This document shows, one piece after another, positions 1 through 64,000 of a stretch of DNA of 64,000 nucleotides; position 1 is the stretch's first letter, and each line of letters opens with the position of its first letter. The notes beneath the pieces were generated by a model, which did no database searches, was not told the origin of the DNA, and saw only the letters and a list, made by a program, of their open reading frames with translations. Position numbers and translations under genes: made by a program. The stretch comes from Stakelama sediminis (GTDB taxonomy: Bacteria; Pseudomonadota; Alphaproteobacteria; Sphingomonadales; Sphingomonadaceae): positions 806,001-870,000 of the forward strand of contig NZ_JACIJI010000001.1 in NCBI RefSeq assembly GCF_014199335.1, read 5' to 3'.

Positions 1-374
1 TCATGCTCTTCCAGATGCGCGCGTCCGGCATCGGTGACGCCAAAAGTCTTCTTGGCGCCCTCGCTGTCCTGTTCGGCGATCAGGTCCATCTCGGTCAGCA
101 TGGTGACGGTCGGATAGACCACGCCGGGGCTGGGCGCATATTGCCCGCCGGTGCGGCTTTCGATTTCCCGAATCAGGTCATAGCCGTGGCGCGGTGTTTC
201 CGCGATCAGCGCAAGCAGCAACAGCCGTAACTCGTCACCGTCGAACATCCGGCGACGGCGGCCGCCATGATGCCGGCCATGTCCGTGCCCGCCGAAACCA
301 TGGCCGCGACCACGCCCGTGACCGCCCATACCCATCCCATCGGTCCAGGCTCCATATCCTTTTCCAAAACGCAT
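1..374 (-). CDS. PadR-family transcriptional regulator (3' end off window)
   Basis: The reverse strand reads from ATG at 374-372 without a stop to the window edge, giving about 124 residues of a PadR-type winged-helix regulator. The first ~43 residues are rich in Gly, His and Arg and lead into MFDGDELRLLLLALIAE, then HGYDLIREIE and a GVVYPTVTMLTEM segment typical of the PadR wing and recognition region. PadR proteins usually repress nearby detoxification or efflux genes and often their own gene; the target here is not visible because the downstream side is cut off. The His/Gly-rich head could bind metal or DNA, which is inference. It is divergent from rarA. Family assignment is firm; ligand is unknown. 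Confidence 0.85.
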   Translation of the reverse strand, partial: MRFGKGYGAWTDGMGMGGHGRGRGHGFGGHGHGRHHGGRRRRMFDGDELRLLLLALIAETPRHGYDLIREIESRTGGQYAPSPGVVYPTVTMLTEMDLIAEQDSEGAKKTFGVTDAGRAHLEEH

Positions 375-375
375 A

Positions 376-394
376 ATATCTATCTCCGATATAT
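376..394. promoter_or_regulatory. candidate PadR operator (imperfect palindrome)
   Basis: Just upstream of the PadR start lies an AT-rich imperfect dyad with half-sites ATAT.T and A.ATAT around a GC-richer centre, in otherwise GC-rich DNA. PadR regulators often bind AT-rich dyads over their own promoter, so self-repression is a reasonable inference. The site also lies in the divergent spacer before rarA. Confidence 0.35.
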
Positions 395-483
395 CTTGAG
401 TCGAACGTGAAATAGTGCAGTCGGTGCTTTTATGCAAGTCCCCGGCTGTTGTTCATGATTTGGACCGCCTATATCGGGCGGCG

Positions 484-1797
484 ATGGCTGATCTTTTCGC
501 TTCCGACGAACCGCAACCGGCGCATGAAGTCGCGCCCGATGCCCCGCTTGCCGACCGGCTGCGACCTGCACGGCTGGCCGATGTGGTGGGACAGGATCAT
601 CTGACCGGTCCCGAAGGTGCAATCGGCAGAATGGTCGCGGCGGGCAAGCTGTCGTCGATGATTCTGTGGGGCCCGCCCGGCACCGGCAAGACGACGATCG
701 CGCGGCTGCTCGCCGATGCGGTCGGGCTGCGCTTCGCCTCCATCTCGGCCGTCTTTTCCGGTGTTGCCGACCTGAAGCGCGTCTTCGCCGAGGCGCGCGA
801 CCATGCGAAGATCGGCAAACGCACATTGTTGTTCGTCGACGAGATTCACCGCTTCAACCGCGCACAGCAGGACGGTTTCCTGCCCTATGTCGAGGACGGC
901 ACGGTCACGCTGGTCGGCGCGACGACCGAAAACCCTTCCTTCGAACTCAACGCAGCGCTGCTCAGCCGCGCACAGGTGCTGATCCTCCACCGGCTCGATG
1001 CGGCAGCGCTCGGCCAGTTGCTCGATCGCGCCGAAACGGAGGAGGAGCGCCCCCTGCCCCTCGACACTGCCGCACGCGATGCGCTGATCGCCAGCGCGGA
1101 CGGCGACGGGCGCTTCCTGCTCAATCAGGCGGAGACGCTGTTTTCGGTCAATCTTGATGCAGCACTTGACCCGGCGGGCCTGTCGGCGCTGCTCCAGCGC
1201 CGGGTCGCGGTGTACGACAAGGATCGGGAGGGGCATTACAACCTGATCTCCGCGCTGCATAAATCCCTGCGCGGCAGCGATCCGCAGGCAGCGCTCTATT
1301 ATCTCGCCCGGATGCTGGTGGCGGGGGAGGAACCGCTTTACGTGCTGCGCCGGATCGTGCGTTTCGCCAGCGAGGATATCGGGCTGGCCGACCCCAATGC
1401 GCTGGTTCAGTGCCTCGCCGCCAAGGACGCCTATGATTTCCTCGGCAGTCCGGAGGGCGAACTGGCGATCGTGCAGGCCTGCCTTTATTGCGCGACCGCG
1501 CCAAAATCGAATGCGGCGTACAAGGCGGCGGGCGCGGCATGGCGCTCGGCAAAGGCGACCGGATCGCTGATGCCGCCGCAGAATATCCTCAACGCGCCGA
1601 CAAAACTGATGAAGGACATCGGCTATGGCAAGGGCTATGCCTATGACCATGACACCGCCGACGGCTTTTCCGGGTCGAATTACTGGCCGGAGGAAATGAC
1701 GCCCGAAACCTATTACCGCCCGGTCGATCGCGGTTTCGAAAAGCGTATCGCCGAACGCATGGCCTGGTGGGAGGAACGGCGGGAGCGTAATCAATGA
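484..1797 (+). CDS. rarA: replication-associated recombination protein A (AAA+ ATPase, MgsA/RarA)
   Basis: A 437-residue AAA+ ATPase of the RarA/MgsA/WRNIP1 family, related to clamp loader subunits and acting at stalled replication forks. The Walker A GPPGTGKTT sits near residue 63 and the Walker B LLFVDEIHRF near residue 115; sensor motif GATTENPSF follows. The C-terminal half carries the family's tetramerisation region (YYLARMLVAGEEPLYVLRRIVRFASEDIG). Length matches the family. An in-frame start exists upstream at 415, but the family N-terminus begins at MADLFASDEPQ, so 484 is chosen. The stop overlaps the next gene by four bases (ATGA), so they are probably cotranscribed. Confidence 0.93.
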   Translation: MADLFASDEPQPAHEVAPDAPLADRLRPARLADVVGQDHLTGPEGAIGRMVAAGKLSSMILWGPPGTGKTTIARLLADAVGLRFASISAVFSGVADLKRVFAEARDHAKIGKRTLLFVDEIHRFNRAQQDGFLPYVEDGTVTLVGATTENPSFELNAALLSRAQVLILHRLDAAALGQLLDRAETEEERPLPLDTAARDALIASADGDGRFLLNQAETLFSVNLDAALDPAGLSALLQRRVAVYDKDREGHYNLISALHKSLRGSDPQAALYYLARMLVAGEEPLYVLRRIVRFASEDIGLADPNALVQCLAAKDAYDFLGSPEGELAIVQACLYCATAPKSNAAYKAAGAAWRSAKATGSLMPPQNILNAPTKLMKDIGYGKGYAYDHDTADGFSGSNYWPEEMTPETYYRPVDRGFEKRIAERMAWWEERRERNQ

Positions 1798-2135
1798 CCT
1801 TTGATGACGCGGTAACCTTTGCGCTGACATTGCCCGGTGCCGAAAAGGGCACATCCTATCGCCAGCCCGCGGTGAAGGTGAACGGCAAAGCATTTCTGAA
1901 TGTCGGGCACGAACCCGATACCAGCTTCGTGGTGCGATGCCCGGAGCACGAAAAGATGGTGCTGATCGAAACCGACCCCGACACCTTCTGGCAGACCGCG
2001 CATTATGAAGGCTGGCCCGCCGTGCTGATCCGTTACACGTCTCCGGAGCGGGAACGGATCGAAATCGTGATCACCCGCGCCTGGTGGGATTATGCCGACA
2101 AGGCACAGCGAGAGGCATTCGGTGATCGCCCCTGA
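1794..2135 (+). CDS. MmcQ/YjbR family protein
   Basis: A 113-residue protein of the MmcQ/YjbR-like fold (double-wing, CyaY-like surface), seen from the opening MTFDDAVTFALTLPGAEKGT, the central VNGKAFLNVG strand and the C-terminal ITRAWWDYADKAQREAF helix. Members are small, often annotated as DNA-binding, but no biochemical role is settled. It starts inside the rarA stop (ATGA) and its end overlaps the next gene, so it is the middle cistron of a three-gene run. Confidence 0.8.
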   Translation: MTFDDAVTFALTLPGAEKGTSYRQPAVKVNGKAFLNVGHEPDTSFVVRCPEHEKMVLIETDPDTFWQTAHYEGWPAVLIRYTSPERERIEIVITRAWWDYADKAQREAFGDRP

Positions 2136-2985
2136 TCATTTCACCCGTTTTGCCGCGATCGACTGGTCGGGGGCGAAGGGCAGCCGCCATCGCGGCATCG
2201 CAGTGGCAATGTGCGCGGCAGGCGACGCCGCGCCGGTGCTGGTCGAAGCGCCGAACGGCATCTGGTCACGCACCGATGCACTGCGCTGGGTGGAGGCGCA
2301 GGCCGACACACCGACGCTGATCGGCTTCGACTTCAGCTTTGCGCCGCCCATTGTCGAGCGCAGCGCCTATCTGCCCGGAGAGGAAACACCAGCCACCGCG
2401 CGGCGCTTCTGGGCCTATGTCGATGCGCATTGCCCGGATGAGGATCTGGGTGCCGCCAGTTTTCTGGAGGCGCGGCGCGGCACGCATTTCTATCTCGGCG
2501 CAGCGGATGGTGTGAAGGCGCGCTTCATGCACTTTCGTCGCTGCGAAGCGCATTACAATGCGAACGGAGGCGGCAAACCCTCCACCGTCTATGATGCGAT
2601 CGGCGCGGCGCAGGTGGCAAAGGCCAGCTTTGCCGGGATGCGGCTGCTGCACCATCTGGGCGAGAATGTCCCCGTCTGGCCATTCGACCCGGTGCCGGAC
2701 AAGGGCGCGCTGGTGGTCGAAATCTATACCGCCATCGCCGCGCGTGCGGCGGGAATGCGCAAGGGCCGGAGCAAGGTGCGGGAGGCGGAGGCGCTGGACG
2801 CGGCACTCGCGCAGTTCGACTCCCGTCCCCATGCACCGCTGATCCGCTATGACGACCATGCCACCGACGCAATCCTCACTTCGGCATGGCTGCGCCGCCA
2901 TGCCGGGCGCAACGAGTACTGGAACCCGACCGCCCTGACCCCCGCCGCCGCACAGGGCGAAGGCTGGACGTTCGGCGTTATCTGA
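2122..2985 (+). CDS. conserved protein of unknown function (RNase H-like fold suspected)
   Basis: A 287-residue protein read from a GTG at 2122, preceded by GAGAGG six bases upstream; an ATG at 2092 would add ten residues and lengthen the overlap with the previous gene from 14 to 44 bases. The opening FAAIDWSGAKG and the late DDHATDAILTSAWL look like the paired acidic motifs of RNase H-like/DUF429-type proteins, with another acidic stretch FDFSFAPP near residue 65. I do not recognise a named family and infer a nuclease-like fold only from these motifs. It ends convergently against the paoABC operon with a long palindrome between. Confidence 0.7.
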   Translation: MIAPDHFTRFAAIDWSGAKGSRHRGIAVAMCAAGDAAPVLVEAPNGIWSRTDALRWVEAQADTPTLIGFDFSFAPPIVERSAYLPGEETPATARRFWAYVDAHCPDEDLGAASFLEARRGTHFYLGAADGVKARFMHFRRCEAHYNANGGGKPSTVYDAIGAAQVAKASFAGMRLLHHLGENVPVWPFDPVPDKGALVVEIYTAIAARAAGMRKGRSKVREAEALDAALAQFDSRPHAPLIRYDDHATDAILTSAWLRRHAGRNEYWNPTALTPAAAQGEGWTFGVI

Positions 2986-3000
2986 CCGCCCTAGGGTCGA

Positions 3001-3150
3001 TCGCCATTCAGAAGATGATGTGGCGGAGTCGCAGACGTTCGTAGAACAATATGGTGGATTTTCGTGACCCGGCGCGCAGCGTACTTTCAGTACGTGAGCA
3101 CCGGAAGCCCGGAAAGCAACCATTTGCAGGCCATCAGGGCTGAATGGCGA
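3001..3150. repeat. 150-bp nested imperfect palindrome (MITE/REP-like)
   Basis: The gap between two convergent genes is almost filled by one inverted repeat. Outer arms are an exact 11-bp match (3001-3011 TCGCCATTCAG with 3140-3150). Inner arms of 35 bp (3051-3085 and 3089-3123) are partly complementary around a perfect 6-bp stem (3080-3085/3089-3094) with a TTC loop. It could act as a two-way terminator, or it may be a small non-autonomous mobile repeat; no target duplication is obvious. Confidence 0.6.
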
Positions 3151-3155
3151 CGGGC

Positions 3156-5339
3156 CTAGGTCATCAGGCCCGCCAGGATCTTGTCCATCGTCGCCGGATA
3201 GTCGCGCACGCGCACGCCGCAGGCATTGTAGATCGCGTTGGTGACGGCCGCACCGACGCCGCAAATGCCCAGTTCCCCCACGCCGCGCGCCTTCATCGGC
3301 GAGGATTTGTTATCCTCCCCTTCCAGAAACACGACGTCGAGATCGGGAATATCGGCATGCACCGGCACCTGATATTCGGCCATGTCGTGATTGACGAAAT
3401 AGCCGAAGCGCGGATCGACGATCAGGTCTTCCATCAGTGCGGAACCGACGCCCATCGTCATCCCGCCCAGACACTGGCTGCGCGCGGTTTTCGGGTTGAG
3501 CACACGCCCGATCGAACAGACCGACAGCAACCTGCGCACGCGCGGTTCGCCGGTATGCATATCGACACCCACTTCGGCGAAATGCGCACCGAAACTCGCC
3601 TGTGCATATTTCTTCGTCAGATCGCCGAATTCGATGCTGTCGACGGCAGTAACCGGCGACCCGCCGACAAGGCTTTTCAGCGCGACACGCTTGTCGCCCG
3701 CCGCAATCGCGCCATCGGCAAACTGCGCCTGTTCGGGATCGAATCCCGCCTTTTCGGCCAGCATCCTGCGCAACAGCCAGCACGCCGCATAGGTGCCCGA
3801 TGTCGAGCTGTTGGCGCCCCAGGAACCGCCTGACCCGGATGCCCTGGGCAGGGCGCTGTCGCCCAGCCGTACCTCGACCGCGGCCATCGGCACGCCCAGC
3901 ATTTCCGCTGCCGTCTGCGCGTTGATCGTATAGCTGCCGGTGCCGATATCGGTCATCGCGCTTTCGACCAGCACGGTTCCGTCCGGGCGCAGAGTCACCC
4001 GCGTGCCTGACGCGGTAACGGGGTTACCGCGAATACCGGCCGACACCCCCATGCCGACCAGCCACTGCCCGTCGCGCACCTGTCCCGGTTTCGGGTTGCG
4101 TTTCGACCAGCCGAAACGCTCCGCACCGGTACGCAGGCACTGGACCAGCTTGCGTTCGGAGAAAGGACGGTCCGGCCCGACTTCGGGGTCGTACTGGATA
4201 TCATTGACGACGCGCAGCTCGACGGGGTCCATGTCGAGCTGTTCGGCCAGTTCGTCCATCGCGTTTTCAAGCGCGAGCAGGCCCACCGCTTCGCCCGGCG
4301 CACGCATCGCCCCCGCCTTTGGCAGGTCGAGTTCGGCCAGATAGGTCTGGATCAGCCGGTTCTTGCCCGCATAGAGCAATTTCGTCTGGCCCGACGCATG
4401 TTCGCCCCCGCCGCCGGGCTGGTCGCCGGTATAGGTGGCATGGCCGACCGCCACCAGCTTGCCGTCGCGCCCCGCCGCCAGCCGCAGATGCTGCATAGTC
4501 TGCGCACGATGGGTGGTATGATTGAAAATCTGCCCGCGGGTCAGCGCGATCTTGACCGGTCGGCCCAGCTTGCGCGCGGCCAGCGACGCGAGAATCGCAT
4601 CGGCATAAATCACCAGCTTCGACCCGAAACCGCCGCCGACATAGGCGGAAACCGCGCGAATATTGGCTTCGGGAATACCGATCGTACCCGCCACGCCCGA
4701 CGTTACCCAGTGCATCACCTGGTGCGCGAGATAGAGCGTCAGCTTGTCGCCATGCCATACCGCGGTGGAGGCATGCGGCTCCATCATCGCATGGCTCTGG
4801 TTCGGCGTGGTATAGGTGACATCGACCTTCGCAGGCGCGCCGGCGAACGCCCCGGCAAAATCGCCCATATCGACATTGCCTGCACGCTGGGACAGTTCGC
4901 CGTCCTTCAGCAGGTCGAGTGAAAAGCGCCCCTTTTCCTGACTATAGCCAATATGCAGCATCTGTGCGGCGGCCGTTGCCTGTTCGAACGTATTGGCGAC
5001 GACCAGTGCCACCGCCTGACCATATTGCTTGATCTCCGCTCCCTGAAGCTGCGGGGATCCGCGGTCATTCTGCTTCGGCGCGTTGAGATGCGTCATCACC
5101 ATCAGCACGCCGGGCGCGCGTTCGGCATCGCTGGTGTCGATCGTGTCGATCCGCCCCTTGCCGATGGTCGAAGTCACCACCACGCCATAAGCGGCATTGG
5201 GTGCGGCATCTTGATATTCATAGGCATAGGGCGCCTGTCCCGACACCTTCAACGGACCGTCGATCCGGTCATAGGGCTTGTCGAGCACCTTCAGCTTGTC
5301 GGTCGGGTTCGGACCTGCGGGGGTATCGAATTTCATCAT
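3156..5339 (-). CDS. paoC: aldehyde oxidoreductase molybdenum-binding subunit (PaoC-like)
   Basis: A 727-residue xanthine oxidase family large subunit that would carry the molybdopterin cytosine dinucleotide cofactor. It has the aldehyde oxidase/xanthine dehydrogenase a/b hammerhead start (YDRIDGPLKVSGQAPYAYE), the VGGGFGSK cofactor motif around residue 240, GAMRAPGEA near residue 345, and the C-terminal KARGVGELGICG loop holding the catalytic Glu. Length and the three-gene order match the periplasmic PaoABC enzyme of E. coli, which oxidises aromatic and other aldehydes. It is the last gene of the operon, 12 bases after paoB. No XdhC/PaoD-type chaperone gene follows; the operon ends at the palindrome. 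Confidence 0.9.
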   Translation of the reverse strand: MMKFDTPAGPNPTDKLKVLDKPYDRIDGPLKVSGQAPYAYEYQDAAPNAAYGVVVTSTIGKGRIDTIDTSDAERAPGVLMVMTHLNAPKQNDRGSPQLQGAEIKQYGQAVALVVANTFEQATAAAQMLHIGYSQEKGRFSLDLLKDGELSQRAGNVDMGDFAGAFAGAPAKVDVTYTTPNQSHAMMEPHASTAVWHGDKLTLYLAHQVMHWVTSGVAGTIGIPEANIRAVSAYVGGGFGSKLVIYADAILASLAARKLGRPVKIALTRGQIFNHTTHRAQTMQHLRLAAGRDGKLVAVGHATYTGDQPGGGGEHASGQTKLLYAGKNRLIQTYLAELDLPKAGAMRAPGEAVGLLALENAMDELAEQLDMDPVELRVVNDIQYDPEVGPDRPFSERKLVQCLRTGAERFGWSKRNPKPGQVRDGQWLVGMGVSAGIRGNPVTASGTRVTLRPDGTVLVESAMTDIGTGSYTINAQTAAEMLGVPMAAVEVRLGDSALPRASGSGGSWGANSSTSGTYAACWLLRRMLAEKAGFDPEQAQFADGAIAAGDKRVALKSLVGGSPVTAVDSIEFGDLTKKYAQASFGAHFAEVGVDMHTGEPRVRRLLSVCSIGRVLNPKTARSQCLGGMTMGVGSALMEDLIVDPRFGYFVNHDMAEYQVPVHADIPDLDVVFLEGEDNKSSPMKARGVGELGICGVGAAVTNAIYNACGVRVRDYPATMDKILAGLMT

Positions 5340-5351
5340 CGTCCCGCTCCC

Positions 5352-6293
5352 TTATGCCTGTGCCTGTTCGATCGTCGCCGCCAGCGTGCGCCGGGTCAGC
5401 GGAATCTTGAAACGATTTTGTGCGGTCGGACGTGCGCCCGCCAGCACCGCTTTGGCGATGGCATCCGCGCCGGAAAGTTTCTCCGCCGCCTCCACCCGCC
5501 AGGGTTTGGAGGCGATACCGCCAAAGGCGAAACGCTGCACGCCGTCACCGATCACCGCCGCCACCGACACGGTTGCGAAGGCATAGGACGCGCGGTCGCG
5601 CACCTTACGATAGACATGTGTGCCGCCCAGCGGTTTGGGCAGCGTTACCGCGGTAATGAACTCACCATGCCGCAACGCATTTTCGACATTCGGCGTATTG
5701 CCCCATTCGCGATGGAAATCGGCAATCGGAATCGCTCTCGTGCCGCCATCGGGCATGATCGTTTCAACCTTCGCGTCGAGCAGCCGCATCGCCACCGCCA
5801 TGTCGGACGGATGCTGCGCGATGCACGCATCACTGATGCCGAGGATCGCAAGGTTGCGGCTGAACCCGCCGATCGCGCTACATCCGGTGCCGGGCTTGCG
5901 CTTGTTGCACGGTTTGGACGTGTCGTAGAAATAGGGGCAGCGCGACCGCTGGAGCAAATTGCCGCCGGTCGTCGCCTTGTTGCGCAACTGCCCCGATGCG
6001 CCTGCCATCACCGCACGCGACAGCACCGCATAGTGGCGCTTGACGATCGGATGCGACGCCATCGCGGTGTTGGTAACGAGCGCGCCGATCCGCAAACCTC
6101 CGTCACCGGTGCGTTCGACCTTTTTCAGGTCGAGCCGGGTGACATCGACCAGATGCGCAGGCCGCTCCACCTCCAGCTTCATCAGATCGAGCAGATTGGT
6201 ACCGCCCGCGATGAACTTCGCTTCGGGATGACTTGCTACTGCCTGCGCCGCTGCCTGCGGACTGTCGGCACGTTCATAGGTAAAGGCCCTCAT
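5352..6293 (-). CDS. paoB: aldehyde oxidoreductase FAD-binding subunit (PaoB-like)
   Basis: A 313-residue FAD subunit of the molybdenum hydroxylase. The FAD-binding [13 protein letters not shown] motif lies near residue 27 and [12 protein letters not shown] with following Cys residues ([13 protein letters not shown]) near residue 110. The extra cysteines match the additional [4Fe-4S] cluster that separates PaoB-type subunits from ordinary xanthine dehydrogenase FAD subunits. The C-terminal CO-dehydrogenase flavoprotein domain follows. The start overlaps the paoA stop by four bases, so the two are translationally coupled. The subunit should sit in the periplasm, carried by the Tat signal of PaoA (inference from the E. 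coli enzyme). Confidence 0.9.
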
Positions 6294-6937
6294 GCCACCC
6301 CTCCCCCATGCACTTCGCGGATCGCCGCGACGATGTTGGGATAGGCGGCGCAGCGACAGATATTGCCGCTCATCCGCTCGCGTACCTCCTCATCGGAGAA
6401 TACGATATTCTCCAGATCTTCGGTGACGTTGCTGGGCACGCCCTGATCGAATTCTTTCAGCATCGCGACCGAGGAACAGATTTGCCCCGGCGTGCAATAT
6501 CCGCACTGAAAGCCGTCATGCTTCACGAACGCGGCCTGCATGGGGTGCAGGTTGCCGGGCAGGCCCAGCCCCTCGATCGTCGTGATTTCGTCACCCTCGT
6601 GCATCACCGCCAGCGACAGGCAACTGTTGATGCGCGTACCGTTGACATGCACCGTACACGCGCCGCACTGGCCATGGTCACAGCCCTTTTTCGTACCCGT
6701 CAGCCCCAGTCGCTCGCGCAGCGCATCGAGCAGCGTCACCCGGGGGTCGAGTTTCAAGCTGTGTTTCGTACCGTTGACGTTCAGGCTGACCGGCACCGTC
6801 GCGGGTGCGGGTGCAGGCGACGGAGTCGCCGGGTCGGCCAGGGCATGTGCATTGGCCAGTGCAACCGTCGCGGCGCTGCCGGCCAGCAGCCCGCGTCGGG
6901 TGACACCGGTGCGTTTGGGATTGGAGTCTTGATCCAT
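6290..6937 (-). CDS. paoA: aldehyde oxidoreductase 2Fe-2S subunit with Tat signal (PaoA-like)
   Basis: A 215-residue iron-sulfur subunit. The N-terminus carries a Tat signal ([12 protein letters not shown] then a hydrophobic stretch to ALA), a Pro/Ala linker, a ferredoxin-like domain with [12 protein letters not shown], and an all-alpha [2Fe-2S] domain with QCGYCTPGQ and GNICRC. It feeds electrons from the molybdenum centre of PaoC toward the FAD of PaoB. The start is placed at MDQDSNPKR, with GAGAGGAGC just upstream; an in-frame start 90 bases earlier would bury the Tat signal. It is first in the paoABC operon. Confidence 0.92.
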
Positions 6938-7045
6938 GGGACGCTCCTCTCGCTGGGCGAAGAGTGGAGCATTCAGACTAGTAGCATACACCCTCTGCTT
7001 CCAGTCCCCTTTCGAGCAGCCGCTCAAGAGCGGCTTTCTTTCCGC

Positions 7046-7486
7046 CTAAAGCATCATTTCGAGCAGGCCGATCAGCGGACGGTCGGCAGGCGGCATGTCC
7101 AGCCGATGCAGTTCCACCGGTCGTAGCCATTGCAGCGCGGTGGCATGGCGTGCCTGCGGAATACCTTGCCATTTGCGCAGGACATAGAGCAGCAGCAACA
7201 GGTGCCGTTCGCCCAGAGGCTCGCTGGCAAAGGCGGCGGGGGCAAGGCAGCTTTCTTCCGTTGCGATCCCCAGTTCTTCGTGGAGTTCGCGCACCAGCGC
7301 TGCCTCGGGCGTTTCGCCCGCTTCCGGCTTGCCGCCTGCAAATTCCCACAATCCCGCCATCGGCTTGCCCGGCGGGCGCTGCTGCACCAGCACCCGGCCG
7401 TCGGCATCGACCAGTGCCGCCGCGACGACCGTAAACCACGGCGAATCGTTCTGCTTCGGAGCGATATTAGACGCTTTGTTAAGCAT
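7046..7486 (-). CDS. mutT: MutT-type NUDIX hydrolase (8-oxo-dGTP diphosphatase)
   Basis: A 146-residue NUDIX protein. The NUDIX box runs GGKPEAGETPEAALVREL then HEELGI, matching GX5EX7REUXEEXGU. The front strand VVAAALVDADGRVLVQQRP and the AGLWEF segment are typical of MutT, which removes 8-oxo-dGTP from the nucleotide pool. I place the start at 7486 (MLNKASNIAPK), before which GGGAGA is visible; longer in-frame starts at 7504 and 7576 lack a clear ribosome site. In sphingomonads mutT-like genes commonly stand alone, as here. It diverges from the first pilin gene. Confidence 0.85.
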   Translation of the reverse strand: MLNKASNIAPKQNDSPWFTVVAAALVDADGRVLVQQRPPGKPMAGLWEFAGGKPEAGETPEAALVRELHEELGIATEESCLAPAAFASEPLGERHLLLLLYVLRKWQGIPQARHATALQWLRPVELHRLDMPPADRPLIGLLEMML

Positions 7487-7528
7487 TATCCGATTATCTC
7501 CCATGGCATCTTTGGGGAAACGATCACA

Positions 7529-7717
7529 GTGTTGCAGGCGATCCGTCATATCACAGTCCGTCTGATCCGGAATCAAGCTGCTGCTTCGGCAGTGGAATAT
7601 GGACTGATTCTGTCACTGGTCGTGCTCGCAATGATGGGCGCACTGGTTCAGTTCGCCGGCGCCACCACCGATATGTGGAATTTCGTCAGCACGAAAGTGC
7701 TTGAAGTCGCCGGCTGA
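7529..7717 (+). CDS. Flp/Fap-type pilin (first copy)
   Basis: A 62-residue Flp-type pilin read from GTG 7529, with GGGGA ten bases upstream. It has a short basic head, the SAVEYGLI motif (the Glu is the conserved residue after the prepilin cleavage/assembly site) and one hydrophobic segment LSLVVLAMMGALVQFAG. Flp pilins are exported and assembled by Tad/Cpa machinery to make adhesive pili; no tad or cpa gene is in this window. It differs from the second pilin 120 bases downstream (SAVEYG against TAIEYG, and a different tail), so it is a diverged paralog. Start codon choice is moderately sure. Confidence 0.75.
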   Translation: MLQAIRHITVRLIRNQAAASAVEYGLILSLVVLAMMGALVQFAGATTDMWNFVSTKVLEVAG

Positions 7718-7837
7718 GACGGTCTGCGGCTTAAACCTTTATCAATACTCCCATCATAAACCGGTGCCGTCGGCTGGGGTCTTTGCCTGGGTCGACCGGG
7801 TAATTGAAGCGTTTTCGTTTAAACGATGGAGATCGGT

Positions 7838-8005
7838 ATGCAGACCATTCGCAAGTTCATTCGCAATTCCAAGGGTGCCACGGCCATTGAATACGGCCTG
7901 ATCGCAGCGCTGATCGCGGTTGCCGCGATTGCCGCGATGAGCACGCTCGGCAACAACCTGACCCACACGTTCAACAACGTGTCGTCGAACCTGAAGGCCA
8001 GCTAA
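7838..8005 (+). CDS. Flp/Fap-type pilin (second copy)
   Basis: A 55-residue classical Flp pilin starting MQTIRKFIRNSKGATAIEYG, followed by a single hydrophobic helix LIAALIAVAAIAAMSTLG and a short Asn-rich tail. GGAG lies six bases before the ATG. A strong rho-independent terminator sits 22 bases after the stop, so this is likely a short, abundant mRNA, as expected for a structural pilin. The Tad secretion genes must be elsewhere. Recognition of the family is firm. Confidence 0.9.
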   Translation: MQTIRKFIRNSKGATAIEYGLIAALIAVAAIAAMSTLGNNLTHTFNNVSSNLKAS

Positions 8006-8027
8006 GTCCAGCTGACTTCGAACAAAG

Positions 8028-8061
8028 GGGCGGCGGTGCATCGCGCACCGTCGCCCTTTTT
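8028..8061 (+). terminator. rho-independent terminator of the pilin gene
   Basis: A 12-bp stem (8028-8039 with 8045-8056, one G-U pair) with a 5-base loop is followed by five T residues. It lies directly after the second Flp pilin stop. Confidence 0.88.
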
Positions 8062-8128
8062 CTTTGCCCGGATCGAATATGGCTCAGTCTGCGCAGTGGA
8101 AGCCTGATGCCCCGGACTGAACAATTAT

Positions 8129-8222
8129 CGTCATTGCGACAGCGGCTTTGTGCCGGGGGAAGCAATCCAGCGCACCATATGCATGGCCGGACTGCCGCGT
8201 CGCTTCGCTCCTCGCAGTGACG
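8129..8222. repeat. CGTCATTGCGA-type intergenic palindromic repeat
   Basis: The ends CGTCATTGCGA (8129-8139) and its near-complement at 8212-8222 flank GAAGCAATCCAG and GTCGCTTCGCTCCTCGC segments. This is the widespread proteobacterial intergenic palindrome of the 'cattgcgag ... gaagcaatccag' kind, here with a diverged left hairpin. It fills most of the space between the pilin terminator and accA. No coding sequence is supported there. Confidence 0.75.
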
Positions 8223-8249
8223 CGTTCAACGCGCCGCATAAGCAGCGCC

Positions 8250-9197
8250 CTATAAACGGCCCATTTGCAGGAACTTGGCGCGGCGGTCCTGCCGCAGGGC
8301 ATCCGCGGACATCTCCTTCATCGCTGCCAGCGACTCGGCGATAGCATCGCCCAGCGCGCTGATCGCCGCCGCATGGTCGCGATGCGCACCGCCCAGCGGT
8401 TCGGGAACGATCCTGTCGATCACCCCCAGCTCTTTCAGATCCTGTGCGGTTACCTTCATCGCTTCGGCAGCATCCGCAGCCTTGTCGGCGGTACGCCACA
8501 GGATCGACGCGCAGCCTTCGGGGGAGATCACCGAATAGACGGCATGTTCGAACATCAGCACCCGATTGCCGCTGGCCAGCGCAATCGCGCCGCCGGAACC
8601 GCCCTCGCCCAGAATCGCCGCGACCATCGGCACGCCCAGCGCCAGCGACTGCTCGGTGGAACGGGCAATCGCCTCCGCCTGACCGCGTTCCTCGGCCTGA
8701 ATGCCGGGAAATGCGCCAGAGGTATCGACCAGCGTCACCACCGGCAGGCCGAACCGGTCGGCAAGCTGCATCAGGCGGATCGCCTTGCGATACCCTTCCG
8801 GCTTGCCCATGCCGAAATTATGCTTCAGGCGGCTGGCGGTATCGTCGCCCTTTTCATGGCCGATCACCATCACGCGCTGCCCGCGGAAGCGGCCGAAACC
8901 GCCCAGAATGGCATTATCGTCGGCAAAGGCGCGGTCGCCGCCCAACGGCATGAAATCGTCGATCAACGCCGAAACATAATGATTGAAATGCGGGCGTTGC
9001 GGATGTCGCGCCACCTGTGTTTTTTGCCAGGGCGTCAGTTTTGCATAGGTATCGCGCAGCAGCTTGTCCGATTTGGACTGAAGCCGCTTTACATCCGCAT
9101 CGATATTGAGGGCGCCGTCGGCTGCGGTTTCGCGCAGTTCGTCGATCCTGCCCTGCAATTCTGCGATGGGTTTTTCAAAGTCCAGAAAACTTGTCAT
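8250..9197 (-). CDS. accA: acetyl-CoA carboxylase carboxyltransferase subunit alpha
   Basis: A 315-residue AccA, the alpha half of the carboxyltransferase that moves CO2 from biotin to acetyl-CoA for fatty acid synthesis. The start [20 protein letters not shown] is the family's usual N-terminal helix. [25 protein letters not shown] and [12 protein letters not shown] are the crotonase-fold motifs that form the oxyanion holes and the subunit contact with AccD. Length matches the family. It follows xerD by 13 bases on the same strand, an order found in other alphaproteobacteria. Confidence 0.96.
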
Positions 9198-9210
9198 CAG
9201 GCGATTGCGG

Positions 9211-10116
9211 TTACGCACCTCTGCGCGCAACGTCAACGAGCGGATGACGCTGGTTGACCAGTTCGACCAGCCGCCGGCTGTCGACATGGGTATAGATTTC
9301 CGTCGTCGCGATATCGGCATGGCCCAGCATCGACTGCAACGCGCGCAGGTCGGCTCCGCCTTCCAGCAGGTGGGTGGCAAAGGCGTGGCGCAGCACATGC
9401 GGGCTGACCCGGTTGGGCGGAATGTCGGCAACGACCGCCAGTTCCTTCAGAATCTGGTAGAGCCTGATGCGGGTCAGATGCTTTTTTCCCGATGGGAAAA
9501 GCCAGGCTTTGTCGGCGGGCACATGGTCGCGCCACGCTCCGACGGCCGCACGCGCACGGTCGGAAATCGGCACCAGCCGCTCGCGCCCGCCCTTGCCGCG
9601 CAGAATCAGGAAGGGACGGTCGGGTGCCACTGCATTGCGCGGCATCGACACCAGTTCGGTCGCGCGAAGCCCCGACCCGTAAAGCAGCTCGATCAGCGCG
9701 GATAACCGCAGGTCGAGCGGATTGGCGGGCACCCGCTCCAGCCGTCGCTCGATCACGGCGAACAGCGAATCGACCTCCGCCGAGGACAGGATTTTCGGTA
9801 ATGCGCGCTCGCTTCCCGGTCGCGGCAAATGCCGTCCGGGATCGTCGGCACGCAGCCCTTCATCGGCAAGAAAGGCATAGAAACGGCGCAACGCCGCCGC
9901 CTTGCGTGCAACCGTCGAGCGCGACAGCGGCGCCCAGCCATCGGCCAGCCGCGCCAGCGCCGCCGCATCGGCATCCGCCAGTCCGCCGTCCAGCGCTTCC
10001 GATGCCAGCCGCAAATCGGTGGCATAGGCGGACAAGGTGTTGCGCGCCGCGCCCGATTCGACCGCCATCATTTCCAGAAAGCGGTCGATCAGCGCCCGGT
10101 CGCCGCCGGAGGTCAC
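9211..10116 (-). CDS. xerD: site-specific tyrosine recombinase XerD
   Basis: A 301-residue tyrosine recombinase. The N-terminal SAM-like core-binding domain ([20 protein letters not shown]) is followed by the catalytic domain with the Arg of [12 protein letters not shown], the beta-hairpin Lys of [21 protein letters not shown] (His-x-x-Arg), GHADI and the Tyr of EIYTHVD. With XerC it resolves chromosome dimers at dif. The start is a GTG that overlaps the previous stop (GTGA), indicating coupling. The xerD-accA order supports XerD over XerC. No dif-like site was identified. Confidence 0.9.
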
Positions 10117-11930
10117 ACCCGCGAAACCGCCTCGGCAGCGATCATCCGGGCATAGCCCTCCTGCCCCGCCGCACGCAGCGCCGACACGATGTGGAACAGC
10201 GCAACCGGCGACACCGCCTTCCACGACGGGGTCTGCATCCCGATGGCGGCAAGCAGCAGCACCGTTCCGGCTTCACGCGCCTGTCCCGCCTTGTCGATCG
10301 CCTCGGTCCAGCGGTTGGTCGTACCCAGCGTAAGGTCGACCGACTGCGCGATACTCGTCACCTCGCCATCGCGAAGCCGCCCCAGCCCCGCCAGCGCCGC
10401 GACCAGCATCCGCGCCTTCAACGGGTCGCTCGCACCGCCATTCTTGCGAAAGGCGTCGATATCGCCATGGTCGAGCGGCCTGATCGATCCGGGATCGGCC
10501 ACGGTCAACAAGGCCCAGCCCGCACTGCCGCGCTGCACGACATTGCGCCAGCGCATCGCCGCGCTGTCCAGTCCCGCCGTCAGCATTGATGCGATCAGCC
10601 GTTCGGCATCGGCCGCATTCTGCTGATTCGCCGGAATGCCGCTCGACGCGCGCGCCGTCAGCACCAGCCGCGCAAACTTGCCGTCCTCCGATTTGGGTTC
10701 GGCCCACAGCCGTTTCAGCGTATCGATCCGCTCCGCCGCGGTCGGCGCGACATAGGCAGTGCGCAGGTCATGGGCGATGGCACTGTCCGCGCTGTCGGCA
10801 TCGCCGTCTTCATCCAGCGAGGCATAATCATCGACCAGCGCCGCACTCGACAGCACACCGCGCGCAGCGGCCAGCCGGGCATAGGGCAGTCGCTTCGACG
10901 CGCTGATCTGCGGCGCAAGCGCCCGCCACAACCGAACACGTTCGGGCGAATCAGCCAGTACGTCGTCAGGAATGTCGGTGTCAGTCGCAGTCGCAAGGCC
11001 ATAGCGCCACGCGTTGAGCTCCCCGACACCGCCCCATTCCACAGTGACGGAACGCTGTCCCTGCGCGCCCAGTCCCATCACCTTTTCGGCAAGCCGCAGG
11101 TCGATGCCCTGCGCGACATTCTTGCGCCGCGCATCGCGGAACAGGTCATTGGCCTTTTGCGGCATTCCCGACAGTCCCGCACACATCGGCGCAGCCAGTT
11201 GCCAGCCGGGGGCGTCCGTCACCAGCACCGCGGTCGGCTGTAACGCGCACAGGCCACCGGGATCGGCGGCGGCGAGATGCGCGAGCAGCGCCGCACGATA
11301 GAGTTTGCGGGTATAATTGTCGGTATCGACCGCCTGCACCACGGCGCGCGCGGCATTCGCCTCCCCCAGCCGCGCGAGCAGCGTCGCACGCGCAGCCGCG
11401 AAATCGGCGCCATTGATCCTGTTCGGCACCAGCGTCGCGCTCGACAGCGCGCGGCGCAGCCCGATTTCCAGCCAGCGCGACGCGATCGGCGCGTCCACCT
11501 CTCCCATCAGCGCGGCGAGAAACAATCCGTTGCTGCGTCCCCAGGCATTGGCGGGCAGGCCCCCGTTACGCCGGGTGATGAAACCGGCCTGATTGAGTGA
11601 CCGTTTCGCCGAAGGCGGCAGCGAATATTTGAGCAGTTCCTGCGCGGTCAGCGGCGTCGGCGTATCGGTCGGCGTCGGACCGGGCGTCGGCTCCCCACCG
11701 GGCAAAGCCGCAGGCGACGGCGCCCCCGAAACCGGGGTGGCCTGCACTGGCGTCGGGGTTGGAGCCGGTGCCGGACGCGCCTGACGCGGAGTCGGTGTCG
11801 GCGACGGTGCCTGATTGAAACCGGGCGGCAGCAGCGATTCGGGCACGTCCTGCCCCAGCGCCGGCCATCCCGCCGCCGCCAGTGCAACCGCTACCGCACC
11901 AAGGCCGACGCTAGTTCTGAAGATTTTCAA
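10113..11930 (-). CDS. conserved secreted protein of unknown function, Pro-rich linker plus helical repeats
   Basis: About 605 residues from a TTG at 11930. The N-terminus is a Sec-type signal (KIFRTS, then GLGAVAVALAAAGWPALGQ), followed by an ~80-residue Pro/Thr/Ala linker and a long all-helical, alanine-rich part that looks like TPR or HEAT-type repeats. I recognise no named domain. It should be periplasmic. The start overlaps the 3' end of the 45-residue membrane peptide gene, and its stop overlaps xerD by four bases. The start is uncertain: it needs a TTG, though AAGG lies nearby. An envelope role is inference from the signal only. Confidence 0.7.
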   Translation of the reverse strand: MKIFRTSVGLGAVAVALAAAGWPALGQDVPESLLPPGFNQAPSPTPTPRQARPAPAPTPTPVQATPVSGAPSPAALPGGEPTPGPTPTDTPTPLTAQELLKYSLPPSAKRSLNQAGFITRRNGGLPANAWGRSNGLFLAALMGEVDAPIASRWLEIGLRRALSSATLVPNRINGADFAAARATLLARLGEANAARAVVQAVDTDNYTRKLYRAALLAHLAAADPGGLCALQPTAVLVTDAPGWQLAAPMCAGLSGMPQKANDLFRDARRKNVAQGIDLRLAEKVMGLGAQGQRSVTVEWGGVGELNAWRYGLATATDTDIPDDVLADSPERVRLWRALAPQISASKRLPYARLAAARGVLSSAALVDDYASLDEDGDADSADSAIAHDLRTAYVAPTAAERIDTLKRLWAEPKSEDGKFARLVLTARASSGIPANQQNAADAERLIASMLTAGLDSAAMRWRNVVQRGSAGWALLTVADPGSIRPLDHGDIDAFRKNGGASDPLKARMLVAALAGLGRLRDGEVTSIAQSVDLTLGTTNRWTEAIDKAGQAREAGTVLLLAAIGMQTPSWKAVSPVALFHIVSALRAAGQEGYARMIAAEAVSRV

Positions 11931-12048
11931 GCGGCACGGCCTTTTCAACGGTGGTCTGCGGGCGTTCCGTGTTGCGCCCGGCAAGATAGATCATGCCGCC
12001 AACGATGACGACGAGAAGGATGAGAAGAAGAAGCAGTGATCGCGACAT
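11911..12048 (-). CDS. 45-residue single-pass membrane peptide
   Basis: An ATG at 12048 opens a 45-residue frame: MSRS, a hydrophobic helix (LLLLLILLVVIVGGMIYLAG), then a charged tail with TTVEKAVPLENLQN and stop TAG. Its end overlaps the start of the large secreted protein downstream by 20 bases, so the pair is likely translationally coupled. The composition (N-in basic head, one helix, polar tail outside) is that of a real small inner-membrane protein rather than a random frame. No family is recognised. The ribosome site is weak. Confidence 0.6.
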   Translation of the reverse strand: MSRSLLLLLILLVVIVGGMIYLAGRNTERPQTTVEKAVPLENLQN

Positions 12049-12133
12049 GCCTGACCCGCAAATTTAAGCGTTACGATAAAAGGTGCCGCGCCTTTTGCCC
12101 GACACCCGGCCTCGCTGTATAGCCCCATCCGCA

Positions 12134-12673
12134 ATGTTACAAACCCGTGATTCATCGCTGCACTGGAATGGCAGGCCGATCGTGCTGATCGGGCTGATGG
12201 GTGCGGGCAAGTCCACCGTGGGGCGCAGGCTGGCCCACCGCCTCGATATTCCCTTTACCGACGCCGATCAGGAAATCGAAACCGCCGCCGACATGACGAT
12301 CAGCGAAATCTTCGACCGATTCGGCGAAGAATATTTTCGCGACGGCGAGCGTCGGGTGATTCACCGGCTGATCGACGGATCGCCAAAGGTCATCGCCACG
12401 GGCGGCGGCGCGTTCCTGAACGCGGAGACCCGCGCCCTCATCCTGAGCGACGCAATCGCGATATGGCTGGACGCGCAGCCCGAAGTGCTGGCCGAACGCG
12501 TCAGCCGCCGCGACACCCGCCCCCTGCTGCGCGACCGCGATCCGCTGGAGGTACTCACCGAACTGGCGGAAGTGCGCAATCCGCTCTATGCGCTTGCGCC
12601 GATCCGCGTGCCCAGCCTGAAGGCACCGCACGAGGTGACGGTGGAGGCAATCATCAAGGCACTGGGACTGTGA
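12134..12673 (+). CDS. aroK: shikimate kinase
   Basis: A 179-residue P-loop kinase that phosphorylates shikimate in aromatic amino acid synthesis. Walker A GLMGAGKST lies near residue 20, the shikimate-binding DADQEIE next, then FGEEYFRDGERRV, the Walker B-like ATGGGAF, and the lid RDTRPLLRDRDP. The start at MLQTRD gives the normal length. Its stop overlaps the aroB GTG start (GTGA), the common aroKB coupling. Confidence 0.94.
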   Translation: MLQTRDSSLHWNGRPIVLIGLMGAGKSTVGRRLAHRLDIPFTDADQEIETAADMTISEIFDRFGEEYFRDGERRVIHRLIDGSPKVIATGGGAFLNAETRALILSDAIAIWLDAQPEVLAERVSRRDTRPLLRDRDPLEVLTELAEVRNPLYALAPIRVPSLKAPHEVTVEAIIKALGL

Positions 12674-13770
12674 AATCGATTGAGGTGGCGCTGGGCGAGC
12701 GCAGCTATCCCATATATATCGACTCCGGACTGATCGACCGGGCGGGCGACATGCTGACACCCGTTCTCGGTCAGGCCGTCGTGCCGATCGTTACCGATCC
12801 CAATGTCGCAAACCATTGCGACCGGCTGCGCGCGTCGCTCGATGCGGCGGGAATCGCCAGCGAAGCCATCGTGCTGGAACCGGGCGAGGCCACTAAGAGC
12901 TGGCGGGTGCTGGAACGTCTTTGCGATCGCCTGCTGGAAATGGGCATCGAACGTTCCGGTCATATCATTGCACTGGGCGGCGGCGTGATCGGCGACCTGA
13001 CGGGCTTTGCCGCCGCGATCCTGAAACGCGGCTGCAACTTCATCCAGATTCCGACGACGCTGCTCGCGCAGGTCGATTCGTCGGTCGGCGGCAAGACCGC
13101 GATCAATACGCGGGCAGGCAAGAATCTGATCGGCGCCTTTCATCAGCCCGCAAGGGTGCTGATCGATCCGACGACGCTCGATACGCTGCCCCCGCGCGAA
13201 GTAGGTGCTGGCTATGCCGAAATCGTCAAATACGGCCTGATCGACGATGCGGATTTCTTCGCCTGGTGCGAAGCGCATGGTGCGGCGTTGCTGGCCGGTG
13301 ACGCGGAAGCGCGCGCCCAGGCAATCGCGCATTCGGTGGCCGCCAAGGCCCGTATCGTCGGTGAGGATGAGCGTGAGACGAAGGGGCGTCGCGCGCTCCT
13401 CAATCTCGGCCACACCTTCGGCCATGCGCTGGAAGCGGATACCGGTTTTTCCGACCGCCTGCTGCATGGTGAGGCAGTGGCGGCGGGTATAGCGCTGGCC
13501 TTTGCCTTTTCGGCGGAACAGGATCTTTGCCATGCCGAAGACGTCGCGCGGGTTGCCGCCCATCTGCGCGCCAGCGGCCTTCCCGACGGACTGGCGGCGG
13601 CGGGTGTGTCGGCGTCCGGCGCAGCACTGGTCGATCATATGCGCCATGACAAGAAGATGGAGGGCGGGTCGCTTCCCTTCCTGCTCGCCCGCGGGATCGG
13701 CGAAACCTTTGTCGCGAACGACGTCCGCCTGGACACGGTAGCGGCGTTCCTCGACTCCCGGCCGCGCTAA
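12670..13770 (+). CDS. aroB: 3-dehydroquinate synthase
   Basis: A 366-residue AroB, which converts DAHP to 3-dehydroquinate using NAD+ and a divalent metal. The NAD-binding GGGVIGDLTGFAAA, the PTTLLAQVDSSVGGKTAIN segment, and the metal ligands in EIVKYGLI, GHTFGHALE and LLHGEAVA are all present. The start is the GTG overlapping the aroK stop, giving MKSIEVALGERSYPIYID, the usual N-terminus. It is the second gene of the aroKB pair. Confidence 0.95.
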   Translation: MKSIEVALGERSYPIYIDSGLIDRAGDMLTPVLGQAVVPIVTDPNVANHCDRLRASLDAAGIASEAIVLEPGEATKSWRVLERLCDRLLEMGIERSGHIIALGGGVIGDLTGFAAAILKRGCNFIQIPTTLLAQVDSSVGGKTAINTRAGKNLIGAFHQPARVLIDPTTLDTLPPREVGAGYAEIVKYGLIDDADFFAWCEAHGAALLAGDAEARAQAIAHSVAAKARIVGEDERETKGRRALLNLGHTFGHALEADTGFSDRLLHGEAVAAGIALAFAFSAEQDLCHAEDVARVAAHLRASGLPDGLAAAGVSASGAALVDHMRHDKKMEGGSLPFLLARGIGETFVANDVRLDTVAAFLDSRPR

Positions 13771-13885
13771 ACCGATTTTCGTTCGGAACCTCTCCAGTAA
13801 AAGTACGTTGGCCGATCAACCTGCACGCTTTGTCCCGTTCGGATGACGAACCGGGAACCAGCCGCAATAAGGGAGATCGGGAATC

Positions 13886-14842
13886 TTGCGACAGCGCAAT
13901 GTCTGTTCGAACGCGCCACGCGTTGCCGACGCTGACAGCGCCAGCCCCCCGCCCCGAAACCACTCCCCATATCGCCGCCTGGGCACGGTTGCCGGTACGG
14001 CGGTGCTGCTGGCGCTGAGCGGCTGCGCGGATTCGCATGGGTTTCTCGCGCCCGCCGGCCCTGTCGCCCATGAACAGTCGCACGCCTTCTGGTTCGTGCT
14101 GATCCTGCTCGCCACCGTCTATGTGCCGATCTTCCTCCTCGTACCCGCCATCGCCTGGTGGTACCGGCGCGGCAACAAGCGCGCGACCTACGCCCCGAAA
14201 TGGGAATTTTCGTGGCCGCTGGAATTTTTCATCTGGGGCGGCCCGATCGTCATCGTCCTGATCCTCAGCGTCGCGCTGTGGCACTGGACGCACAAGCTCG
14301 ATCCCTACAAACCGATCCGGTCCGCCAAACCGCCGCTGGAGGTACAGGTCGTCGGCCTCGACTGGAAATGGCTGTTCATCTATCCCGATCAGGGCATCGC
14401 CACGGTCAACCGGCTGGTCATCCCCGTCGATCGCCCGGTCGAGTTAAAGCTCACCACCGATACGGTGATGCAGTCCTTCATGGTCCCGAAACTGGCCGGA
14501 CAGATTTATGCCATGGCCGGAATGCGCACGAAGCTCAATTTCATGGCGAGCCGGCCGGGCAATTTCTACGGCGAGAATACCCAATATAACGGCACCGGTT
14601 TCCAGAAGCAGAAATTCCTGACCCGCGCCGTCACGCCCGGCCAGTTCACCCAATGGGTGCAGCAGGTGCGTGCCGACGGCAAGCCGCTGACCATCGCGCA
14701 ATATCAGAAGGTCGCCCAGCAATCGGTGCCGGATAAACCCAGCTTCTACAGCAGCGTGGCACCCGATCTGTTTCAGCGCATCATCGCAAAATACCATCCC
14801 GGCGGCCCTTCCGTCCCCGCCAAGCCGAAGGAGGCCCAATGA
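13886..14842 (+). CDS. cyoA: ubiquinol oxidase subunit II (cytochrome bo3)
   Basis: A 318-residue subunit II read from TTG 13886, with GGGAG ten bases upstream. It has a long basic head, a lipoprotein signal ending LLALSGC, two membrane helices, and a cupredoxin domain (LEVQVVGLDWKWLFIYPDQGIATVN). The region where cytochrome c oxidase subunit II has the CuA cysteines reads GENTQYNGTGFQ, with no Cys, so this is a quinol oxidase. The lipobox Cys is near residue 47, which is far in; the true start may be later at a non-ATG codon. It overlaps cyoB by four bases. It is the first gene of cyoABCD-rpiA. Confidence 0.92.
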   Translation: MRQRNVCSNAPRVADADSASPPPRNHSPYRRLGTVAGTAVLLALSGCADSHGFLAPAGPVAHEQSHAFWFVLILLATVYVPIFLLVPAIAWWYRRGNKRATYAPKWEFSWPLEFFIWGGPIVIVLILSVALWHWTHKLDPYKPIRSAKPPLEVQVVGLDWKWLFIYPDQGIATVNRLVIPVDRPVELKLTTDTVMQSFMVPKLAGQIYAMAGMRTKLNFMASRPGNFYGENTQYNGTGFQKQKFLTRAVTPGQFTQWVQQVRADGKPLTIAQYQKVAQQSVPDKPSFYSSVAPDLFQRIIAKYHPGGPSVPAKPKEAQ

Positions 14843-16932
14843 GCGCGCCCGCACATGGTTTCTGGCATATCCTGCTGGGACGAATGACCTGGGATTCGCT
14901 GGCGTTCGTGCGCGCATGGCACGACCCGACGGTCAGTGAGATTATCGGCTCCTGTGCTGCGGCACTCGTCGTTATCGGTGCGGTCGCGCTGTTCGCGGCG
15001 CTGACATATTACCGCGCATGGCGCCCCTTATGGAAGAACTGGGTCGTCAGCGTCGATCACAAGAAAATCGGCATCATGTACATGGTGCTGGCGGGCGTGA
15101 TGCTGACCCGCGCGCTGATCGAGGCGGTGCTGATGCGGCTGCAACAGGCCGATGCCGTCAACAAGCCGGGTTTTCTCGCACCCGACCATTTCGGCCAGTT
15201 GTTCAGCACCCACGGTACGATCATGATCTTCTTCGTGGCGATGCCGTTGCTGACCGGCCTCATCAACTTCGTCATGCCGATGCAGATCGGCGCGCGCGAT
15301 GTCAGTTTCCCGACGATGAACTCGATCAGCCTGGGGCTGACCACGGCGGGTGCGATCCTGATCATGATCTCGCTGGTACTGGGAAAATTCTCGACCGGTG
15401 GATGGAGCGGATATCCGCCTTATACGGAGATGAGCTACAATCCCGGCGAGGGGCCGGATTACTGGATCTGGGCGGTTACGCTCAGTTCGATCGGCACGAC
15501 GATGACCGGCATCAACTTCGCCGTCACCATCTACAAGGAACGCACGCAGGGGATGCACCTGATGCGGATGCCGCTGTTCACCTGGACGGCATTGTGCACT
15601 TCCATCCTGATGATTTTCGCGATGCCGCCGCTGACGGTGGCGACCGCGATGCTGGCGCTCGACCGCTATCTGGGCTTCCATTTCTTCACCAACGGAATGG
15701 GCGGCAACCTGATGAACTACGCCAACCTGTTCTGGCTGTTCGGCCATCCGGAAGTCTATATCCTGATCCTGCCCGCATTCGGCGTCTATTCGGAGGTGTT
15801 CTCCACATTCTCGGCCAAGAAACTCTATGGCTATACCTCGCTGGTGATCGCGACCATGGCGATTGCAGTGCTGTCCTTCACCGTCTGGCTGCACCATTTC
15901 TTCACCATGGGGCAAAACGCCAATATCAACGCGTTTTTCGGCATCGCGACGATGACCATCGGCATTCCGACCGGCGTGAAAATCTATGACTGGATGTGGA
16001 CGATGTTCCGCGGGCGGGTACGGTTTTCGGTGCCGATGCTGTTCTCGCTCGCTTTCCTCATCACCTTCGTCGTCGGCGGGGTGACGGGCATTTTGCTGGC
16101 GACGCCACCCATCGATTTCATGGTTCACAATACCGTGTTTCTGGTCGCGCATTTCCACAACATGCTGATCCCCGGCCTGCTCTACGGGATGATCGCGGGC
16201 TATCAATACTGGTTTCCCAAGGCATTCGGGTTCCGCCTCAACGAACGCTGGGGGCGACTGTCCTTCCTGTGCTGGGTGCTGGGCTTCTATCTGGCGTTCA
16301 TGCCGCTCTATGTGCTCGGCGCCGACGGGATGCCGCGCCGCAGCCAGGAACTGTTCCATTCCAGCTATCTGCCCTGGCTGATCGTCGCCGGGATCGGCGG
16401 GCTGGTACTGCTCGCGGCACTGCTGACGCTGTTCATCCAGCTTTGGGTCAGCATCCGCGAGCGCGACGCCAATCGCGTGCCCATCGGCGATCCGTGGGAC
16501 GGGCGCGGGCTGGAATGGTCGATGGCGGCCCCGCCGCCCGAATATAATTTCCATGTCCTGCCCAAAGTCACCGGACGCGACGCCTTCACCCATAGGAAGG
16601 AACAGGGCGAGGCCTATCAGCCCGCGGCTGAATATCAGGATATCGAGCTGCCGCGCGATAACGCCTCCGGCGCGGTGATCGGGCTGGGCGGGCTGGCGGC
16701 CGCGTTCGGGCTGGTCTGGCATATCTGGTGGCTGGCGATTCTGGGCGTGCTGATCATGTGGGGGATGGTGATCTTCCGCAGCTTCATCACCGAGACGCAT
16801 CAAATCATCCCGGCCGACGAAGTGGAACGCCAGCATCGCGCGTTTCTGAAAGAAGTTTCGGAAACCCGCGCTGTCGACCGCGATTATGAGATGACGCCGC
16901 AAAATCGCGGCCTGGCGGAGGCCGACACATGA
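14839..16932 (+). CDS. cyoB: ubiquinol oxidase subunit I (cytochrome bo3)
   Basis: A 697-residue heme-copper oxidase subunit I. The low-spin heme His is in FSTHGTIMIFF (about residue 125), the CuB His and the cross-linked Tyr in FGHPEVYI, the CuB His pair in VWLHHFFTMG and the heme His pair in VAHFHNMLIPG. The extra flanking helices and C-terminal domain (EYNFHVLPKVTGRDAF) are those of CyoB. It reduces O2 with ubiquinol and pumps protons. Of the quinol-site residues known in E. coli CyoB, Arg91, His117 and Gln120 are kept, while the Asp position is Glu95. Four-base overlaps join it to both neighbours. Confidence 0.95.
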   Translation: MSAPAHGFWHILLGRMTWDSLAFVRAWHDPTVSEIIGSCAAALVVIGAVALFAALTYYRAWRPLWKNWVVSVDHKKIGIMYMVLAGVMLTRALIEAVLMRLQQADAVNKPGFLAPDHFGQLFSTHGTIMIFFVAMPLLTGLINFVMPMQIGARDVSFPTMNSISLGLTTAGAILIMISLVLGKFSTGGWSGYPPYTEMSYNPGEGPDYWIWAVTLSSIGTTMTGINFAVTIYKERTQGMHLMRMPLFTWTALCTSILMIFAMPPLTVATAMLALDRYLGFHFFTNGMGGNLMNYANLFWLFGHPEVYILILPAFGVYSEVFSTFSAKKLYGYTSLVIATMAIAVLSFTVWLHHFFTMGQNANINAFFGIATMTIGIPTGVKIYDWMWTMFRGRVRFSVPMLFSLAFLITFVVGGVTGILLATPPIDFMVHNTVFLVAHFHNMLIPGLLYGMIAGYQYWFPKAFGFRLNERWGRLSFLCWVLGFYLAFMPLYVLGADGMPRRSQELFHSSYLPWLIVAGIGGLVLLAALLTLFIQLWVSIRERDANRVPIGDPWDGRGLEWSMAAPPPEYNFHVLPKVTGRDAFTHRKEQGEAYQPAAEYQDIELPRDNASGAVIGLGGLAAAFGLVWHIWWLAILGVLIMWGMVIFRSFITETHQIIPADEVERQHRAFLKEVSETRAVDRDYEMTPQNRGLAEADT

Positions 16933-17555
16933 GCACGCGCGAGCTGAAACATGCCGGTCTGAACCTGCAACAGACCGACCCGAAAACGCATGAGGAAGCG
17001 GAAAGCAGGGTTTTCGGTTTCTGGGTATTCCTGATGAGCGATGCGGTGTTGTTCGCATTGCTGTTCGCGACCTATGGCGTGATGCTGTCGGGAACCGCGG
17101 GCGGGCCGGGCACGCAAAACGTCTATGAAATGAAGAGCGCGTTCATCGAAACGCTGTTGCTGCTGTCGAGCAGCTTCACCTTCGGCATGGCCTCGCTGGC
17201 AATGAAATATGAGGGCAAGGCATCGCGGATTTCGGTGTGGCTGGCCGTGACGCTGATCCTCGGCCTCGGCTTTCTCGGCATGGAAATGCACGACTTCGTG
17301 AAGATGATCGGCGAAGGCGCCACGCCGGAACGCAGCGGCTTTCTCTCCTCCTTCTTCGCGCTGGTTTCCACCCATGGGCTGCACGTGCTGGGCGGCAGTA
17401 TCTGGATCGTCGTCATGCTGGTCCAGCTATCGGTGTTCGGCGTGACACCGGCGGTCAAGACCCGGATCCTGCGGCTGGGGCTGTTCTGGCACTTTCTCGA
17501 CATTATCTGGGTGGGCATCTTCACCATCGTCTATCTGCAGGGGCTGACGCCATGA
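16929..17555 (+). CDS. cyoC: ubiquinol oxidase subunit III (cytochrome bo3)
   Basis: A 208-residue subunit III with five hydrophobic helices, opening with a polar tail and ESRVFGFWVFLMSDAVLFALLFATYGV, the conserved first helix of CyoC. FLSSFFALVSTHGLHVLGG and LFWHFLDIIWVGIF are the family's later helices. Length fits CyoC. It overlaps both cyoB and cyoD by four bases. Confidence 0.94.
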   Translation: MSTRELKHAGLNLQQTDPKTHEEAESRVFGFWVFLMSDAVLFALLFATYGVMLSGTAGGPGTQNVYEMKSAFIETLLLLSSSFTFGMASLAMKYEGKASRISVWLAVTLILGLGFLGMEMHDFVKMIGEGATPERSGFLSSFFALVSTHGLHVLGGSIWIVVMLVQLSVFGVTPAVKTRILRLGLFWHFLDIIWVGIFTIVYLQGLTP

Positions 17556-17872
17556 ATCAGGAAGACCGCGCCGAATATCGCCGCGAACTGCGCAGCTATA
17601 TCATCGGGCTGATCGCGGCACTGGTGCTGACGGCGGCATCGTTCGCAACCGTCCACTGGCGGCTGTTTTCCGCGCCGACCGGCATCCTGATCGCCATCTA
17701 TCTGCTGGCGCTGGTGCAGATAATCGCGCATTTTCGCTATTTCCTGCATATCGACCTGCGCAAATCGGCACGCGACGACCTGCAACTCATCCTGTTCTCG
17801 ACGATGATCGTGCTGCTGATGGTCGGCGGCACGCTGATCGTGCTGTTCAACCTGAAATCGCGCATGTTCTGA
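17552..17872 (+). CDS. cyoD: ubiquinol oxidase subunit IV (cytochrome bo3)
   Basis: A 106-residue protein with three membrane helices; RSYIIGLIAALVLTAASFATVHW and QIIAHFRYFLHID are typical CyoD motifs. It supports assembly of the CuB site in the bo3 oxidase. It starts in the cyoC stop (ATGA) and its own stop overlaps the rpiA start by one base (TGATG). No heme O synthase (cyoE) follows, unlike E. coli. Confidence 0.93.
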   Translation: MNQEDRAEYRRELRSYIIGLIAALVLTAASFATVHWRLFSAPTGILIAIYLLALVQIIAHFRYFLHIDLRKSARDDLQLILFSTMIVLLMVGGTLIVLFNLKSRMF

Positions 17873-18561
17873 TGATCGGTGCCGACCCGATTGATACTTG
17901 CAAGCGCGCGGCGGCCGAAGCGGCGGTGGCGCAAGTGCGCGACGGCATGGCGGTCGGACTGGGCAGCGGCACCACGGCCGCCTTCGCCATCAAGGCGCTG
18001 GGCAGGCGCGTGGCCGACGGACTGACCATCACCGCCGCTGCCACCTCCGGGCGCAGTGCCGACCTGGCCCGCGCATCGGGCATCGTGGTGCGGGACTTCG
18101 CGACGCTGGCTACGCTCGACATCGCGATTGACGGGGTGGACGAGATCGACCCGGACCTGCGCGCCATCAAGGGCGCGGGCGGCGCGTTGCTGCGCGAAAA
18201 AATCATCGCCACCGCCGCCACCCGGATGATCGCCATCGCCGACGACCGTAAGCCGGTGGCGCGGCTTGGCCACGCGGCGTTGCCGGTCGAAATCCTGCCC
18301 TTCGCCACTGCCTTCGTCACCGCGCGGATCGAGGCGCTGGGCGGACAGCCGGTGCTGCGCATGGCCGATGGCGCGCCCTATCGCACCGATCAGGGCAACC
18401 CGATCCTCGATTGCCGTTTTCCCGACATGGCCGACCCGCAGGCGCTGGCGGACGCGCTGGCGACCCTTCCCGGCGTGCTGGCACATGGCCTGTTCCTGAC
18501 CGAGATCGACGAACTGTCCGTCGCCGGTCCCGATGGTGTGGACCATCGCAAACGCGGCTGA
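17872..18561 (+). CDS. rpiA: ribose-5-phosphate isomerase A
   Basis: A 229-residue RpiA interconverting ribose 5-phosphate and ribulose 5-phosphate. The phosphate-binding GLGSGTTAAFAIKAL, the catalytic DGVDEIDPDL with its Asp pair, and KGAGGALLREK with the catalytic Glu are intact. The ATG shares one base with the cyoD stop, so it is translated with the oxidase genes. It begins the carbon-metabolism half of the long operon. Confidence 0.95.
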   Translation: MIGADPIDTCKRAAAEAAVAQVRDGMAVGLGSGTTAAFAIKALGRRVADGLTITAAATSGRSADLARASGIVVRDFATLATLDIAIDGVDEIDPDLRAIKGAGGALLREKIIATAATRMIAIADDRKPVARLGHAALPVEILPFATAFVTARIEALGGQPVLRMADGAPYRTDQGNPILDCRFPDMADPQALADALATLPGVLAHGLFLTEIDELSVAGPDGVDHRKRG

Positions 18562-18685
18562 AACATGGGATCGTTTCGGCAATCCCGTTTCGAACGGAAC
18601 CGATTTTCCTCCGCGCGTGTTCAGCAAGGGAGAGCGACTTTTCCCGGCCGCCCCCGAAATCATGCCCCAAAGGATGGAGACAGCA

Positions 18686-20752
18686 ATGTCCGCCGACGAA
18701 ACCCTCTCGAGCAAAACCATCGACACGATCCGCACCCTGGCGATCGACGCCGTGGAGAAAGCCAATTCGGGCCATCCCGGCGCGCCGATGGCGCTGGCAC
18801 CCGCTGCCTATACACTGTGGAGCCGGTTCCTGCGCTACGATCCCGACCGCCCCGACTGGCCCAACCGCGACCGCTTCGTGCTATCCAACGGCCATGCCTC
18901 GATGCTGCTATACGCGCTGCTCCACCTGTCGGGCGTCAAGGAAATCGGCAAGGACGGCAGGCCGACCGGCAAACCCGCCGTCTCGCTCGACGACATCAAG
19001 AACTTCCGCCAGCTCGATTCAAAGACGCCCGGCCATCCCGAATATCGTCACACCACGGGGGTAGAAACCACTACCGGCCCGCTGGGTCAGGGGTGCGGCA
19101 ACAGCGTCGGCATGGCGATTGCGGCAAAGTGGAAGGCGGCGCGGTTCAATCGCGGCAGCGACACGCTGTTCGACAGCGATGTCTATGTCTTCTGCTCCGA
19201 TGGCGACATGATGGAGGGTGTGGCAAGCGAGGCCGCGTCGCTCGCCGGGCATCTGAAACTGTCGAACCTGTGCTGGATTTACGACAACAACAGCGTGACG
19301 ATCGAAGGGCATACGCCGCTCGCGTTCAGCGAAGACGTGGCAGAGCGCTTTCGCGGCTATGGCTGGAACACCTTGCACGTCGCCGATGCCGAGGATTGCG
19401 AGGCGATCGCCCATGCCATCGAAACATTCCAGACCAGCGACGACGCCCCGACGCTCATCCTGCTCGACAGCGTGATCGGGTTCGGCGCGCCCGATGCGGG
19501 TACGTCGAAACTGCACAGCGACGCGATGGGCGAAGAGGCGGTGCGCGCGACCAAACGCGCCTATGGCTGGCCCGAAGACGCGCAGTTCCTCGTTCCCGAC
19601 GGCGTGGCCGATCATTTCCACCGGACCATGGCGGAACGGGTGAAGCCGCTCACCGAACGCTGGGATTCGATGCTGGCGGACTGGCGCACGGCCAACCCCG
19701 ACCTCGCCTCCGCCTATGATGCGATGGAAAGCGGCGCGCTGCCCGATGGCTGGGAGAGCGACCTGCCCTCCTTCACCGACAGCGACGATCCCGTCGCCAC
19801 GCGCAATGCGGGCGGCGAGGTACTGGTGGCGCTGGCGCAGAAGATCCCGACCCTGGTCGGCGGTGCGGCGGACCTTGCTCCTTCCACCAAGACCAAACTC
19901 GATTTTCCGGGCGCAGGCGCGCTGGAGGCCGACAGCCCCGGCGGACGAACCATGCATTTCGGCATTCGCGAACATGCCATGGGCGCCATTGCCAACGGCA
20001 TGGCGGTATCCGGCCTGCGCCCGTTCACCGCGACATTTCTGGTATTTTCCGACTATATGCGCCCGCCGATGCGGCTCGCCGCGCTGATGGAAGTGCCGAC
20101 GCTCTTCATCTTCACACACGATTCGATCGGCGTGGGAGAAGACGGCCCGACGCACCAGCCGGTCGAACAGATCGCCGGACTGCGCGCCATTCCCAACATG
20201 CACGTTTTCCGCCCCGCCGACGCGCATGAATCGCGTGAGGCATGGAAGGTCGCAGTGCAGCAGTCGCGCACACCCTCCACGCTCATCTTCTCGCGTCAGA
20301 AACTGCCGATCCTCGACGAAGCGCGCGACCATGCGGGCGAAGGCGTTGCAAAGGGCGCCTATATCCTCGCCGATGCGGAAGGCGGCGATCCCGACCTGAT
20401 CCTGATGGCGACCGGCAGCGAGGTGTCGCTGTGTCTCGATGCGCGTGTCGAACTGGCGAAACGCGGCGTAAAGACGCGGGTGGTCTCCATGCCGTGCTGG
20501 TCGCTGTTCGAGCAACAGGATGCCGCCTATCGGGAGAAGGTGCTGCCCCGTACGGTCACCACGCGGCTTGCGGTAGAGGCCGCCTCCCCGCTCGGCTGGG
20601 ACCGCTATACCGGCCCGGACGGCGACATCCTTGCCATGCACGGCTTCGGCGCATCCGGCCCAGCACCGGACGTACAGGAAAAGTTCGGCTTCACGGTCGA
20701 CCATGTCTGCAAGCTGGCGTCCGCACTGGTCCGGCAGGCCGAACCCGCCTGA
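18686..20752 (+). CDS. tkt: transketolase
   Basis: A 688-residue thiamine diphosphate enzyme moving two-carbon units between pentose phosphate sugars. [19 protein letters not shown], the ThDP motif [19 protein letters not shown].. ending in YDNN, and the C-terminal [18 protein letters not shown] with [18 protein letters not shown] are all present. The start at [10 protein letters not shown] has GGAG six bases upstream; a longer frame opens at 18533 inside rpiA and is not favoured. The 124-base gap after rpiA is the widest in this run and may hold its own promoter. Confidence 0.95.
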
Positions 20753-20790
20753 CCCCTTCCTCCCCCCAATCAAGCATAAGGAAAAAGAGC

Positions 20791-21768
20791 ATGAAACTCG
20801 GTGTGATCGGTCTTGGCCGTATGGGGGGCAATATTGCCCGGCGGCTGATGAAGGATGGGCATGCAGTCGTGGTCTATGACCGCGACGGCGACGCCGTGCA
20901 GAAGCTGGCAGGCGAAGGCGCCACCGCCAGCAACGACCTGAAAGATATGCGCGCAAAGCTGGGCGATGACGCGATTTTCTGGGTGATGCTGCCGTCCGGC
21001 AAACCGACCGAGGAAACGATCAGGGAACTGGGCGAACTGGCGTCGGGCGGTGAAACCGTGATCGACGGCGGCAACACTTTTTACAAGGACGATATCCGCC
21101 GCGCAAAGGCGCTGCGCGAAAAGCAGGTTCATTATGTCGATGTCGGCACCTCGGGCGGCGTCTGGGGGCTGGAGCGCGGTTATTGCATGATGATCGGCGG
21201 CGAAAAGCAGGTGATCGACCGGCTCGACCCGATCTTTGCCACGCTGGCGCCCGGATATGGCAGCATCCCGCGCACCGAGGGACGCGATTCAAAGGACGAC
21301 CGCGCCGAACGCGGCTATATCCATGCCGGTCCGGTCGGCGCGGGCCATTTCGTCAAGATGGTGCATAACGGCATCGAATACGGCCTGATGGAAGCCTATG
21401 CGGAAGGGTTCGACATCCTTGCCAACAAATCCTCCGACAAGCTGCCGGAGGAGGAACGCTTCACCCTGAATCTGCCCGATGTGGCGGAGGTCTGGCGGCG
21501 CGGCAGCGTCATCAGTTCGTGGCTGCTCGACCTGAGTGCGGAGGCGCTCGCAAAGGACGCTGAACTCAGCCGGTTTCGCGGCGATGTCGCCGACAGCGGC
21601 GAAGGGCACTGGACGATCGAAGCGGCAATGGAGGAAGCGGTGCCCGCCTATGTCCTCTCCTCCGCACTCTACGCCCGCTATCGCAGCCGGATCGAACACA
21701 CGTTCGGCGACAAGTTGTTGTCGGCGATGCGCTATGGCTTCGGCGGCCATGTCGAGATTCCGCAATGA
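20791..21768 (+). CDS. gnd: 6-phosphogluconate dehydrogenase (short, GndA type)
   Basis: A 325-residue decarboxylating 6-phosphogluconate dehydrogenase of the short type (about 300-330 residues), which is often NAD-preferring. The Rossmann motif [30 protein letters not shown], the substrate motif [20 protein letters not shown] and the catalytic [19 protein letters not shown] are clear. AAGGA precedes the ATG. It makes ribulose 5-phosphate. The stop overlaps zwf by four bases, coupling the two oxidative-branch dehydrogenases. Cofactor preference is inferred from type, not seen. Confidence 0.92.
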
Positions 21769-23249
21769 GCGTGAAAGTGGAAGCGGCACCCGCCGCAACG
21801 CTGGTCATTTTCGGCGCGACCGGCGATCTGGCGCATCGATTGCTGATGCCGTCGCTCGCCAATATGACGGCGGCCGGGCTGATCGACGATAATTTCCGCG
21901 TGCTCGGCATTGGTCGATCGAAGGAAAGCGACGAGGAACTGCGCACCAGTTTCGATGAATCCGGCTGCATGGAGAAACTGGAAAGCGCGTCCAAAAAGGC
22001 GTGGAAGTCGCTGCGCAAACGCGTGCTGTTCGAACAAGGCGATTTCACCAGGGCCGAATGCTATGAAGCGCTAAAGAAACGGCTCGACAAACTGGGCTGC
22101 GGCAATGTCGCCTTTTATCTGGCAGTCGCGCCGCGCTTTTTCGGCGATATCGTCGAACATCTCGGTAAGGCGGGCCTGCTGGAGGAAAAAGACGGCGCGT
22201 TCCGCCGCGTCGCCATCGAAAAACCGTTCGGCCACGATCTGCAATCGGCCAAAACGCTCAACAAGCGCATCCTGGCGCAGGCGGATGAAAGCCAGTTTTA
22301 CCGGATCGACCATTTCCTCGGCAAGGAAACGGTCCAGAACATTCTCGTTGCGCGTTTCGCCAATGCGATGACCGAGGCGGTGTGGAACCGCACCTATATC
22401 GACCATGTGCAGATCACCGCGGCGGAAACCGTCGATGTCGGCACGCGCGGCGATTTCTACGATCATGCCGGTGCGCTGCGCGATATGGTGCCCAACCATC
22501 TGTTTCAGCTCTTGTCGATGGTGGCGATGGAGGCCCCCAACCGCTTCGACGCCGATTCGATCCGCGACGAAAAATCCAAGCTGCTGAAGGCCATCCGCAT
22601 TCCCTCCGCCAAAGAGGCGAAGACCAATGCGGTGCGCGGGCAATATGGCGCGGGCACGGTCGATGGAAAGAAGGTCGTCGCCTATACCAAAGCTCCCGAT
22701 GTCGCGCCCGACAGCACCACCGAAACCTATGCCGCGCTGAAGCTGGAGATCGACACGCCGCGCTGGGCGGGCGTTCCCTTCTACCTGCGCACCGGCAAGG
22801 CACTGGGAAAGAAGGATACCGAGGTGGTGCTGACCTTCCGCCCCGTCGCCTATGCAGGGTTTCGCGATGCGGAAGTGGGCGACCTGCCCGCCAACAAGCT
22901 GGTCATCCAGATTCAGCCGGACGAGGGTATCGACTTCGACTTTCTGGCCAAACAGCCCGGCCCGGCCATCGCCACGACGCCCGTGACGATGGCGTTCCGC
23001 TATGCCGATCATTTCGATATCAGCCACACCACCGGCTATGAAACGCTGCTCTATGACCTGTTGCGCGGCGACCAGACGCTGTTCCAGCGCGCCGACGGGA
23101 TCGAAGCCGCCTGGGCGGTGGTACAGCCGATCCTCAACGCATGGAAAAAGGACGCGCCCGACGCCTATCGCGCCGGATCGACGGGGCCCGCGACCGCAGA
23201 TGCTCTATTGGAAAGGGATGGCCGGAAATGGCATGTTTTCGGGGAATAG
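21765..23249 (+). CDS. zwf: glucose-6-phosphate 1-dehydrogenase
   Basis: A 494-residue Zwf, the entry step of the oxidative pentose phosphate and Entner-Doudoroff routes. The dinucleotide motif is [16 protein letters not shown], the catalytic segment is [16 protein letters not shown], and EKPFGHDL and the C-terminal [16 protein letters not shown] are typical. It starts within the gnd stop (ATGA) and its end overlaps the HAD gene. Confidence 0.95.
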
Positions 23250-24067
23250 ACGCCGGTCAGATCCGGTTGTTCATATCCGACGTCGACGGCACGCTGGTCA
23301 ATGGTGACAAACAACTCACTGCGGCAACGATCGCAGCGGTCGAACGGCTGAAAGCCGCAGGGATCGCGATGAGCCTGATCAGCGCGCGTCCGCCCAGCGG
23401 GATCGGCTGGATCGGCGACAAGCTGGGTCTGGACGGTCCGTTCGGCGCGTTCAACGGCGGCACGATCTTTTGCGCGGACGGGAAGCCGGTCGAGGCGCAT
23501 CACCTCTCTCAGGATGCCGCCGTTGACACCATCGACCTGTTCGAAGGCCGAATCGAATACTGGATCTTCGCCAATGGCTGCTGGTACGCGCATGAAGGCG
23601 ATAACGATCATGCCAAGCGCGAACGGGTGTCCGCCAATCAGGAGCCGGTGGTCCGCGACGACTTTTCCGGGCTGACGCACAAGGTCGACAAGATTGTCGG
23701 CGTCAGCGACGATTACGCGCTGCTCGACAAGATCGAGGAACGGGTGCGCAACCGGCTGGGCGACCGTGCCAATGTCGTGCGGTCTCAGGATTATTATTGC
23801 GACATTACCGCGCCTGCTGCGAACAAGGGCAATGGCGTGGCGGCAATTGCCGAGGCTATCGGCATTCCGCTCGACGCGACGCTGGTGATCGGCGACATGC
23901 CCAACGACCTGCCGATGTTCGCACGCGCGCGCTGGAAAGGCGCGATGGGACAGGCCCCTGCCCGCGTCCGGGACGCAGCCGATTTCGTCACCGCGTCGAA
24001 TGACGAGGACGGCGTGGCAAAAGCCATCGACGCATTGCTGGAAGCACGCGCATGTCCCGCCGGGTAA
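23228..24067 (+). CDS. Cof-type HAD-IIB family hydrolase
   Basis: A 279-residue haloacid dehalogenase-like phosphatase. Motif I is LFISDVDGTLV, motif II is SLISARP, the C2B cap follows, and motif III/IV is NKGNGVAAIAEAIGI with IGDMPNDLPMF. Such enzymes act on phosphosugars or related metabolites. It starts 22 bases inside zwf and ends 16 bases inside rpe, so it is embedded in the pentose phosphate run at the place where a 6-phosphogluconolactonase gene might be expected. It does not look like a lactonase; a house-cleaning phosphatase is the simplest reading. Confidence 0.85.
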   Translation: MACFRGIDAGQIRLFISDVDGTLVNGDKQLTAATIAAVERLKAAGIAMSLISARPPSGIGWIGDKLGLDGPFGAFNGGTIFCADGKPVEAHHLSQDAAVDTIDLFEGRIEYWIFANGCWYAHEGDNDHAKRERVSANQEPVVRDDFSGLTHKVDKIVGVSDDYALLDKIEERVRNRLGDRANVVRSQDYYCDITAPAANKGNGVAAIAEAIGIPLDATLVIGDMPNDLPMFARARWKGAMGQAPARVRDAADFVTASNDEDGVAKAIDALLEARACPAG

Positions 24068-24720
24068 AGGTCGCGCCCTCGGTCCTCGCAGCCGACTTCA
24101 CCCGGCTGGGCGATGAGGTACGCGCGGTCGATGCGGCAGGGGCGGACTGGATTCACGTCGATATCATGGACGGGCGCTTCGTGCCCGAAATCTCCTTCGG
24201 TCCCGGCATTGTCGAGGCGATCCGAAAATCGACCGACAAGCCGCTCAACGTGCATCTGATGATCGTCGAGCCGGAACGCGTGCTCGAACGCTATCGCGAT
24301 GCGGGGGCCGATCATTTGCTGGTGCAGGCGGAACCGGGATCGACCGTCCATCTGCACCGTGTACTCAGCCGGGTGCGCGATCTGGGCTGCCGTCCCGGCG
24401 TGGTGCTCGACCCCGCAACACCGATCGACTGGATCGACCATGTCCTGCATCTCGTCGACGTCATTCTGGTGATGACGGTCAATCCCGGTTTCGGCGGACA
24501 GGCGTTCCTGCCCGAAATGCTGCCCAAGATCGCCGCTCTGCGCGCGCGGTGTGAGGAACGCGGCCTTTCCCCGCATATCGAGGTCGATGGCGGGCAAAAC
24601 CCCGACACCGTCGCCGGATGCATCGACGCGGGCGCGGATGTGATCGTTGCCGGGTCGGCGATTTTCGGCAGCGCCGATTATGCCCGCGCCATCGCCGCCA
24701 TTCGCGAAGGGCGCGGCTGA
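24052..24720 (+). CDS. rpe: ribulose-phosphate 3-epimerase
   Basis: A 222-residue TIM-barrel epimerase converting ribulose 5-phosphate to xylulose 5-phosphate. VAPSVLAADFTRLGDEV, the metal/catalytic WIHVDIMDGRFVPEISFGP, LNVHLMI, VMTVNPGFGGQAF and IEVDGGQNPD are the full set of motifs. It is the last gene of the run that begins with cyoA and lies tail to tail with the sugar dehydrogenase gene, one base apart. Confidence 0.95.
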   Translation: MSRRVKVAPSVLAADFTRLGDEVRAVDAAGADWIHVDIMDGRFVPEISFGPGIVEAIRKSTDKPLNVHLMIVEPERVLERYRDAGADHLLVQAEPGSTVHLHRVLSRVRDLGCRPGVVLDPATPIDWIDHVLHLVDVILVMTVNPGFGGQAFLPEMLPKIAALRARCEERGLSPHIEVDGGQNPDTVAGCIDAGADVIVAGSAIFGSADYARAIAAIREGRG

Positions 24721-24721
24721 C

Positions 24722-25891
24722 CTACGGTTTCTGCTTCGGTGTCAGCTTCAGCATCCCGGCATCGTCGCCATCCTGCAACAGCCAGATCGACCCGTCGGGT
24801 GCCTGCGCCACGTCGCGGATGCGTGCACCCATGTCCCAGCGATCGGCCTTGGCCGCCTGCGTCCCGTTGAGCGCGACGCGTACCAGCGCCTGCCCGGAAA
24901 GCGCCCCCATCAGCGCGGATCCGTCCCATTGCGGAAAATCCCTGCCCGAATAGATCACCAGTCCCGCAGGAGAAATCGACGGATTCCACCAGAGTTTCGG
25001 CGCTTCGAACTGAGGATGCGTATCATGATCGGGGATGGGCGATCCGTCATAATTGTCGCCGTTCGACACCACCGGCCAGCCGTAATTTTTGCCTTTCAGG
25101 ATCAGGTTCAGCTCATCGCCGCCCTTCGGTCCCATCTCGATTTCCCAGAGGTTGCCCGCCTTGTCGAACGCCAGCCCATAGGGATTGCGGTGACCGAGCG
25201 TCCAGATATCGGCACGCATACCGCCCTGCGCGACCATCGGGTTATCCGGCGCAGGCTTACCGTCCAGCGTCAGGTGGATGATCTTGCCGATCGCCTGATC
25301 AGGGTCTTGCGCGGGCGTTTTGCGCATCCGCTCGCCGGTCGACAGGAACAGCGTCCTGCCGTCGGGCGCAAAGGCGATGACGCCGCCGAACTGACCGCCA
25401 TCGCCATCCGAGCCGGCCCGCCAGATCACGTTGAGGTCGCTCAGCACTGGCTTGCCCCCTTGCGGCAACGTCGCCTTGGCAAGCGCCAAGCTGCGCCCGT
25501 TCGGACGCGGTTCGGCATAGGTGAGGTACACCGTGCGGCTGGTCGCGAAATCGGGCGCGAGCGCAATGTCGAGCAAGCCCCCCTGCCCGCCATAGGCGAC
25601 CTTCGGCACCCCCGCGACATCGGCGACCGAGCCGTCGGGATGCCACCATTTCAACGCGCCCGGCTTTTCCGTCACCAGCGCACTGCCGTCCGGCAGAAAG
25701 GTCAGCGAGAAAGGATTGTCGAAACTGCCATAGCGCGTGACGGTAAACGGCGCGGTCGCAGAAGCGGGGAAGCTGAACGGCTTGCCCTGCACGGCTGCGC
25801 CGGTTGTCATATCGGCCTGTTGTTTCGTATTACCGCCCCCCGGCGAACAGGCGGCAAGCAATGCGCATCCCGCAATCAGTGATAACCGCAT
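24722..25891 (-). CDS. PQQ-dependent sugar dehydrogenase-like lipoprotein
   Basis: A 389-residue six-bladed beta-propeller of the soluble glucose/aldose sugar dehydrogenase family (YliI-like). MRLSLIAGCALLAAC gives a lipobox, so it should be tethered in the periplasm or outer membrane. Propeller motifs include GGQGGLLDIALAPDF, GGQFGGVIAFAPDGRTLF, GHRNPYGLAFD and EMGPKGGDELN, which hold PQQ and Ca2+ ligands in the family. Of two close ATGs, 25891 has GGAGG at good spacing. Substrate is unknown; no PQQ synthesis genes are in the window. Lying beside the pentose phosphate run may be chance. Confidence 0.85.
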   Translation of the reverse strand: MRLSLIAGCALLAACSPGGGNTKQQADMTTGAAVQGKPFSFPASATAPFTVTRYGSFDNPFSLTFLPDGSALVTEKPGALKWWHPDGSVADVAGVPKVAYGGQGGLLDIALAPDFATSRTVYLTYAEPRPNGRSLALAKATLPQGGKPVLSDLNVIWRAGSDGDGGQFGGVIAFAPDGRTLFLSTGERMRKTPAQDPDQAIGKIIHLTLDGKPAPDNPMVAQGGMRADIWTLGHRNPYGLAFDKAGNLWEIEMGPKGGDELNLILKGKNYGWPVVSNGDNYDGSPIPDHDTHPQFEAPKLWWNPSISPAGLVIYSGRDFPQWDGSALMGALSGQALVRVALNGTQAAKADRWDMGARIRDVAQAPDGSIWLLQDGDDAGMLKLTPKQKP

Positions 25892-25953
25892 TGTCATGCC
25901 TCCGTCCTCATCATCGTGATAGTAACGCAACTACAATCGTTGTTGATCCCCTC

Positions 25954-25982
25954 TTGTTTCCCGGCGCAAGCCAGCGTATATC
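25954..25982 (+). promoter_or_regulatory. candidate sigma70-type promoter of rimP-nusA-infB
   Basis: TTGTTT (25954-25959), a 17-base spacer and TATATC (25977-25982) lie about 90 bases before rimP, in the divergent gap with the sugar dehydrogenase gene. Matches are partial, but spacing is ideal and this is the only evident promoter for the operon. Confidence 0.45.
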
Positions 25983-26019
25983 GCACCTGCTTTCTCGACA
26001 TTGGTAACTTTGCCGAGGT

Positions 26020-26038
26020 CGCAGCCGGTTCGGCTGCG
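26020..26038 (+). other. leader hairpin before rimP
   Basis: CGCAGCCG (26020-26027) pairs perfectly with 26031-26038 around a GTT loop, 33 bases before the rimP start. No T-run follows, so it is not a classic terminator; it may stabilise the leader or be a processing site. Confidence 0.4.
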
Positions 26039-26071
26039 GCGCGGGAAGGCCATGACCGGATGGAGAATTGC

Positions 26072-26614
26072 GTGGCGGATATCGCCGGACTGACAGCCCT
26101 GATCGAACCCGAAGCGAAGGCGCTCGGGCTTGAACTGGTGCGTGTGAAGATGTTCGGCGGCACCTCCGACCCCACCTTGCAGGTCATGGCCGAGCGCCCG
26201 GAAACCGGCCAGCTCACCATCGACGATTGCGCCGCGCTGTCGCACCGCCTGTCGGACAGGCTCGACGCGCTGGAGGAACAGGGCCGCGATCCCATCGACC
26301 ATGCCTATCGGCTGGAGGTGTCGTCGCCCGGCATCGACCGCCCGCTTACCCGGCTGAAGGATTATGCCGACTGGCAGGGCCATGAGGCGCGCATCACGCT
26401 GGCCGAGAAAATCGACGGGCGCAAACAGTTCAAGGGCGATCTTGGCGCCGTGGAGGGGGAGACGGTAACGATCACCGCGCCCGACGGCGTCGAATATCGC
26501 GTGCCGTTCGCGGCCATCGCCGACGCCAAGCTGGTGATGACCGACCGGCTGATCGCCGCAACCCAACCCCTGTCGGCGGACGGTGCCGACGAGATTATCG
26601 AAGTGGAAGGATAA
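26072..26614 (+). CDS. rimP: ribosome maturation factor RimP
   Basis: A 180-residue RimP, which helps assemble the 30S subunit. It has the N-terminal domain (LIEPEAKALGLELVRVKMFGG), DDCAALSHRLSDRLD, the signature YRLEVSSPGIDRPL and a C-terminal SH3-like domain (EGETVTITAPDGVEYRVPFAAIADAKLV). I choose GTG 26072, with GGAG six bases upstream, giving VADIAGLTALIEPE; ATG 26060 would add four residues. It leads the rimP-nusA-ylxR-infB operon, nine bases before nusA. Confidence 0.92.
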   Translation: MADIAGLTALIEPEAKALGLELVRVKMFGGTSDPTLQVMAERPETGQLTIDDCAALSHRLSDRLDALEEQGRDPIDHAYRLEVSSPGIDRPLTRLKDYADWQGHEARITLAEKIDGRKQFKGDLGAVEGETVTITAPDGVEYRVPFAAIADAKLVMTDRLIAATQPLSADGADEIIEVEG

Positions 26615-26622
26615 CCGAGGCT

Positions 26623-28260
26623 ATGGCCACCGCCATTTCCGCCAACAAGGCAGAACTGCTCGCAATCGCCGATGCGGTTGCGCGCGAAAAGCTGATCGAC
26701 AAGACCATCGTCATCGAGGCGATGGAAGACGCGATCCAGCGCGCGGCGCGTGCCCGCTATGGCGCGGAAAACGACATTCGCGCAAAGCTCGACCCCAATT
26801 CGGGCGACCTGCGCCTGTGGCGCGTCGTCGAAGTGGTCGAACAGGTCGATGACTATTTCAAGCAGGTCGACCTGAAGGGTGCGCAGAAGCTGAAAAAAGA
26901 CGCCGCGATCGGCGACTATATCGTCGATCCGCTGCCGCCGATCGAATTCGGCCGCATCGCCGCACAGGCCGCCAAGCAGGTGATCTTCCAGAAAGTGCGC
27001 GATGCCGAGCGCGAGCGGCAGTATGAAGAGTTCAAGGATCGCGCGGGCGAAATCATCACCGGCGTCGTCAAGCGCGTCGAATTCGGCCATGTCGTTGTCG
27101 ACCTTGGCCGCGCCGAGGGCGTCATCCGCCGCGATCAGCAGATTCCGCGCGAACTGGTCCGCGTCGGCGACCGTATCCGCAGCCTGATCCTGAGCGTGCG
27201 CCGCGAAAATCGCGGACCGCAGATTTTCCTGTCGCGTGCGCACCCCGATTTCATGCGCAAGCTGTTCGCGCAGGAAGTCCCCGAAATCTATGATGGCATT
27301 ATCGAGATCAAGGCCGCTGCCCGCGATCCGGGCAGCCGTGCGAAGATCGGCGTCATCAGCCATGACGGATCGATCGACCCGGTCGGTGCGTGCGTCGGCA
27401 TGAAGGGCAGCCGCGTGCAGGCGGTCGTGCAGGAAATGCAGGGTGAGAAGATCGACATCATCCCCTGGTCCGAAGACACCGCGACCTTCGTCGTCAACGC
27501 GCTGCAACCCGCCAGCGTCGCACGCGTCGTGCTGGATGAAGAAGAGGACCGCATCGAAGTCGTCGTTCCCGACGATCAGCTGTCGCTCGCCATCGGCCGT
27601 CGCGGCCAGAATGTCCGCCTTGCCAGCCAGCTGACCGGCAAGGGCATCGACATCCTGACCGAAGCCGATGCCAGCGAAAAGCGGCAGAAGGAATTCGTCG
27701 AACGCTCCTCGATGTTCGAGAAGGAACTCGATGTCGACGAAACTTTAGCCCAGTTGCTGGTCGCCGAAGGCTTTGGCGCGCTGGAAGAAGTCGCCTATGT
27801 CGATATGGACGAACTGGCCGCCATCGAAGGGTTCGACGAGGAACTGGCGCAGGAGCTGCAAAGCCGCGCCACCGAAGCGCTGGAACGCCGCGAGGAAGCC
27901 AATCGCGAGGAACGCCGCGCGCTGGGCGTCGAGGACGATCTGGCCACCATGCCCTATCTGAACGAAGCGATGCTCGTTACGCTGGGCAAGGCGGGTATCA
28001 AAACGCTCGACGATCTCGCCGACCTCGCCACCGACGAACTGGTCGCGAAGAAGCGCAGCGAGCCGCGCCGCCGTGGCGGCGATGCCGGCAAGCAGCGTTC
28101 CGAGGACAAGGGCGGCGTGCTTTCCGAATATGGCCTGAGCGAAGAGCAGGGCAACGAAATCATCATGGCCGCCCGCGCCCATTGGTTCGAGGACGAGGAT
28201 CAGGCCGAAGAAACGCCGGCACCGGCGGTGGAGGACGCGGTTGCGGACTCCGACCAATGA
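26623..28260 (+). CDS. nusA: transcription termination/antitermination factor NusA
   Basis: A 545-residue NusA. The N-terminal RNA-polymerase-binding domain (VIEAMEDAIQRAARARYG) is followed by an S1 domain (ITGVVKRVEFGHVVVDLGRAEGVI), two KH domains (GACVGMKGSRVQAVVQEM and LAIGRRGQNVRLASQLTG) and two C-terminal acidic helix-hairpin-helix repeats (QLLVAEGFGALEEVAYVDM, then LGKAGIKTLDDLADLATDEL). It modulates pausing, termination and rRNA antitermination. The 3' end overlaps the ylxR start. Confidence 0.96.
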   Translation: MATAISANKAELLAIADAVAREKLIDKTIVIEAMEDAIQRAARARYGAENDIRAKLDPNSGDLRLWRVVEVVEQVDDYFKQVDLKGAQKLKKDAAIGDYIVDPLPPIEFGRIAAQAAKQVIFQKVRDAERERQYEEFKDRAGEIITGVVKRVEFGHVVVDLGRAEGVIRRDQQIPRELVRVGDRIRSLILSVRRENRGPQIFLSRAHPDFMRKLFAQEVPEIYDGIIEIKAAARDPGSRAKIGVISHDGSIDPVGACVGMKGSRVQAVVQEMQGEKIDIIPWSEDTATFVVNALQPASVARVVLDEEEDRIEVVVPDDQLSLAIGRRGQNVRLASQLTGKGIDILTEADASEKRQKEFVERSSMFEKELDVDETLAQLLVAEGFGALEEVAYVDMDELAAIEGFDEELAQELQSRATEALERREEANREERRALGVEDDLATMPYLNEAMLVTLGKAGIKTLDDLADLATDELVAKKRSEPRRRGGDAGKQRSEDKGGVLSEYGLSEEQGNEIIMAARAHWFEDEDQAEETPAPAVEDAVADSDQ

Positions 28261-29056
28261 GCATGACGGCGTAACCGACAGCAAGGCCGCCCTTCCCCGT
28301 ACCGGGAAGGGTGCCAGGGGTTCGCACCCGGCGCGCGCTGCAAAGGCGTCGCCGGAGAGCGGGCCTGTGCGTACCTGTATCCTGTCGCGGGAGGAAGCCC
28401 CGCGTGATGGCCTGATCCGGCTCGCACTGGCCCCCGACGGCATGGTGCTGCCCGATGTCCGTGCCAAAGCACCGGGACGCGGCGCATGGATCGGTGTTGC
28501 GCGCGACGAACTGGAAACCGCGATCGCCAAAGGGCGGTTGCGCGGTGCCTTGTCCCGTGCCTTCAAAACGGGCACGCTGACGATCCCCGACGACCTGCCC
28601 GCCCGAATCGAGGAGGCGCTGCAACGCAACGCGCTCGACCGGCTGGGACTGGAAGCGCGCGCGGGCAATCTGCTGACCGGCAGTGACCGGATCGTGCAGG
28701 CCGCGCGGGAAGGGCGGTTGCGCCTGCTGCTCCACGCATCGGATGCGGGCGCGGACGGCGCGGCAAAACTGGCACAGGCCTGGCGTGTCGGGTCCGATCG
28801 CGAAGGATCGGGACTTAGGGGATTGGCATTGCCGGTCACACGCACCATATTGTCTTTGGCCCTCGGCCGCGAAAATGTGGTACATGCCGGGCTGACCGAC
28901 GCCCAGGCGGCGAGACGAGTGCGTGAAGCACTTGACCGCTGGCTGCACTTTATCGGACCCGAACGCGTAAACGCACCTTGCGAAACCCGCCCGCAAGGCG
29001 CATCCGCGTTGGAACCGGAATCGCGGGCGACGAGCGAAGAAAACGAAGGATTTTAA
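28241..29056 (+). CDS. ylxR: YlxR (DUF448)-L7Ae fusion, RNA-binding
   Basis: A 271-residue protein that joins a YlxR/DUF448 domain (PVRTCILSREEAPRDGLIRLAL, then GRGAWIGVARDELE) to an L7Ae-like domain (LGLEARAGNLLTGSDRIVQAAREGRLRLLLHASDA). Both are RNA-binding folds; the arrangement between nusA and infB is standard in alphaproteobacteria. The start is a TTG with GGAGG six bases before, inside the nusA end. Residues ~15-40 before the YlxR domain are coded by a REP-like hairpin sequence, so this head may be acquired DNA. A GTG at 28367 would remove it. Confidence 0.85.
   Translation: MRTPTNEHDGVTDSKAALPRTGKGARGSHPARAAKASPESGPVRTCILSREEAPRDGLIRLALAPDGMVLPDVRAKAPGRGAWIGVARDELETAIAKGRLRGALSRAFKTGTLTIPDDLPARIEEALQRNALDRLGLEARAGNLLTGSDRIVQAAREGRLRLLLHASDAGADGAAKLAQAWRVGSDREGSGLRGLALPVTRTILSLALGRENVVHAGLTDAQAARRVREALDRWLHFIGPERVNAPCETRPQGASALEPESRATSEENEGF
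28290..28311 (+). repeat. REP-like hairpin inside ylxR 5' end
   Basis: CCCTTCCC (28290-28297) pairs with GGGAAGGG (28304-28311) around CGTACC. It resembles the CCTCCCCG-nnn-CGGGGAGG hairpin of the REP family in truB and the pnt operon, and is followed by a second GC-rich fold. Relation to that family is probable but not certain. Confidence 0.4.
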
Positions 29057-29063
29057 GTACCGG

Positions 29064-31757
<2,694 letters not shown>

Positions 31758-31781
31758 ACAAGTAACTCAGTAAGTTCTTGT
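31758..31781 (+). terminator. weak terminator or attenuator after infB
   Basis: ACAAG-(T)-AACT (31758-31767) pairs with AGTT-CTTGT (31773-31781) around CAGTA, with one bulged base, starting directly at the infB stop. A T-rich but interrupted stretch follows. It would partly separate infB from the downstream cassette. Confidence 0.4.
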
Positions 31782-31813
31782 TCTGTTCTCGCCTTGGTTC
31801 GCGAGTATGTTAT

Positions 31814-31849
31814 ACCTCCTTTCGGTCGCAACTGCGGCTGGAAGGAGGT
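31814..31849 (+). promoter_or_regulatory. Shine-Dalgarno-sequestering stem of the small peptide gene
   Basis: ACCTCCTT (31814-31821) is the exact complement of AAGGAGGT (31842-31849), the very strong ribosome site of the small peptide; an inner 5-bp stem (31825-31829/31834-31838, loop AACT) stacks inside. In the mRNA the ribosome site would be closed. Anti-SD leaders of this kind are known from type I toxin mRNAs; their role here is inference. Confidence 0.7.
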
Positions 31850-31856
31850 GAAGCCT

Positions 31857-31955
31857 ATGAACGCAAACGCTGTAGTACTGGCATTGAGTTTCGCGACGTT
31901 CGTCGTTGCGCTGCTCGCGCTGGTGGTGAAGCTCATTGAGCTGAAGCACAAGTAA
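31857..31955 (+). CDS. 32-residue holin-like hydrophobic peptide (putative type I toxin)
   Basis: ATG 31857, seven bases after AAGGAGGT, opens a 32-residue frame: MNANAVVLALS, a hydrophobic stretch FATFVVALLALVVKLI, and a charged end ELKHK, stop TAA. The pattern (polar start, Leu-x-Leu, F-x-x-F, ALL-x-LVV-x-L, basic tail) closely resembles the short 'putative holin-like toxin' peptides common in Firmicutes. Membrane-disrupting toxicity and an antisense antitoxin are inference from that family; no antitoxin RNA is proved. The closed ribosome site upstream and paired hairpins downstream support a regulated gene rather than chance. It is unusual in a sphingomonad and may be acquired. Confidence 0.65.
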   Translation: MNANAVVLALSFATFVVALLALVVKLIELKHK

Positions 31956-31963
31956 TGCCAAAC

Positions 31964-32031
31964 GGGGTCTCGGCGTTGCAGCGCCGGGGCCCTAATATAG
32001 TTTGAGCCCGGATGTTGCAGCATCCGGGCTC
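31964..32031. other. two tandem hairpins with identical TTGCAG loops
   Basis: Hairpin 1 (31964-31975/31982-31993) has a 12-bp stem with some G-U pairs on the + strand; hairpin 2 (32004-32014/32021-32031) has a perfect 11-bp stem. Both loops are TTGCAG, whose TGCA core is self-complementary, so the loops could kiss. Neither is followed by a long T-run. They lie just after the small peptide gene and could end its mRNA, or belong to an antisense RNA from the other strand. Confidence 0.65.
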
Positions 32032-32100
32032 AGAAGGTGGAAGCTCGAACACTCCCGCTGTAGTGACCCCTACATAAAGCAGAATCACTAAATTTTCAAT

Positions 32101-32499
32101 ATGCGCCAGAATAACGAAACCCCCGAAACCCAGTCCGTCCGCCTGTTGCGCGTGGGCGAGCAGGTGCGGCATGTGCTGTCGGCGATCCTGCAACGCGGCG
32201 ATGTGCATGACGAGACGCTGGCGAAACACATGGTCAGCATCACCGAAGTGCGCATGTCGCCCGACCTGCGCCATGCAACGGTGTTCGTGAAACCGCTGCT
32301 GGGTGAGGATGAGGAAGCGGTGCTGAAGGCACTCAGAACCAACACCGCCTATCTGCAACGCGAGGTCGCGCATCGCGTGCGGATGAAATATGCCGCGAAG
32401 CTCAAATTCCTCGCCGATGAAAGCTTTGAGGAAGGCAGCCGCATCGACCAGCTGCTGCGCGATCCGAAAGTGGCGCGAGACCTCGACGACGCCGAATAG
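32101..32499 (+). CDS. rbfA: 30S ribosome-binding factor A
   Basis: A 132-residue RbfA, a KH-fold factor for 16S rRNA maturation. [23 protein letters not shown] opens it, followed by [17 protein letters not shown] and [30 protein letters not shown], all family hallmarks. In related genomes it usually follows infB directly; here 343 bases with the small-peptide cassette intervene, so it may need its own promoter. Confidence 0.95.
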
Positions 32500-32506
32500 G
32501 GTTCGG

Positions 32507-32523
32507 GCTCAGGCCGCCTGAGC
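32507..32523. terminator. shared hairpin between rbfA and the convergent methyltransferase gene
   Basis: GCTCAGG (32507-32513) pairs with CCTGAGC (32517-32523) around CCG. It covers the last codons of the minus-strand gene and follows the rbfA stop by seven bases. There is no T-run, so termination is only suggested. Confidence 0.3.
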
Positions 32524-33333
32524 GGCTGCCGCGTCCTGCCGCTCGATAAGCTCAAGATAGTTGCGCAGCCGGTTATCCTCCAGCGTCTGCAGCAGCTTGT
32601 TCTGATGATAGGGCGCGATCATTTCGGCAAGCGCCGCCGACCAGCCTGCATCGATATCGAACAGCACGCCAAGGCCGAATACGCCGGGTACCTCGGCAAA
32701 GCCATATTCCGCGCCCGCGTCGAACTCGTCGGAGGCGAAATCCTCGATCGCGGTCAGCACGCCGTTGCGCGGCCCGCCCTCGTGCAGGGCAAAGGCGAAA
32801 TGCCCCATGCCGCGAAATCCTCGGTCGGGGCGCAGCGCACTGTTGCCCGGATTGCACCCGCCTTCATAGCTGAAGGGATGGCGGAACGCCTGCGGAATAC
32901 GGTCGGGCGCATAATATTGATCCCGCCGTCCGCTGGGCCAGCCGATATCGTGCAGAAAGGCCAGAAAGGGCTTGCCGTCGCGGCGACAGACATCGCGTAT
33001 CTGGCGCAATTCATTATAGACGGTGTACCAGTTATGATCGCCGTCGATGATCCAGGCATCGACGTCTTTCATTCCCGCAATGGCGTCCAGGCTCGGTTCC
33101 ATCACGTGCCGGACATGCGGATTTTCCGCGACCCAGTCGATAAATTCGGGTTTCGGTTCCGGGTCGATCGACACCAGTTGCCCGTCATGCGTGGCGCAAT
33201 GATTGGCGAGAAGTGTGGTCATGCCCCCGAATTCGGCACCGATTTCGACGATATTGCCCGCTTCCGCCAGTGCAAGCCCCGGCAGGATGATGTCGGAAAA
33301 TTCGGACATCGAATGGATCAGCAAATCGGTCAT
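32509..33333 (-). CDS. class I SAM-dependent methyltransferase-like protein
   Basis: A 274-residue Rossmann-type protein. The SAM motif NIVEIGAEFGGMTTLLA lies near residue 28, followed by LVSIDPEPK, DAWIIDGDHNWYTVYNELR (acidic loop with Asp-x-Asp-His) and LAFLHDIGWPSGRRD. This pattern is that of the Methyltransf_24 or cephalosporin hydroxylase-like group, which often modifies sugars or surface polysaccharide precursors. Substrate is unknown, and neighbours give no help. GGAAAG precedes the ATG. Confidence 0.75.
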   Translation of the reverse strand: MTDLLIHSMSEFSDIILPGLALAEAGNIVEIGAEFGGMTTLLANHCATHDGQLVSIDPEPKPEFIDWVAENPHVRHVMEPSLDAIAGMKDVDAWIIDGDHNWYTVYNELRQIRDVCRRDGKPFLAFLHDIGWPSGRRDQYYAPDRIPQAFRHPFSYEGGCNPGNSALRPDRGFRGMGHFAFALHEGGPRNGVLTAIEDFASDEFDAGAEYGFAEVPGVFGLGVLFDIDAGWSAALAEMIAPYHQNKLLQTLEDNRLRNYLELIERQDAAAAQAA

Positions 33334-33407
33334 CTTTCCACTTCCCTTCCCGTCGATCGGAACCCACCGACAGGGTGAACATGTTAAGGAAGTGGGTAAA
33401 ATATTCG

Positions 33408-33439
33408 TTAAAGAAGATGGACGGCAGTAAGCAGCCGTC
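33408..33439 (-). terminator. terminator of the DUF481 gene
   Basis: On the minus strand GACGGC and GCCGTC (33420-33425/33434-33439) form a 6-bp stem with an 8-base loop, followed by the T-rich CATCTTCTTT. It lies 14 bases after the DUF481 stop. Confidence 0.55.
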
Positions 33440-33453
33440 CGCCCCTCCGGCGA

Positions 33454-34359
33454 TCAGAACCCGTACACCAGCGTCAACCGGCTGAGCGTATTGGTCTTTT
33501 CCAGGTCGATCGGCGGATTGGTTTCATGATTGATCAGGAACGATGTCTGTAGCGACAGAGCACCGTTCAGTTTCATGGTCAGCGCCGTGGTCGAGGTCAA
33601 CGTACTGTCATGCGCCTGCGCGTAATAGGTCGCGTTTTCGCCGAAGGTGATGCCAGGGGCGATCTTCCATGAATAATCGACCGCCGCACGCCCCGCGAGC
33701 TCGTTCTGCGACTCTCCGGTAATATAGTTGGTCTGGCGCAGGGCCGGACCGCCTTCGAGGTCCAGAGTCATGTCCGGCTGCTTGATGACACTGTAGCCCA
33801 GACCGATATTCTCGCTGAACCGGCGGTTGAACCCGGCAAATCTGTTATTCTCCCAGCTTACCAGTCCCAGCGCATAGAAGCGGTCGGAGAATTTGTAATT
33901 CGCCTCATAGGACGCGAAATAGCGTTTCTGCGCGGTCTGCCCGTTTTGCCGGGCATAGTCGAACGTCGCGTTGATTGTATGCCGCCAGTGAATGCCGTTC
34001 TTGGTCAGATCCAGCCCCAGCGACAGGCCCTTGCTGCTGGTATTGCCGGTGGCGATCGACCCACCCGCCTGACCGTGGCCCTTCCAGCCCTCGAAGAAGC
34101 TCTGGCTGCGCAGCTTGGCAAGGCGTTTGGCCTCCACCTTGTTCTGAATAGACGCGACCATCGCATCGATTTCAGCAGCCGATTGCGGGTTGGTCTTCTT
34201 CGCAAGATCGGCAACCGTTTTCAGGGTCGCGGCATTGCCGGTATCGGCAGCCGCCTGAATCATCGCCGCCACCTTGTCGGGAATCTGATCCGCCTGTGCG
34301 GGAGACGTCGTCAACACGGCGACCATAGCCAGGCTGGTTCCGAACATCATTCGCTTCAC
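33454..34359 (-). CDS. DUF481 outer-membrane beta-barrel protein (YdiY-like)
   Basis: A 301-residue exported protein. MKRMMFGTSLAMVAVLTTSPAQA is a Sec signal; ~70 residues of helix (KVAAMIQAAADTGNAATLKTVADLAKK) follow, then the DUF481 barrel beginning FFEGWKGHGQAGGSIATGNTS with alternating beta strands (DRFYALGLVSWENNRFAG, NIGLGYSVI) and a terminal YGF, the aromatic end typical of outer-membrane barrels. Function of the family is unclear. GGGAGG lies seven bases before the start. It is a single-gene unit with its own terminator. Confidence 0.85.
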   Translation of the reverse strand: MKRMMFGTSLAMVAVLTTSPAQADQIPDKVAAMIQAAADTGNAATLKTVADLAKKTNPQSAAEIDAMVASIQNKVEAKRLAKLRSQSFFEGWKGHGQAGGSIATGNTSSKGLSLGLDLTKNGIHWRHTINATFDYARQNGQTAQKRYFASYEANYKFSDRFYALGLVSWENNRFAGFNRRFSENIGLGYSVIKQPDMTLDLEGGPALRQTNYITGESQNELAGRAAVDYSWKIAPGITFGENATYYAQAHDSTLTSTTALTMKLNGALSLQTSFLINHETNPPIDLEKTNTLSRLTLVYGF

Positions 34360-34504
34360 GCTTTACCTCCCTGTGCATGTCGGGCATTGCGATGCCCCCC
34401 CGGTGCTTGCCCGCGCTTGTGCATAATTCGGCCAGAGACGCAAATCGGCGGTCGCTGCGCAACGGGGCTGGATTTGCCGTGCGGACCGGGCGACAAGGGC
34501 GACG

Positions 34505-35104
34505 ATGGCAAAGCTTTATTTTTACTATGCGTCGATGAACGCGGGGAAATCGACCACGCTGCTACAGGCGGATTTCAACTATCGCGAACGCGGCATGACG
34601 ACGATGCTGTTCACCTCCGCGATCGACAACCGGGCGGGCAACGGCCGCATCGCCTCACGCATCGGGCTGGCGGCGGAAGCGCATGTCTTCGCGCCCGATA
34701 CCGATATGTTCGACACCATCGCCGGAAGGCACCGGGTGGAGCCGGTCGGGTGCGTGCTGGTCGATGAAGCCCAGTTCCTGACCGAGGCGCAGGTGGCGCA
34801 GATTGCGCGCGTCTGCGACGAACTCAACGTGCCGGTGCTCGCCTATGGCCTGCGCACGGATTTTCAGGGCGCGTTATTTCCCGGTGCGGCGCGCCTGCTC
34901 GCCATTGCCGATGCGCTGGTCGAGCTCAAATCGGTATGCCGGTGCGGGCGCAAGGCGACGATGAACCTGCGCGTCGATGCCGAAGGCCGTGCGGTGGCGC
35001 AGGGCGCGCAGACCGAAATCGGCGGTAATGACCGCTATGTGGCGCTGTGCCGCAAGCATTTTATTGCAGCGCTTGGGGGATATTCCGAGGCAGATATGCG
35101 TTGA
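34505..35104 (+). CDS. tdk: thymidine kinase
   Basis: A 199-residue type II thymidine kinase for deoxythymidine salvage. Walker A YYASMNAGKST is near residue 8, the Walker B-like CVLVDEAQFLTEAQV near residue 80, the substrate lasso YGLRTDFQGALFPGA after it, and a zinc-binding pair CRCGRKA with a later Cys (ALCRKHF). Length matches bacterial Tdk. The downstream secreted-protein gene begins 27 bases later. Confidence 0.93.
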   Translation: MAKLYFYYASMNAGKSTTLLQADFNYRERGMTTMLFTSAIDNRAGNGRIASRIGLAAEAHVFAPDTDMFDTIAGRHRVEPVGCVLVDEAQFLTEAQVAQIARVCDELNVPVLAYGLRTDFQGALFPGAARLLAIADALVELKSVCRCGRKATMNLRVDAEGRAVAQGAQTEIGGNDRYVALCRKHFIAALGGYSEADMR

Positions 35105-35131
35105 GATGATATAACAAGGAAAGGTGTCGTC

Positions 35132-35554
35132 ATGCTCGCATTACTTCTTGCGGCCGCTGCGACAGCAACGACCGCCACCCCCGCCCCGCCCGCCATGCAG
35201 TCCGCTGCAAAACCCGCCATCGTCCGAACCAAGGACGGTCGCGTCGTCGGTCGCGAGACCACCATCCCCTTTGCCAGTCAGCAGGGCCTGTATAGCTGGA
35301 CCGCCGGACCGACGGACAGTTCCGTCTATGTTCAGGACAATTTCGGCAAATGGTATCTGGTGAAGATGGCCGGGCCGTGCATGATGAACAATATCGGCAT
35401 CGGTCTTGCCTATTCGACCGGCCCCACCGGATCGTTCGGACCATTTTCGAAAATCTATTCGACAGAACCGCCGCATATGAGCTGCCCGGTAATCAGCGTG
35501 ACCAACGCGCTGCCGCCTGCCTCCCACCGCAAGGACCGGAAAGAAAAGAGCTGA
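35132..35554 (+). CDS. small exported protein, DUF6491-like
   Basis: A 140-residue protein with an N-terminal hydrophobic export signal (MLALLLAAAATATTATPAPP), then a compact domain with YSWTAGPTDSSVYVQDNFGKWYLVKMAGPC and a later CPVISVT. The W-x(n)-V-x-D-x-x-G-x-W-Y-L-V-x-x-A-x-x-C pattern resembles DUF6491 proteins seen in sphingomonads. The two Cys could form a disulfide. AAGGAAAGG lies before the ATG. Function is unknown. Confidence 0.65.
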   Translation: MLALLLAAAATATTATPAPPAMQSAAKPAIVRTKDGRVVGRETTIPFASQQGLYSWTAGPTDSSVYVQDNFGKWYLVKMAGPCMMNNIGIGLAYSTGPTGSFGPFSKIYSTEPPHMSCPVISVTNALPPASHRKDRKEKS

Positions 35555-35625
35555 TCGTTCCATAGCGCACCTCGCTGGCGGGGCCGGTTGCCGATGCGCC
35601 TCCGGTTCCGCTATGCGCCGCGGCC

Positions 35626-36621
35626 ATGCATGGCTGGATCATTCTCGACAAGCCGGTGGGCCTCGGTTCCACACAGGCGGTAAGCGCGGTCAAGCGCGCG
35701 CTGCGCGACGGCGGCTATCCGAAACGCAAGGTCGGCCATGGCGGGACACTCGATCCGCTGGCATCGGGCGTGCTGCCGGTCGCGGTGGGCGAGGCGACGA
35801 AGCTGGCGGGCAGGATGCTCGACAGCGACAAGGTGTACGAATTCACGATCCGCTTCGGCGAACAGACCGATACGCTGGATACGGAAGGACAGGTGATCGC
35901 AACCAGCGATAGCCGCCCGACCTTTGACGCGGTGGAAAAGGTTCTGTCGCAATTCACGGGTGCCGTCGATCAGATGCCGCCCGCCTTTTCCGCGCTGAAA
36001 GTCGACGGGAAACGCGCCTATGACCTCGCGCGCAAAGGCGAAGCAGTCGAACTGGCACCGCGTCGCGTGACGGTACATTCGCTTCATTCCTCCCCGGCAC
36101 GGGGAGGGGAACAGCCGCGAAGCGGTGGTGGAGGGGGTTTACCCCTTGGCGATACACCTGACGAGCCCCCCCTCCACCAGCCTGCGGCTGGTCCCCCTCC
36201 CCGTACCGGGGAAGAATTGGAAACAGCCACGCTGGTTGCCCATGTCTCCAAGGGCACCTATATCAGAAGCCTCGCGCGCGACATCGCGCTGGCGCTGGGT
36301 ACGGTCGGGCATGTCACCATGCTTCGCCGGATCAAGGCGGGTCCGTTCGACCTGCAATCTGCGATTTCGCTGGACAAACTGGCCGAAATGGCTAAGGCCC
36401 GCGCACTTGAAGACATTTCTCTGCCGCTGACGGCGGGGCTGGACGACATCCCGGCTCTACCCGTCACCCCCGATCAGGCAGGGCTGCTCCGTCAGGGGCG
36501 GGTCTTGATCGGGATTGCCGCCGACGATGGCCCCGCTTTTGCGATGCTGGACGATGTACCGGTCGCGCTTGTCCGGGTCGAGGACCGACAGGTCCGGGTC
36601 GAACGCGGGTTTAATCTATAA
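35626..36621 (+). CDS. truB: tRNA pseudouridine-55 synthase with an in-frame REP insertion
   Basis: A 331-residue TruB making pseudouridine 55 in the tRNA T loop. The opening [21 protein letters not shown], the catalytic [18 protein letters not shown] (Asp), [39 protein letters not shown] and [14 protein letters not shown] are all kept. Between RRVTVHSL and the strand leading to SKGTYIR lies a ~43-residue Gly/Pro-rich stretch coded by an inverted REP pair (36088-36215), absent from ordinary TruB. The frame is preserved on both sides, so the enzyme is probably active with a surface loop. It leads truB-rpsO-pnp. Confidence 0.93.
36088..36215. repeat. REP doublet (inverted pair) inserted in frame in truB
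   Basis: Left copy 36088-36137 has hairpin CCTCCCCG-GCA-CGGGGAGG (36089-36107), a second GC-rich fold and GGTGGAGGGGG. Right copy 36168-36215 is the inverse: CCCCCTCCACC, hairpin ACCAGCC-TGC-GGCTGGT (36176-36192), then CCTCCCCG-TAC-CGGGGAAG. About 28 bases separate them. The same two-hairpin unit flanks the DUF559 gene near 48.7 kb. Confidence 0.85.
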
Positions 36622-36644
36622 GCCATGATGTCGAAGGAAAATAC

Positions 36645-36914
36645 ATGTCGATTACGCAGGAGCGCAAGGAAGCGCTGATCAAGGAACATGGCCGCGCCGA
36701 CGGCGACACCGGTTCCACCGAAGTTCAGGTCGCGATCCTGACCGAGCGCATTGCCAATCTGACCGAGCATTTCAAGACCCACGCCAAGGATAACCATTCG
36801 CGTCGCGGTCTGCTGATGCTGGTCAACAAGCGCCGCAGCCTTCTCAACTATCTGAAGAAGACGGATGCGGGTCGCTATTCCGATCTCATCGCGAAGCTGG
36901 GTCTTCGCAAATAA
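36645..36914 (+). CDS. rpsO: 30S ribosomal protein S15
   Basis: An 89-residue S15, exactly the family length: [20 protein letters not shown], then [24 protein letters not shown], the rRNA-binding [23 protein letters not shown], and a C-terminal basic end. It binds 16S rRNA early in 30S assembly. It lies 23 bases after truB and is followed by a strong terminator, matching the classic truB-rpsO-pnp order. Confidence 0.97.
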
Positions 36915-36920
36915 CACCGG

Positions 36921-36947
36921 ACGGCCCCCGCTGCGGGGCCGTTCTTT
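36921..36947 (+). terminator. rpsO terminator
   Basis: ACGGCCCC (36921-36928) pairs with GGGGCCGT (36935-36942), 6-base loop, followed by TCTTT. It sits six bases after the rpsO stop, as in the rpsO-pnp arrangement of other proteobacteria. Confidence 0.85.
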
Positions 36948-37076
36948 CATGTGCGTATCATAAACACACGATACGCCCGTTACGATCCACCGACAGGGCC
37001 GGATCGGCACATAAGACAGGAACGCGGGGGCAATCCGGCCTTGGCGTTCAACCGGGGCCGGACGCGCCCCGAACCG

Positions 37077-37096
37077 TGCGGACCGGCTAGTCCGCA
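37077..37096 (+). promoter_or_regulatory. pnp leader hairpin
   Basis: TGCGGAC (37077-37083) pairs exactly with GTCCGCA (37090-37096), loop CGGCTA, 46 bases before the pnp start. In E. coli a leader stem-loop cut by RNase III lets PNPase repress its own mRNA; a similar role here is inference. The other ~130 bases of this gap show GC-rich fragments but no gene. Confidence 0.45.
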
Positions 37097-37142
37097 AATA
37101 GCTGCCCCGGCGGCATAGGGTCGCCGGTGAAAAGGAATATCC

Positions 37143-39428
37143 ATGTTTAATATGAAAAAGGTAGAAATGGAGTGGGGCGGACAGACCCTCACTCTGGAAA
37201 CCGGCCGCGTCGCCCGTCAGGCCGATGGTGCGGTCCTCGCAACCCTCGGCGAAACGGTCGTGCTGTGCGCCGTCACCGCCGCCAAGTCGGTCAAGGAAGG
37301 GCAGGACTTCTTTCCGCTGACCGTCCATTATCAGGAAAAATTCTCGTCGGCCGGGCGCATCCCCGGTGGCTTCTTCAAGCGTGAGCGCGGCGCCACCGAA
37401 AAGGAAACGCTGACCAGCCGTCTGATCGACCGTCCGGTCCGCCCGCTCTTCCCCGAAGGTTTCTACAACGAAATCAACGTCATCTGTCAGGTTCTCTCCT
37501 ATGATGGCGAGAATGAGCCCGACATCGTCGCGATGATCGCGGCGTCGGCGGCGCTGACCATTTCGGGCGTGCCGTTCATGGGTCCGATCGCCGGTGCGCG
37601 CGTCGGCTATGCGGACGGCGAATATGTCCTCAACCCGACCATGGCCGAAGCGGCCGAGGGCGATCTCGACCTCGTCGTTGCCGGGACCGGCAATGCCGTG
37701 ATGATGGTCGAATCCGAAGCCAATGAGCTGTCGGAAGAGGTGATGCTGGGCGGCGTGATGTTCGCGCATGCCGAGATCAAGAAGGTCGTGAACCTGATCA
37801 TCGACCTCGCCGAACAGGCCGCCAAGGAGCCGTGGGAAATCGCCGACAAGGGCGACCAGTCGGCGCTGAAGGCGAAGATCAAGGATCTGGTCGGCAGCGA
37901 CATCGCCGCCGCCTACAAGAAGACCGACAAGTCCGAACGTTCGGCCGCGCTGAACGAAGCCCGCGCCAAGGTGAAGACCGCCTTTGCCGAGGCCGAGGGT
38001 CAGGAACAGATGGCCGCCGGCAAGATGCTCAAGAAGCTTGAGGCCGAAATCGTCCGCGGTGCGATCCTGAAGGACGGCAGCCGTATCGACGGCCGCAATA
38101 CGAAGCAGGTCCGCCCGATCGAGGCGATGGTCCACTTCCTGCCGCGCACCCATGGTTCGGCGCTGTTCACCCGCGGTGAAACGCAGGCGATCTGCACGAC
38201 CACGCTGGGTACCAAGGACAGCGAGCAGATGATCGACGGGCTGGAAGGCCTGACCTATTCGCACTTCATGCTGCACTATAACTTCCCGCCCTATTCGGTC
38301 GGCGAAGTCGGCCGCTTCGGCGCGCCGGGCCGTCGTGAGATCGGCCATGGCAAGCTGGCGTGGCGTGCGCTGCACCGCGTGCTGCCGTCGAAGGAAGAGT
38401 TCCCCTATACCATCCGCGTGCTGTCCGACATCACCGAATCCAACGGCTCTTCGTCGATGGCGACGGTATGCGGCGGTTCGCTGTCGATGATGGACGCGGG
38501 CGTTCCGCTGAAGCGTCCGGTGTCGGGCATCGCCATGGGCCTGATCCTGGAAGGCGACGAGTTCGCCATCCTGTCGGACATTCTCGGCGACGAGGATCAC
38601 CTCGGCGATATGGACTTCAAGGTTGCGGGCACCAGCGAGGGCATCACTTCGCTGCAGATGGACATCAAGGTCGCCGGTATTACCGAGGAGATCATGAAGG
38701 TCGCGCTGGCTCAGGCAAACGAAGGTCGCGCGCACATCCTCGGCGAAATGGCCAAGGCGCTCGATCACACCCGTGAAGAGCTGTCCGCACACGCACCGCG
38801 TATCGAAACGATGCAGATCGACAAATCGAAGATCCGCGACGTCATCGGCACGGGCGGCAAGGTCATCCGCGAAATCGTCGCGGAAACCGGCGCCAAGGTC
38901 GATATCGACGATGAAGGCGTCATCAAGGTGTCCTCGTCCGACCTGTCGCAGATCGAAGCGGCGATGAACTGGATCAAGGGCATCGTCGAAGAACCGGAAG
39001 TCGGCAAGATCTACACCGGCAAGGTAGTCAATCTGGTCGATTTCGGAGCGTTCGTGAACTTCATGGGCGGCAAGGACGGTCTCGTCCACGTTTCCGAAAT
39101 CAAGAATGAGCGCGTCGAAAAGGTTGCCGACGAACTGTCCGAGGGTCAGGAAGTCAAGGTCAAGGTGCTGGAGATCGATCCGCGCGGCAAGGTTCGCCTG
39201 TCGATGCGCGTCGTTGATCAGGAAACCGGCGAGGAACTGGAAGACACCCGTCCGCCGCGCGAACCGCGTGGCGATCGCGGGGATCGTCCCCGTCGCGACC
39301 GGGGCGACCGCGGTGATCGCGGCGGCCGTCGCGATCGCGGACCGCGTCGCGATCGCGGTGAGCGTTCGGAAAAGAAGGATGACGACGGCGGCGATATCGG
39401 CCTGCCGTCCTTCATCACCGAAGACTGA
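37143..39428 (+). CDS. pnp: polyribonucleotide nucleotidyltransferase (PNPase)
   Basis: A 761-residue PNPase, the phosphorolytic 3'-5' exoribonuclease of the degradosome. It has two RNase PH domains (first: [20 protein letters not shown]; second: [15 protein letters not shown] with [21 protein letters not shown]), a linking helical domain, a KH domain ([20 protein letters not shown]) and an S1 domain ([22 protein letters not shown]). The tail is a run of Arg-Gly-Asp repeats (DRGDRGG and similar), probably for RNA or protein contact. AAAAGGA precedes the ATG. Confidence 0.97.
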
Positions 39429-39451
39429 TCGCGAACAGACCGATCCGTTCG

Positions 39452-39483
39452 AAAGGGGAGCCTTAACCGGCTCCCCTTTTTTT
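39452..39483 (+). terminator. pnp terminator
   Basis: An 11-bp perfect stem (39452-39462/39469-39479), loop TTAACC, with a run of seven T residues from 39477. It is the strongest terminator in the window. Confidence 0.93.
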
Positions 39484-39538
39484 GTTTCGGTTACGACATT
39501 AATAATCTTGCTCTCGATCAAGTACAGACTAAGGAAAA

Positions 39539-39550
39539 ACCCCTAGGGGT
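39539..39550. promoter_or_regulatory. 12-bp perfect palindrome at the kinase start
   Basis: ACCCCTAGGGGT is a perfect 12-bp dyad whose last bases are the first two of the GTG start at 39549. It lies just after AAGGAAAA and 56 bases beyond the pnp terminator. It could be an operator or a translation-blocking fold; the binding factor is unknown. Confidence 0.4.
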
Positions 39551-40598
39551 GAGAAGAAAGGGGCAGTCGCGGTTCATGCGTACACCGGCACGCTCGCCTG
39601 ATCGCGAGCCATTTCTGGAACGGCTGCCATTGGCGCGCGACCGTCCGTGGATCGCTGCGCTGGTGATGGCTGGACTGGTTGCGTTTGCGCTCTTTCTGCG
39701 GGTTGCGTCTGCCGAAAGTCTCCCCCCCGGCTTTCCCTATGTCACCTTCTTCCCGGCCGTCGTCGTCACCTCATTTCTGTTCGGGGCGCGTTGGGGAAGT
39801 GTGGCCGCCCTGATCTGCGGAATCTTCTCCTGGTATTTCTTCATCCCGCCCGAATTCAGCTTCCGACTGGTTTCAGGCGGCTTTATCGCGCTTGGCTTTT
39901 ATACGTTCGTCGTCGTCACCGATATCGTGATCATCCACTGGATGCAGCGTGCCAATACCAAGCTGGCGAACGAACGCGAACGCAGCCGGGCGCTCGCCGA
40001 AACGCGCCAATTGTTGTTCCGCGAACTGCAACACCGGGTTTCGAACAACCTGCAGGTCGCGGCCGGGTTGCTTGCCATCCAGAAGCGGCAAATCACCGAT
40101 GAACGCGGTCGGCTGGCGCTGGACGAGGCTTCGCGACGCCTGGGCCTGATCGGCCGGATCAGCCGCCAGCTTTACAGCGCCGACGGCGCAACGCGCACGA
40201 TGCAGGAGTTTCTCGAACCGCTTTGCGCCGATGTGCTCGAAGCAAGCGGCCGCAACGGCATTCGCTGCACCGTTCAGGTGGAGCATGACGCCCCGCTTTC
40301 GTCCGATGCCGCTGTCCCGCTGGCGCTGATCGTCGCCGAAGCCATTGCCAACGCCATCGAACATGGGTTCCGCGATCGCGACACCGGCCATATCGAAGTC
40401 ATTCTGGCGCGCGAAGGTGACGAACTGGTGGCGATCGAGGTGCGCGACAACGGTCACGGCCTGCCCCCCGATTTCGATATCGAGGCAAGCGACAGTCTGG
40501 GCCTGAAAATCGCCACCATGCTGGCCGGGCAGTTGAACGGCAATTTCGCGCTGACCGGCGGCAGGGGCACGACCGCGCGGCTGACGCTGCCGGTGTGA
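39549..40598 (+). CDS. membrane sensor histidine kinase, HisKA_2 type
   Basis: A 349-residue kinase: an N-terminal DUF4118-like block of about four membrane helices (PWIAALVMAGLVAFALFLRV ... FVVVTDIVIIHWM), a coiled linker, the phospho-acceptor LLFRELQHRVSNNLQVAAGLL (His162 counted from GTG) and a HATPase domain (AEAIANAIEHGF, VRDNGHGLP, GGRGTTARLTLP). The ELxHRVxNNLQ motif marks the HisKA_2/HWE-like group often linked to the alphaproteobacterial general stress response. No response regulator is adjacent. The start is GTG 39549 or ATG 39576; neither has a perfect ribosome site. Confidence 0.85.
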   Translation: MRRKGQSRFMRTPARSPDREPFLERLPLARDRPWIAALVMAGLVAFALFLRVASAESLPPGFPYVTFFPAVVVTSFLFGARWGSVAALICGIFSWYFFIPPEFSFRLVSGGFIALGFYTFVVVTDIVIIHWMQRANTKLANERERSRALAETRQLLFRELQHRVSNNLQVAAGLLAIQKRQITDERGRLALDEASRRLGLIGRISRQLYSADGATRTMQEFLEPLCADVLEASGRNGIRCTVQVEHDAPLSSDAAVPLALIVAEAIANAIEHGFRDRDTGHIEVILAREGDELVAIEVRDNGHGLPPDFDIEASDSLGLKIATMLAGQLNGNFALTGGRGTTARLTLPV

Positions 40599-40600
40599 TC

Positions 40601-41299
40601 CTATTGGCTTTCGTCCGGGGGATACCAGTTCGGCCCACCCGGCAGATCCTTGCCAGGCGCAAAACGCTGCACAGCCTGATACAGTAGCTTTTTCAGCCGG
40701 TCATAATGCGAACTGCAATTGCCGGCTCCGGACGTGATCTTCGTTCCGCGAATACGCTCGAACGCCACAGGGTTTCCATCAAGGCATATCCCATCCGCAT
40801 CTCCCGCCCACCCATCGGTCAGGATATCGATCCGGTGCATCAGGGCACGGAAATCGCGTGCGGGCATGAAAAAGGCCCGCTGGTGTGTGACAGCCCCGTC
40901 CTGTTGCTTATCGGCCATAACGAAAATGCCGTTCGCCTGTTTCGCATTTGGCTGAGGAAGCCACAGGACGACACCGTATCTGACGCCCCTCAGGGCGGGC
41001 ATGGAAATAAAACGTAGTCCGTTCCCGTGCAGATCGGCCAGCGACGGCATTACGGAAAGCAGGGGCCGCGCTTCTTCACGAAAATACGGGTCATCATTCA
41101 ACGCCCATGGCGAATCGTGCGTCCGGGTTTGTTCGATTAATTTTGCGCGTTCCTGACGGTGGCGATACCACTCCCGCCCCGCCACGACCGTAACCAGAAG
41201 AATTTCTGCCAGTATAAGCGCGGTTGTCACATAGCCGATACGATGAAGCCAGCGCAGCCATCGGGGCCGTCTTCCGACATCGAAACGCATGTCCGGCAT
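40601..41299 (-). CDS. hypothetical single-pass membrane protein
   Basis: A 232-residue protein of no family I recognise. A basic head is followed by one membrane helix (IGYVTTALILAEILLVTVVAG near residue 20), then a soluble domain, probably periplasmic, with KQQDGAVTHQRAFFMPARDFRALMHRIDILTDGWAGDADGI and two Cys (DGICLDG, GNCSSHYD) that could form a disulfide. The start MPDMRFDV at 41299 follows AGGGG; a longer frame is possible. It is tail to tail with the kinase gene, two bases apart. Confidence 0.6.
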   Translation of the reverse strand: MPDMRFDVGRRPRWLRWLHRIGYVTTALILAEILLVTVVAGREWYRHRQERAKLIEQTRTHDSPWALNDDPYFREEARPLLSVMPSLADLHGNGLRFISMPALRGVRYGVVLWLPQPNAKQANGIFVMADKQQDGAVTHQRAFFMPARDFRALMHRIDILTDGWAGDADGICLDGNPVAFERIRGTKITSGAGNCSSHYDRLKKLLYQAVQRFAPGKDLPGGPNWYPPDESQ

Positions 41300-41349
41300 T
41301 CTTCCCCTCTTCGCATCGATACATGGCGAATGGCATCCCGCGCGCGCCC

Positions 41350-42120
41350 TCACTCCCGATAAGACGGGTCGATGCGGTCGAGCTTGCGCAGCAGCGCGGG
41401 CCAGGCCAGCGCTTTCGCCAGCATCGCCTGTCCGGCGGGCGGCGACTGTTCGGCGACCTTGCGATCCACGCCCTGCGGCGGGGTGTTGAGGCCGTCGCGC
41501 CCGGCGGCCAGCATATGTACCTGCGCCTCGCAGGCGCGCTCCAGAAAATAAAGGCGCAGGAAACAGGACGCGACGCTGTCTCCCACCGTCAGCGTACCGT
41601 GGTTGCGCAACAGCATCGCGTGCCGTTCGCCCAGATCGGCGACCAGCCGTTCGCGCTCGTCATGGTCGGTCGCGATGCCTTCATAGTCGTGATAGGCCAG
41701 ATCGTGCTGCGCGATCATCGCCGTCTGGGTGTGCGGCAACAGCCCGCATTCCATCGCCGAGACCGCCTGCCCGTACGGCGTATGCAGGTGCATCACCGCC
41801 TGCGCATCATCGCGCGCCATGTGGATCGCCGAATGGATGGTGAAGCCGGCCGGATTGACCGGACTGTCGCTCGCCCCGACGGGCAACCCCTTGGTATCGA
41901 TCCTGACGAGGCTGGAGGCGGTGATTTCCCCGAACATCTGATTGTACGGGTTGATCAGGAAGTGATGCTCCGGCCCCGGCACCCGCGCCGACAGATGCGT
42001 GAAAATCAGATCGTCCCAGCCATAAAGCGCGACCAGTCGATAGGCCGCTGCCAGATCGACCCGCACCGCCCATTCCGCCTCATCGATTGCCGCCGGGCGC
42101 GTTTCCATCACGGTTGCCAT
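41350..42120 (-). CDS. class II aldolase/adducin family protein
   Basis: A 256-residue class II aldolase-fold protein. The N-terminal AEWAVRVDLAAAYRLVALYGWDDLIFTHLSARVPG, the zinc ligands in VMHLHTPYG and LLRNHGTLTVG, and the ERACEAQVHMLAAG helix fit the family (fuculose-phosphate aldolase and adducin head-like). GGAG lies before MATVMETRP. The substrate is unknown; it is divergent from an epimerase gene, which suggests a shared sugar or hydroxyacid pathway (inference). Confidence 0.85.
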   Translation of the reverse strand: MATVMETRPAAIDEAEWAVRVDLAAAYRLVALYGWDDLIFTHLSARVPGPEHHFLINPYNQMFGEITASSLVRIDTKGLPVGASDSPVNPAGFTIHSAIHMARDDAQAVMHLHTPYGQAVSAMECGLLPHTQTAMIAQHDLAYHDYEGIATDHDERERLVADLGERHAMLLRNHGTLTVGDSVASCFLRLYFLERACEAQVHMLAAGRDGLNTPPQGVDRKVAEQSPPAGQAMLAKALAWPALLRKLDRIDPSYRE

Positions 42121-42219
42121 GCATCGCTCTCCTGTATTTTCGCGCGAGTATAACCCTGTATAGAGACGCTCACAATCGCGGCCCGATGAACGGCGGCCCG
42201 AACACGAAGGGGGAAGGCC

Positions 42220-43179
42220 ATGCGGATATTGCTCACCGGATCGTCGGGCTGGCTGGGCCGGTTTCTCGCTCCAGGGCTGAAAGCGGCGGGCCATGGCGTC
42301 ATCGGGCTGGACATCGCACCGGGCATGCATACCGACCTGGTAGGCTCGGTCGCCGACGCGGACACGGTCGCACGCGCTTTCGCCATGGGCGTCGACGCGG
42401 TGATCCATGCGGGCGCACTGCACAAACCCGACATTGCGCACATGCCCGAACAGGCCTTTATCGACGTTAACGTCACCGGGACGCGCAACCTGCTCGAAGC
42501 GGCGGCAAGGGCCGGGCATAACCGCTTCGTCTTCACCTCCACCACCTCGCTGATGATCAGTCAGGCCATCCGCGACGAGACGAGCGAGGAAGCCGTCTGG
42601 CTGGACGAATCGACCGGGCCGCTGGCCCCGCGTAATATCTATGGCGTGACAAAGCTTGCCGCCGAGGGGCTGTGCCGCCTCTACGCCGCCGATCGAGGGC
42701 TGGCCTGTGTCGTGCTGCGTACCGCGCGTTTCTTTCCCGAAGACGACGACACGCATAGCACTCCGCCGGGCGACAATCTGAAGGCCATCGAGTTTCTTCA
42801 TCGCCGCCTGACGGTGGAGGATGCCGCCGACGCGCATATCGCGGCCCTGGAACGCGCTCCTGAACTCGGTTTCGACACCTTCATCCTGTCGGCTCCCACC
42901 CCGTTTACGCGCAAGGAAGCGGCGCTGTTGAAACGCGATGCCGCAAGCGTGATCGCGCGACATTTCCCCGACGCTCCTGCGCTTTTCGCCAAACGCGGAT
43001 GGACACTGCCTGCAACCATCGGGCGGGTTTATGACGCCGGCCATGCCGAAAAGCGGCTGGGCTTTCGCTGCAAAACGGGCTTTGCCGAAATCCTCGATGC
43101 GTTGCGCGAAGGACGCCGCCTGCCCTTCGTGCACGATCCGTCCTATGTCGCGCCCAAGGACAAAATGCCGCAATCCTGA
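42220..43179 (+). CDS. NAD-dependent epimerase/dehydratase (extended SDR)
   Basis: A 319-residue extended short-chain dehydrogenase. The glycine motif ILLTGSSGWLGRFLAPGL opens it; LDIAPG gives the acidic residue for NAD(H); FTSTTSLM and NIYGVTKLAAEGL carry the Ser and the YxxxK catalytic pair. The C-terminal part is the substrate domain. It probably acts on a nucleotide sugar or related ketone. It is divergent from the class II aldolase across a 99-base gap that should hold both promoters. Confidence 0.85.
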   Translation: MRILLTGSSGWLGRFLAPGLKAAGHGVIGLDIAPGMHTDLVGSVADADTVARAFAMGVDAVIHAGALHKPDIAHMPEQAFIDVNVTGTRNLLEAAARAGHNRFVFTSTTSLMISQAIRDETSEEAVWLDESTGPLAPRNIYGVTKLAAEGLCRLYAADRGLACVVLRTARFFPEDDDTHSTPPGDNLKAIEFLHRRLTVEDAADAHIAALERAPELGFDTFILSAPTPFTRKEAALLKRDAASVIARHFPDAPALFAKRGWTLPATIGRVYDAGHAEKRLGFRCKTGFAEILDALREGRRLPFVHDPSYVAPKDKMPQS

Positions 43180-43191
43180 TCCCGGTCGCGC

Positions 43192-43668
43192 TCAGCGAAT
43201 ACCGTAAAACGTCGCTACCCGGTCGAGCGCGAGGCAGAGCACCAGCTTGCCCGACCGTGCGGGCCAGCCCAGCCCCTTTTCCGCAGTCGGCAATCCTTCG
43301 CCCGCACACACCACACGCCACAGAATATCGCTCAGCCCCGGCCCGGCGGCCTGCGTCGCAGCATCGAAACGGCGTTTTGCGGATAGCTGCGCCAGTGTCG
43401 GATCATCCGCTTGCGCCGGGCCGCGTCGTCCGCGTGCTGCGGGCGCGGCATCCCAGCGCATAGTAACGCTCGGCCCCAGCGAAGCGCGCTCATAATCGCC
43501 GCGCAGCCGCTCGCCCGCCTCGAACTGGCGTGCATCGACATGGCCGCGCGCACGCAGCCAGCTCAGCGGCGATTCGGCCAGATTGACGGTAACGCTGCGC
43601 CCCCGGCGGCCCGCCGCCCGATCCGTGATCCGGCCATCCACCATTGCCCGTTCTGCCAGTGCCCGCAT
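43192..43668 (-). CDS. DUF6456 domain protein
   Basis: A 158-residue protein with the DUF6456 signature: ESPLSWLRARGHVDARQFEAGERLRGDYERA, then SDILWRVVCAGEGLPTAEKGLGWPARSGKLVLCLALDRVA. The domain is known only as conserved in alphaproteobacteria and looks like a helix-turn-helix DNA-binding protein. The start at 43668 follows GGGAGA six bases upstream; 43707 is an alternative. It is head to head with an XRE regulator (91-base gap), a pairing that may reflect shared control. Confidence 0.75.
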   Translation of the reverse strand: MRALAERAMVDGRITDRAAGRRGRSVTVNLAESPLSWLRARGHVDARQFEAGERLRGDYERASLGPSVTMRWDAAPAARGRRGPAQADDPTLAQLSAKRRFDAATQAAGPGLSDILWRVVCAGEGLPTAEKGLGWPARSGKLVLCLALDRVATFYGIR

Positions 43669-43759
43669 CGCTGTTCTCCCATGCCGATTCGCAAAACCTC
43701 TTGCCATGCAGGATCGTTTGTAGGACAGAAGAAACCGATATGGTTCATTGGGGGCTGTC

Positions 43760-44323
43760 ATGATCACCGCTATCCGCGATGTACGCCGTGCGAAGAAACT
43801 GACGCTGGAGGATGTCGCCCAACGCTGCGATCCGCCGACCACCGCGCAGACCATCGGGCGGCTGGAAACCGGCACCCGGACGGTATCCGTCGCCTGGCTC
43901 AACAGGATTGCAGCGGCATTGGGCGTCGATGCAAGCGATCTGGTCAAGCTGCCTGAACGCCCCGACCTGTCGGTCGCCGCAACCCTCGACGGCAGCGGTG
44001 CACAGGCCCCGCGACACAGCGAAACCGTACCGCCGCCTGCGGTCGAACCGGAAATGGTGGCGGTGCGGGTGACCGGCGCGACCGGCGACTATCGTGCGGG
44101 CGATCAGCTATGGTGCCTTCGCCTCGCCCCGGATGCGTTCGGACGGGCGCTTAACCGTGACATATTGGCACCGCGACCGGCGGGACGTTTCGCCTTTGGT
44201 CGCCTGATCGGAGTGGAAGGCAGTCGCCTGCAACTGCTGCCGCCCGGACCGGGCCAGCGTCAGGTGATTATCGCCGAAGCACCGTGGATCGCTGTCGCGG
44301 CACGGCTTGTGCGCGAACTGTAA
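43760..44323 (+). CDS. XRE-family helix-turn-helix regulator
   Basis: A 187-residue protein. The first 65 residues are an HTH_XRE domain (AIRDVRRAKKLTLEDVAQRCDPPTTAQTI with GRLETGTRTVSVAWLNRIAAAL). The rest, VRVTGATGDYRAGDQLWCLRLAPDAFGRALNRDILAP and so on, resembles a degenerate LexA/S24-like sensing region, without the catalytic Ser-Lys pair evident. ATG 43760 has GGGGG five bases upstream. It is divergent from DUF6456 and is followed by tRNA-Val on the other strand. Confidence 0.82.
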   Translation: MITAIRDVRRAKKLTLEDVAQRCDPPTTAQTIGRLETGTRTVSVAWLNRIAAALGVDASDLVKLPERPDLSVAATLDGSGAQAPRHSETVPPPAVEPEMVAVRVTGATGDYRAGDQLWCLRLAPDAFGRALNRDILAPRPAGRFAFGRLIGVEGSRLQLLPPGPGQRQVIIAEAPWIAVAARLVREL

Positions 44324-44341
44324 AAAGACGTTTTGGGAAAA

Positions 44342-44417
44342 TGGTGGGCGGTGACGGGTTCGAACCGCCGACCCTCTCGGTGTAAACGAGATGCTCTACC
44401 AGCTGAGCTAACCGCCC
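44342..44417 (-). tRNA. tRNA-Val(TAC)
   Basis: The minus strand from 44417 folds as a full cloverleaf: acceptor GGGCGGT pairing with ACCGCCC, D arm AGCTC..GAGC, anticodon arm TCTCG-TTTACAC-CGAGA with anticodon TAC, T arm GGCGG-TTCGAAC-CCGTC, and an encoded CCA at 44344-44342. The total is 76 bases. Anticodon TAC reads GUA and other valine codons. Confidence 0.97.
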
Positions 44418-44499
44418 GGACGTGAAGCGCGGCGATAATCGGGTTGCGGCAAAATCGCAAGCGCAGGATTGCCTTACGCCTGCATTTTACGCTCCGACC

Positions 44500-45519
44500 C
44501 TACACCGTAATCAGGCCCGCCCTGCCGATATCCGTCCAGTAACGGTTCATCGCACCACATGCCTCTTCGCTCAGCCCGATATAGACCCGGCGACGGTCCA
44601 GCGGGTCGGCCTGCCGTTCGAACAGCCCTGCTTCGGTCATGCTGGTGATCCATCGCAACGCCGTGGTCGGCGGCACCGCAGCGGCGATACACAGGCTCGA
44701 CACCGACACGCGCGCATGTTCCAGCTTCGCCGCATAGAGGTCGAGCAGCATGTCCCAGGCCGGATCGGCAAACAGCCCCGCATCGAAAACCTGATCGCGC
44801 AAGCGCCGCGCGCGGATCGTCTTGCGTACCGTCGCCGCATCGACCGGCATCGCTCCGGCTGCGGGCGGCGGCGCGCCATAAGCCGGGGCGCGGTCCTTCA
44901 CAACGCCGTTTTGCCCATCTCCACCATCATGCTGCGTCAGCCGGGCGAGCGTTTCCGCGATCCGCGCCACTTCGTCGTTCAGCCGCCGCAACCGGTCCGA
45001 TTCGCTTTCGCGCGTAATGTCGTTGACCGCGAGCGTACCCGATCGCCCGGCCAGCGCCAGCGCCGCCACCAGTTCGCTTCGCCCCGGATTGCACAGCAAC
45101 TGGACATCGGGTCCGAACAATTGCGCGGCCACCGCGTCGATTCGCGTCTCATCGAAGCAGATGACGATCCGCGCCTGCGTTTCTTCCGCCAGGTGCGACG
45201 CCGCCGCGATGGCGCTGTCGAGCAGCGTCGCCGAAACCCGCATCGCGTCGATCAGGATGATATCCGCCGCCGCCTGCATCGCCAGCCGGTCGGCCGCGCC
45301 TTCGAACCGCACCGCCGCCGCCAGCCGCCCCCCGGCCAGCGTCACCGCCTCGCGCGCCTCTGCTTCGCCCGCATCGTCCCCGACGATCGCCACCACCGCG
45401 ACCGCCATGCGCCGCGCATCCGCCGCCCTGTCCCCGTAATTCTGCATAGACGCCCCATAGTTCATGGTCTGTTCCGGCGTCATGCCCGGCATCTCCATAT
45501 CGGACCAGTCAAACTCCAT
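44500..45519 (-). CDS. MarR-like winged-helix regulator with a pseudo-receiver N-terminus
   Basis: A 339-residue two-part protein. Residues ~35-165 look like an alpha/beta receiver-type fold (MAVAVVAIVGDDAG, ADIILIDAMRVS, ARIVICFDET) without a clear phospho-acceptor set. After a linker comes a MarR-type winged helix near the C-terminus (AAKLEHARVSVSSLCIAAAVPPTTALRWI, then MTEAGLFERQADPLDRRRVYIGLS, with the DxRRxxx wing). It probably binds DNA in response to protein or ligand contact. The target is unknown; it stands alone beside the tRNA gene. Confidence 0.75.
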   Translation of the reverse strand: MEFDWSDMEMPGMTPEQTMNYGASMQNYGDRAADARRMAVAVVAIVGDDAGEAEAREAVTLAGGRLAAAVRFEGAADRLAMQAAADIILIDAMRVSATLLDSAIAAASHLAEETQARIVICFDETRIDAVAAQLFGPDVQLLCNPGRSELVAALALAGRSGTLAVNDITRESESDRLRRLNDEVARIAETLARLTQHDGGDGQNGVVKDRAPAYGAPPPAAGAMPVDAATVRKTIRARRLRDQVFDAGLFADPAWDMLLDLYAAKLEHARVSVSSLCIAAAVPPTTALRWITSMTEAGLFERQADPLDRRRVYIGLSEEACGAMNRYWTDIGRAGLITV

Positions 45520-45554
45520 CCATTATGGAGGAGCTTCACGTAAATTGCGGAATT

Positions 45555-46487
45555 TCAGCCCCAGACGGCTTCGATATCCTCCTGCGTATCGCCCAGTAGC
45601 TGCCGGGCGGCATTGGCCAGACCGCAACAGTTCAGCACGAGCCACAAAAGCCCGGCCACTGCGGACAATATCCAAGTCAGGATCATGAAAAAGCTGAAAT
45701 GCGACAGCATCTCCATACGCGCCTGTGAAGCGGCCGACAGTTGTTCGGGGTTGCTCATCCCACGCAACAGGCTGGCCATATAGCCTGCGCCTCCGATCGC
45801 ATTGACCAGTACCATGACGACGATATTGATGATGAAAACGACGATGAAGGCGGCGAGCATCGCCCAGAAATTGCCGCGCGACAGCCGCCATGCCTCGCCG
45901 ATCATGATCCGGCGGCGATAGACGGTCAGCGGAAAGGCAAGCGCGAACCGCACGCCCAGAAATGCCATCAGGACCAGGCTGCCCAGTCCCAACACGATGC
46001 TCAGCACAATCGCCAGCACACCCGGCCCGGCACTGCCGTTCGATCCCAGCCCCATGCCGACGGCACCGACCCCGGCGACCAGCGCGATTACGATCGAGAT
46101 GCCGACCAGCAGAATAACCCACGCAATCCCGAACAGGATCGACAGGCCCAGCAGGCGCAGTTCGTCCATGCCCAGCCGCAAATAGCCGGCCGCCGATTCC
46201 TGCGGGCGCAAGACCGCGCGATAGATCGCGGCACTCAGCACCAGCATGACGATCAACTGCATCAGATACAGACCATAAATCTGCATCATCGCCGCCGCAA
46301 AATTTCCGGACGCAAAGGCATCTGCGCCCGTTCCCATCGCAGCGAAGTCGTTTTGCATTATCGACATCATCGGCAATCCGACCGCAACGGTCAGGATCAG
46401 GTAAACGCCGAACCAGATCGCCAGCGCCTTCGGCTTCGACCGTGCCGTTTCAAAGCCCGCGCCGATCACCGCACCGATATCGAGCAT
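45555..46487 (-). CDS. multi-pass integral membrane protein of unknown function
   Basis: A 310-residue protein with about six membrane helices (LAIWFGVYLILTVAVGLPMM, MQLIVMLVLSAAIYRAVL, LLGLSILFGIAWVILLVGIS, VLAIVLSIVLGLGSLVLMA, AAFIVVFIINIVVMVLVNAI, MILTWILSAVAGLLWLVLN). The RFALAFPLTVYRRRIMIGEAWRLSRGNFWAML stretch recalls the membrane domain of glycerophosphodiester phosphodiesterase-related proteins. No catalytic motif is visible. The start MLDIGAVIG at 46487 follows GGGAG closely. Confidence 0.7.
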   Translation of the reverse strand: MLDIGAVIGAGFETARSKPKALAIWFGVYLILTVAVGLPMMSIMQNDFAAMGTGADAFASGNFAAAMMQIYGLYLMQLIVMLVLSAAIYRAVLRPQESAAGYLRLGMDELRLLGLSILFGIAWVILLVGISIVIALVAGVGAVGMGLGSNGSAGPGVLAIVLSIVLGLGSLVLMAFLGVRFALAFPLTVYRRRIMIGEAWRLSRGNFWAMLAAFIVVFIINIVVMVLVNAIGGAGYMASLLRGMSNPEQLSAASQARMEMLSHFSFFMILTWILSAVAGLLWLVLNCCGLANAARQLLGDTQEDIEAVWG

Positions 46488-46565
46488 ATTCTCCCGCCCC
46501 TTTTTTGCGCCCCGTATCACAACAGACTATCGGTTTTTACGGAGGCGGCAAGGACGGATGCGCGA

Positions 46566-48041
46566 TCAGTCGAGCGCCTTCACAATCTCCTCGACCATCT
46601 TCTTGGCGTCGGACAACAGCATCATGGTATTGTCCTGATAGAAGACCTCGTTATCGACGCCCGCATAGCCGACACCGCCCATCGAGCGTTTGCAGAACAG
46701 CACCGTCTTGGCATTCGCCACATCCAGGATCGGCATGCCGTAGATCGGCGAGGATTTGTCGGTTTTCGCCGCCGGATTGGTGACGTCGTTCGCACCGATG
46801 ACGAAGGCGACATCGGTCTGCGCGAATTCGCTGTTGATGTCCTCCAGCTCGAACACCTCGTCATAGGGCACGTTCGCCTCGGCAAGCAGCACGTTCATAT
46901 GCCCCGGCATCCGTCCCGCGACCGGGTGGATGGCATATTTCACCGTGACGCCCTCTTCCTTCAGCTTGTCGGCCATTTCGCGCAGGACATGCTGCGCCTG
47001 CGCCACCGCCATGCCGTATCCGGGCACGATGATGACCTGTTCGGCCTGCTTCATCAGGAACGCCGCATCCTCCGCCGAACCGCGCTTCCACGGGCGGTCG
47101 ATCTTCTCGCCCCCGCCACCGCCGCCCGCATCCTCCGCGCCGAACCCGCCCGCGATCACTGAAATGAAGCTGCGGTTCATCGCCCGGCACATGATGTAGG
47201 ACAGGATCGCGCCCGACGACCCGACCAGCGCGCCGGTGATGATCATCGCCGTGTTGTGCAGCGTGAAGCCCATCGCCGCCGCCGCCCAGCCCGAATAGCT
47301 GTTGAGCATGCTGACCACGACCGGCATGTCCGCCCCGCCGATCGGGATGATCAGCAGGAAGCCGATGGCAAAGGCCAGCACCGTGATCGTCCAGAATATC
47401 CAGGGCGCCTGATCCTGCGTGAAGTACGCCACCAGCGCGAGAATCGCCGCCAGCACGCCCAGATTGAGGATATGACGGCCGGGCAGCAGGATCGGCTTAC
47501 CCGACATATTGCCGTTCAGCTTGGCAAAGGCGATGATCGAGCCGCTGAACGTGATCGCGCCGATCGCGACGCCCAGCCCCATCTCGATCCGGCTCTGGAC
47601 AAAGATCACGCCCGCCTCGGCAATGCCGAACGCACCGGGATTGAGGAACGCGGCGCCCGCCACCAGCACCGCCGCCAGCCCGACCAGCGAGTGAAAGGCC
47701 GCCACAAGTTGCGGCATAGCCGTCATCTGAATCCGCCGCGCGATGGTCAGGCCGATGGTTGCACCGATGGCAATGGCGACGAGGATTTCGCCTGCTGTAA
47801 CCAGATCGACAAAATCTCCGTGCAACGCAATCGCTGGGCCGTGAGCACCGCTCAAACCGCCAAGCGGCACATGCGTCACCAGCGTCGTGATAATCGCAAT
47901 GCCCATGCCGATCATGCCGAACCGGTTGCCGCGCCGACTGCTTTCCGGGCTGGACAGCCCGCGCAGCGCCAGGATGAAACATATCCCCGCGATCAGATAG
48001 GCCAGCGCCACCCAGGGATTGACCGGTGCTGTATGTTCCAT
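46566..48041 (-). CDS. pntB: NAD(P) transhydrogenase subunit beta
   Basis: A 491-residue PntB: membrane domain II (about nine helices, with GAITFSGSIIAFAKLNGNMSG and GGADMPVVVSMLNSYSGWAAAAMGF) followed by the NADP(H)-binding domain III (VIIVPGYGMAVAQAQHVL, AIHPVAGRMPGHMNVLLAEA, VAFVIGANDVTNPAA). It couples proton entry to hydride transfer from NADH to NADP+. It is the last gene of cox-IV-pntA1-(DUF559)-pntA2-pntB. A repeat fills the gap before it, so the start MEHTAPVNPW at 48041 is used rather than an upstream ATG inside the repeat. Confidence 0.95.
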   Translation of the reverse strand: MEHTAPVNPWVALAYLIAGICFILALRGLSSPESSRRGNRFGMIGMGIAIITTLVTHVPLGGLSGAHGPAIALHGDFVDLVTAGEILVAIAIGATIGLTIARRIQMTAMPQLVAAFHSLVGLAAVLVAGAAFLNPGAFGIAEAGVIFVQSRIEMGLGVAIGAITFSGSIIAFAKLNGNMSGKPILLPGRHILNLGVLAAILALVAYFTQDQAPWIFWTITVLAFAIGFLLIIPIGGADMPVVVSMLNSYSGWAAAAMGFTLHNTAMIITGALVGSSGAILSYIMCRAMNRSFISVIAGGFGAEDAGGGGGGEKIDRPWKRGSAEDAAFLMKQAEQVIIVPGYGMAVAQAQHVLREMADKLKEEGVTVKYAIHPVAGRMPGHMNVLLAEANVPYDEVFELEDINSEFAQTDVAFVIGANDVTNPAAKTDKSSPIYGMPILDVANAKTVLFCKRSMGGVGYAGVDNEVFYQDNTMMLLSDAKKMVEEIVKALD

Positions 48042-48062
48042 TCCGTTCCGCTCCCCTTCAAC

Positions 48063-48163
48063 CGTCATGCCAGCGCAGGCTGGCATCCATGTCCGTTGCG
48101 ATCATGCCGTGTCCGCGTCTTGCGCCGCGACAGCCATGGACCCCGGCCTTCGCCGGGGGGACG
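48063..48163. repeat. CGTCATGCCAGCGCAGGCTGGCAT-type intergenic repeat
   Basis: The left part has hairpin ATGCCAGC-GCAG-GCTGGCAT and the end CGTC; the right part has CATGGACCCCGGC-CTTC-GCCGGGG ending GACG. This is the common alphaproteobacterial intergenic repeat with two hairpins and CGTC/GACG ends. It fills the pntA2-pntB spacer. Confidence 0.8.
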
Positions 48164-48164
48164 C

Positions 48165-48464
48165 CTATTTCTTCGCCGCTACCGGGCGTTCCTTCTTCTT
48201 GTACATCGCCAGCATCCGCGCCGTGACCGCGAAGCCGCCGAAGATGTTGACGCTCGCCAGCACCACTGCCAGCAGCCCCAGCCATTTCGACACCGCCTCC
48301 CCCGCCGCCGCAGCCGCGATCAGCGCGCCGACGATAATCACGCTCGAAATCGCATTGGTCACCGCCATCAACGGCGTGTGCAGCGCGGGCGTCACCGACC
48401 AGACAACGTAATAGCCGACGAAACAGGCCAGTACGAAGATCGACAGGATCGCAATGAAGTCCAT
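48165..48464 (-). CDS. pntA2: NAD(P) transhydrogenase subunit alpha part 2
   Basis: A 99-residue membrane piece of the alpha subunit, split from the NAD domain as in many alphaproteobacteria. It has helices IAILSIFVLACFVGYYVVW, SSVIIVGALIAAAAAG and LGLLAVVLASVNIFGGFAVTARML with the conserved TPALHTPLMAVTNAIS. The ATG overlaps the DUF559 stop (TAATG). Its ribosome site GGGGAGG is the arm of a REP hairpin (48469-48487), so translation likely depends on ribosomes arriving from DUF559. Confidence 0.94.
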   Translation of the reverse strand: MDFIAILSIFVLACFVGYYVVWSVTPALHTPLMAVTNAISSVIIVGALIAAAAAGEAVSKWLGLLAVVLASVNIFGGFAVTARMLAMYKKKERPVAAKK

Positions 48465-48868
48465 TATTCCTCCCCGGAACGGGGAGGGGGACCGCGATGC
48501 GCAGCATCGTGGTGGAGGGGGAGTGCCGCAAACGATACAATCGCCTCAACGACTGCATCCACATCACGAAGGACGTCGACGGCGCTCACCCGAAATACCC
48601 GGAACCCGTTCTCTTCCATAAACCGATCTCGCAGATCGTCTCGTACCGGTGCAGTTCCCCGGCTATGCGCCTCGCCATCCACTTCAACAGCCAGGCGCTG
48701 ATTGAGACAGCAAAAATCGACGACATATGATCCAAGCGGGTGCTGCCGCCTGAACCGCAGTCCGGTTCTCGTACCCCGCAGACGCTGCCAGAGCTTTACC
48801 TCCGGTAAAGTCATAGAGCGCCTTAGTTGTCGAGCGGTTACAACTTCGGGTCGTAACGCAGCACGCAC
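48464..48868 (-). CDS. DUF559 protein (Vsr-like, PD-(D/E)XK-type endonuclease fold)
   Basis: A 134-residue protein read from GTG 48868. It has ARQLRRSMTLPEVKLWQRLRG, LRFRRQHPLGSYVVDFCC and LAVEVDGEAH, then RDRFMEENGFRVFRVSAVDVLRD. Asp51, Glu62 and Asp64 match the D-x(n)-E-x-D core of the DUF559/Vsr-like nuclease fold; activity is untested. The last ~18 residues (PLHHDAAHRGPPPRSGEE) are coded by the REP, and its start and ribosome site GGAGGGG come from the other REP copy. It lies inside the pnt operon and its TAA overlaps the pntA2 ATG. A longer frame from 48940 is possible. Confidence 0.88.
   Translation of the reverse strand: MRAALRPEVVTARQLRRSMTLPEVKLWQRLRGTRTGLRFRRQHPLGSYVVDFCCLNQRLAVEVDGEAHSRGTAPVRDDLRDRFMEENGFRVFRVSAVDVLRDVDAVVEAIVSFAALPLHHDAAHRGPPPRSGEE
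48468..48521. repeat. REP copy, pntA2 side of DUF559
   Basis: Two hairpins: CCTCCCCG-GAA-CGGGGAGG (48469-48487) and a 10-bp stem with GCA loop (48491-48513, one G-U), then GGAGGGGG. It holds the C-terminal codons and stop side of DUF559 and the ribosome site of pntA2. Confidence 0.88.
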
Positions 48869-48869
48869 A

Positions 48870-48917
48870 CCCCCTCCACCATGCTTCGCATGGTCCCCCT
48901 CCCCGTTCCGGGGAGGA
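48870..48917. repeat. REP copy, pntA1 side of DUF559 (inverted)
   Basis: CCCCCTCCACC, hairpin ACCATGC-TTC-GCATGGT (48878-48894), then CCTCCCCG-TTC-CGGGGAGG (48898-48916). It is the exact inverse arrangement of the copy at 48468-48521; only the second hairpin differs in length and sequence while staying paired. Confidence 0.88.
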
Positions 48918-48936
48918 TGCAGTGCGCGCGATATCG

Positions 48937-50064
48937 TCACCCCAGCAACCGCTCGTTCACGACCTTGCCATCCTTTGTCACGCGGACGCCCTGCACGATC
49001 TCATCGTCATCGGGGAATACAGGCCGCTTCGCCTCGGCATCCCAGAAGGCGGAGAGGAAGTTATAGAGGTTGCGCGCGAACAGTGCGGAGGTGTCGGCGG
49101 CGAGGCGGCTGGGCACATTGCGGTGCCCGACGATCTTCACGCCATGCTTTTCGACAACTTCACCCGCGACCGCGCCTTCGACATTGCCGCCCTGCTCGAC
49201 CGCCAGATCGACGATCACGCTGCCCGGCTTCATCGTCGCCAGTTGCGCGTCGGAAATCAGGCGCGGCGCGGGGCGTCCCGGAATCAGCGCGGTGGTGATG
49301 ACGATATCCTGTTTGGCGATGTGGCTGGAAACCAGTTCGGCCTGCGCCTTTTTATACTCCTCGCTCATCTCGGTGGCATAGCCGCCGGTACCCTCGCCCT
49401 CGATGCCCTTCACTTCCTCGACGAAGATCGGCTTCGCGCCCAGCGACTGAATCTGCTCTTTCGTCGCGGCGCGCACATCGGTGGCCGACACCTGCGCGCC
49501 CAGCCGCCGTGCGGTGGCAATCGCCTGCAACCCGGCAACGCCCACGCCCATCACGAACACCCGCGCCGCCGACACCGTACCGGCCGCGGTCATCATCATC
49601 GGAAAGGCACGGCCATATTCGGCCGCCGCGTCGAGCACCGCCTTGTATCCCGACAGGTTCGATTGGGAGGACAATATGTCCATCGACTGCGCACGCGTGA
49701 TGCGCGGCATGAATTCCATCGCCAGCGCCTCGATACCCAGCGCGGCATATTGGTCGATCCGCTCCCGCTCCCCGAACGGATTGAGGCCCGCGACCAGCCA
49801 TGCCCCCTTGCCCATGCCGGTCAGGCTGTCGGGCGACGGCCCCTGCACGCCCAGCACGATATCGGCACCCGCCAGCACTTCGGCGCGCGATCCCAGTGTC
49901 GCACCCGCCTCCGCATAGGCGGCGTCCGCGCAGGATGCGGTTTCGCCCGCGCCCGTTTCGACCGCAAGTTCCGCACCCAGCGCTGCAAATTTCTTGATGG
50001 TTTCGGGCGTCGCGGCGACCCTGCGTTCGCCGGCCGTCTGTTCTTTCAGAACCGCAATCTTCAT
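48937..50064 (-). CDS. pntA1: NAD(P) transhydrogenase subunit alpha part 1
   Basis: A 375-residue NAD(H)-binding domain I, alanine dehydrogenase-like. MKIAVLKEQTAGERRVAATPETIKKF opens it; FVMGVGVAGLQAIATARRLGAQVSATDVR is the Rossmann motif; KQDIVITTALIPGRPAPRLI and SVIVDLAVEQGGNVEG follow. It supplies hydride to the beta subunit. It begins one base after the stop of the oxidase subunit IV peptide and ends 19 bases before the DUF559 cassette. Confidence 0.95.
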   Translation of the reverse strand: MKIAVLKEQTAGERRVAATPETIKKFAALGAELAVETGAGETASCADAAYAEAGATLGSRAEVLAGADIVLGVQGPSPDSLTGMGKGAWLVAGLNPFGERERIDQYAALGIEALAMEFMPRITRAQSMDILSSQSNLSGYKAVLDAAAEYGRAFPMMMTAAGTVSAARVFVMGVGVAGLQAIATARRLGAQVSATDVRAATKEQIQSLGAKPIFVEEVKGIEGEGTGGYATEMSEEYKKAQAELVSSHIAKQDIVITTALIPGRPAPRLISDAQLATMKPGSVIVDLAVEQGGNVEGAVAGEVVEKHGVKIVGHRNVPSRLAADTSALFARNLYNFLSAFWDAEAKRPVFPDDDEIVQGVRVTKDGKVVNERLLG

Positions 50065-50065
50065 C

Positions 50066-50191
50066 TCACGGCGCGATCAGCCAGATGACGACCGCCGCGA
50101 CGAAGAAACAGGCGACGCCGCCCCATTTCAGCATCGACATGACCGACCCATAGGTCTGCTCGTGCGCCTTGATGTCACCGTCACCGGCCAT
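50066..50191 (-). CDS. aa3-type cytochrome c oxidase subunit IV
   Basis: A 41-residue peptide, MAGDGDIKAHEQTYGSVMSM, followed by one helix (WGGVACFFVAAVVIWLIA) and a stop. HEQTYGSVM and the following helix are the signature of the bacterial aa3 oxidase subunit IV family (a single-helix accessory subunit). Its place directly before pntA, one base away, is usual in sphingomonads rather than near cox genes. It may take part in the oxidase or simply share expression with the transhydrogenase. Confidence 0.85.
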   Translation of the reverse strand: MAGDGDIKAHEQTYGSVMSMLKWGGVACFFVAAVVIWLIAP

Positions 50192-50343
50192 GCATCATCC
50201 CCCTGCACCTGATTGCTTTCGAACAATAGTAGCACAGCGAGGCGTTCGCTCAAGATAGTACCACAAGGGATGGTTTAAGCTCGCCTTTACGCCTTGTGCC
50301 TATGGTCGCTGTTCAGAATCGGGACAACGGGGACATTTCGGCA

Positions 50344-51774
50344 ATGACGCGAGACGGACAGCGCATGCTGATGCTGATCGACGAGGAACCGGCACAGCGT
50401 CGGCTGGTCGCGGCGATCACGGCACGACGCGGGTGGCGCACGGTTTTTGCCGACAGCGCCGAACGCGCGCTGGCAACCCTGGGTACGCCCGACGGCATGG
50501 CGCTCGATGCGATCATTCTCGATCATTGGGGCACGGAAACCGATGCCGCCGCGCTGATTATCGAATTGCGGCGCAACCGCCCGCAACTGCCGATCCTGAT
50601 GCTGACCGCCAATGAATCGGTGTCGGGTGCAGTCACCGCGATGCGCGCCGGTGCCACCGATTTTCTGGTCAAGCCGCTTGCCGCCGAACGCCTGCTCGCC
50701 GCGCTGGAGGCCGCGACCGGGGGCGAGGCGAAAGGCGAGTTGCGCCCGCTTTCCGAAAAACTGTCCGAACCGCTGGGGTTCGACGAAGTGGTCGGCTCCG
50801 CCCCCAAATTTCGCGCCGCACTTGCCATCGCGGCAAAGGCCGCAAGGGCGCGTGTGCCCGTGCTGATCGAGGGCGAAAGCGGCGTCGGCAAGGAAGTGGT
50901 GGCGGATGCCATCCACGCCGCCTCACCACGCCACAACAAACCTATCGTGCGGATCAACTGCGGCGCGATTCCCGCCAATCTGGTCGAATCCGAACTGTTC
51001 GGCCATGAAAAGGGTGCCTTTACCGGCGCGTTCGAACGCAAGATCGGGCGTTTCCGCGAAGCCGATGGCGGCACGCTGTTCCTCGATGAGGTCGGCGAAA
51101 TGCCCCTCGACGCGCAGGTCAAGCTGCTGCGTGTGCTGCAATCGGGCGAGGTCCAGCCGATCGGCGCGCGCCACATCCATGAAGTCGATGTCCGCGTCAT
51201 CGCCGCGACCAACAAACAACTCACCGAAGAAGTGGAGGCCGGTCGGTTTCGCGAAGACCTGTATTACCGCCTCAACGTCGTGCAGGTGACGATCCCTCCG
51301 CTGCGGGAGCGTGCGGGCGATATCGCCGCGCTGTCGCGACACTTGCTGGCGCGGATTGCCGAACAGCCGGGGCTGCGCCCGCTGGGCATTACCGACGACG
51401 CAATTGCGCTGCTCGGCAGCTATGACTGGCCCGGCAATGTCCGTCAGTTGCACAATGCGCTGTTTCGCGCCGCCGTGCTGTGCGAGGGCGATGCGCTGAC
51501 CATGACCGACTTTCCGCAGATCGCCGAACTATCGGCGGCACGCGGCAGCGGGGGAACCACGACGCGGACCCGCTCGATGGGCGATGCGGGCGTCACCCTG
51601 TTCCATCCCGACGGGAATCTGCGCGCGCTGGAAGAGATTGAGGCCGATGTCATCCGCCTCGCCATCGGCCATTATCGCGGCCGCATGACGGAAGTGGCGC
51701 GCAGGCTGGGGATCGGCCGCTCGACACTCTATCGCAAGCTGGGTGAACTGGGCATCGATCAGAACGCGGCCTGA
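50344..51774 (+). CDS. sigma54-dependent response regulator (NtrC family)
   Basis: A 476-residue activator. The receiver domain (LMLIDEEPAQRRLV, phospho-Asp in AIILDHWG, Thr in LMLTAN, Lys in FLVKPL) is intact. The AAA+ domain has GESGVGKE, GAFTGAF for sigma54 contact, GGTLFLDEVGEMPLD and the Arg finger RFREDLYYRLNV. A Fis-type helix-turn-helix ends the protein (MTEVARRLGIGRSTLYRKL). The start at MTRDGQRM is favoured; a GTG at 50296 would add 16 residues. No kinase or sigma54 promoter is next to it. The following gene may be cotranscribed (35-base gap). Confidence 0.9.
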   Translation: MTRDGQRMLMLIDEEPAQRRLVAAITARRGWRTVFADSAERALATLGTPDGMALDAIILDHWGTETDAAALIIELRRNRPQLPILMLTANESVSGAVTAMRAGATDFLVKPLAAERLLAALEAATGGEAKGELRPLSEKLSEPLGFDEVVGSAPKFRAALAIAAKAARARVPVLIEGESGVGKEVVADAIHAASPRHNKPIVRINCGAIPANLVESELFGHEKGAFTGAFERKIGRFREADGGTLFLDEVGEMPLDAQVKLLRVLQSGEVQPIGARHIHEVDVRVIAATNKQLTEEVEAGRFREDLYYRLNVVQVTIPPLRERAGDIAALSRHLLARIAEQPGLRPLGITDDAIALLGSYDWPGNVRQLHNALFRAAVLCEGDALTMTDFPQIAELSAARGSGGTTTRTRSMGDAGVTLFHPDGNLRALEEIEADVIRLAIGHYRGRMTEVARRLGIGRSTLYRKLGELGIDQNAA

Positions 51775-51809
51775 TCGGGACTTTTGGCCTCTGCCCGCGT
51801 TGGGACAGC

Positions 51810-52337
51810 ATGACCATCAAAAAAACCGTTCCGATGGCGGCGCTGCTGGGCCTTGCCGGTTGCGTATCGACGCCGCCCGTTCCCCAACCGACGCCCGGTG
51901 GTCCGGTGTTCGATCCGATCGCCTTCTTCACCGGAAGGACGGAAGGACACGCCACATTGCACAAGATATTTTCCGCGCCCCATGCGGTGCGGGTCGAAGG
52001 GCGTGGCCATGTCACTGCCGATGGCGTGCTGGTGCTCGATCAGAAGGTATTCGAGGAGGGGAAGAAGCCGACGAAACGGGAATGGCGCATCCACAAGGTC
52101 GCTCCCGGTCGCTACACGGGCACGCTGACCGATGCCAAAGGCCCGGTCGAAGCCGACGTTTCCGGCAACCGCCTGCACATCCGTTTCACGATGAAGGGCG
52201 GGTTTCCGACGCAGCAATGGCTGACGCTGGCCCCCGACGGCCAGTCCGCCGACAATATCATGCAGGTGCGCAAGCTGGGCCTGACCGTGGCAAGCCTGCA
52301 CGAAACCATCCGCCGCCTGCCCGATACAACGCCCTGA
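51810..52337 (+). CDS. DUF3833-like lipoprotein
   Basis: A 175-residue lipoprotein with signal MTIKKTVPMAALLGLAGC. The body FDPIAFFTGRTEGHATLHKIFS, VEGRGHVTADGVLVLDQKVFEEGKKPTKREWRI, and GPVEADVSGNRLHIRFTMKG matches DUF3833, a lipocalin-like beta-barrel family of unknown function in the cell envelope. It ends 43 bases before the DUF6445 start and may form a small unit with it. Confidence 0.7.
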   Translation: MTIKKTVPMAALLGLAGCVSTPPVPQPTPGGPVFDPIAFFTGRTEGHATLHKIFSAPHAVRVEGRGHVTADGVLVLDQKVFEEGKKPTKREWRIHKVAPGRYTGTLTDAKGPVEADVSGNRLHIRFTMKGGFPTQQWLTLAPDGQSADNIMQVRKLGLTVASLHETIRRLPDTTP

Positions 52338-52380
52338 ACCGGGATTGCCGGGGACACCTTCGCTCTGCCATGAAGGCGCG

Positions 52381-53013
52381 ATGCTGCCTTCGCTCCTAAT
52401 CCTAGACGATTTTCTGCGCGACCCCCATGCGGTGCGGCGGCGCGCACTGGCGCTCACCTATGACCCGGCATTTAAAAAGGGCAATTATCCGGGGCTGATG
52501 TCCGGCGAGGCGCTGCCGCTCGGCGGACTGGACGCAGCGGTATCCGCGCGGATCGGCGTGCCGGTGACGGCATGTCCCGGCACCACCCATCTGCATTGCC
52601 GCCTGACGCTGGCCAGCGACAAGGGAAAAACCGGCGTCCATATCGATCCGTGCTTCTATTCGGGCATCCTCTATCTCAGCCTGCCCGAACATTGCCGCGG
52701 CGGCACCGAATTCTTCCGGCACAAGCCGACCGGGCTGGAGCGCATTCCGCAGGATGCCACCGCACTCGCCGCCACCGGCTATACCGACATCAACCGCCTG
52801 ATCGAGGAGGTGGTGAACCGCGACACGACAAAGCCCGCGCGCTGGGAACGCACGATGCGCGTGCCGATGCGGTTCAACCGGCTGATCCTGTTCAGCCCGT
52901 GGATGTTCCACAATGCCGGGGCGGCGTTCGGCACGGCACCGGAAAACGGACGCCTGATCCAGACGCTGTTCTTCGCCGCCGCGAAGCAGCCGGTTCGCGC
53001 GTCAGGCGACTGA
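52381..53013 (+). CDS. DUF6445 protein, 2OG-Fe(II) oxygenase-like
   Basis: A 210-residue protein with LLILDDFLRDPHAVRRRALALTYD at the start and KTGVHIDPCFYSGILYLSLPEHCRGGTEFFRHK in the middle. The HxD pair (VHIDP) and a later His in SPWMFHNAGAAFG look like the metal site of a 2OG-Fe(II) dioxygenase-type jelly roll, so hydroxylation is possible (inference). DUF6445 proteins are often near surface or tryptophan-halogenase-like clusters, which are not seen here. The start is ATG 52381, after AAGG. The 3' end overlaps the udgX 3' end by 12 bases. Confidence 0.7.
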   Translation: MLPSLLILDDFLRDPHAVRRRALALTYDPAFKKGNYPGLMSGEALPLGGLDAAVSARIGVPVTACPGTTHLHCRLTLASDKGKTGVHIDPCFYSGILYLSLPEHCRGGTEFFRHKPTGLERIPQDATALAATGYTDINRLIEEVVNRDTTKPARWERTMRVPMRFNRLILFSPWMFHNAGAAFGTAPENGRLIQTLFFAAAKQPVRASGD

Positions 53014-54429
53014 CAAACGCTCAGCGTGCGCCTGTGCAGCTTTCAGATCCTCGATAAAGCGCGCCGTTTCCTCCGCTACCTTCCCGGCATCGGGTATGCG
53101 CAACAGATAGCTGGGATGGACCGTGATCCACCCCTCCCCGCCATCGGGCAAGGCAATCGGCCGCCCGCGTTCGCGCCCGATCGTCACCGTCCGCCCGGTC
53201 AGCGCGCGCGCCGCCGTCGCCCCCAGCGCCACCGTCAGTTTCGGGCGGACAAGCCGGCTTTCCTGTTCCAGCCACCAGCGGCAGGCGCTGATTTCGCCGC
53301 TGTCCGGTTTAGCGTGAATCCGCCGCTTGCCGCGCGGCGTGAATTTGAAATGCTTGACTGCGTTGGTGACATAAAGCCGCGCCCGGTCAACCCCCGCCTG
53401 CGCCAGCGCATCGTCGAGCACCTGCCCCGCCGGACCGACAAAGGGTCGCCCCGCCAGATCCTCCTGATCGCCGGGCTGTTCTCCGACCAGCATCATCGCC
53501 GCATCCAGCGGCCCTTCGCCGAACACCGTCTGCGTTGCGGCCTGACACAGCGGACATCGCGTACAATGCGCCGCTTCGTCGCGCAGCGCCGTCCACGCCG
53601 CCTCGATGGTGCCGTCTTTGCGCGGCACCACGGTTTCGATCATCCGTTCTTCACGTTGCCGCGCGCCCGCAATCAATTCGCCGATCAGCGCCGTTTCCGG
53701 CATGTTCTTCCAGTATTTGCGCGGCATTTCCTTCAGCATCGCCCCGGTCTTCAGCCGCGCGGGGTTGAAGATCGACGCGTAATAGGTCTTCCACACCGCC
53801 TCGACCGGATCGCCGTCGGGCGCATCGGCACGCGTCGCCCCCGGCCCTTCCTGCAATGCCGCGCCATCCCAGTGCAACGAGCATTCCGGCGTCAGGATCG
53901 ACCAGCGCATTCCGGCAAAGCGATTGACGAAAAACGCCGCATTGGCCCTTACGATATGATGTTCGGGCTCAAACCAGGCTACGAACCGTTCGCCTGCATC
54001 GTCGGCTACCTCGCGAAAGCGGACAAAAGCGCGCATCTTGTGAATGTCACGGCGCACCTCTTTTGCCATGATCTCCAGCCGTCGGACCAGCGGGTCGGCT
54101 GCATCGTCGAGCAGGCGCGGCTCGCCGGTCAGTCGCACCAGCGCACGATAGGCAAGCGCAAAGCGTTCGGGATCGCGATGCAGCACTACGCTGCGCGCCA
54201 GATCGATAAAGCGTCGCGACACGCGGATATCCGCTGAAGTATCCGCTGAAGCGTCGGGCAACGGCGTCGGCGGCTGGGCAAACAGGTCGCCGGACGCGCC
54301 TTCCACCTGCCACATCACATCGTCAGGCGACACCCCGGCTGCGGCAAGAGCGCGCGCGGCGTTGCGCCAGCCGTCGAAATCGTCGGGCGCGGCCAGCCGC
54401 ACACAGGCCGTCGCCGCGCCCGCTTTCAT
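53002..54429 (-). CDS. udgX: UdgX-type uracil-DNA glycosylase fused to a DUF4130 domain
   Basis: A 475-residue fusion. Residues ~1-250 are a DUF4130 domain (RRDIHKMRAFVRFRE, FEPEHHIVRANAAFFVNRF, RKYWKNMPE). Residues ~285-470 are a family-4-like uracil-DNA glycosylase with Cys289, Cys292 and Cys383 for the Fe-S cluster, GEQPGDQED at 317, FVGPAGQVLDDAL, and HPSYLLR at 438. KRRIH at 368-372 is the UdgX signature; in mycobacterial UdgX this His binds the uracil site covalently. It starts directly after the hemerythrin stop, as the third gene of a LexA-box-preceded operon. Confidence 0.93.
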   Translation of the reverse strand: MKAGAATACVRLAAPDDFDGWRNAARALAAAGVSPDDVMWQVEGASGDLFAQPPTPLPDASADTSADIRVSRRFIDLARSVVLHRDPERFALAYRALVRLTGEPRLLDDAADPLVRRLEIMAKEVRRDIHKMRAFVRFREVADDAGERFVAWFEPEHHIVRANAAFFVNRFAGMRWSILTPECSLHWDGAALQEGPGATRADAPDGDPVEAVWKTYYASIFNPARLKTGAMLKEMPRKYWKNMPETALIGELIAGARQREERMIETVVPRKDGTIEAAWTALRDEAAHCTRCPLCQAATQTVFGEGPLDAAMMLVGEQPGDQEDLAGRPFVGPAGQVLDDALAQAGVDRARLYVTNAVKHFKFTPRGKRRIHAKPDSGEISACRWWLEQESRLVRPKLTVALGATAARALTGRTVTIGRERGRPIALPDGGEGWITVHPSYLLRIPDAGKVAEETARFIEDLKAAQAHAERLSVA

Positions 54430-54912
54430 TTATTCGCGGCTGTCGCCGGATTCGGAATCTTCCGCCATTTCCAGCTCTTTGGGTTTGCGCTGTTCGAAAA
54501 CCTTCGTGATGCGCTGCTCCTCCGCCTCGGACAGCCCCTTGGCGGCGGCGGGGAACATGTCTTCCTCTTCCTCATCGATATGATGTTCATAGCGATGACG
54601 CATTTCCTTGAACTTTGTCAGCCATGCGCCGGAGCTCATATCGGTATCGGCCAGTTCGCCCAGAAAATCGTCGATCTCCTTATGCTCCGAAACCGAATGC
54701 CGCGCATCGTCGCGCAGATCGGGATCGGCGAGCATCGCGGCGTACAGCGATTCTTCTTCCGCCGCCGCATGGGCGGACACTTCGACGCGGAACGCCTCGA
54801 AATATTTGCGCCGTTCCGCACTGTCGCCCGACGTATCCCCGATCCGTTCGAGCAGCTTGCGGTGCCGATCGTGATCGCGTTTCAGATCATCGAAAATCCT
54901 TGCGTCTGCCAT
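54430..54912 (-). CDS. hemerythrin domain protein
   Basis: A 160-residue four-helix hemerythrin-like protein. The His/acidic ligands appear in LKRDHDRHRKLLERIG, EVSAHAAAEEESLYAAM, SVSEHKEIDDFLGEL and MRHRYEHHIDEEEEDMFPAA, which would hold a di-iron centre. The C-terminus is acidic. GGAG precedes the ATG by seven bases. It lies between a radical SAM gene and udgX, so it may sense oxygen or iron or guard the Fe-S proteins of this repair group; that role is inference. Confidence 0.88.
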   Translation of the reverse strand: MADARIFDDLKRDHDRHRKLLERIGDTSGDSAERRKYFEAFRVEVSAHAAAEEESLYAAMLADPDLRDDARHSVSEHKEIDDFLGELADTDMSSGAWLTKFKEMRHRYEHHIDEEEEDMFPAAAKGLSEAEEQRITKVFEQRKPKELEMAEDSESGDSRE

Positions 54913-54971
54913 TTCATTCTCCTGTTGCGGTTCAATCAGGGGAATAACCGGCCAGGGCGTGCGAAGGTTCA

Positions 54972-56219
54972 TCACGCCGCAAACAATTCCAGTTGCTCGG
55001 CGCGTGGCGCGACCAGCGGGCGCAGGTCGGCGCGATCTGCCAGTGCTACCGGTCGCCAGTCCTCGGCGATCAGGAACGGACGGCATTTCTTCACCGACAC
55101 GGTCAGCCGCGCGATATCGGCAAGCCGCAATCGTCGCCAGCGCCGGATGGCCAGAATCGCATCCACCGCTTTCACCCCCAGCCCGGGCACCCGCAACAAC
55201 ATTTCCCTTGGCGCGCGATTGACATCGACGGGAAAACGGTCGCGAAATTTCAGCGCCCAGGCAAGCTTGGGATCGATATCGAGCGGCAACATGCCGGTGC
55301 GGGCATCGGCGGCAGCCGCAACCTCATCGGGGCTATAGGCGTAAAAGCGCATCAGCCAGTCCGACTGATACAGCCGGTGTTCGCGCAGCAGCGGCGGGCG
55401 GCGCAGTGGCAGCACCACGCTGGGCTGCGGAATCGGGCTGAACGCCGAATAATAAACCCGCCGCAGGTTGAACCGGCCGTACAGTGCGGAGGCCCGCCGT
55501 ACGATATCGCCATCGGTCGCGGCATCGGCACCGACGATCATCTGCGTCGACTGCCCGGCCGGTGCGAAGCGCGGTGCGGAACGATAGCGCCGCCGCGCGT
55601 CGTCACCGTCATCGATGGCATGGCGCATATCGCGCATCGCTCCTTCGATCCGGGTGCCCGATTTTTCCGGTGCCAGCCGTTTCAGTCCGCCTGCGGTCGG
55701 CAATTCGACATTGATCGATACCCGGTCGGCATACAGCCCTGCCTGCCGCACAAGATCGGGATCGGCATCGGGAATGGTTTTCAGATGGATATAGCCGCGA
55801 AAATCTTGCTCTTCGCGCAGCAGCCGCGCCGCTTCGACAATCTGCTCCATCGTATAGTCGGACGAACGGATGATGCCCGATGACAGAAACAGCCCCTCGA
55901 TATAATTGCGCTTGTAGAACGCCATGGTCAGGTCAGCGACTTCCCGCGCCGTAAATCGCGCGCGGCGGACATTCGAACTGCGGCGGTTGATGCAGTAATG
56001 GCAGTCGAAAATGCAGCTGTTGGTCAACAGGATTTTCAACAGGCTGATACAGCGTCCGTCGGGTGCATAGGCATGGCAAATCCCCATCCCCTCGGTCGAG
56101 CCGATTGCCTTGCTGCCCGCCGATCCGCGTTTCGACGTTCCGGAAGAGGCGCAGGATGCATCATATTTCGCCGCATCGGCCAAAATCGAAAGCTTTTGCT
56201 GAACATCAAGCTGCGCCAT
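54972..56219 (-). CDS. putative DNA modification/repair radical SAM protein
   Basis: A 415-residue radical SAM enzyme of the type that pairs with UdgX/DUF4130 proteins (TIGR03916-like). The N-terminus MAQLDVQQKLSILADAAKYD is typical; the cluster CIFDCHYC (Cys69, 73, 76) binds [4Fe-4S] and SAM. The C-terminus carries a helix-hairpin-helix (PREMLLRVPGLGVKAVDAILAIRR), suggesting DNA contact. Its chemistry is unknown. ATG 56219 directly follows a promoter with a LexA box and has no ribosome site, so a leaderless mRNA is likely; an upstream ATG (56249) would place the promoter inside the gene. Confidence 0.9.
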   Translation of the reverse strand: MAQLDVQQKLSILADAAKYDASCASSGTSKRGSAGSKAIGSTEGMGICHAYAPDGRCISLLKILLTNSCIFDCHYCINRRSSNVRRARFTAREVADLTMAFYKRNYIEGLFLSSGIIRSSDYTMEQIVEAARLLREEQDFRGYIHLKTIPDADPDLVRQAGLYADRVSINVELPTAGGLKRLAPEKSGTRIEGAMRDMRHAIDDGDDARRRYRSAPRFAPAGQSTQMIVGADAATDGDIVRRASALYGRFNLRRVYYSAFSPIPQPSVVLPLRRPPLLREHRLYQSDWLMRFYAYSPDEVAAAADARTGMLPLDIDPKLAWALKFRDRFPVDVNRAPREMLLRVPGLGVKAVDAILAIRRWRRLRLADIARLTVSVKKCRPFLIAEDWRPVALADRADLRPLVAPRAEQLELFAA

Positions 56220-56221
56220 AT

Positions 56222-56254
56222 GTTCGCTATATGTTCTTTTCGTGCCCATGTCGA
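56222..56254 (-). promoter_or_regulatory. SOS (LexA) box overlapping a leaderless promoter
   Basis: On the minus strand -35 TCGACA (56254-56249), a 17-base spacer, -10 TATAGC (56231-56226), six bases, then ATG. The direct repeat GTTC-N7-GTTC (56222-56236 on the plus strand), the alphaproteobacterial LexA operator, covers the -10. LexA would block this promoter until DNA damage. Confidence 0.75.
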
Positions 56255-56308
56255 CAGGATACGAAAACAAGTCGAAACGGCCCGATCGTATATGGCGAAC
56301 GCTTCGCC

Positions 56309-56710
56309 TTATTCGGGCGGAATGGCGTCGTCCTTGTCCATCCGCTGTTTCGATTCGGCCGATCCCTGCTGGATCATCCGCGACAGGCATCCGGTCTGAC
56401 CGCCCGGCCCGACGGTCGAGCAACTGCCGATACCGGTGGCGCCGGTATCGCTGATCCGTTCCACCTTGCGCGACCATGCCTGTTTCTGCGGCGGAATATC
56501 GCTGTCGCGCAGTTCCTTGGGAATGCGATAGCGATCCTCTTCCGGGCGGCGCGAGCAGACGACGATTTCATTGCCGTTCGCATCCGTCGGGCATTTGTCG
56601 TTGCCGTAGATGATCAGGACACCGTTATCCATCTGCGCCTGTGCGGGGACGGCAAAGACAAGCGGGGCGAACGCCGCCGCAGCCGCCGATACAATCCAAC
56701 CTGCCTTCAT
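56309..56710 (-). CDS. small secreted protein of unknown function
   Basis: A 133-residue exported protein: MKAGWIVSAAAAAFAPLVFAVPAQAQ is a Sec signal with an AQA-Q cleavage site. The mature part holds IIYGNDKCPTDANGNEIVVCSRRPEEDRYRIPKELRDS and CSTVGPGGQTGCLSRM, four Cys in two pairs. The CPTD...EIVVC.R segment recurs in exported sphingomonad proteins of unknown role. GGGAG lies seven bases before the ATG. Confidence 0.75.
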   Translation of the reverse strand: MKAGWIVSAAAAAFAPLVFAVPAQAQMDNGVLIIYGNDKCPTDANGNEIVVCSRRPEEDRYRIPKELRDSDIPPQKQAWSRKVERISDTGATGIGSCSTVGPGGQTGCLSRMIQQGSAESKQRMDKDDAIPPE

Positions 56711-56742
56711 ATCGCTACTCCCGCCCGACCATCGGGCCTTGC

Positions 56743-57279
56743 CTATATATGCTTTGAAATCGCGATTGCAGCCTTGCACCCCAGCCGAATCAACCCGGCA
56801 AGTACCGGATAGGCGGGCGCATTCTCCGCACCCTGTTCCAGCGCGGTATCGCGATGCTCCAGTTCTTCCTCTCTGAATCGGGCGACCGCCTCGGAAAGTT
56901 CCGGGTCGCTGTCGCCCAATGCGTCAAGCTGTGCCTGATAATGGGCGTCGATCTCCGTCTCGACCGCCGCCGTGCAGGCCATCGCGGCTTCCGGGCCTAT
57001 CGTCGCCGTGACCGCCCCCAGCGCAAATCCCGCATGATACCAGAAGGGTTGCAGCACCGTCGGGCGCACGCCGCGCTTTGCAATCATTGCGTCGAAAAAA
57101 GCACGATGGCGCTCTTCCTGATTGGCCATGCCCGCAATCGATCGTGCAGCAGGCGTGCGGTCGCCCATGATCGCCAGTTGCCCGGCATAGATGCGCACCG
57201 CGCCGAACTCACCCGCCTGATCCACGCGGACCATCGAATCCACCGGCTCACGCCGATCGCCCGGTTTCCAGCGCATCAT
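56743..57279 (-). CDS. coq7: 2-polyprenyl-3-methyl-6-methoxy-benzoquinol monooxygenase (demethoxyubiquinone hydroxylase)
   Basis: A 178-residue COQ7-type di-iron hydroxylase, the last ring hydroxylation in ubiquinone synthesis. The iron ligands are in VDQAGEFGAVRIYAGQ (Glu), NQEERHRAFFDAM (Glu and ExxH), AAVETEIDAHYQAQL and FREEELEHRDTAL (ExxH). The C-terminal membrane-associated helix AGLIRLGCKAAIAISKHI is present. Its start overlaps the dsbB stop by four bases. Ubiquinone made here serves the bo3 oxidase coded at 14-18 kb. Confidence 0.93.
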   Translation of the reverse strand: MMRWKPGDRREPVDSMVRVDQAGEFGAVRIYAGQLAIMGDRTPAARSIAGMANQEERHRAFFDAMIAKRGVRPTVLQPFWYHAGFALGAVTATIGPEAAMACTAAVETEIDAHYQAQLDALGDSDPELSEAVARFREEELEHRDTALEQGAENAPAYPVLAGLIRLGCKAAIAISKHI

Positions 57280-57767
57280 GCCCGACGCCTCCGTTTCAGC
57301 AGCAGCGCCGCGATGACCGCCGCGCCGCCCAGCGAGAAAATGGCATTATAGCCCGCCAGCGAGATTCCGAACAGCCGCCATTGCGCCTCATCGCACCGCA
57401 CCCAGGGCGCGTGCATGATCTGTTCCATATAATTGGTGCCCGGCGTGGCGGTGAAACTGGCGGTGCACGCCGTAATCCCGTTCCACCAGTGATATTCGAC
57501 ACCAGCATGAAACACACCGATCGCTCCACTGGTCGCGATTGCCAGTGCCGCCAGTGCCACCAGCAGCAATCTGAATGCACGCCCCGGCACCACGAAGGCA
57601 AGCAGCGCCAGTATGATCGCAGCATAGTGCGGCCAGCGCTGCCAGTGACACATTTCACACGGGATCAGCCCGCCCCAATATTGCGACCCCAGCGCACCTG
57701 CCATCAGTGCCGCGGGCAGCAGCAGCGCAATCCAGCGCGCCAGCCGGAAATTGCGATCAGATCCCAT
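57276..57767 (-). CDS. dsbB: disulfide bond formation protein B
   Basis: A 163-residue DsbB with four helices. The first periplasmic pair is in LIPCEMCHWQRWPHY and the second pair is the Cys of GITACTAS and of WVRCDEAQW. It reoxidises DsbA and passes electrons to ubiquinone. The helices ARWIALLLPAALMAGAL, YAAIILALLAFVV, LLLVALAALAIATSG and NAIFSLGGAAVIAALLL match the fold. It is coupled to coq7 downstream. Confidence 0.92.
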   Translation of the reverse strand: MGSDRNFRLARWIALLLPAALMAGALGSQYWGGLIPCEMCHWQRWPHYAAIILALLAFVVPGRAFRLLLVALAALAIATSGAIGVFHAGVEYHWWNGITACTASFTATPGTNYMEQIMHAPWVRCDEAQWRLFGISLAGYNAIFSLGGAAVIAALLLKRRRRA

Positions 57768-57782
57768 GCCGGAGACGCTCCC

Positions 57783-59102
57783 TTATTTGGCCGCAGCCGG
57801 TTTGCTCGCCAGCCGCGCCAGCGTTTCGACCGCATAGTGCAACTGGAAGTCCTTGATCCCTTCCTTCTTCAACTGCTCGGCGGTCATGTCGAAGCGCGGA
57901 TCGGTCTTGTCGTCGCTTTCCAGCAGCGAGTTGTCGACCTTCTTGGTGTTGATCAGGTGCTTGCGCAGATCGACTTCCCGGAACACCGGTCGCGTCTTGT
58001 AATCGGGGTCGGAAAGCTCCGGCACGATGATATCGGGTTCGATCCCGCCTTCCTGCACCGACCGGCCCGACGGCGTGTAATAACGCGCGGTGGTCAGCCG
58101 CAGTGCGCTGTCGGGGCCGAGCGGGATCAGCGTCTGCACCGATCCCTTGCCGAACGTGCGCTCGCCCATGATCAGCGCGCGATGCTGATCCTGCAACGCG
58201 CCCGCGACGATCTCCGACGCCGATGCCGTCCCCGCATTGGTCAGCACGATCAGCGGCAGGCCGTGGGTCAGGTCGCCCGGCACATCGGATTCGGCATAAT
58301 AGCGTTCGATATCGTTGCCGCGCCCGCGCTGCGACACGATCTCGCCATGCGTCAGGAACGTGTCGGACACTGAAATCGCCTGGCTGAGCAGACCGCCGCC
58401 ATTATCGCGCAGATCGATGATATAGCCCAGCGGCTGATGCCCCAGCTTCTTCACGATCGCCGCAATCGCCGCGCGGGTGTCCGCACCCGTCGTGGCGGAG
58501 AAGGTGTTGAGGTTCAGGATGCCGACATCATCCTTGATTTCCCATTTCACCGGCTTCTGGACGATAATCTCACGCGTCAGCGTGACGTCGATCGGCTCGT
58601 CCCGGCCCGGCCGGATGATTTCCAGCGATACCTTCGTCCCCGGCTTGCCGCGCATCTTCTCGATCGAACTGTCGAGCGAGTCGCCATAGATCAGCTTGCC
58701 GTCGATTTTGGTGATGTAATCGCCCGCCTTGATCCCGGCCCGGTCGGCGGGCGTGTCTTCCGCCGGGGCGATAACCTTGATGACCCCGTCCTCGGCGGTA
58801 ACCGTCAGGCCCAGCCCGCCGTAATTGCCCTGCGTCTGGATCTGCATATTCTGATAATCGAGCGCGTCGATATACGAACTGTGCGGGTCGAGCGCGGCCA
58901 GCATGCCGTCGATCGCACCCTTGACCAGCGTCTTGTTGTCGACCGGGTCGACATAATCCGACTTCACCTTGTTGAAGACGTTCATGAACAGGTCGAGTTC
59001 GCGATAGCTCTTGGTATCGACCTGGGCCATGGCGCTGGTGGAAACGGGAATAATCGCAAGCGCACCAACGATGGCAGTGGCCTGAAGCAAGGGTCGCAAC
59101 AT
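57783..59102 (-). CDS. ctpA: carboxy-terminal processing peptidase (S41)
   Basis: A 439-residue periplasmic protease. A signal peptide (LLQATAIVGALAIIPVSTSAMAQ) is followed by GAIDGMLAALDPHSSYI, a PDZ domain (GLGLTVTAEDGVIKVIAPAEDTPADRAGIKAGDYI) and the S41 core with IDLRDNGGGLL, the catalytic Ser in TNAGTASASEIVAGA and Lys in TFGKGSVQT. CtpA degrades tail-tagged periplasmic proteins and cell-wall hydrolases in other bacteria. It lies just downstream of an EnvC-like gene, a pairing that fits cell-wall control. Confidence 0.94.
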   Translation of the reverse strand: MLRPLLQATAIVGALAIIPVSTSAMAQVDTKSYRELDLFMNVFNKVKSDYVDPVDNKTLVKGAIDGMLAALDPHSSYIDALDYQNMQIQTQGNYGGLGLTVTAEDGVIKVIAPAEDTPADRAGIKAGDYITKIDGKLIYGDSLDSSIEKMRGKPGTKVSLEIIRPGRDEPIDVTLTREIIVQKPVKWEIKDDVGILNLNTFSATTGADTRAAIAAIVKKLGHQPLGYIIDLRDNGGGLLSQAISVSDTFLTHGEIVSQRGRGNDIERYYAESDVPGDLTHGLPLIVLTNAGTASASEIVAGALQDQHRALIMGERTFGKGSVQTLIPLGPDSALRLTTARYYTPSGRSVQEGGIEPDIIVPELSDPDYKTRPVFREVDLRKHLINTKKVDNSLLESDDKTDPRFDMTAEQLKKEGIKDFQLHYAVETLARLASKPAAAK

Positions 59103-59208
59103 GAAGACGCTTTCAAAAACCTGTGTCGTAGGGTCGCCGGTGTAGCGACAAAAGCCGCGCGATCAAAGCATGTCCTGGCTGAACCGCGGGTGAGCGTATC
59201 CCCCGGCG

Positions 59209-60396
59209 TCAGCCGCCAAGCAGGCCGGTGATGTCGATCGGCTCACCACGCCGACGCAGTTCGACGCCGATGGTCGGATCATTGCCCGACGGCGCGTTGC
59301 CGATCGGCGCGCCCTGCGCCACCGTGTCGCCCTTCGCAACCGTTGTCGACGCCAGCCCCGTCACCAGCGTCGACCAGTCGTCGCCATGATCGATGATGAC
59401 GATCGTACCATAGCTTTTGAACGGACCGGCGAAGCGCACCCGACCGGCTGCGGGCGCCACCACCTTCGCACCCGGCCAGGTCACGAAATGCAACCCGCGA
59501 GAGCGCACGCCATTGTCGGAAAGTTCGCCCAACCCGGTCACCAGCCGACCGTGAACGGGCAGGATATAGGGCGGCTTTCCGGCAGACGGCGATGTATCGG
59601 CATCGCCGCTCGACGGACGCGGCAATGGCCCCGGCAGTGTCGCCAGCGTGGCACGCGTCGTGCTGTCCTGATGCATCTCCTCCATCTTCTCGACAATGTC
59701 GCGCGCCTGTTCGCCCAGCGCGATTGCACGGTCGGATTCGAACAGCGCATTGCGGTTCAGGTCGCGCGATTTCAGCCGATGCTGCGCTTCCAGATCGAGC
59801 AGCGCCATACGTTCCTTTTCCAACGTGCGCCGACTGTCGATCAGCCCCGCCGCCGCCTGCCGCGCCTGTTCTCGCAGCGCACGCGTATGGTCGATCTCAC
59901 CACGCACCTGTGCCGTGCGCTGACGGATGACCGGCAGCATGGTGCCCAGCATTGCGCGGACATGCACCATATCGTCGGTGCTGCCCGGTTGTACGATGCT
60001 GAGGATTTCCGGCCGCCGCGCCATCGATTGCAACGCCGCGACCAGCCGCGCGATCGGCCCCTGTTCACGCGCCAGCCGCTGCTGCTGCACGGTCAGCCGG
60101 TTACGGACAATCGCAATCCGCGCACGCGCCGCGACGATATCCGCCTGCGTCGCCTGTATTCGCGCATTGACGGCCGCGGTCTCTGCCTGCGCCTTCGCCG
60201 CCTCGTTACGCTCCGCCTTCGCTGCCTTTTCGAGTTGCGCCGAACGCGACCGTGCCTGTTTTGCCTCCTGCTTTGCCGTGCTCAGCCGGGTCTGCTGATC
60301 GGCAACGCTGTTAGTCTGCGCGGGCAGCATGGTGGCGGCTCCGGCCATCATGACCGCGCCGCAGATACCCAGTCCAAGGATGCGCCCCCGTCGCAT
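59209..60396 (-). CDS. envC: EnvC-like murein hydrolase activator
   Basis: A 395-residue exported protein. A signal (RILGLGICGAVMMAGAATMLPAQ) leads into ~200 residues of coiled coil (RLSTAKQEAKQARSRSAQLEK and on), then a LytM/M23 domain. In that domain the zinc ligands are lost: SRGLHFVTWPG lacks the usual Asp and IIDHGDDWSTLVTGL lacks the final His, as in EnvC, which activates amidases rather than cutting wall itself. The start is MRRGRILGL. It starts four bases after the rlmH stop. Confidence 0.88.
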   Translation of the reverse strand: MRRGRILGLGICGAVMMAGAATMLPAQTNSVADQQTRLSTAKQEAKQARSRSAQLEKAAKAERNEAAKAQAETAAVNARIQATQADIVAARARIAIVRNRLTVQQQRLAREQGPIARLVAALQSMARRPEILSIVQPGSTDDMVHVRAMLGTMLPVIRQRTAQVRGEIDHTRALREQARQAAAGLIDSRRTLEKERMALLDLEAQHRLKSRDLNRNALFESDRAIALGEQARDIVEKMEEMHQDSTTRATLATLPGPLPRPSSGDADTSPSAGKPPYILPVHGRLVTGLGELSDNGVRSRGLHFVTWPGAKVVAPAAGRVRFAGPFKSYGTIVIIDHGDDWSTLVTGLASTTVAKGDTVAQGAPIGNAPSGNDPTIGVELRRRGEPIDITGLLGG

Positions 60397-60400
60397 CCGC

Positions 60401-60823
60401 CTATCCTTCGCGATGATAGGGGTGATTGGCAAGGATGCTCGTCGCCCGCCACAATTGTTCGGCCAGCATTGCGCGCGCCAGCATATGTGGCCAGGTCAGC
60501 CGTCCGAACGAGATCAGCAGATCGGCCTCCGCACGTTCGGCATCGTCGAACCCGTCCGCCGCGCCGATCATGAAGCGCACCTCACGCACGCCATCCTCAC
60601 GCCAGCGGCCCAGAATATCGGCAAAGCGGGTGGAGGGCATGTCCTTGCCCTTTTCATCGAGCAGCACCGTACGCATCGGCGTTACGGGCGCGGGGATTTT
60701 GCCGCCGCGATCCGGCAGTTCCGTCACCCGATACGGCCAGCCGAGCCGCTTCAGATAGCGCTCGACAATTTCGCCTTCCGGGCTTCGCCCGATGCGCCCG
60801 CGCGCGACGATATGCAGCAACAT
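60401..60823 (-). CDS. rlmH: 23S rRNA (pseudouridine(1915)-N3)-methyltransferase
   Basis: A 140-residue SPOUT methyltransferase. LLHIVARGRIGRSPEGEIVERYLKRL opens it, then VLLDEKGKDMPSTRFADIL, EVRFMIGAADGFDD and the C-terminal knot TWPHMLARAMLAEQLWRATSILANHPYHR. The family modifies helix 69 of 23S rRNA. The rsfS-rlmH order is the standard one. Confidence 0.95.
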   Translation of the reverse strand: MLLHIVARGRIGRSPEGEIVERYLKRLGWPYRVTELPDRGGKIPAPVTPMRTVLLDEKGKDMPSTRFADILGRWREDGVREVRFMIGAADGFDDAERAEADLLISFGRLTWPHMLARAMLAEQLWRATSILANHPYHREG

Positions 60824-60844
60824 GGGCGCGACCGGGAAAAAGCG

Positions 60845-61234
60845 TCAGGCGCTGGCAGCGTCAGGCGTTTCGCCGAACGACCACATCCGTTCCAGATTGT
60901 AGAAGCTGCGCACTTCCGGGCGGAACAGATGGACGATCACATCGCCGGCGTCGATCAGCACCCAGTCGGCGGTGGGCAGCCCTTCGATCCGGGGCGTCTG
61001 GCCGAACTTCGCCTTGATCTTCTCGGCCAGCTTGGCGGCCATCGAGGCTACCTGCCGGGTCGAACGACCGGATGCGATGACCATATGATCGGCAATGCTG
61101 CTTTTACCGGCGAGTGGAATCGATACCGTCTCCACCGCCTGATCGTCGTCCAGCGATGCCAGGACGAGTGCATGCAACGCGTCGCCTCCTTGCGGAGGTT
61201 CGGACGCGGAAGTCGCATTGGGTGACGTTGCCAA
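60845..61234 (-). CDS. rsfS: ribosomal silencing factor RsfS
   Basis: A 129-residue RsfS with a poor-complexity head, then VETVSIPLAGKSSIADHMVIASGRSTRQVASMAAKLAEKI and the signature TADWVLIDAGDVIVHLFRPEVRSFYNLERMW. It binds uL14 and blocks subunit joining when nutrients are low. It lies nine bases after nadD. Confidence 0.95.
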   Translation of the reverse strand: MATSPNATSASEPPQGGDALHALVLASLDDDQAVETVSIPLAGKSSIADHMVIASGRSTRQVASMAAKLAEKIKAKFGQTPRIEGLPTADWVLIDAGDVIVHLFRPEVRSFYNLERMWSFGETPDAASA

Positions 61235-61243
61235 GGGTGTTTC

Positions 61244-61912
61244 CTAGCCTTTCGAAGCCATCGTGCAATTCGTGAAATGGGGCGGCGCAAAACGCCGATG
61301 CCAGGCAGGGTCGGCGGCGCGGATGCGGGTCGCCGAAGTCGGATCGAGGCGGAAGCGCATCAGCACGAGGGCCGGCAATCTCCACTTAGTCCAGTTCTTC
61401 GCCTGGCCTGCGGGCTGCACGAAGCGCCGCAGCCAGCCCATCGCAGGGCTTGCGAGGGCATCGCCATCATATCCCGGTCTGGCGGCAACCGCAATCGGAA
61501 CGTCACGCGCAATTTTCCGCCAGTCGCGCCAGCGGTGGAACTGGTCGAGATTATCGCTGCCCATCAGCCAGATAAAGCGCTTCTTCGGGTAATGCCGGAT
61601 GAGCTTGCGCAGCGTGTCGGCGGTGTAGCGCGTACCCAGCTTCCGCTCGATATCGCTGACCCGAATGGGTGCGTGCCGGGCCTGATACCGTGCCGATGCC
61701 AGCCGTGCCTCGAACGGCGCCATGTCGTGCGCATCGTCCTTCAGCGGATTGCCCGGCGACACCAGCCACCAGACCTCGTCGAGGTCGAGCGCGTGCAGCG
61801 CCTGTATCGAGATATGGCGATGGGCCGCATGGGCGGGATTGAACGACCCGCCCAGCAGCCCGATTCGCGTCGCGACGCCGTTGCGGCGTATATAGACCCC
61901 CTTTTTACGCAA
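61244..61912 (-). CDS. nadD: nicotinate-nucleotide adenylyltransferase
   Basis: A 222-residue NadD making deamido-NAD. GLLGGSFNPAHAAHRHIS is the nucleotidyltransferase (H/T)xGH-like motif, WWLVSPGNPLKD, TADTLRKLIRHYP, FIWLMGSDNLDQFHRW and the late SATRIRAA (ISSTxIR-like) complete it. The only in-frame start in reach is TTG 61912 (MRKKGVYIRR). It heads nadD-rsfS-rlmH-envC, all with short gaps. Confidence 0.93.
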   Translation of the reverse strand: MRKKGVYIRRNGVATRIGLLGGSFNPAHAAHRHISIQALHALDLDEVWWLVSPGNPLKDDAHDMAPFEARLASARYQARHAPIRVSDIERKLGTRYTADTLRKLIRHYPKKRFIWLMGSDNLDQFHRWRDWRKIARDVPIAVAARPGYDGDALASPAMGWLRRFVQPAGQAKNWTKWRLPALVLMRFRLDPTSATRIRAADPAWHRRFAPPHFTNCTMASKG

Positions 61913-61919
61913 TCGTCCG

Positions 61920-62963
61920 TCAGTCCTTTTGCGCGGGCGGCGATCCCGCCACGGCGCCGCTACGATATTCCGACTGCCGCTCGATCATCCAGCCCGGATA
62001 TTCCGCCGGCAACGCGCTTGCCGTGTCGAGCGCCGCCAGTTGGTCGTCGTTCAGCGTCACATCGGCAGCGGCCAGATTATCCTGCAACTGGTCGAGCCGC
62101 TTGGCACCCATGATGACGCTGGTCACATGCGGCTGGTGCAGCAGCCAGGCCAGCGCAATCTGCGCCATCGACACGCCATGCGCCTTCGCAATCGGTTCCA
62201 TCGCGTCGAGCACGGTTTCGCCGCGATCCATATCGACCGGCGGGAAATCGAAATTCGCGCGCCGCCCCTCGGCGTCGTTCTTGCGATATTTGCCGCTGAG
62301 ATACCCGCCCGCCAACGGGCTCCAGACCATCAGGCCGACGCCCTCGGACCGCATCATCGGCACCAGTTCGCGTTCCAGATCGCGGCCCGCCAGCGTATAA
62401 TAGGCCTGCACCGTCTCGAACCGCGCCAGCCGGTCGCGTTCGGAAATGCCCAGCGCCTTGGCAATCTGCCACGCCGCCCAGTTCGACACCCCGACATAAC
62501 GGACATCGCCCGCACGCACGAGATCGTCGAGCGCGCGCAGCGTTTCCTCAATCGGCGTCAGCGGGTCCCAGCCGTGAATCTGATACAGGTCGATATGATC
62601 GGTGCCGAGCCGCTTCAGACTGGCCCGCACCTGATCCATGATATGTCCGCGCGATGCGCCGCGCGCATTCGGCCCCTCGCCCATCGGACCCAGCACCTTG
62701 GTCGCCAGCACCACATCCTCGCGCTTCAGGCCGAGGTTCTTGATAGCCTTGCCGGTAATTTCTTCCGACAGGCCTTCGGAATAGACATTGGCGGTATCGA
62801 TGAAGTTGACGCCCGCATCGATGGCGGCACCCATCAGGGTGTCGGCCTCGTCCTGCTGGACCTGGCCCACCGCCTTGAAGAATCCCTGCCCCCCGAACGT
62901 CATCGTGCCAAGGCACAGTTCCGATACCATCAGGCCGGTGCTGCCGAGTTGGGTATAGCGCAT
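61920..62963 (-). CDS. aldo/keto reductase
   Basis: A 347-residue NADPH-dependent reductase of the AKR superfamily. MRYTQLGSTGLMVSELCLGTMTFG starts it, preceded by AAGGAGG; the catalytic Asp and Tyr are in FIDTANVYSEGLSEEITG, Lys in LATKV, and His in LYQIHGWDPLTPIEET. The C-terminal cofactor loop is SVIMGAKRLDQLQDN. Substrate is unknown. It ends seven bases before nadD, so they may be cotranscribed. Confidence 0.9.
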   Translation of the reverse strand: MRYTQLGSTGLMVSELCLGTMTFGGQGFFKAVGQVQQDEADTLMGAAIDAGVNFIDTANVYSEGLSEEITGKAIKNLGLKREDVVLATKVLGPMGEGPNARGASRGHIMDQVRASLKRLGTDHIDLYQIHGWDPLTPIEETLRALDDLVRAGDVRYVGVSNWAAWQIAKALGISERDRLARFETVQAYYTLAGRDLERELVPMMRSEGVGLMVWSPLAGGYLSGKYRKNDAEGRRANFDFPPVDMDRGETVLDAMEPIAKAHGVSMAQIALAWLLHQPHVTSVIMGAKRLDQLQDNLAAADVTLNDDQLAALDTASALPAEYPGWMIERQSEYRSGAVAGSPPAQKD

Positions 62964-62992
62964 GGGATGCCTCCTTATTCTTGGGGGAAAGG

Positions 62993-63025
62993 AAAAGGGC
63001 GCAGCCGGAACCGGCCACGCCCTTT
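62993..63025 (-). terminator. proA terminator
   Basis: AGGGCG..CCGG and CCGG..CGCCCT (62996-63008/63011-63023) form a GC-rich stem, with two non-Watson-Crick pairs, around AA. On the minus strand it is followed by TTTTCC. It lies in the gap between proA and the reductase gene. Confidence 0.6.
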
Positions 63026-63076
63026 CAGATGGGAAGCGCTGGTGCCCGGAACAATGCCCGCAGCGCCAATTTCCGT

Positions 63077-64000
63077 TTACGGACGCGTCTGTCCGGTGCC
63101 GTACACCACCCATTTATAGGTGGTAAGCCCTTCCAGCGCGACCGGCCCGCGCGCATGCAGGCGGCCGGTGGAAATACCGATTTCCGCGCCCAGCCCGAAC
63201 TCGCCGCCATCGGCGAACTGGCTGGAGGCGTTCCACATCACAATCGCCGAATCGACGGTTTTCAGGAATTTTTCGGCCGTCGCCTCGTCACCGGTGATGA
63301 TCGCGTCGGTATGACCCGATGCATGTTCGGCGATATGCTCGATCGCATCGTCAACACCATCGACGAATTTCACCGATACGATGGGTTCCAGATATTCGGT
63401 GTCCCAGTCTTCGTCGTTCGCTGCCTTGATGCCCGCACCCAGCGCCTGCGCCTTCGCGTCGCCGCGCACTTCGCACCCGGCATCGGCCAGCGCATCGATA
63501 ATCTGCCTGGGGTCGGCATAACCGGTATCGATCAGCAGGGTTTCCATCGCCCCGCAAACGCCGGTGCGGCGCATCTTGGCGTTCACCGCCACCGCGCGCG
63601 CCATATCGGGATCGGCAGCAGCGTCGATATAGGTGTGGTTGATACCGTCGAGATGCGCGAGCACGGGCACGCGCGCTTCGTTCTGCACGCGCTCTACCAG
63701 ACTCTTGCCGCCGCGCGGCACGATCATGTCGATCAGCCCTGCCGCCGTCAGCATTGCGCCCACCGCCGCACGGTCGGTCGTCGGCACCAGTTGTACCGCG
63801 TCTGCGGGTACGCCGCCTTCGGCAAGGCCGCGCGTCAATGCGGCATGGATGGCACGGTTGCTCTCGATCGCTTCCGATCCGCCGCGCAGGATCGCCGCAT
63901 TGCCCGACATGACGCACAGCACACCGGCGTCGGCGGTCACATTGGGACGGCTTTCGTAAATGATGCCGATGACGCCGATGGGAATACGCACCCGGCGCAT
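63077..64000 (-). CDS. proA: glutamate-5-semialdehyde dehydrogenase (5' end off window)
   Basis: The C-terminal 307 residues or so of ProA, the NADPH-dependent gamma-glutamyl phosphate reductase of proline synthesis. [68 protein letters not shown], the catalytic Cys in [16 protein letters not shown], and [23 protein letters not shown] are clear. About 110 N-terminal residues lie beyond the window edge; the Met at 64000 is internal (RRVRIPIG), not the true start. Confidence 0.94.

Follow-up and report, generated by a model that had tools for sequence, protein, structure and literature searches.

Inverted two-hairpin REPs around Vsr-like DUF559 nuclease genes of sphingomonads: a candidate REP-nuclease system

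A gene encoding a DUF559 protein, placed between two inverted copies of a two-hairpin REP, separates pntA1 from pntA2 in the window (the whole stretch of 64,000 nucleotides that was analysed). The same association between DUF559 genes and REPs recurs in other sphingomonads and is solid. We favour, with moderate confidence, the explanation that the cassette represents a REP-nuclease system of two parts, which would work by hairpin-guided cutting and repair and would parallel REPIN-RAYT.

The DUF559 gene occupies the ~470-bp gap between the two minus-strand genes pntA1 and pntA2 (Table 1). Each REP unit is composed of hairpin 1 (CCTCCCCG-GAA-CGGGGAGG), the linker GGGGGACC, hairpin 2 and the tail GGTGGAGGGG, with hairpin 1 outermost on both sides. 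The arms 48468-48493 and 48892-48917 (26 nt) are 100% complementary, and a second pair of stretches (48510-48526 and 48865-48881) is 94% complementary. Terminal inverted repeats, a criterion for IS elements and MITEs, are therefore present around the DUF559 cassette. On either strand each arm folds into a pair of hairpins, with z values of -3.1 to -3.9 vs. shuffled sequences, and hairpin 2 is paired in both arms, with 17 nt on the left (GCGATGC-GCA-GCATCGT) and 11 nt on the right (ATGC-GAA-GCAT). This bore out the initial annotation, which had described a DUF559 gene bracketed by inverted two-hairpin REPs, a second hairpin altered in sequence and length between copies while staying paired, and a unit splitting pntA1 from pntA2. 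Both genes adjoin the cassette on the same strand. The start and stop of the gene, which the initial annotation had placed within the REPs, are to be read as putative: the longest ORF passes through both REPs, and the domain lies entirely between them.

Table 1. Features of the pntA1-pntA2 region (positions in the window)
Feature	Position	Strand	Remarks
pntA2, downstream neighbour	48165..48464	-	same strand as pntA1
Longest ORF with DUF559 domain	48464..48940	-	ends REP-encoded; start putative
Left REP hairpin 1, outermost	48469..48487	+	CCTCCCCG-GAA-CGGGGAGG; pntA2 start codon 4 nt away
Left REP hairpin 2	48491..48513	+	ACC-GCGATGC-GCA-GCATCGT-GGT, then tail GGAGGGGG; GNA triloop class
DUF559 (PF04480) Vsr-like nuclease domain	48533..48838	-	profile match and predicted fold
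Right REP hairpin 2	48878..48894	-	ACC-ATGC-GAA-GCAT-GGT
Right REP hairpin 1, outermost	48898..48916	-	pntA1 stop codon 20 nt away
pntA1 (transhydrogenase alpha subunit, part 1), upstream neighbour	48937..50064	-	annotated homologue: Sphingomonas parapaucimobilis plasmid

The profile search identified the protein as DUF559 (E 1.8e-30), this pnt copy being the one PF04480 match in the window's genome. Allowing up to two mismatches, the hairpin-1 pattern was found at 20 sites of this genome vs. 2 for the reversed control. Five hairpin-1 pairs had a spacing of 98-109 nt, and the DUF559 pair had one of 429 nt. The closest pntA2 among the named relatives came from Sphingomonas and other Sphingomonadales.

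The initial annotation had proposed a search for REP flanks at sphingomonad DUF559 genes, and its outcome was positive. With a repeat score of at least 18, inverted REPs flanked 31 of 36 PF04480 matches, namely all 35 matches of five single-contig Sphingomonas genomes plus that of the window, vs. 3 of 498 control ORFs from the same regions and 4 of 3,603 random positions away from DUF559. The three passing control ORFs were a GIY-YIG nuclease gene, a Pfam-less ORF between REP pairs and a 1.6-kb ORF near DUF559. This score was one of six cut-offs; a score of 15 gave 31/36 vs. 8/498, and a score of 25 gave 26/36 vs. 1/498. Four of the five unflanked DUF559 genes were weak partial matches (E 1.4e-10 or worse), and the fifth (G180:4473306) had, among the pattern matches listed, a type-A REP on just one of its sides. 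Cross-locus controls, in which the left arm of one locus was compared with the right arms of others, often scored high and provided no clean null because the loci share REP families. Hence, the association rests on the 498-ORF and 3,603-position controls, which, along with the reversed control, ruled out a chance origin of the arrangement.

When the best-scoring loci per genome were considered, 54 of 58 were flanked in the family and genus (58 of 61 loci, those with full flanks). In the phylum sample, 11 of 27 DUF559 loci were flanked, seven of them in other classes; 27 of 28 loci were used here, of which 26 lie outside the family (11/26 flanked) and one, the unflanked L296, belongs to this genus. 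The association is thus strongest in this family. The DUF559 gene ycjD of Escherichia coli had no flanking repeat (score 8) and, together with the 11/26 outside the family, indicates that DUF559 can exist without REPs, which counts against the REP-nuclease reading. Two plasmid copies in other species were REP-flanked, one in the pnt operon of S. parapaucimobilis and one elsewhere, in Sphingobium.

The REP families (A, A', B, C, D and others) differ in hairpin 1, in the linker and in the presence of hairpin 2. They were typed with hand-made patterns, revised after the first typing, and some were mistyped (e.g., L055 as D). On the DUF559 tree (102 rows from 108 elements, with repeated proteins, stops and short rows dropped; few columns), 78 rows carried a REP label and 24 were unlabelled owing to arms of unequal or no label or to a low score. 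The label changed 16 times vs. a shuffled mean of 47.7, with 0 of 200 shuffles as low, and all 24 rows labelled A or A' fell within one supported clade of 27 rows. This showed that REP family and nuclease co-diversify.

The number of REPs also followed the number of DUF559 genes. Across 101 genomes of the genus, the two counts correlated with rho 0.67 (p 1.6e-14), p values being optimistic because these genomes are related. The REP counts are undercounts, obtained with strict A, B and C patterns that omit A', D and other types; run backward, these patterns gave zero matches in the 101 genomes. After subtraction of two arms per DUF559, rho was 0.63 (0.54 among DUF559-bearing genomes only), and the median number of REPs was 0, 6, 13, 28 and 48.5 for zero to four DUF559 genes. 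The eight DUF559-less genomes had 0, 0, 0, 0, 0, 1, 5 and 5 REPs (five each in G206 and G241), and the other 93 a median of 49. Seven DUF559-bearing genomes contained five REPs or fewer; G174 and G179 had three REPs, with two and three DUF559 genes, respectively. G238 had 59 type-C REPs, the arms of its four DUF559 genes being A, A' or D, and G239 had 154 A, B and C REPs and a single DUF559 gene. The seven REP-poor genomes, G206, G241, G238 and G239 are counted against the REP-nuclease reading. In G153 and G246, 13 type-A inverted pairs were listed: ten measured 124-174 nt and the other three 439-481 nt; two of the latter were checked and both hold DUF559. Gene-less inverted REP pairs were also present.

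We have then considered the hairpins themselves. The 61 distinct type-A units contained 44 different hairpin-2 sequences, whose stem sum was 208 vs. 109 for shuffled halves (maximum of 142 in 500 shuffles), in agreement with the selection on hairpin structure that had been proposed at the outset. In a larger later set, read on the strand starting with CCTCCCC, the central triplet was GNA in 45 of 55 odd-length hairpin-2 variants and TNC in none, and the corresponding counts for hairpin 1 were 10 of 20 and none. With GNA common and TNC absent, the loop sign is strand-specific. GNA triloops are unusually stable in DNA, and their prevalence here suggests that one DNA strand may be recognised. A GTAG within the 12 nt before hairpin 1 was seen in 2 of 92 type-A units, an AT end at that place in 61 of 92, and a CGTC tag in 1 of 92 type-A DUF559 REPs.

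The AlphaFold2 model of DUF559 (mean pLDDT 90.3) had Neisseria NGO0050 as its best solved match (3hrl; Z 14.4, rmsd 1.6, 93 aligned). It also matched the catalytic domain of I-Bth0305I (3r3p; Z 12.1, rmsd 3.1, 96 aligned), with a sequence E value of 1.4e-4, and Vsr (1cw0; Z 10.3, rmsd 2.5, 101 aligned). In 60 sequences, R14, E21, W25, Q40, G63, H66, D75 and R78 were invariant and D49, E60 and D62 nearly so (numbering of a 117-residue fragment). The E, D, H and D of a Vsr-like (EDxHD) homing endonuclease correspond to the invariant E21, H66 and D75 and the nearly invariant D49. The dN/dS was 0.06-0.27 in 15 of 17 close pairs, the 15 being those that yielded a value. As judged from model and alignments, DUF559 is a Vsr-like nuclease, conserved and akin to I-Bth0305I, a homing endonuclease, and its predicted catalytic core is shown to be conserved and under purifying selection. 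PADLOC matches were limited to large defence proteins and were weak (best E 0.0067), and no DUF559 match was found in phages at 1e-5. Enterotoxin B chains, retrieved by the PDB sequence search at E 0.15 and above, were judged to be chance matches.

The pnt operons of relatives were compared for empty sites, as the initial annotation had advised. In 77 of 80 named loci both pntA1 and pntA2 were visible, with DUF559 between them in 15; L157, whose pntA1 is off contig, provided a sixteenth pnt copy. A hairpin-free gap of 30 nt or less was found in 24 of the 77 loci, and the rest contained other sequence (by reading). L187 and L199 had a single hairpin between the two genes and L184 a REP pair without DUF559, so that a solo hairpin, a REP pair, the full cassette and a short hairpin-free gap are all represented. 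Since hairpin 1 is palindromic, its left and right copies also read as near-direct repeats of each other, and a deletion between them would leave the arrangement of L187. Among the pnt loci and syntenic sites compared, no exact empty allele of the type-A element, against which a target-site duplication would be read, was found.

For the 16 pnt copies, DUF559 identity followed pntA1 plus pntB identity (r 0.34; 1 of 1,000 permutations as high). This fits a cassette that would be mostly vertical, inherited in place with many losses. The mobility that had been suggested, when taken as a recent arrival at pnt, was therefore unsupported, and the fit to mostly vertical descent is counted both against recent mobility at the site and against the REP-nuclease reading. 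The cassette is present in some pnt loci and missing from others, which supports the initial annotation. L148 and L149 share 96% identity in pnt and 69% in DUF559, so the DUF559 gene also changes fast or gets replaced. The pnt site is occupied across several genera. By reading, the GGGGAGG of hairpin 1 lies at the expected Shine-Dalgarno position of pntA2, which may make such insertions tolerable. In L148, L156 and L193 the REP starts right after the TGA stop codon of pntA1, and TAA or TGA likewise precedes the L304 and L306 type-A pairs of G246.

Related genomes also have different REP families at the same intergenic sites. In G246, a stretch of 20 kb contains seven REP sites, six found by patterns and the seventh seen separately. 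In seven relatives, 40 of the 43 REP clusters mapped by two flanks were at G246 REP sites, clusters being non-independent through shared descent; two further clusters, mapped by one flank only, were excluded. Chance reuse of a few tolerant gaps is a possible explanation for the shared sites. The REP family differed between genomes at five of the seven sites (sites on L302: 1948, 10608, 12020, 17690 and 18505; syntenic loci L317-L330). At the 17.7 kb site five genomes carried type A and three carried C; the 10.7 kb site had CGTC, CACC-type or C and the 2.0 kb site A, C or CGTC, and G165 combined one B arm and one C arm at one site. The hairpins of G221 contained N at two sites. Site 12020 appeared to be empty in G221 (gap 8) and G217 (gap 0), but these were mapping artefacts and REPs are present there.

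Stand-alone GIY-YIG genes repeat the DUF559 arrangement, with CGTC-type REPs. In the test, 30 of 32 matches were used, corresponding to 30 loci in 11 genomes. None of the nine loci with uvrC-sized frames (643-807 aa) was flanked, vs. 14 of the 21 others, whose inverted repeats were of the CGTC, CGTTCG or (L248) CCCGGCGAAGGCCGGGG type. All 14 belonged to six DUF559-bearing genomes (14 of the 17 non-uvrC-size loci there), and in five DUF559-less genomes 0 of 4 such loci were flanked, L251 having a CGTC-like match with a score of 13. GIY-YIG is a homing-endonuclease fold. Examples of stand-alone flanked genes are L258 and L246 (window's genome) and L120:12701-13033. By reading, a CGTC-type REP pair is also present at 48063-48163 of the window, between pntB and pntA2, so the pnt operon has two unrelated REP families.

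The reading that, in our view, would best join these facts is hairpin-guided cutting followed by copying or converting repair. A full element would consist of a REP, the DUF559 gene and an inverted REP (about 430-480 bp), and small, REPIN-like elements would be the gene-less inverted pairs (124-174 bp in the type-A pairs of two genomes). DUF559 would recognise the hairpin of its own family in single-stranded or extruded DNA and cut there, and repair of the break would, in a homing-like manner, copy REP pairs to new sites or convert one REP family into another. In this way DUF559 would move REPs, while its gene would stay long in place and act on distant pairs, in the way that has been suggested for RAYTs and REPINs. 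The REP flanks of 31 of 36 genes, the few label changes on the tree and the correlation of counts argue for such a system. The pairing of hairpin 2, the GNA bias, the low dN/dS, the I-Bth0305I/Vsr fold and the family turnover at sites are counted on the same side, as are the scarcity of Y1 transposases, the solo hairpin, pair and cassette states at pnt, and the plasmid copies. We put forward, more tentatively and as slightly short of an even chance, that several unrelated kinds of enzyme govern bacterial REP families. In addition to the HUH transposases, two folds of homing endonucleases, Vsr-like DUF559 and, for CGTC REPs, GIY-YIG, would each run REP families of their own; these would displace each other at common intergenic sites and form a class of REP-nuclease elements, spread by structure-guided cutting and repair in place of transposase chemistry.

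Allelic homing only, which we hold to be unlikely, would have a free-standing DUF559 cut intergenic alleles without an element of its own; same-site recombination would spread cassette and pairs, the hairpins being ends or cut sites, with no transposition. The place of I-Bth0305I among the nearest solved relatives speaks for it, as do the homing-endonuclease fold of the parallel GIY-YIG family, the 40/43 clusters at G246 sites with differing families at five of seven, the mixed B and C arms in G165 and a pnt site filled in several genera. However, REPs of one family lie at many unrelated genome sites, for which non-allelic spread is needed at some time. Less likely still is a cellular repair or protective nuclease without effect on REPs, whose gene would stay between REPs because they make good borders (terminator, Shine-Dalgarno), the REPs spreading otherwise. 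Such a nuclease predicts neither a REP family following DUF559 phylogeny nor a REP number following DUF559 number, and leaves the rarity of such flanks at other genes unpredicted, even though DUF559 does occur without REPs and, in some of the pnt cassettes, stop and start codons coincide well with the ends of the REPs. In the parts of the Caulobacter account that were available (PMC12907096), the DUF559 protein VsrA is proposed as a mismatch-repair nuclease acting in very short patch repair, which supports this alternative and is counted against the REP-nuclease reading.

We give very little credence to an unseen RAYT or other transposase moving the REPs in trans, with DUF559 as cargo. The REP pairs are REPIN-like and Y1 transposase matches occur in 11 of the 101 genomes, but the Y1_Tnp (RAYT family) profile matched neither the window's genome nor 90 of the 101, REP-rich ones such as G240 (279 REPs) included, and a RAYT origin of the REPs was rejected on these grounds. 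The initial annotation was thus right that a Vsr-like protein, and no RAYT, is found here.

REPs are widespread in bacterial chromosomes, and in the literature consulted the enzyme linked to their spread is the RAYT. REPIN-RAYT systems (REPtrons) combine short palindromic REPs, dispersed through the genome as inverted pairs, with an enzyme gene flanked by its own REP family; coexisting REP families have separate enzyme genes, and RAYT phylogeny is largely congruent with that of the species (PMC3116915, PMC3733652). The DUF559 system shares these traits. In contrast to the HUH (Y1) tyrosine transposase RAYT, the enzyme here is a Vsr-like nuclease, and the type-A units lack the GTAG tag almost throughout and have two hairpins with GNA loops. 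The CGTC-tagged alphaproteobacterial REPs also form inverted pairs and, as far as the source (PMC3733652) was available, have no known transposase; unlike them, the type-A DUF559 REPs are untagged, and CGTC-type REPs flank GIY-YIG genes here. I-Bth0305I shares the catalytic fold and a weak sequence relation, but its PDB chain bears the name of a mobile intron protein, whereas the ends here are palindromic REPs. VsrA shares the DUF559 domain and Vsr fold, yet the neighbours here are pnt genes and not a methyltransferase, and the available parts of the VsrA account mention no REP flanks (PMC12907096). Among the matches listed for open PMC papers, no report joined DUF559 or GIY-YIG genes with REPs.

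If the REP-nuclease reading is true, REPs in RAYT-less genomes would be accounted for by a second dedicated enzyme, and perhaps by a third, and DUF559, a family of unknown role, would gain a job. It would also bear on the CGTC REP question, left open in 2013 in the available parts of PMC3733652. Nucleases that read hairpins by loop and stem would be structure-guided cutters of practical interest. As a minor observation on the distribution of the genes, pairs of DUF559 genes ~4.5 kb apart recur in G165, G187, G205, G221, G240 and G246, perhaps as a conserved double site.
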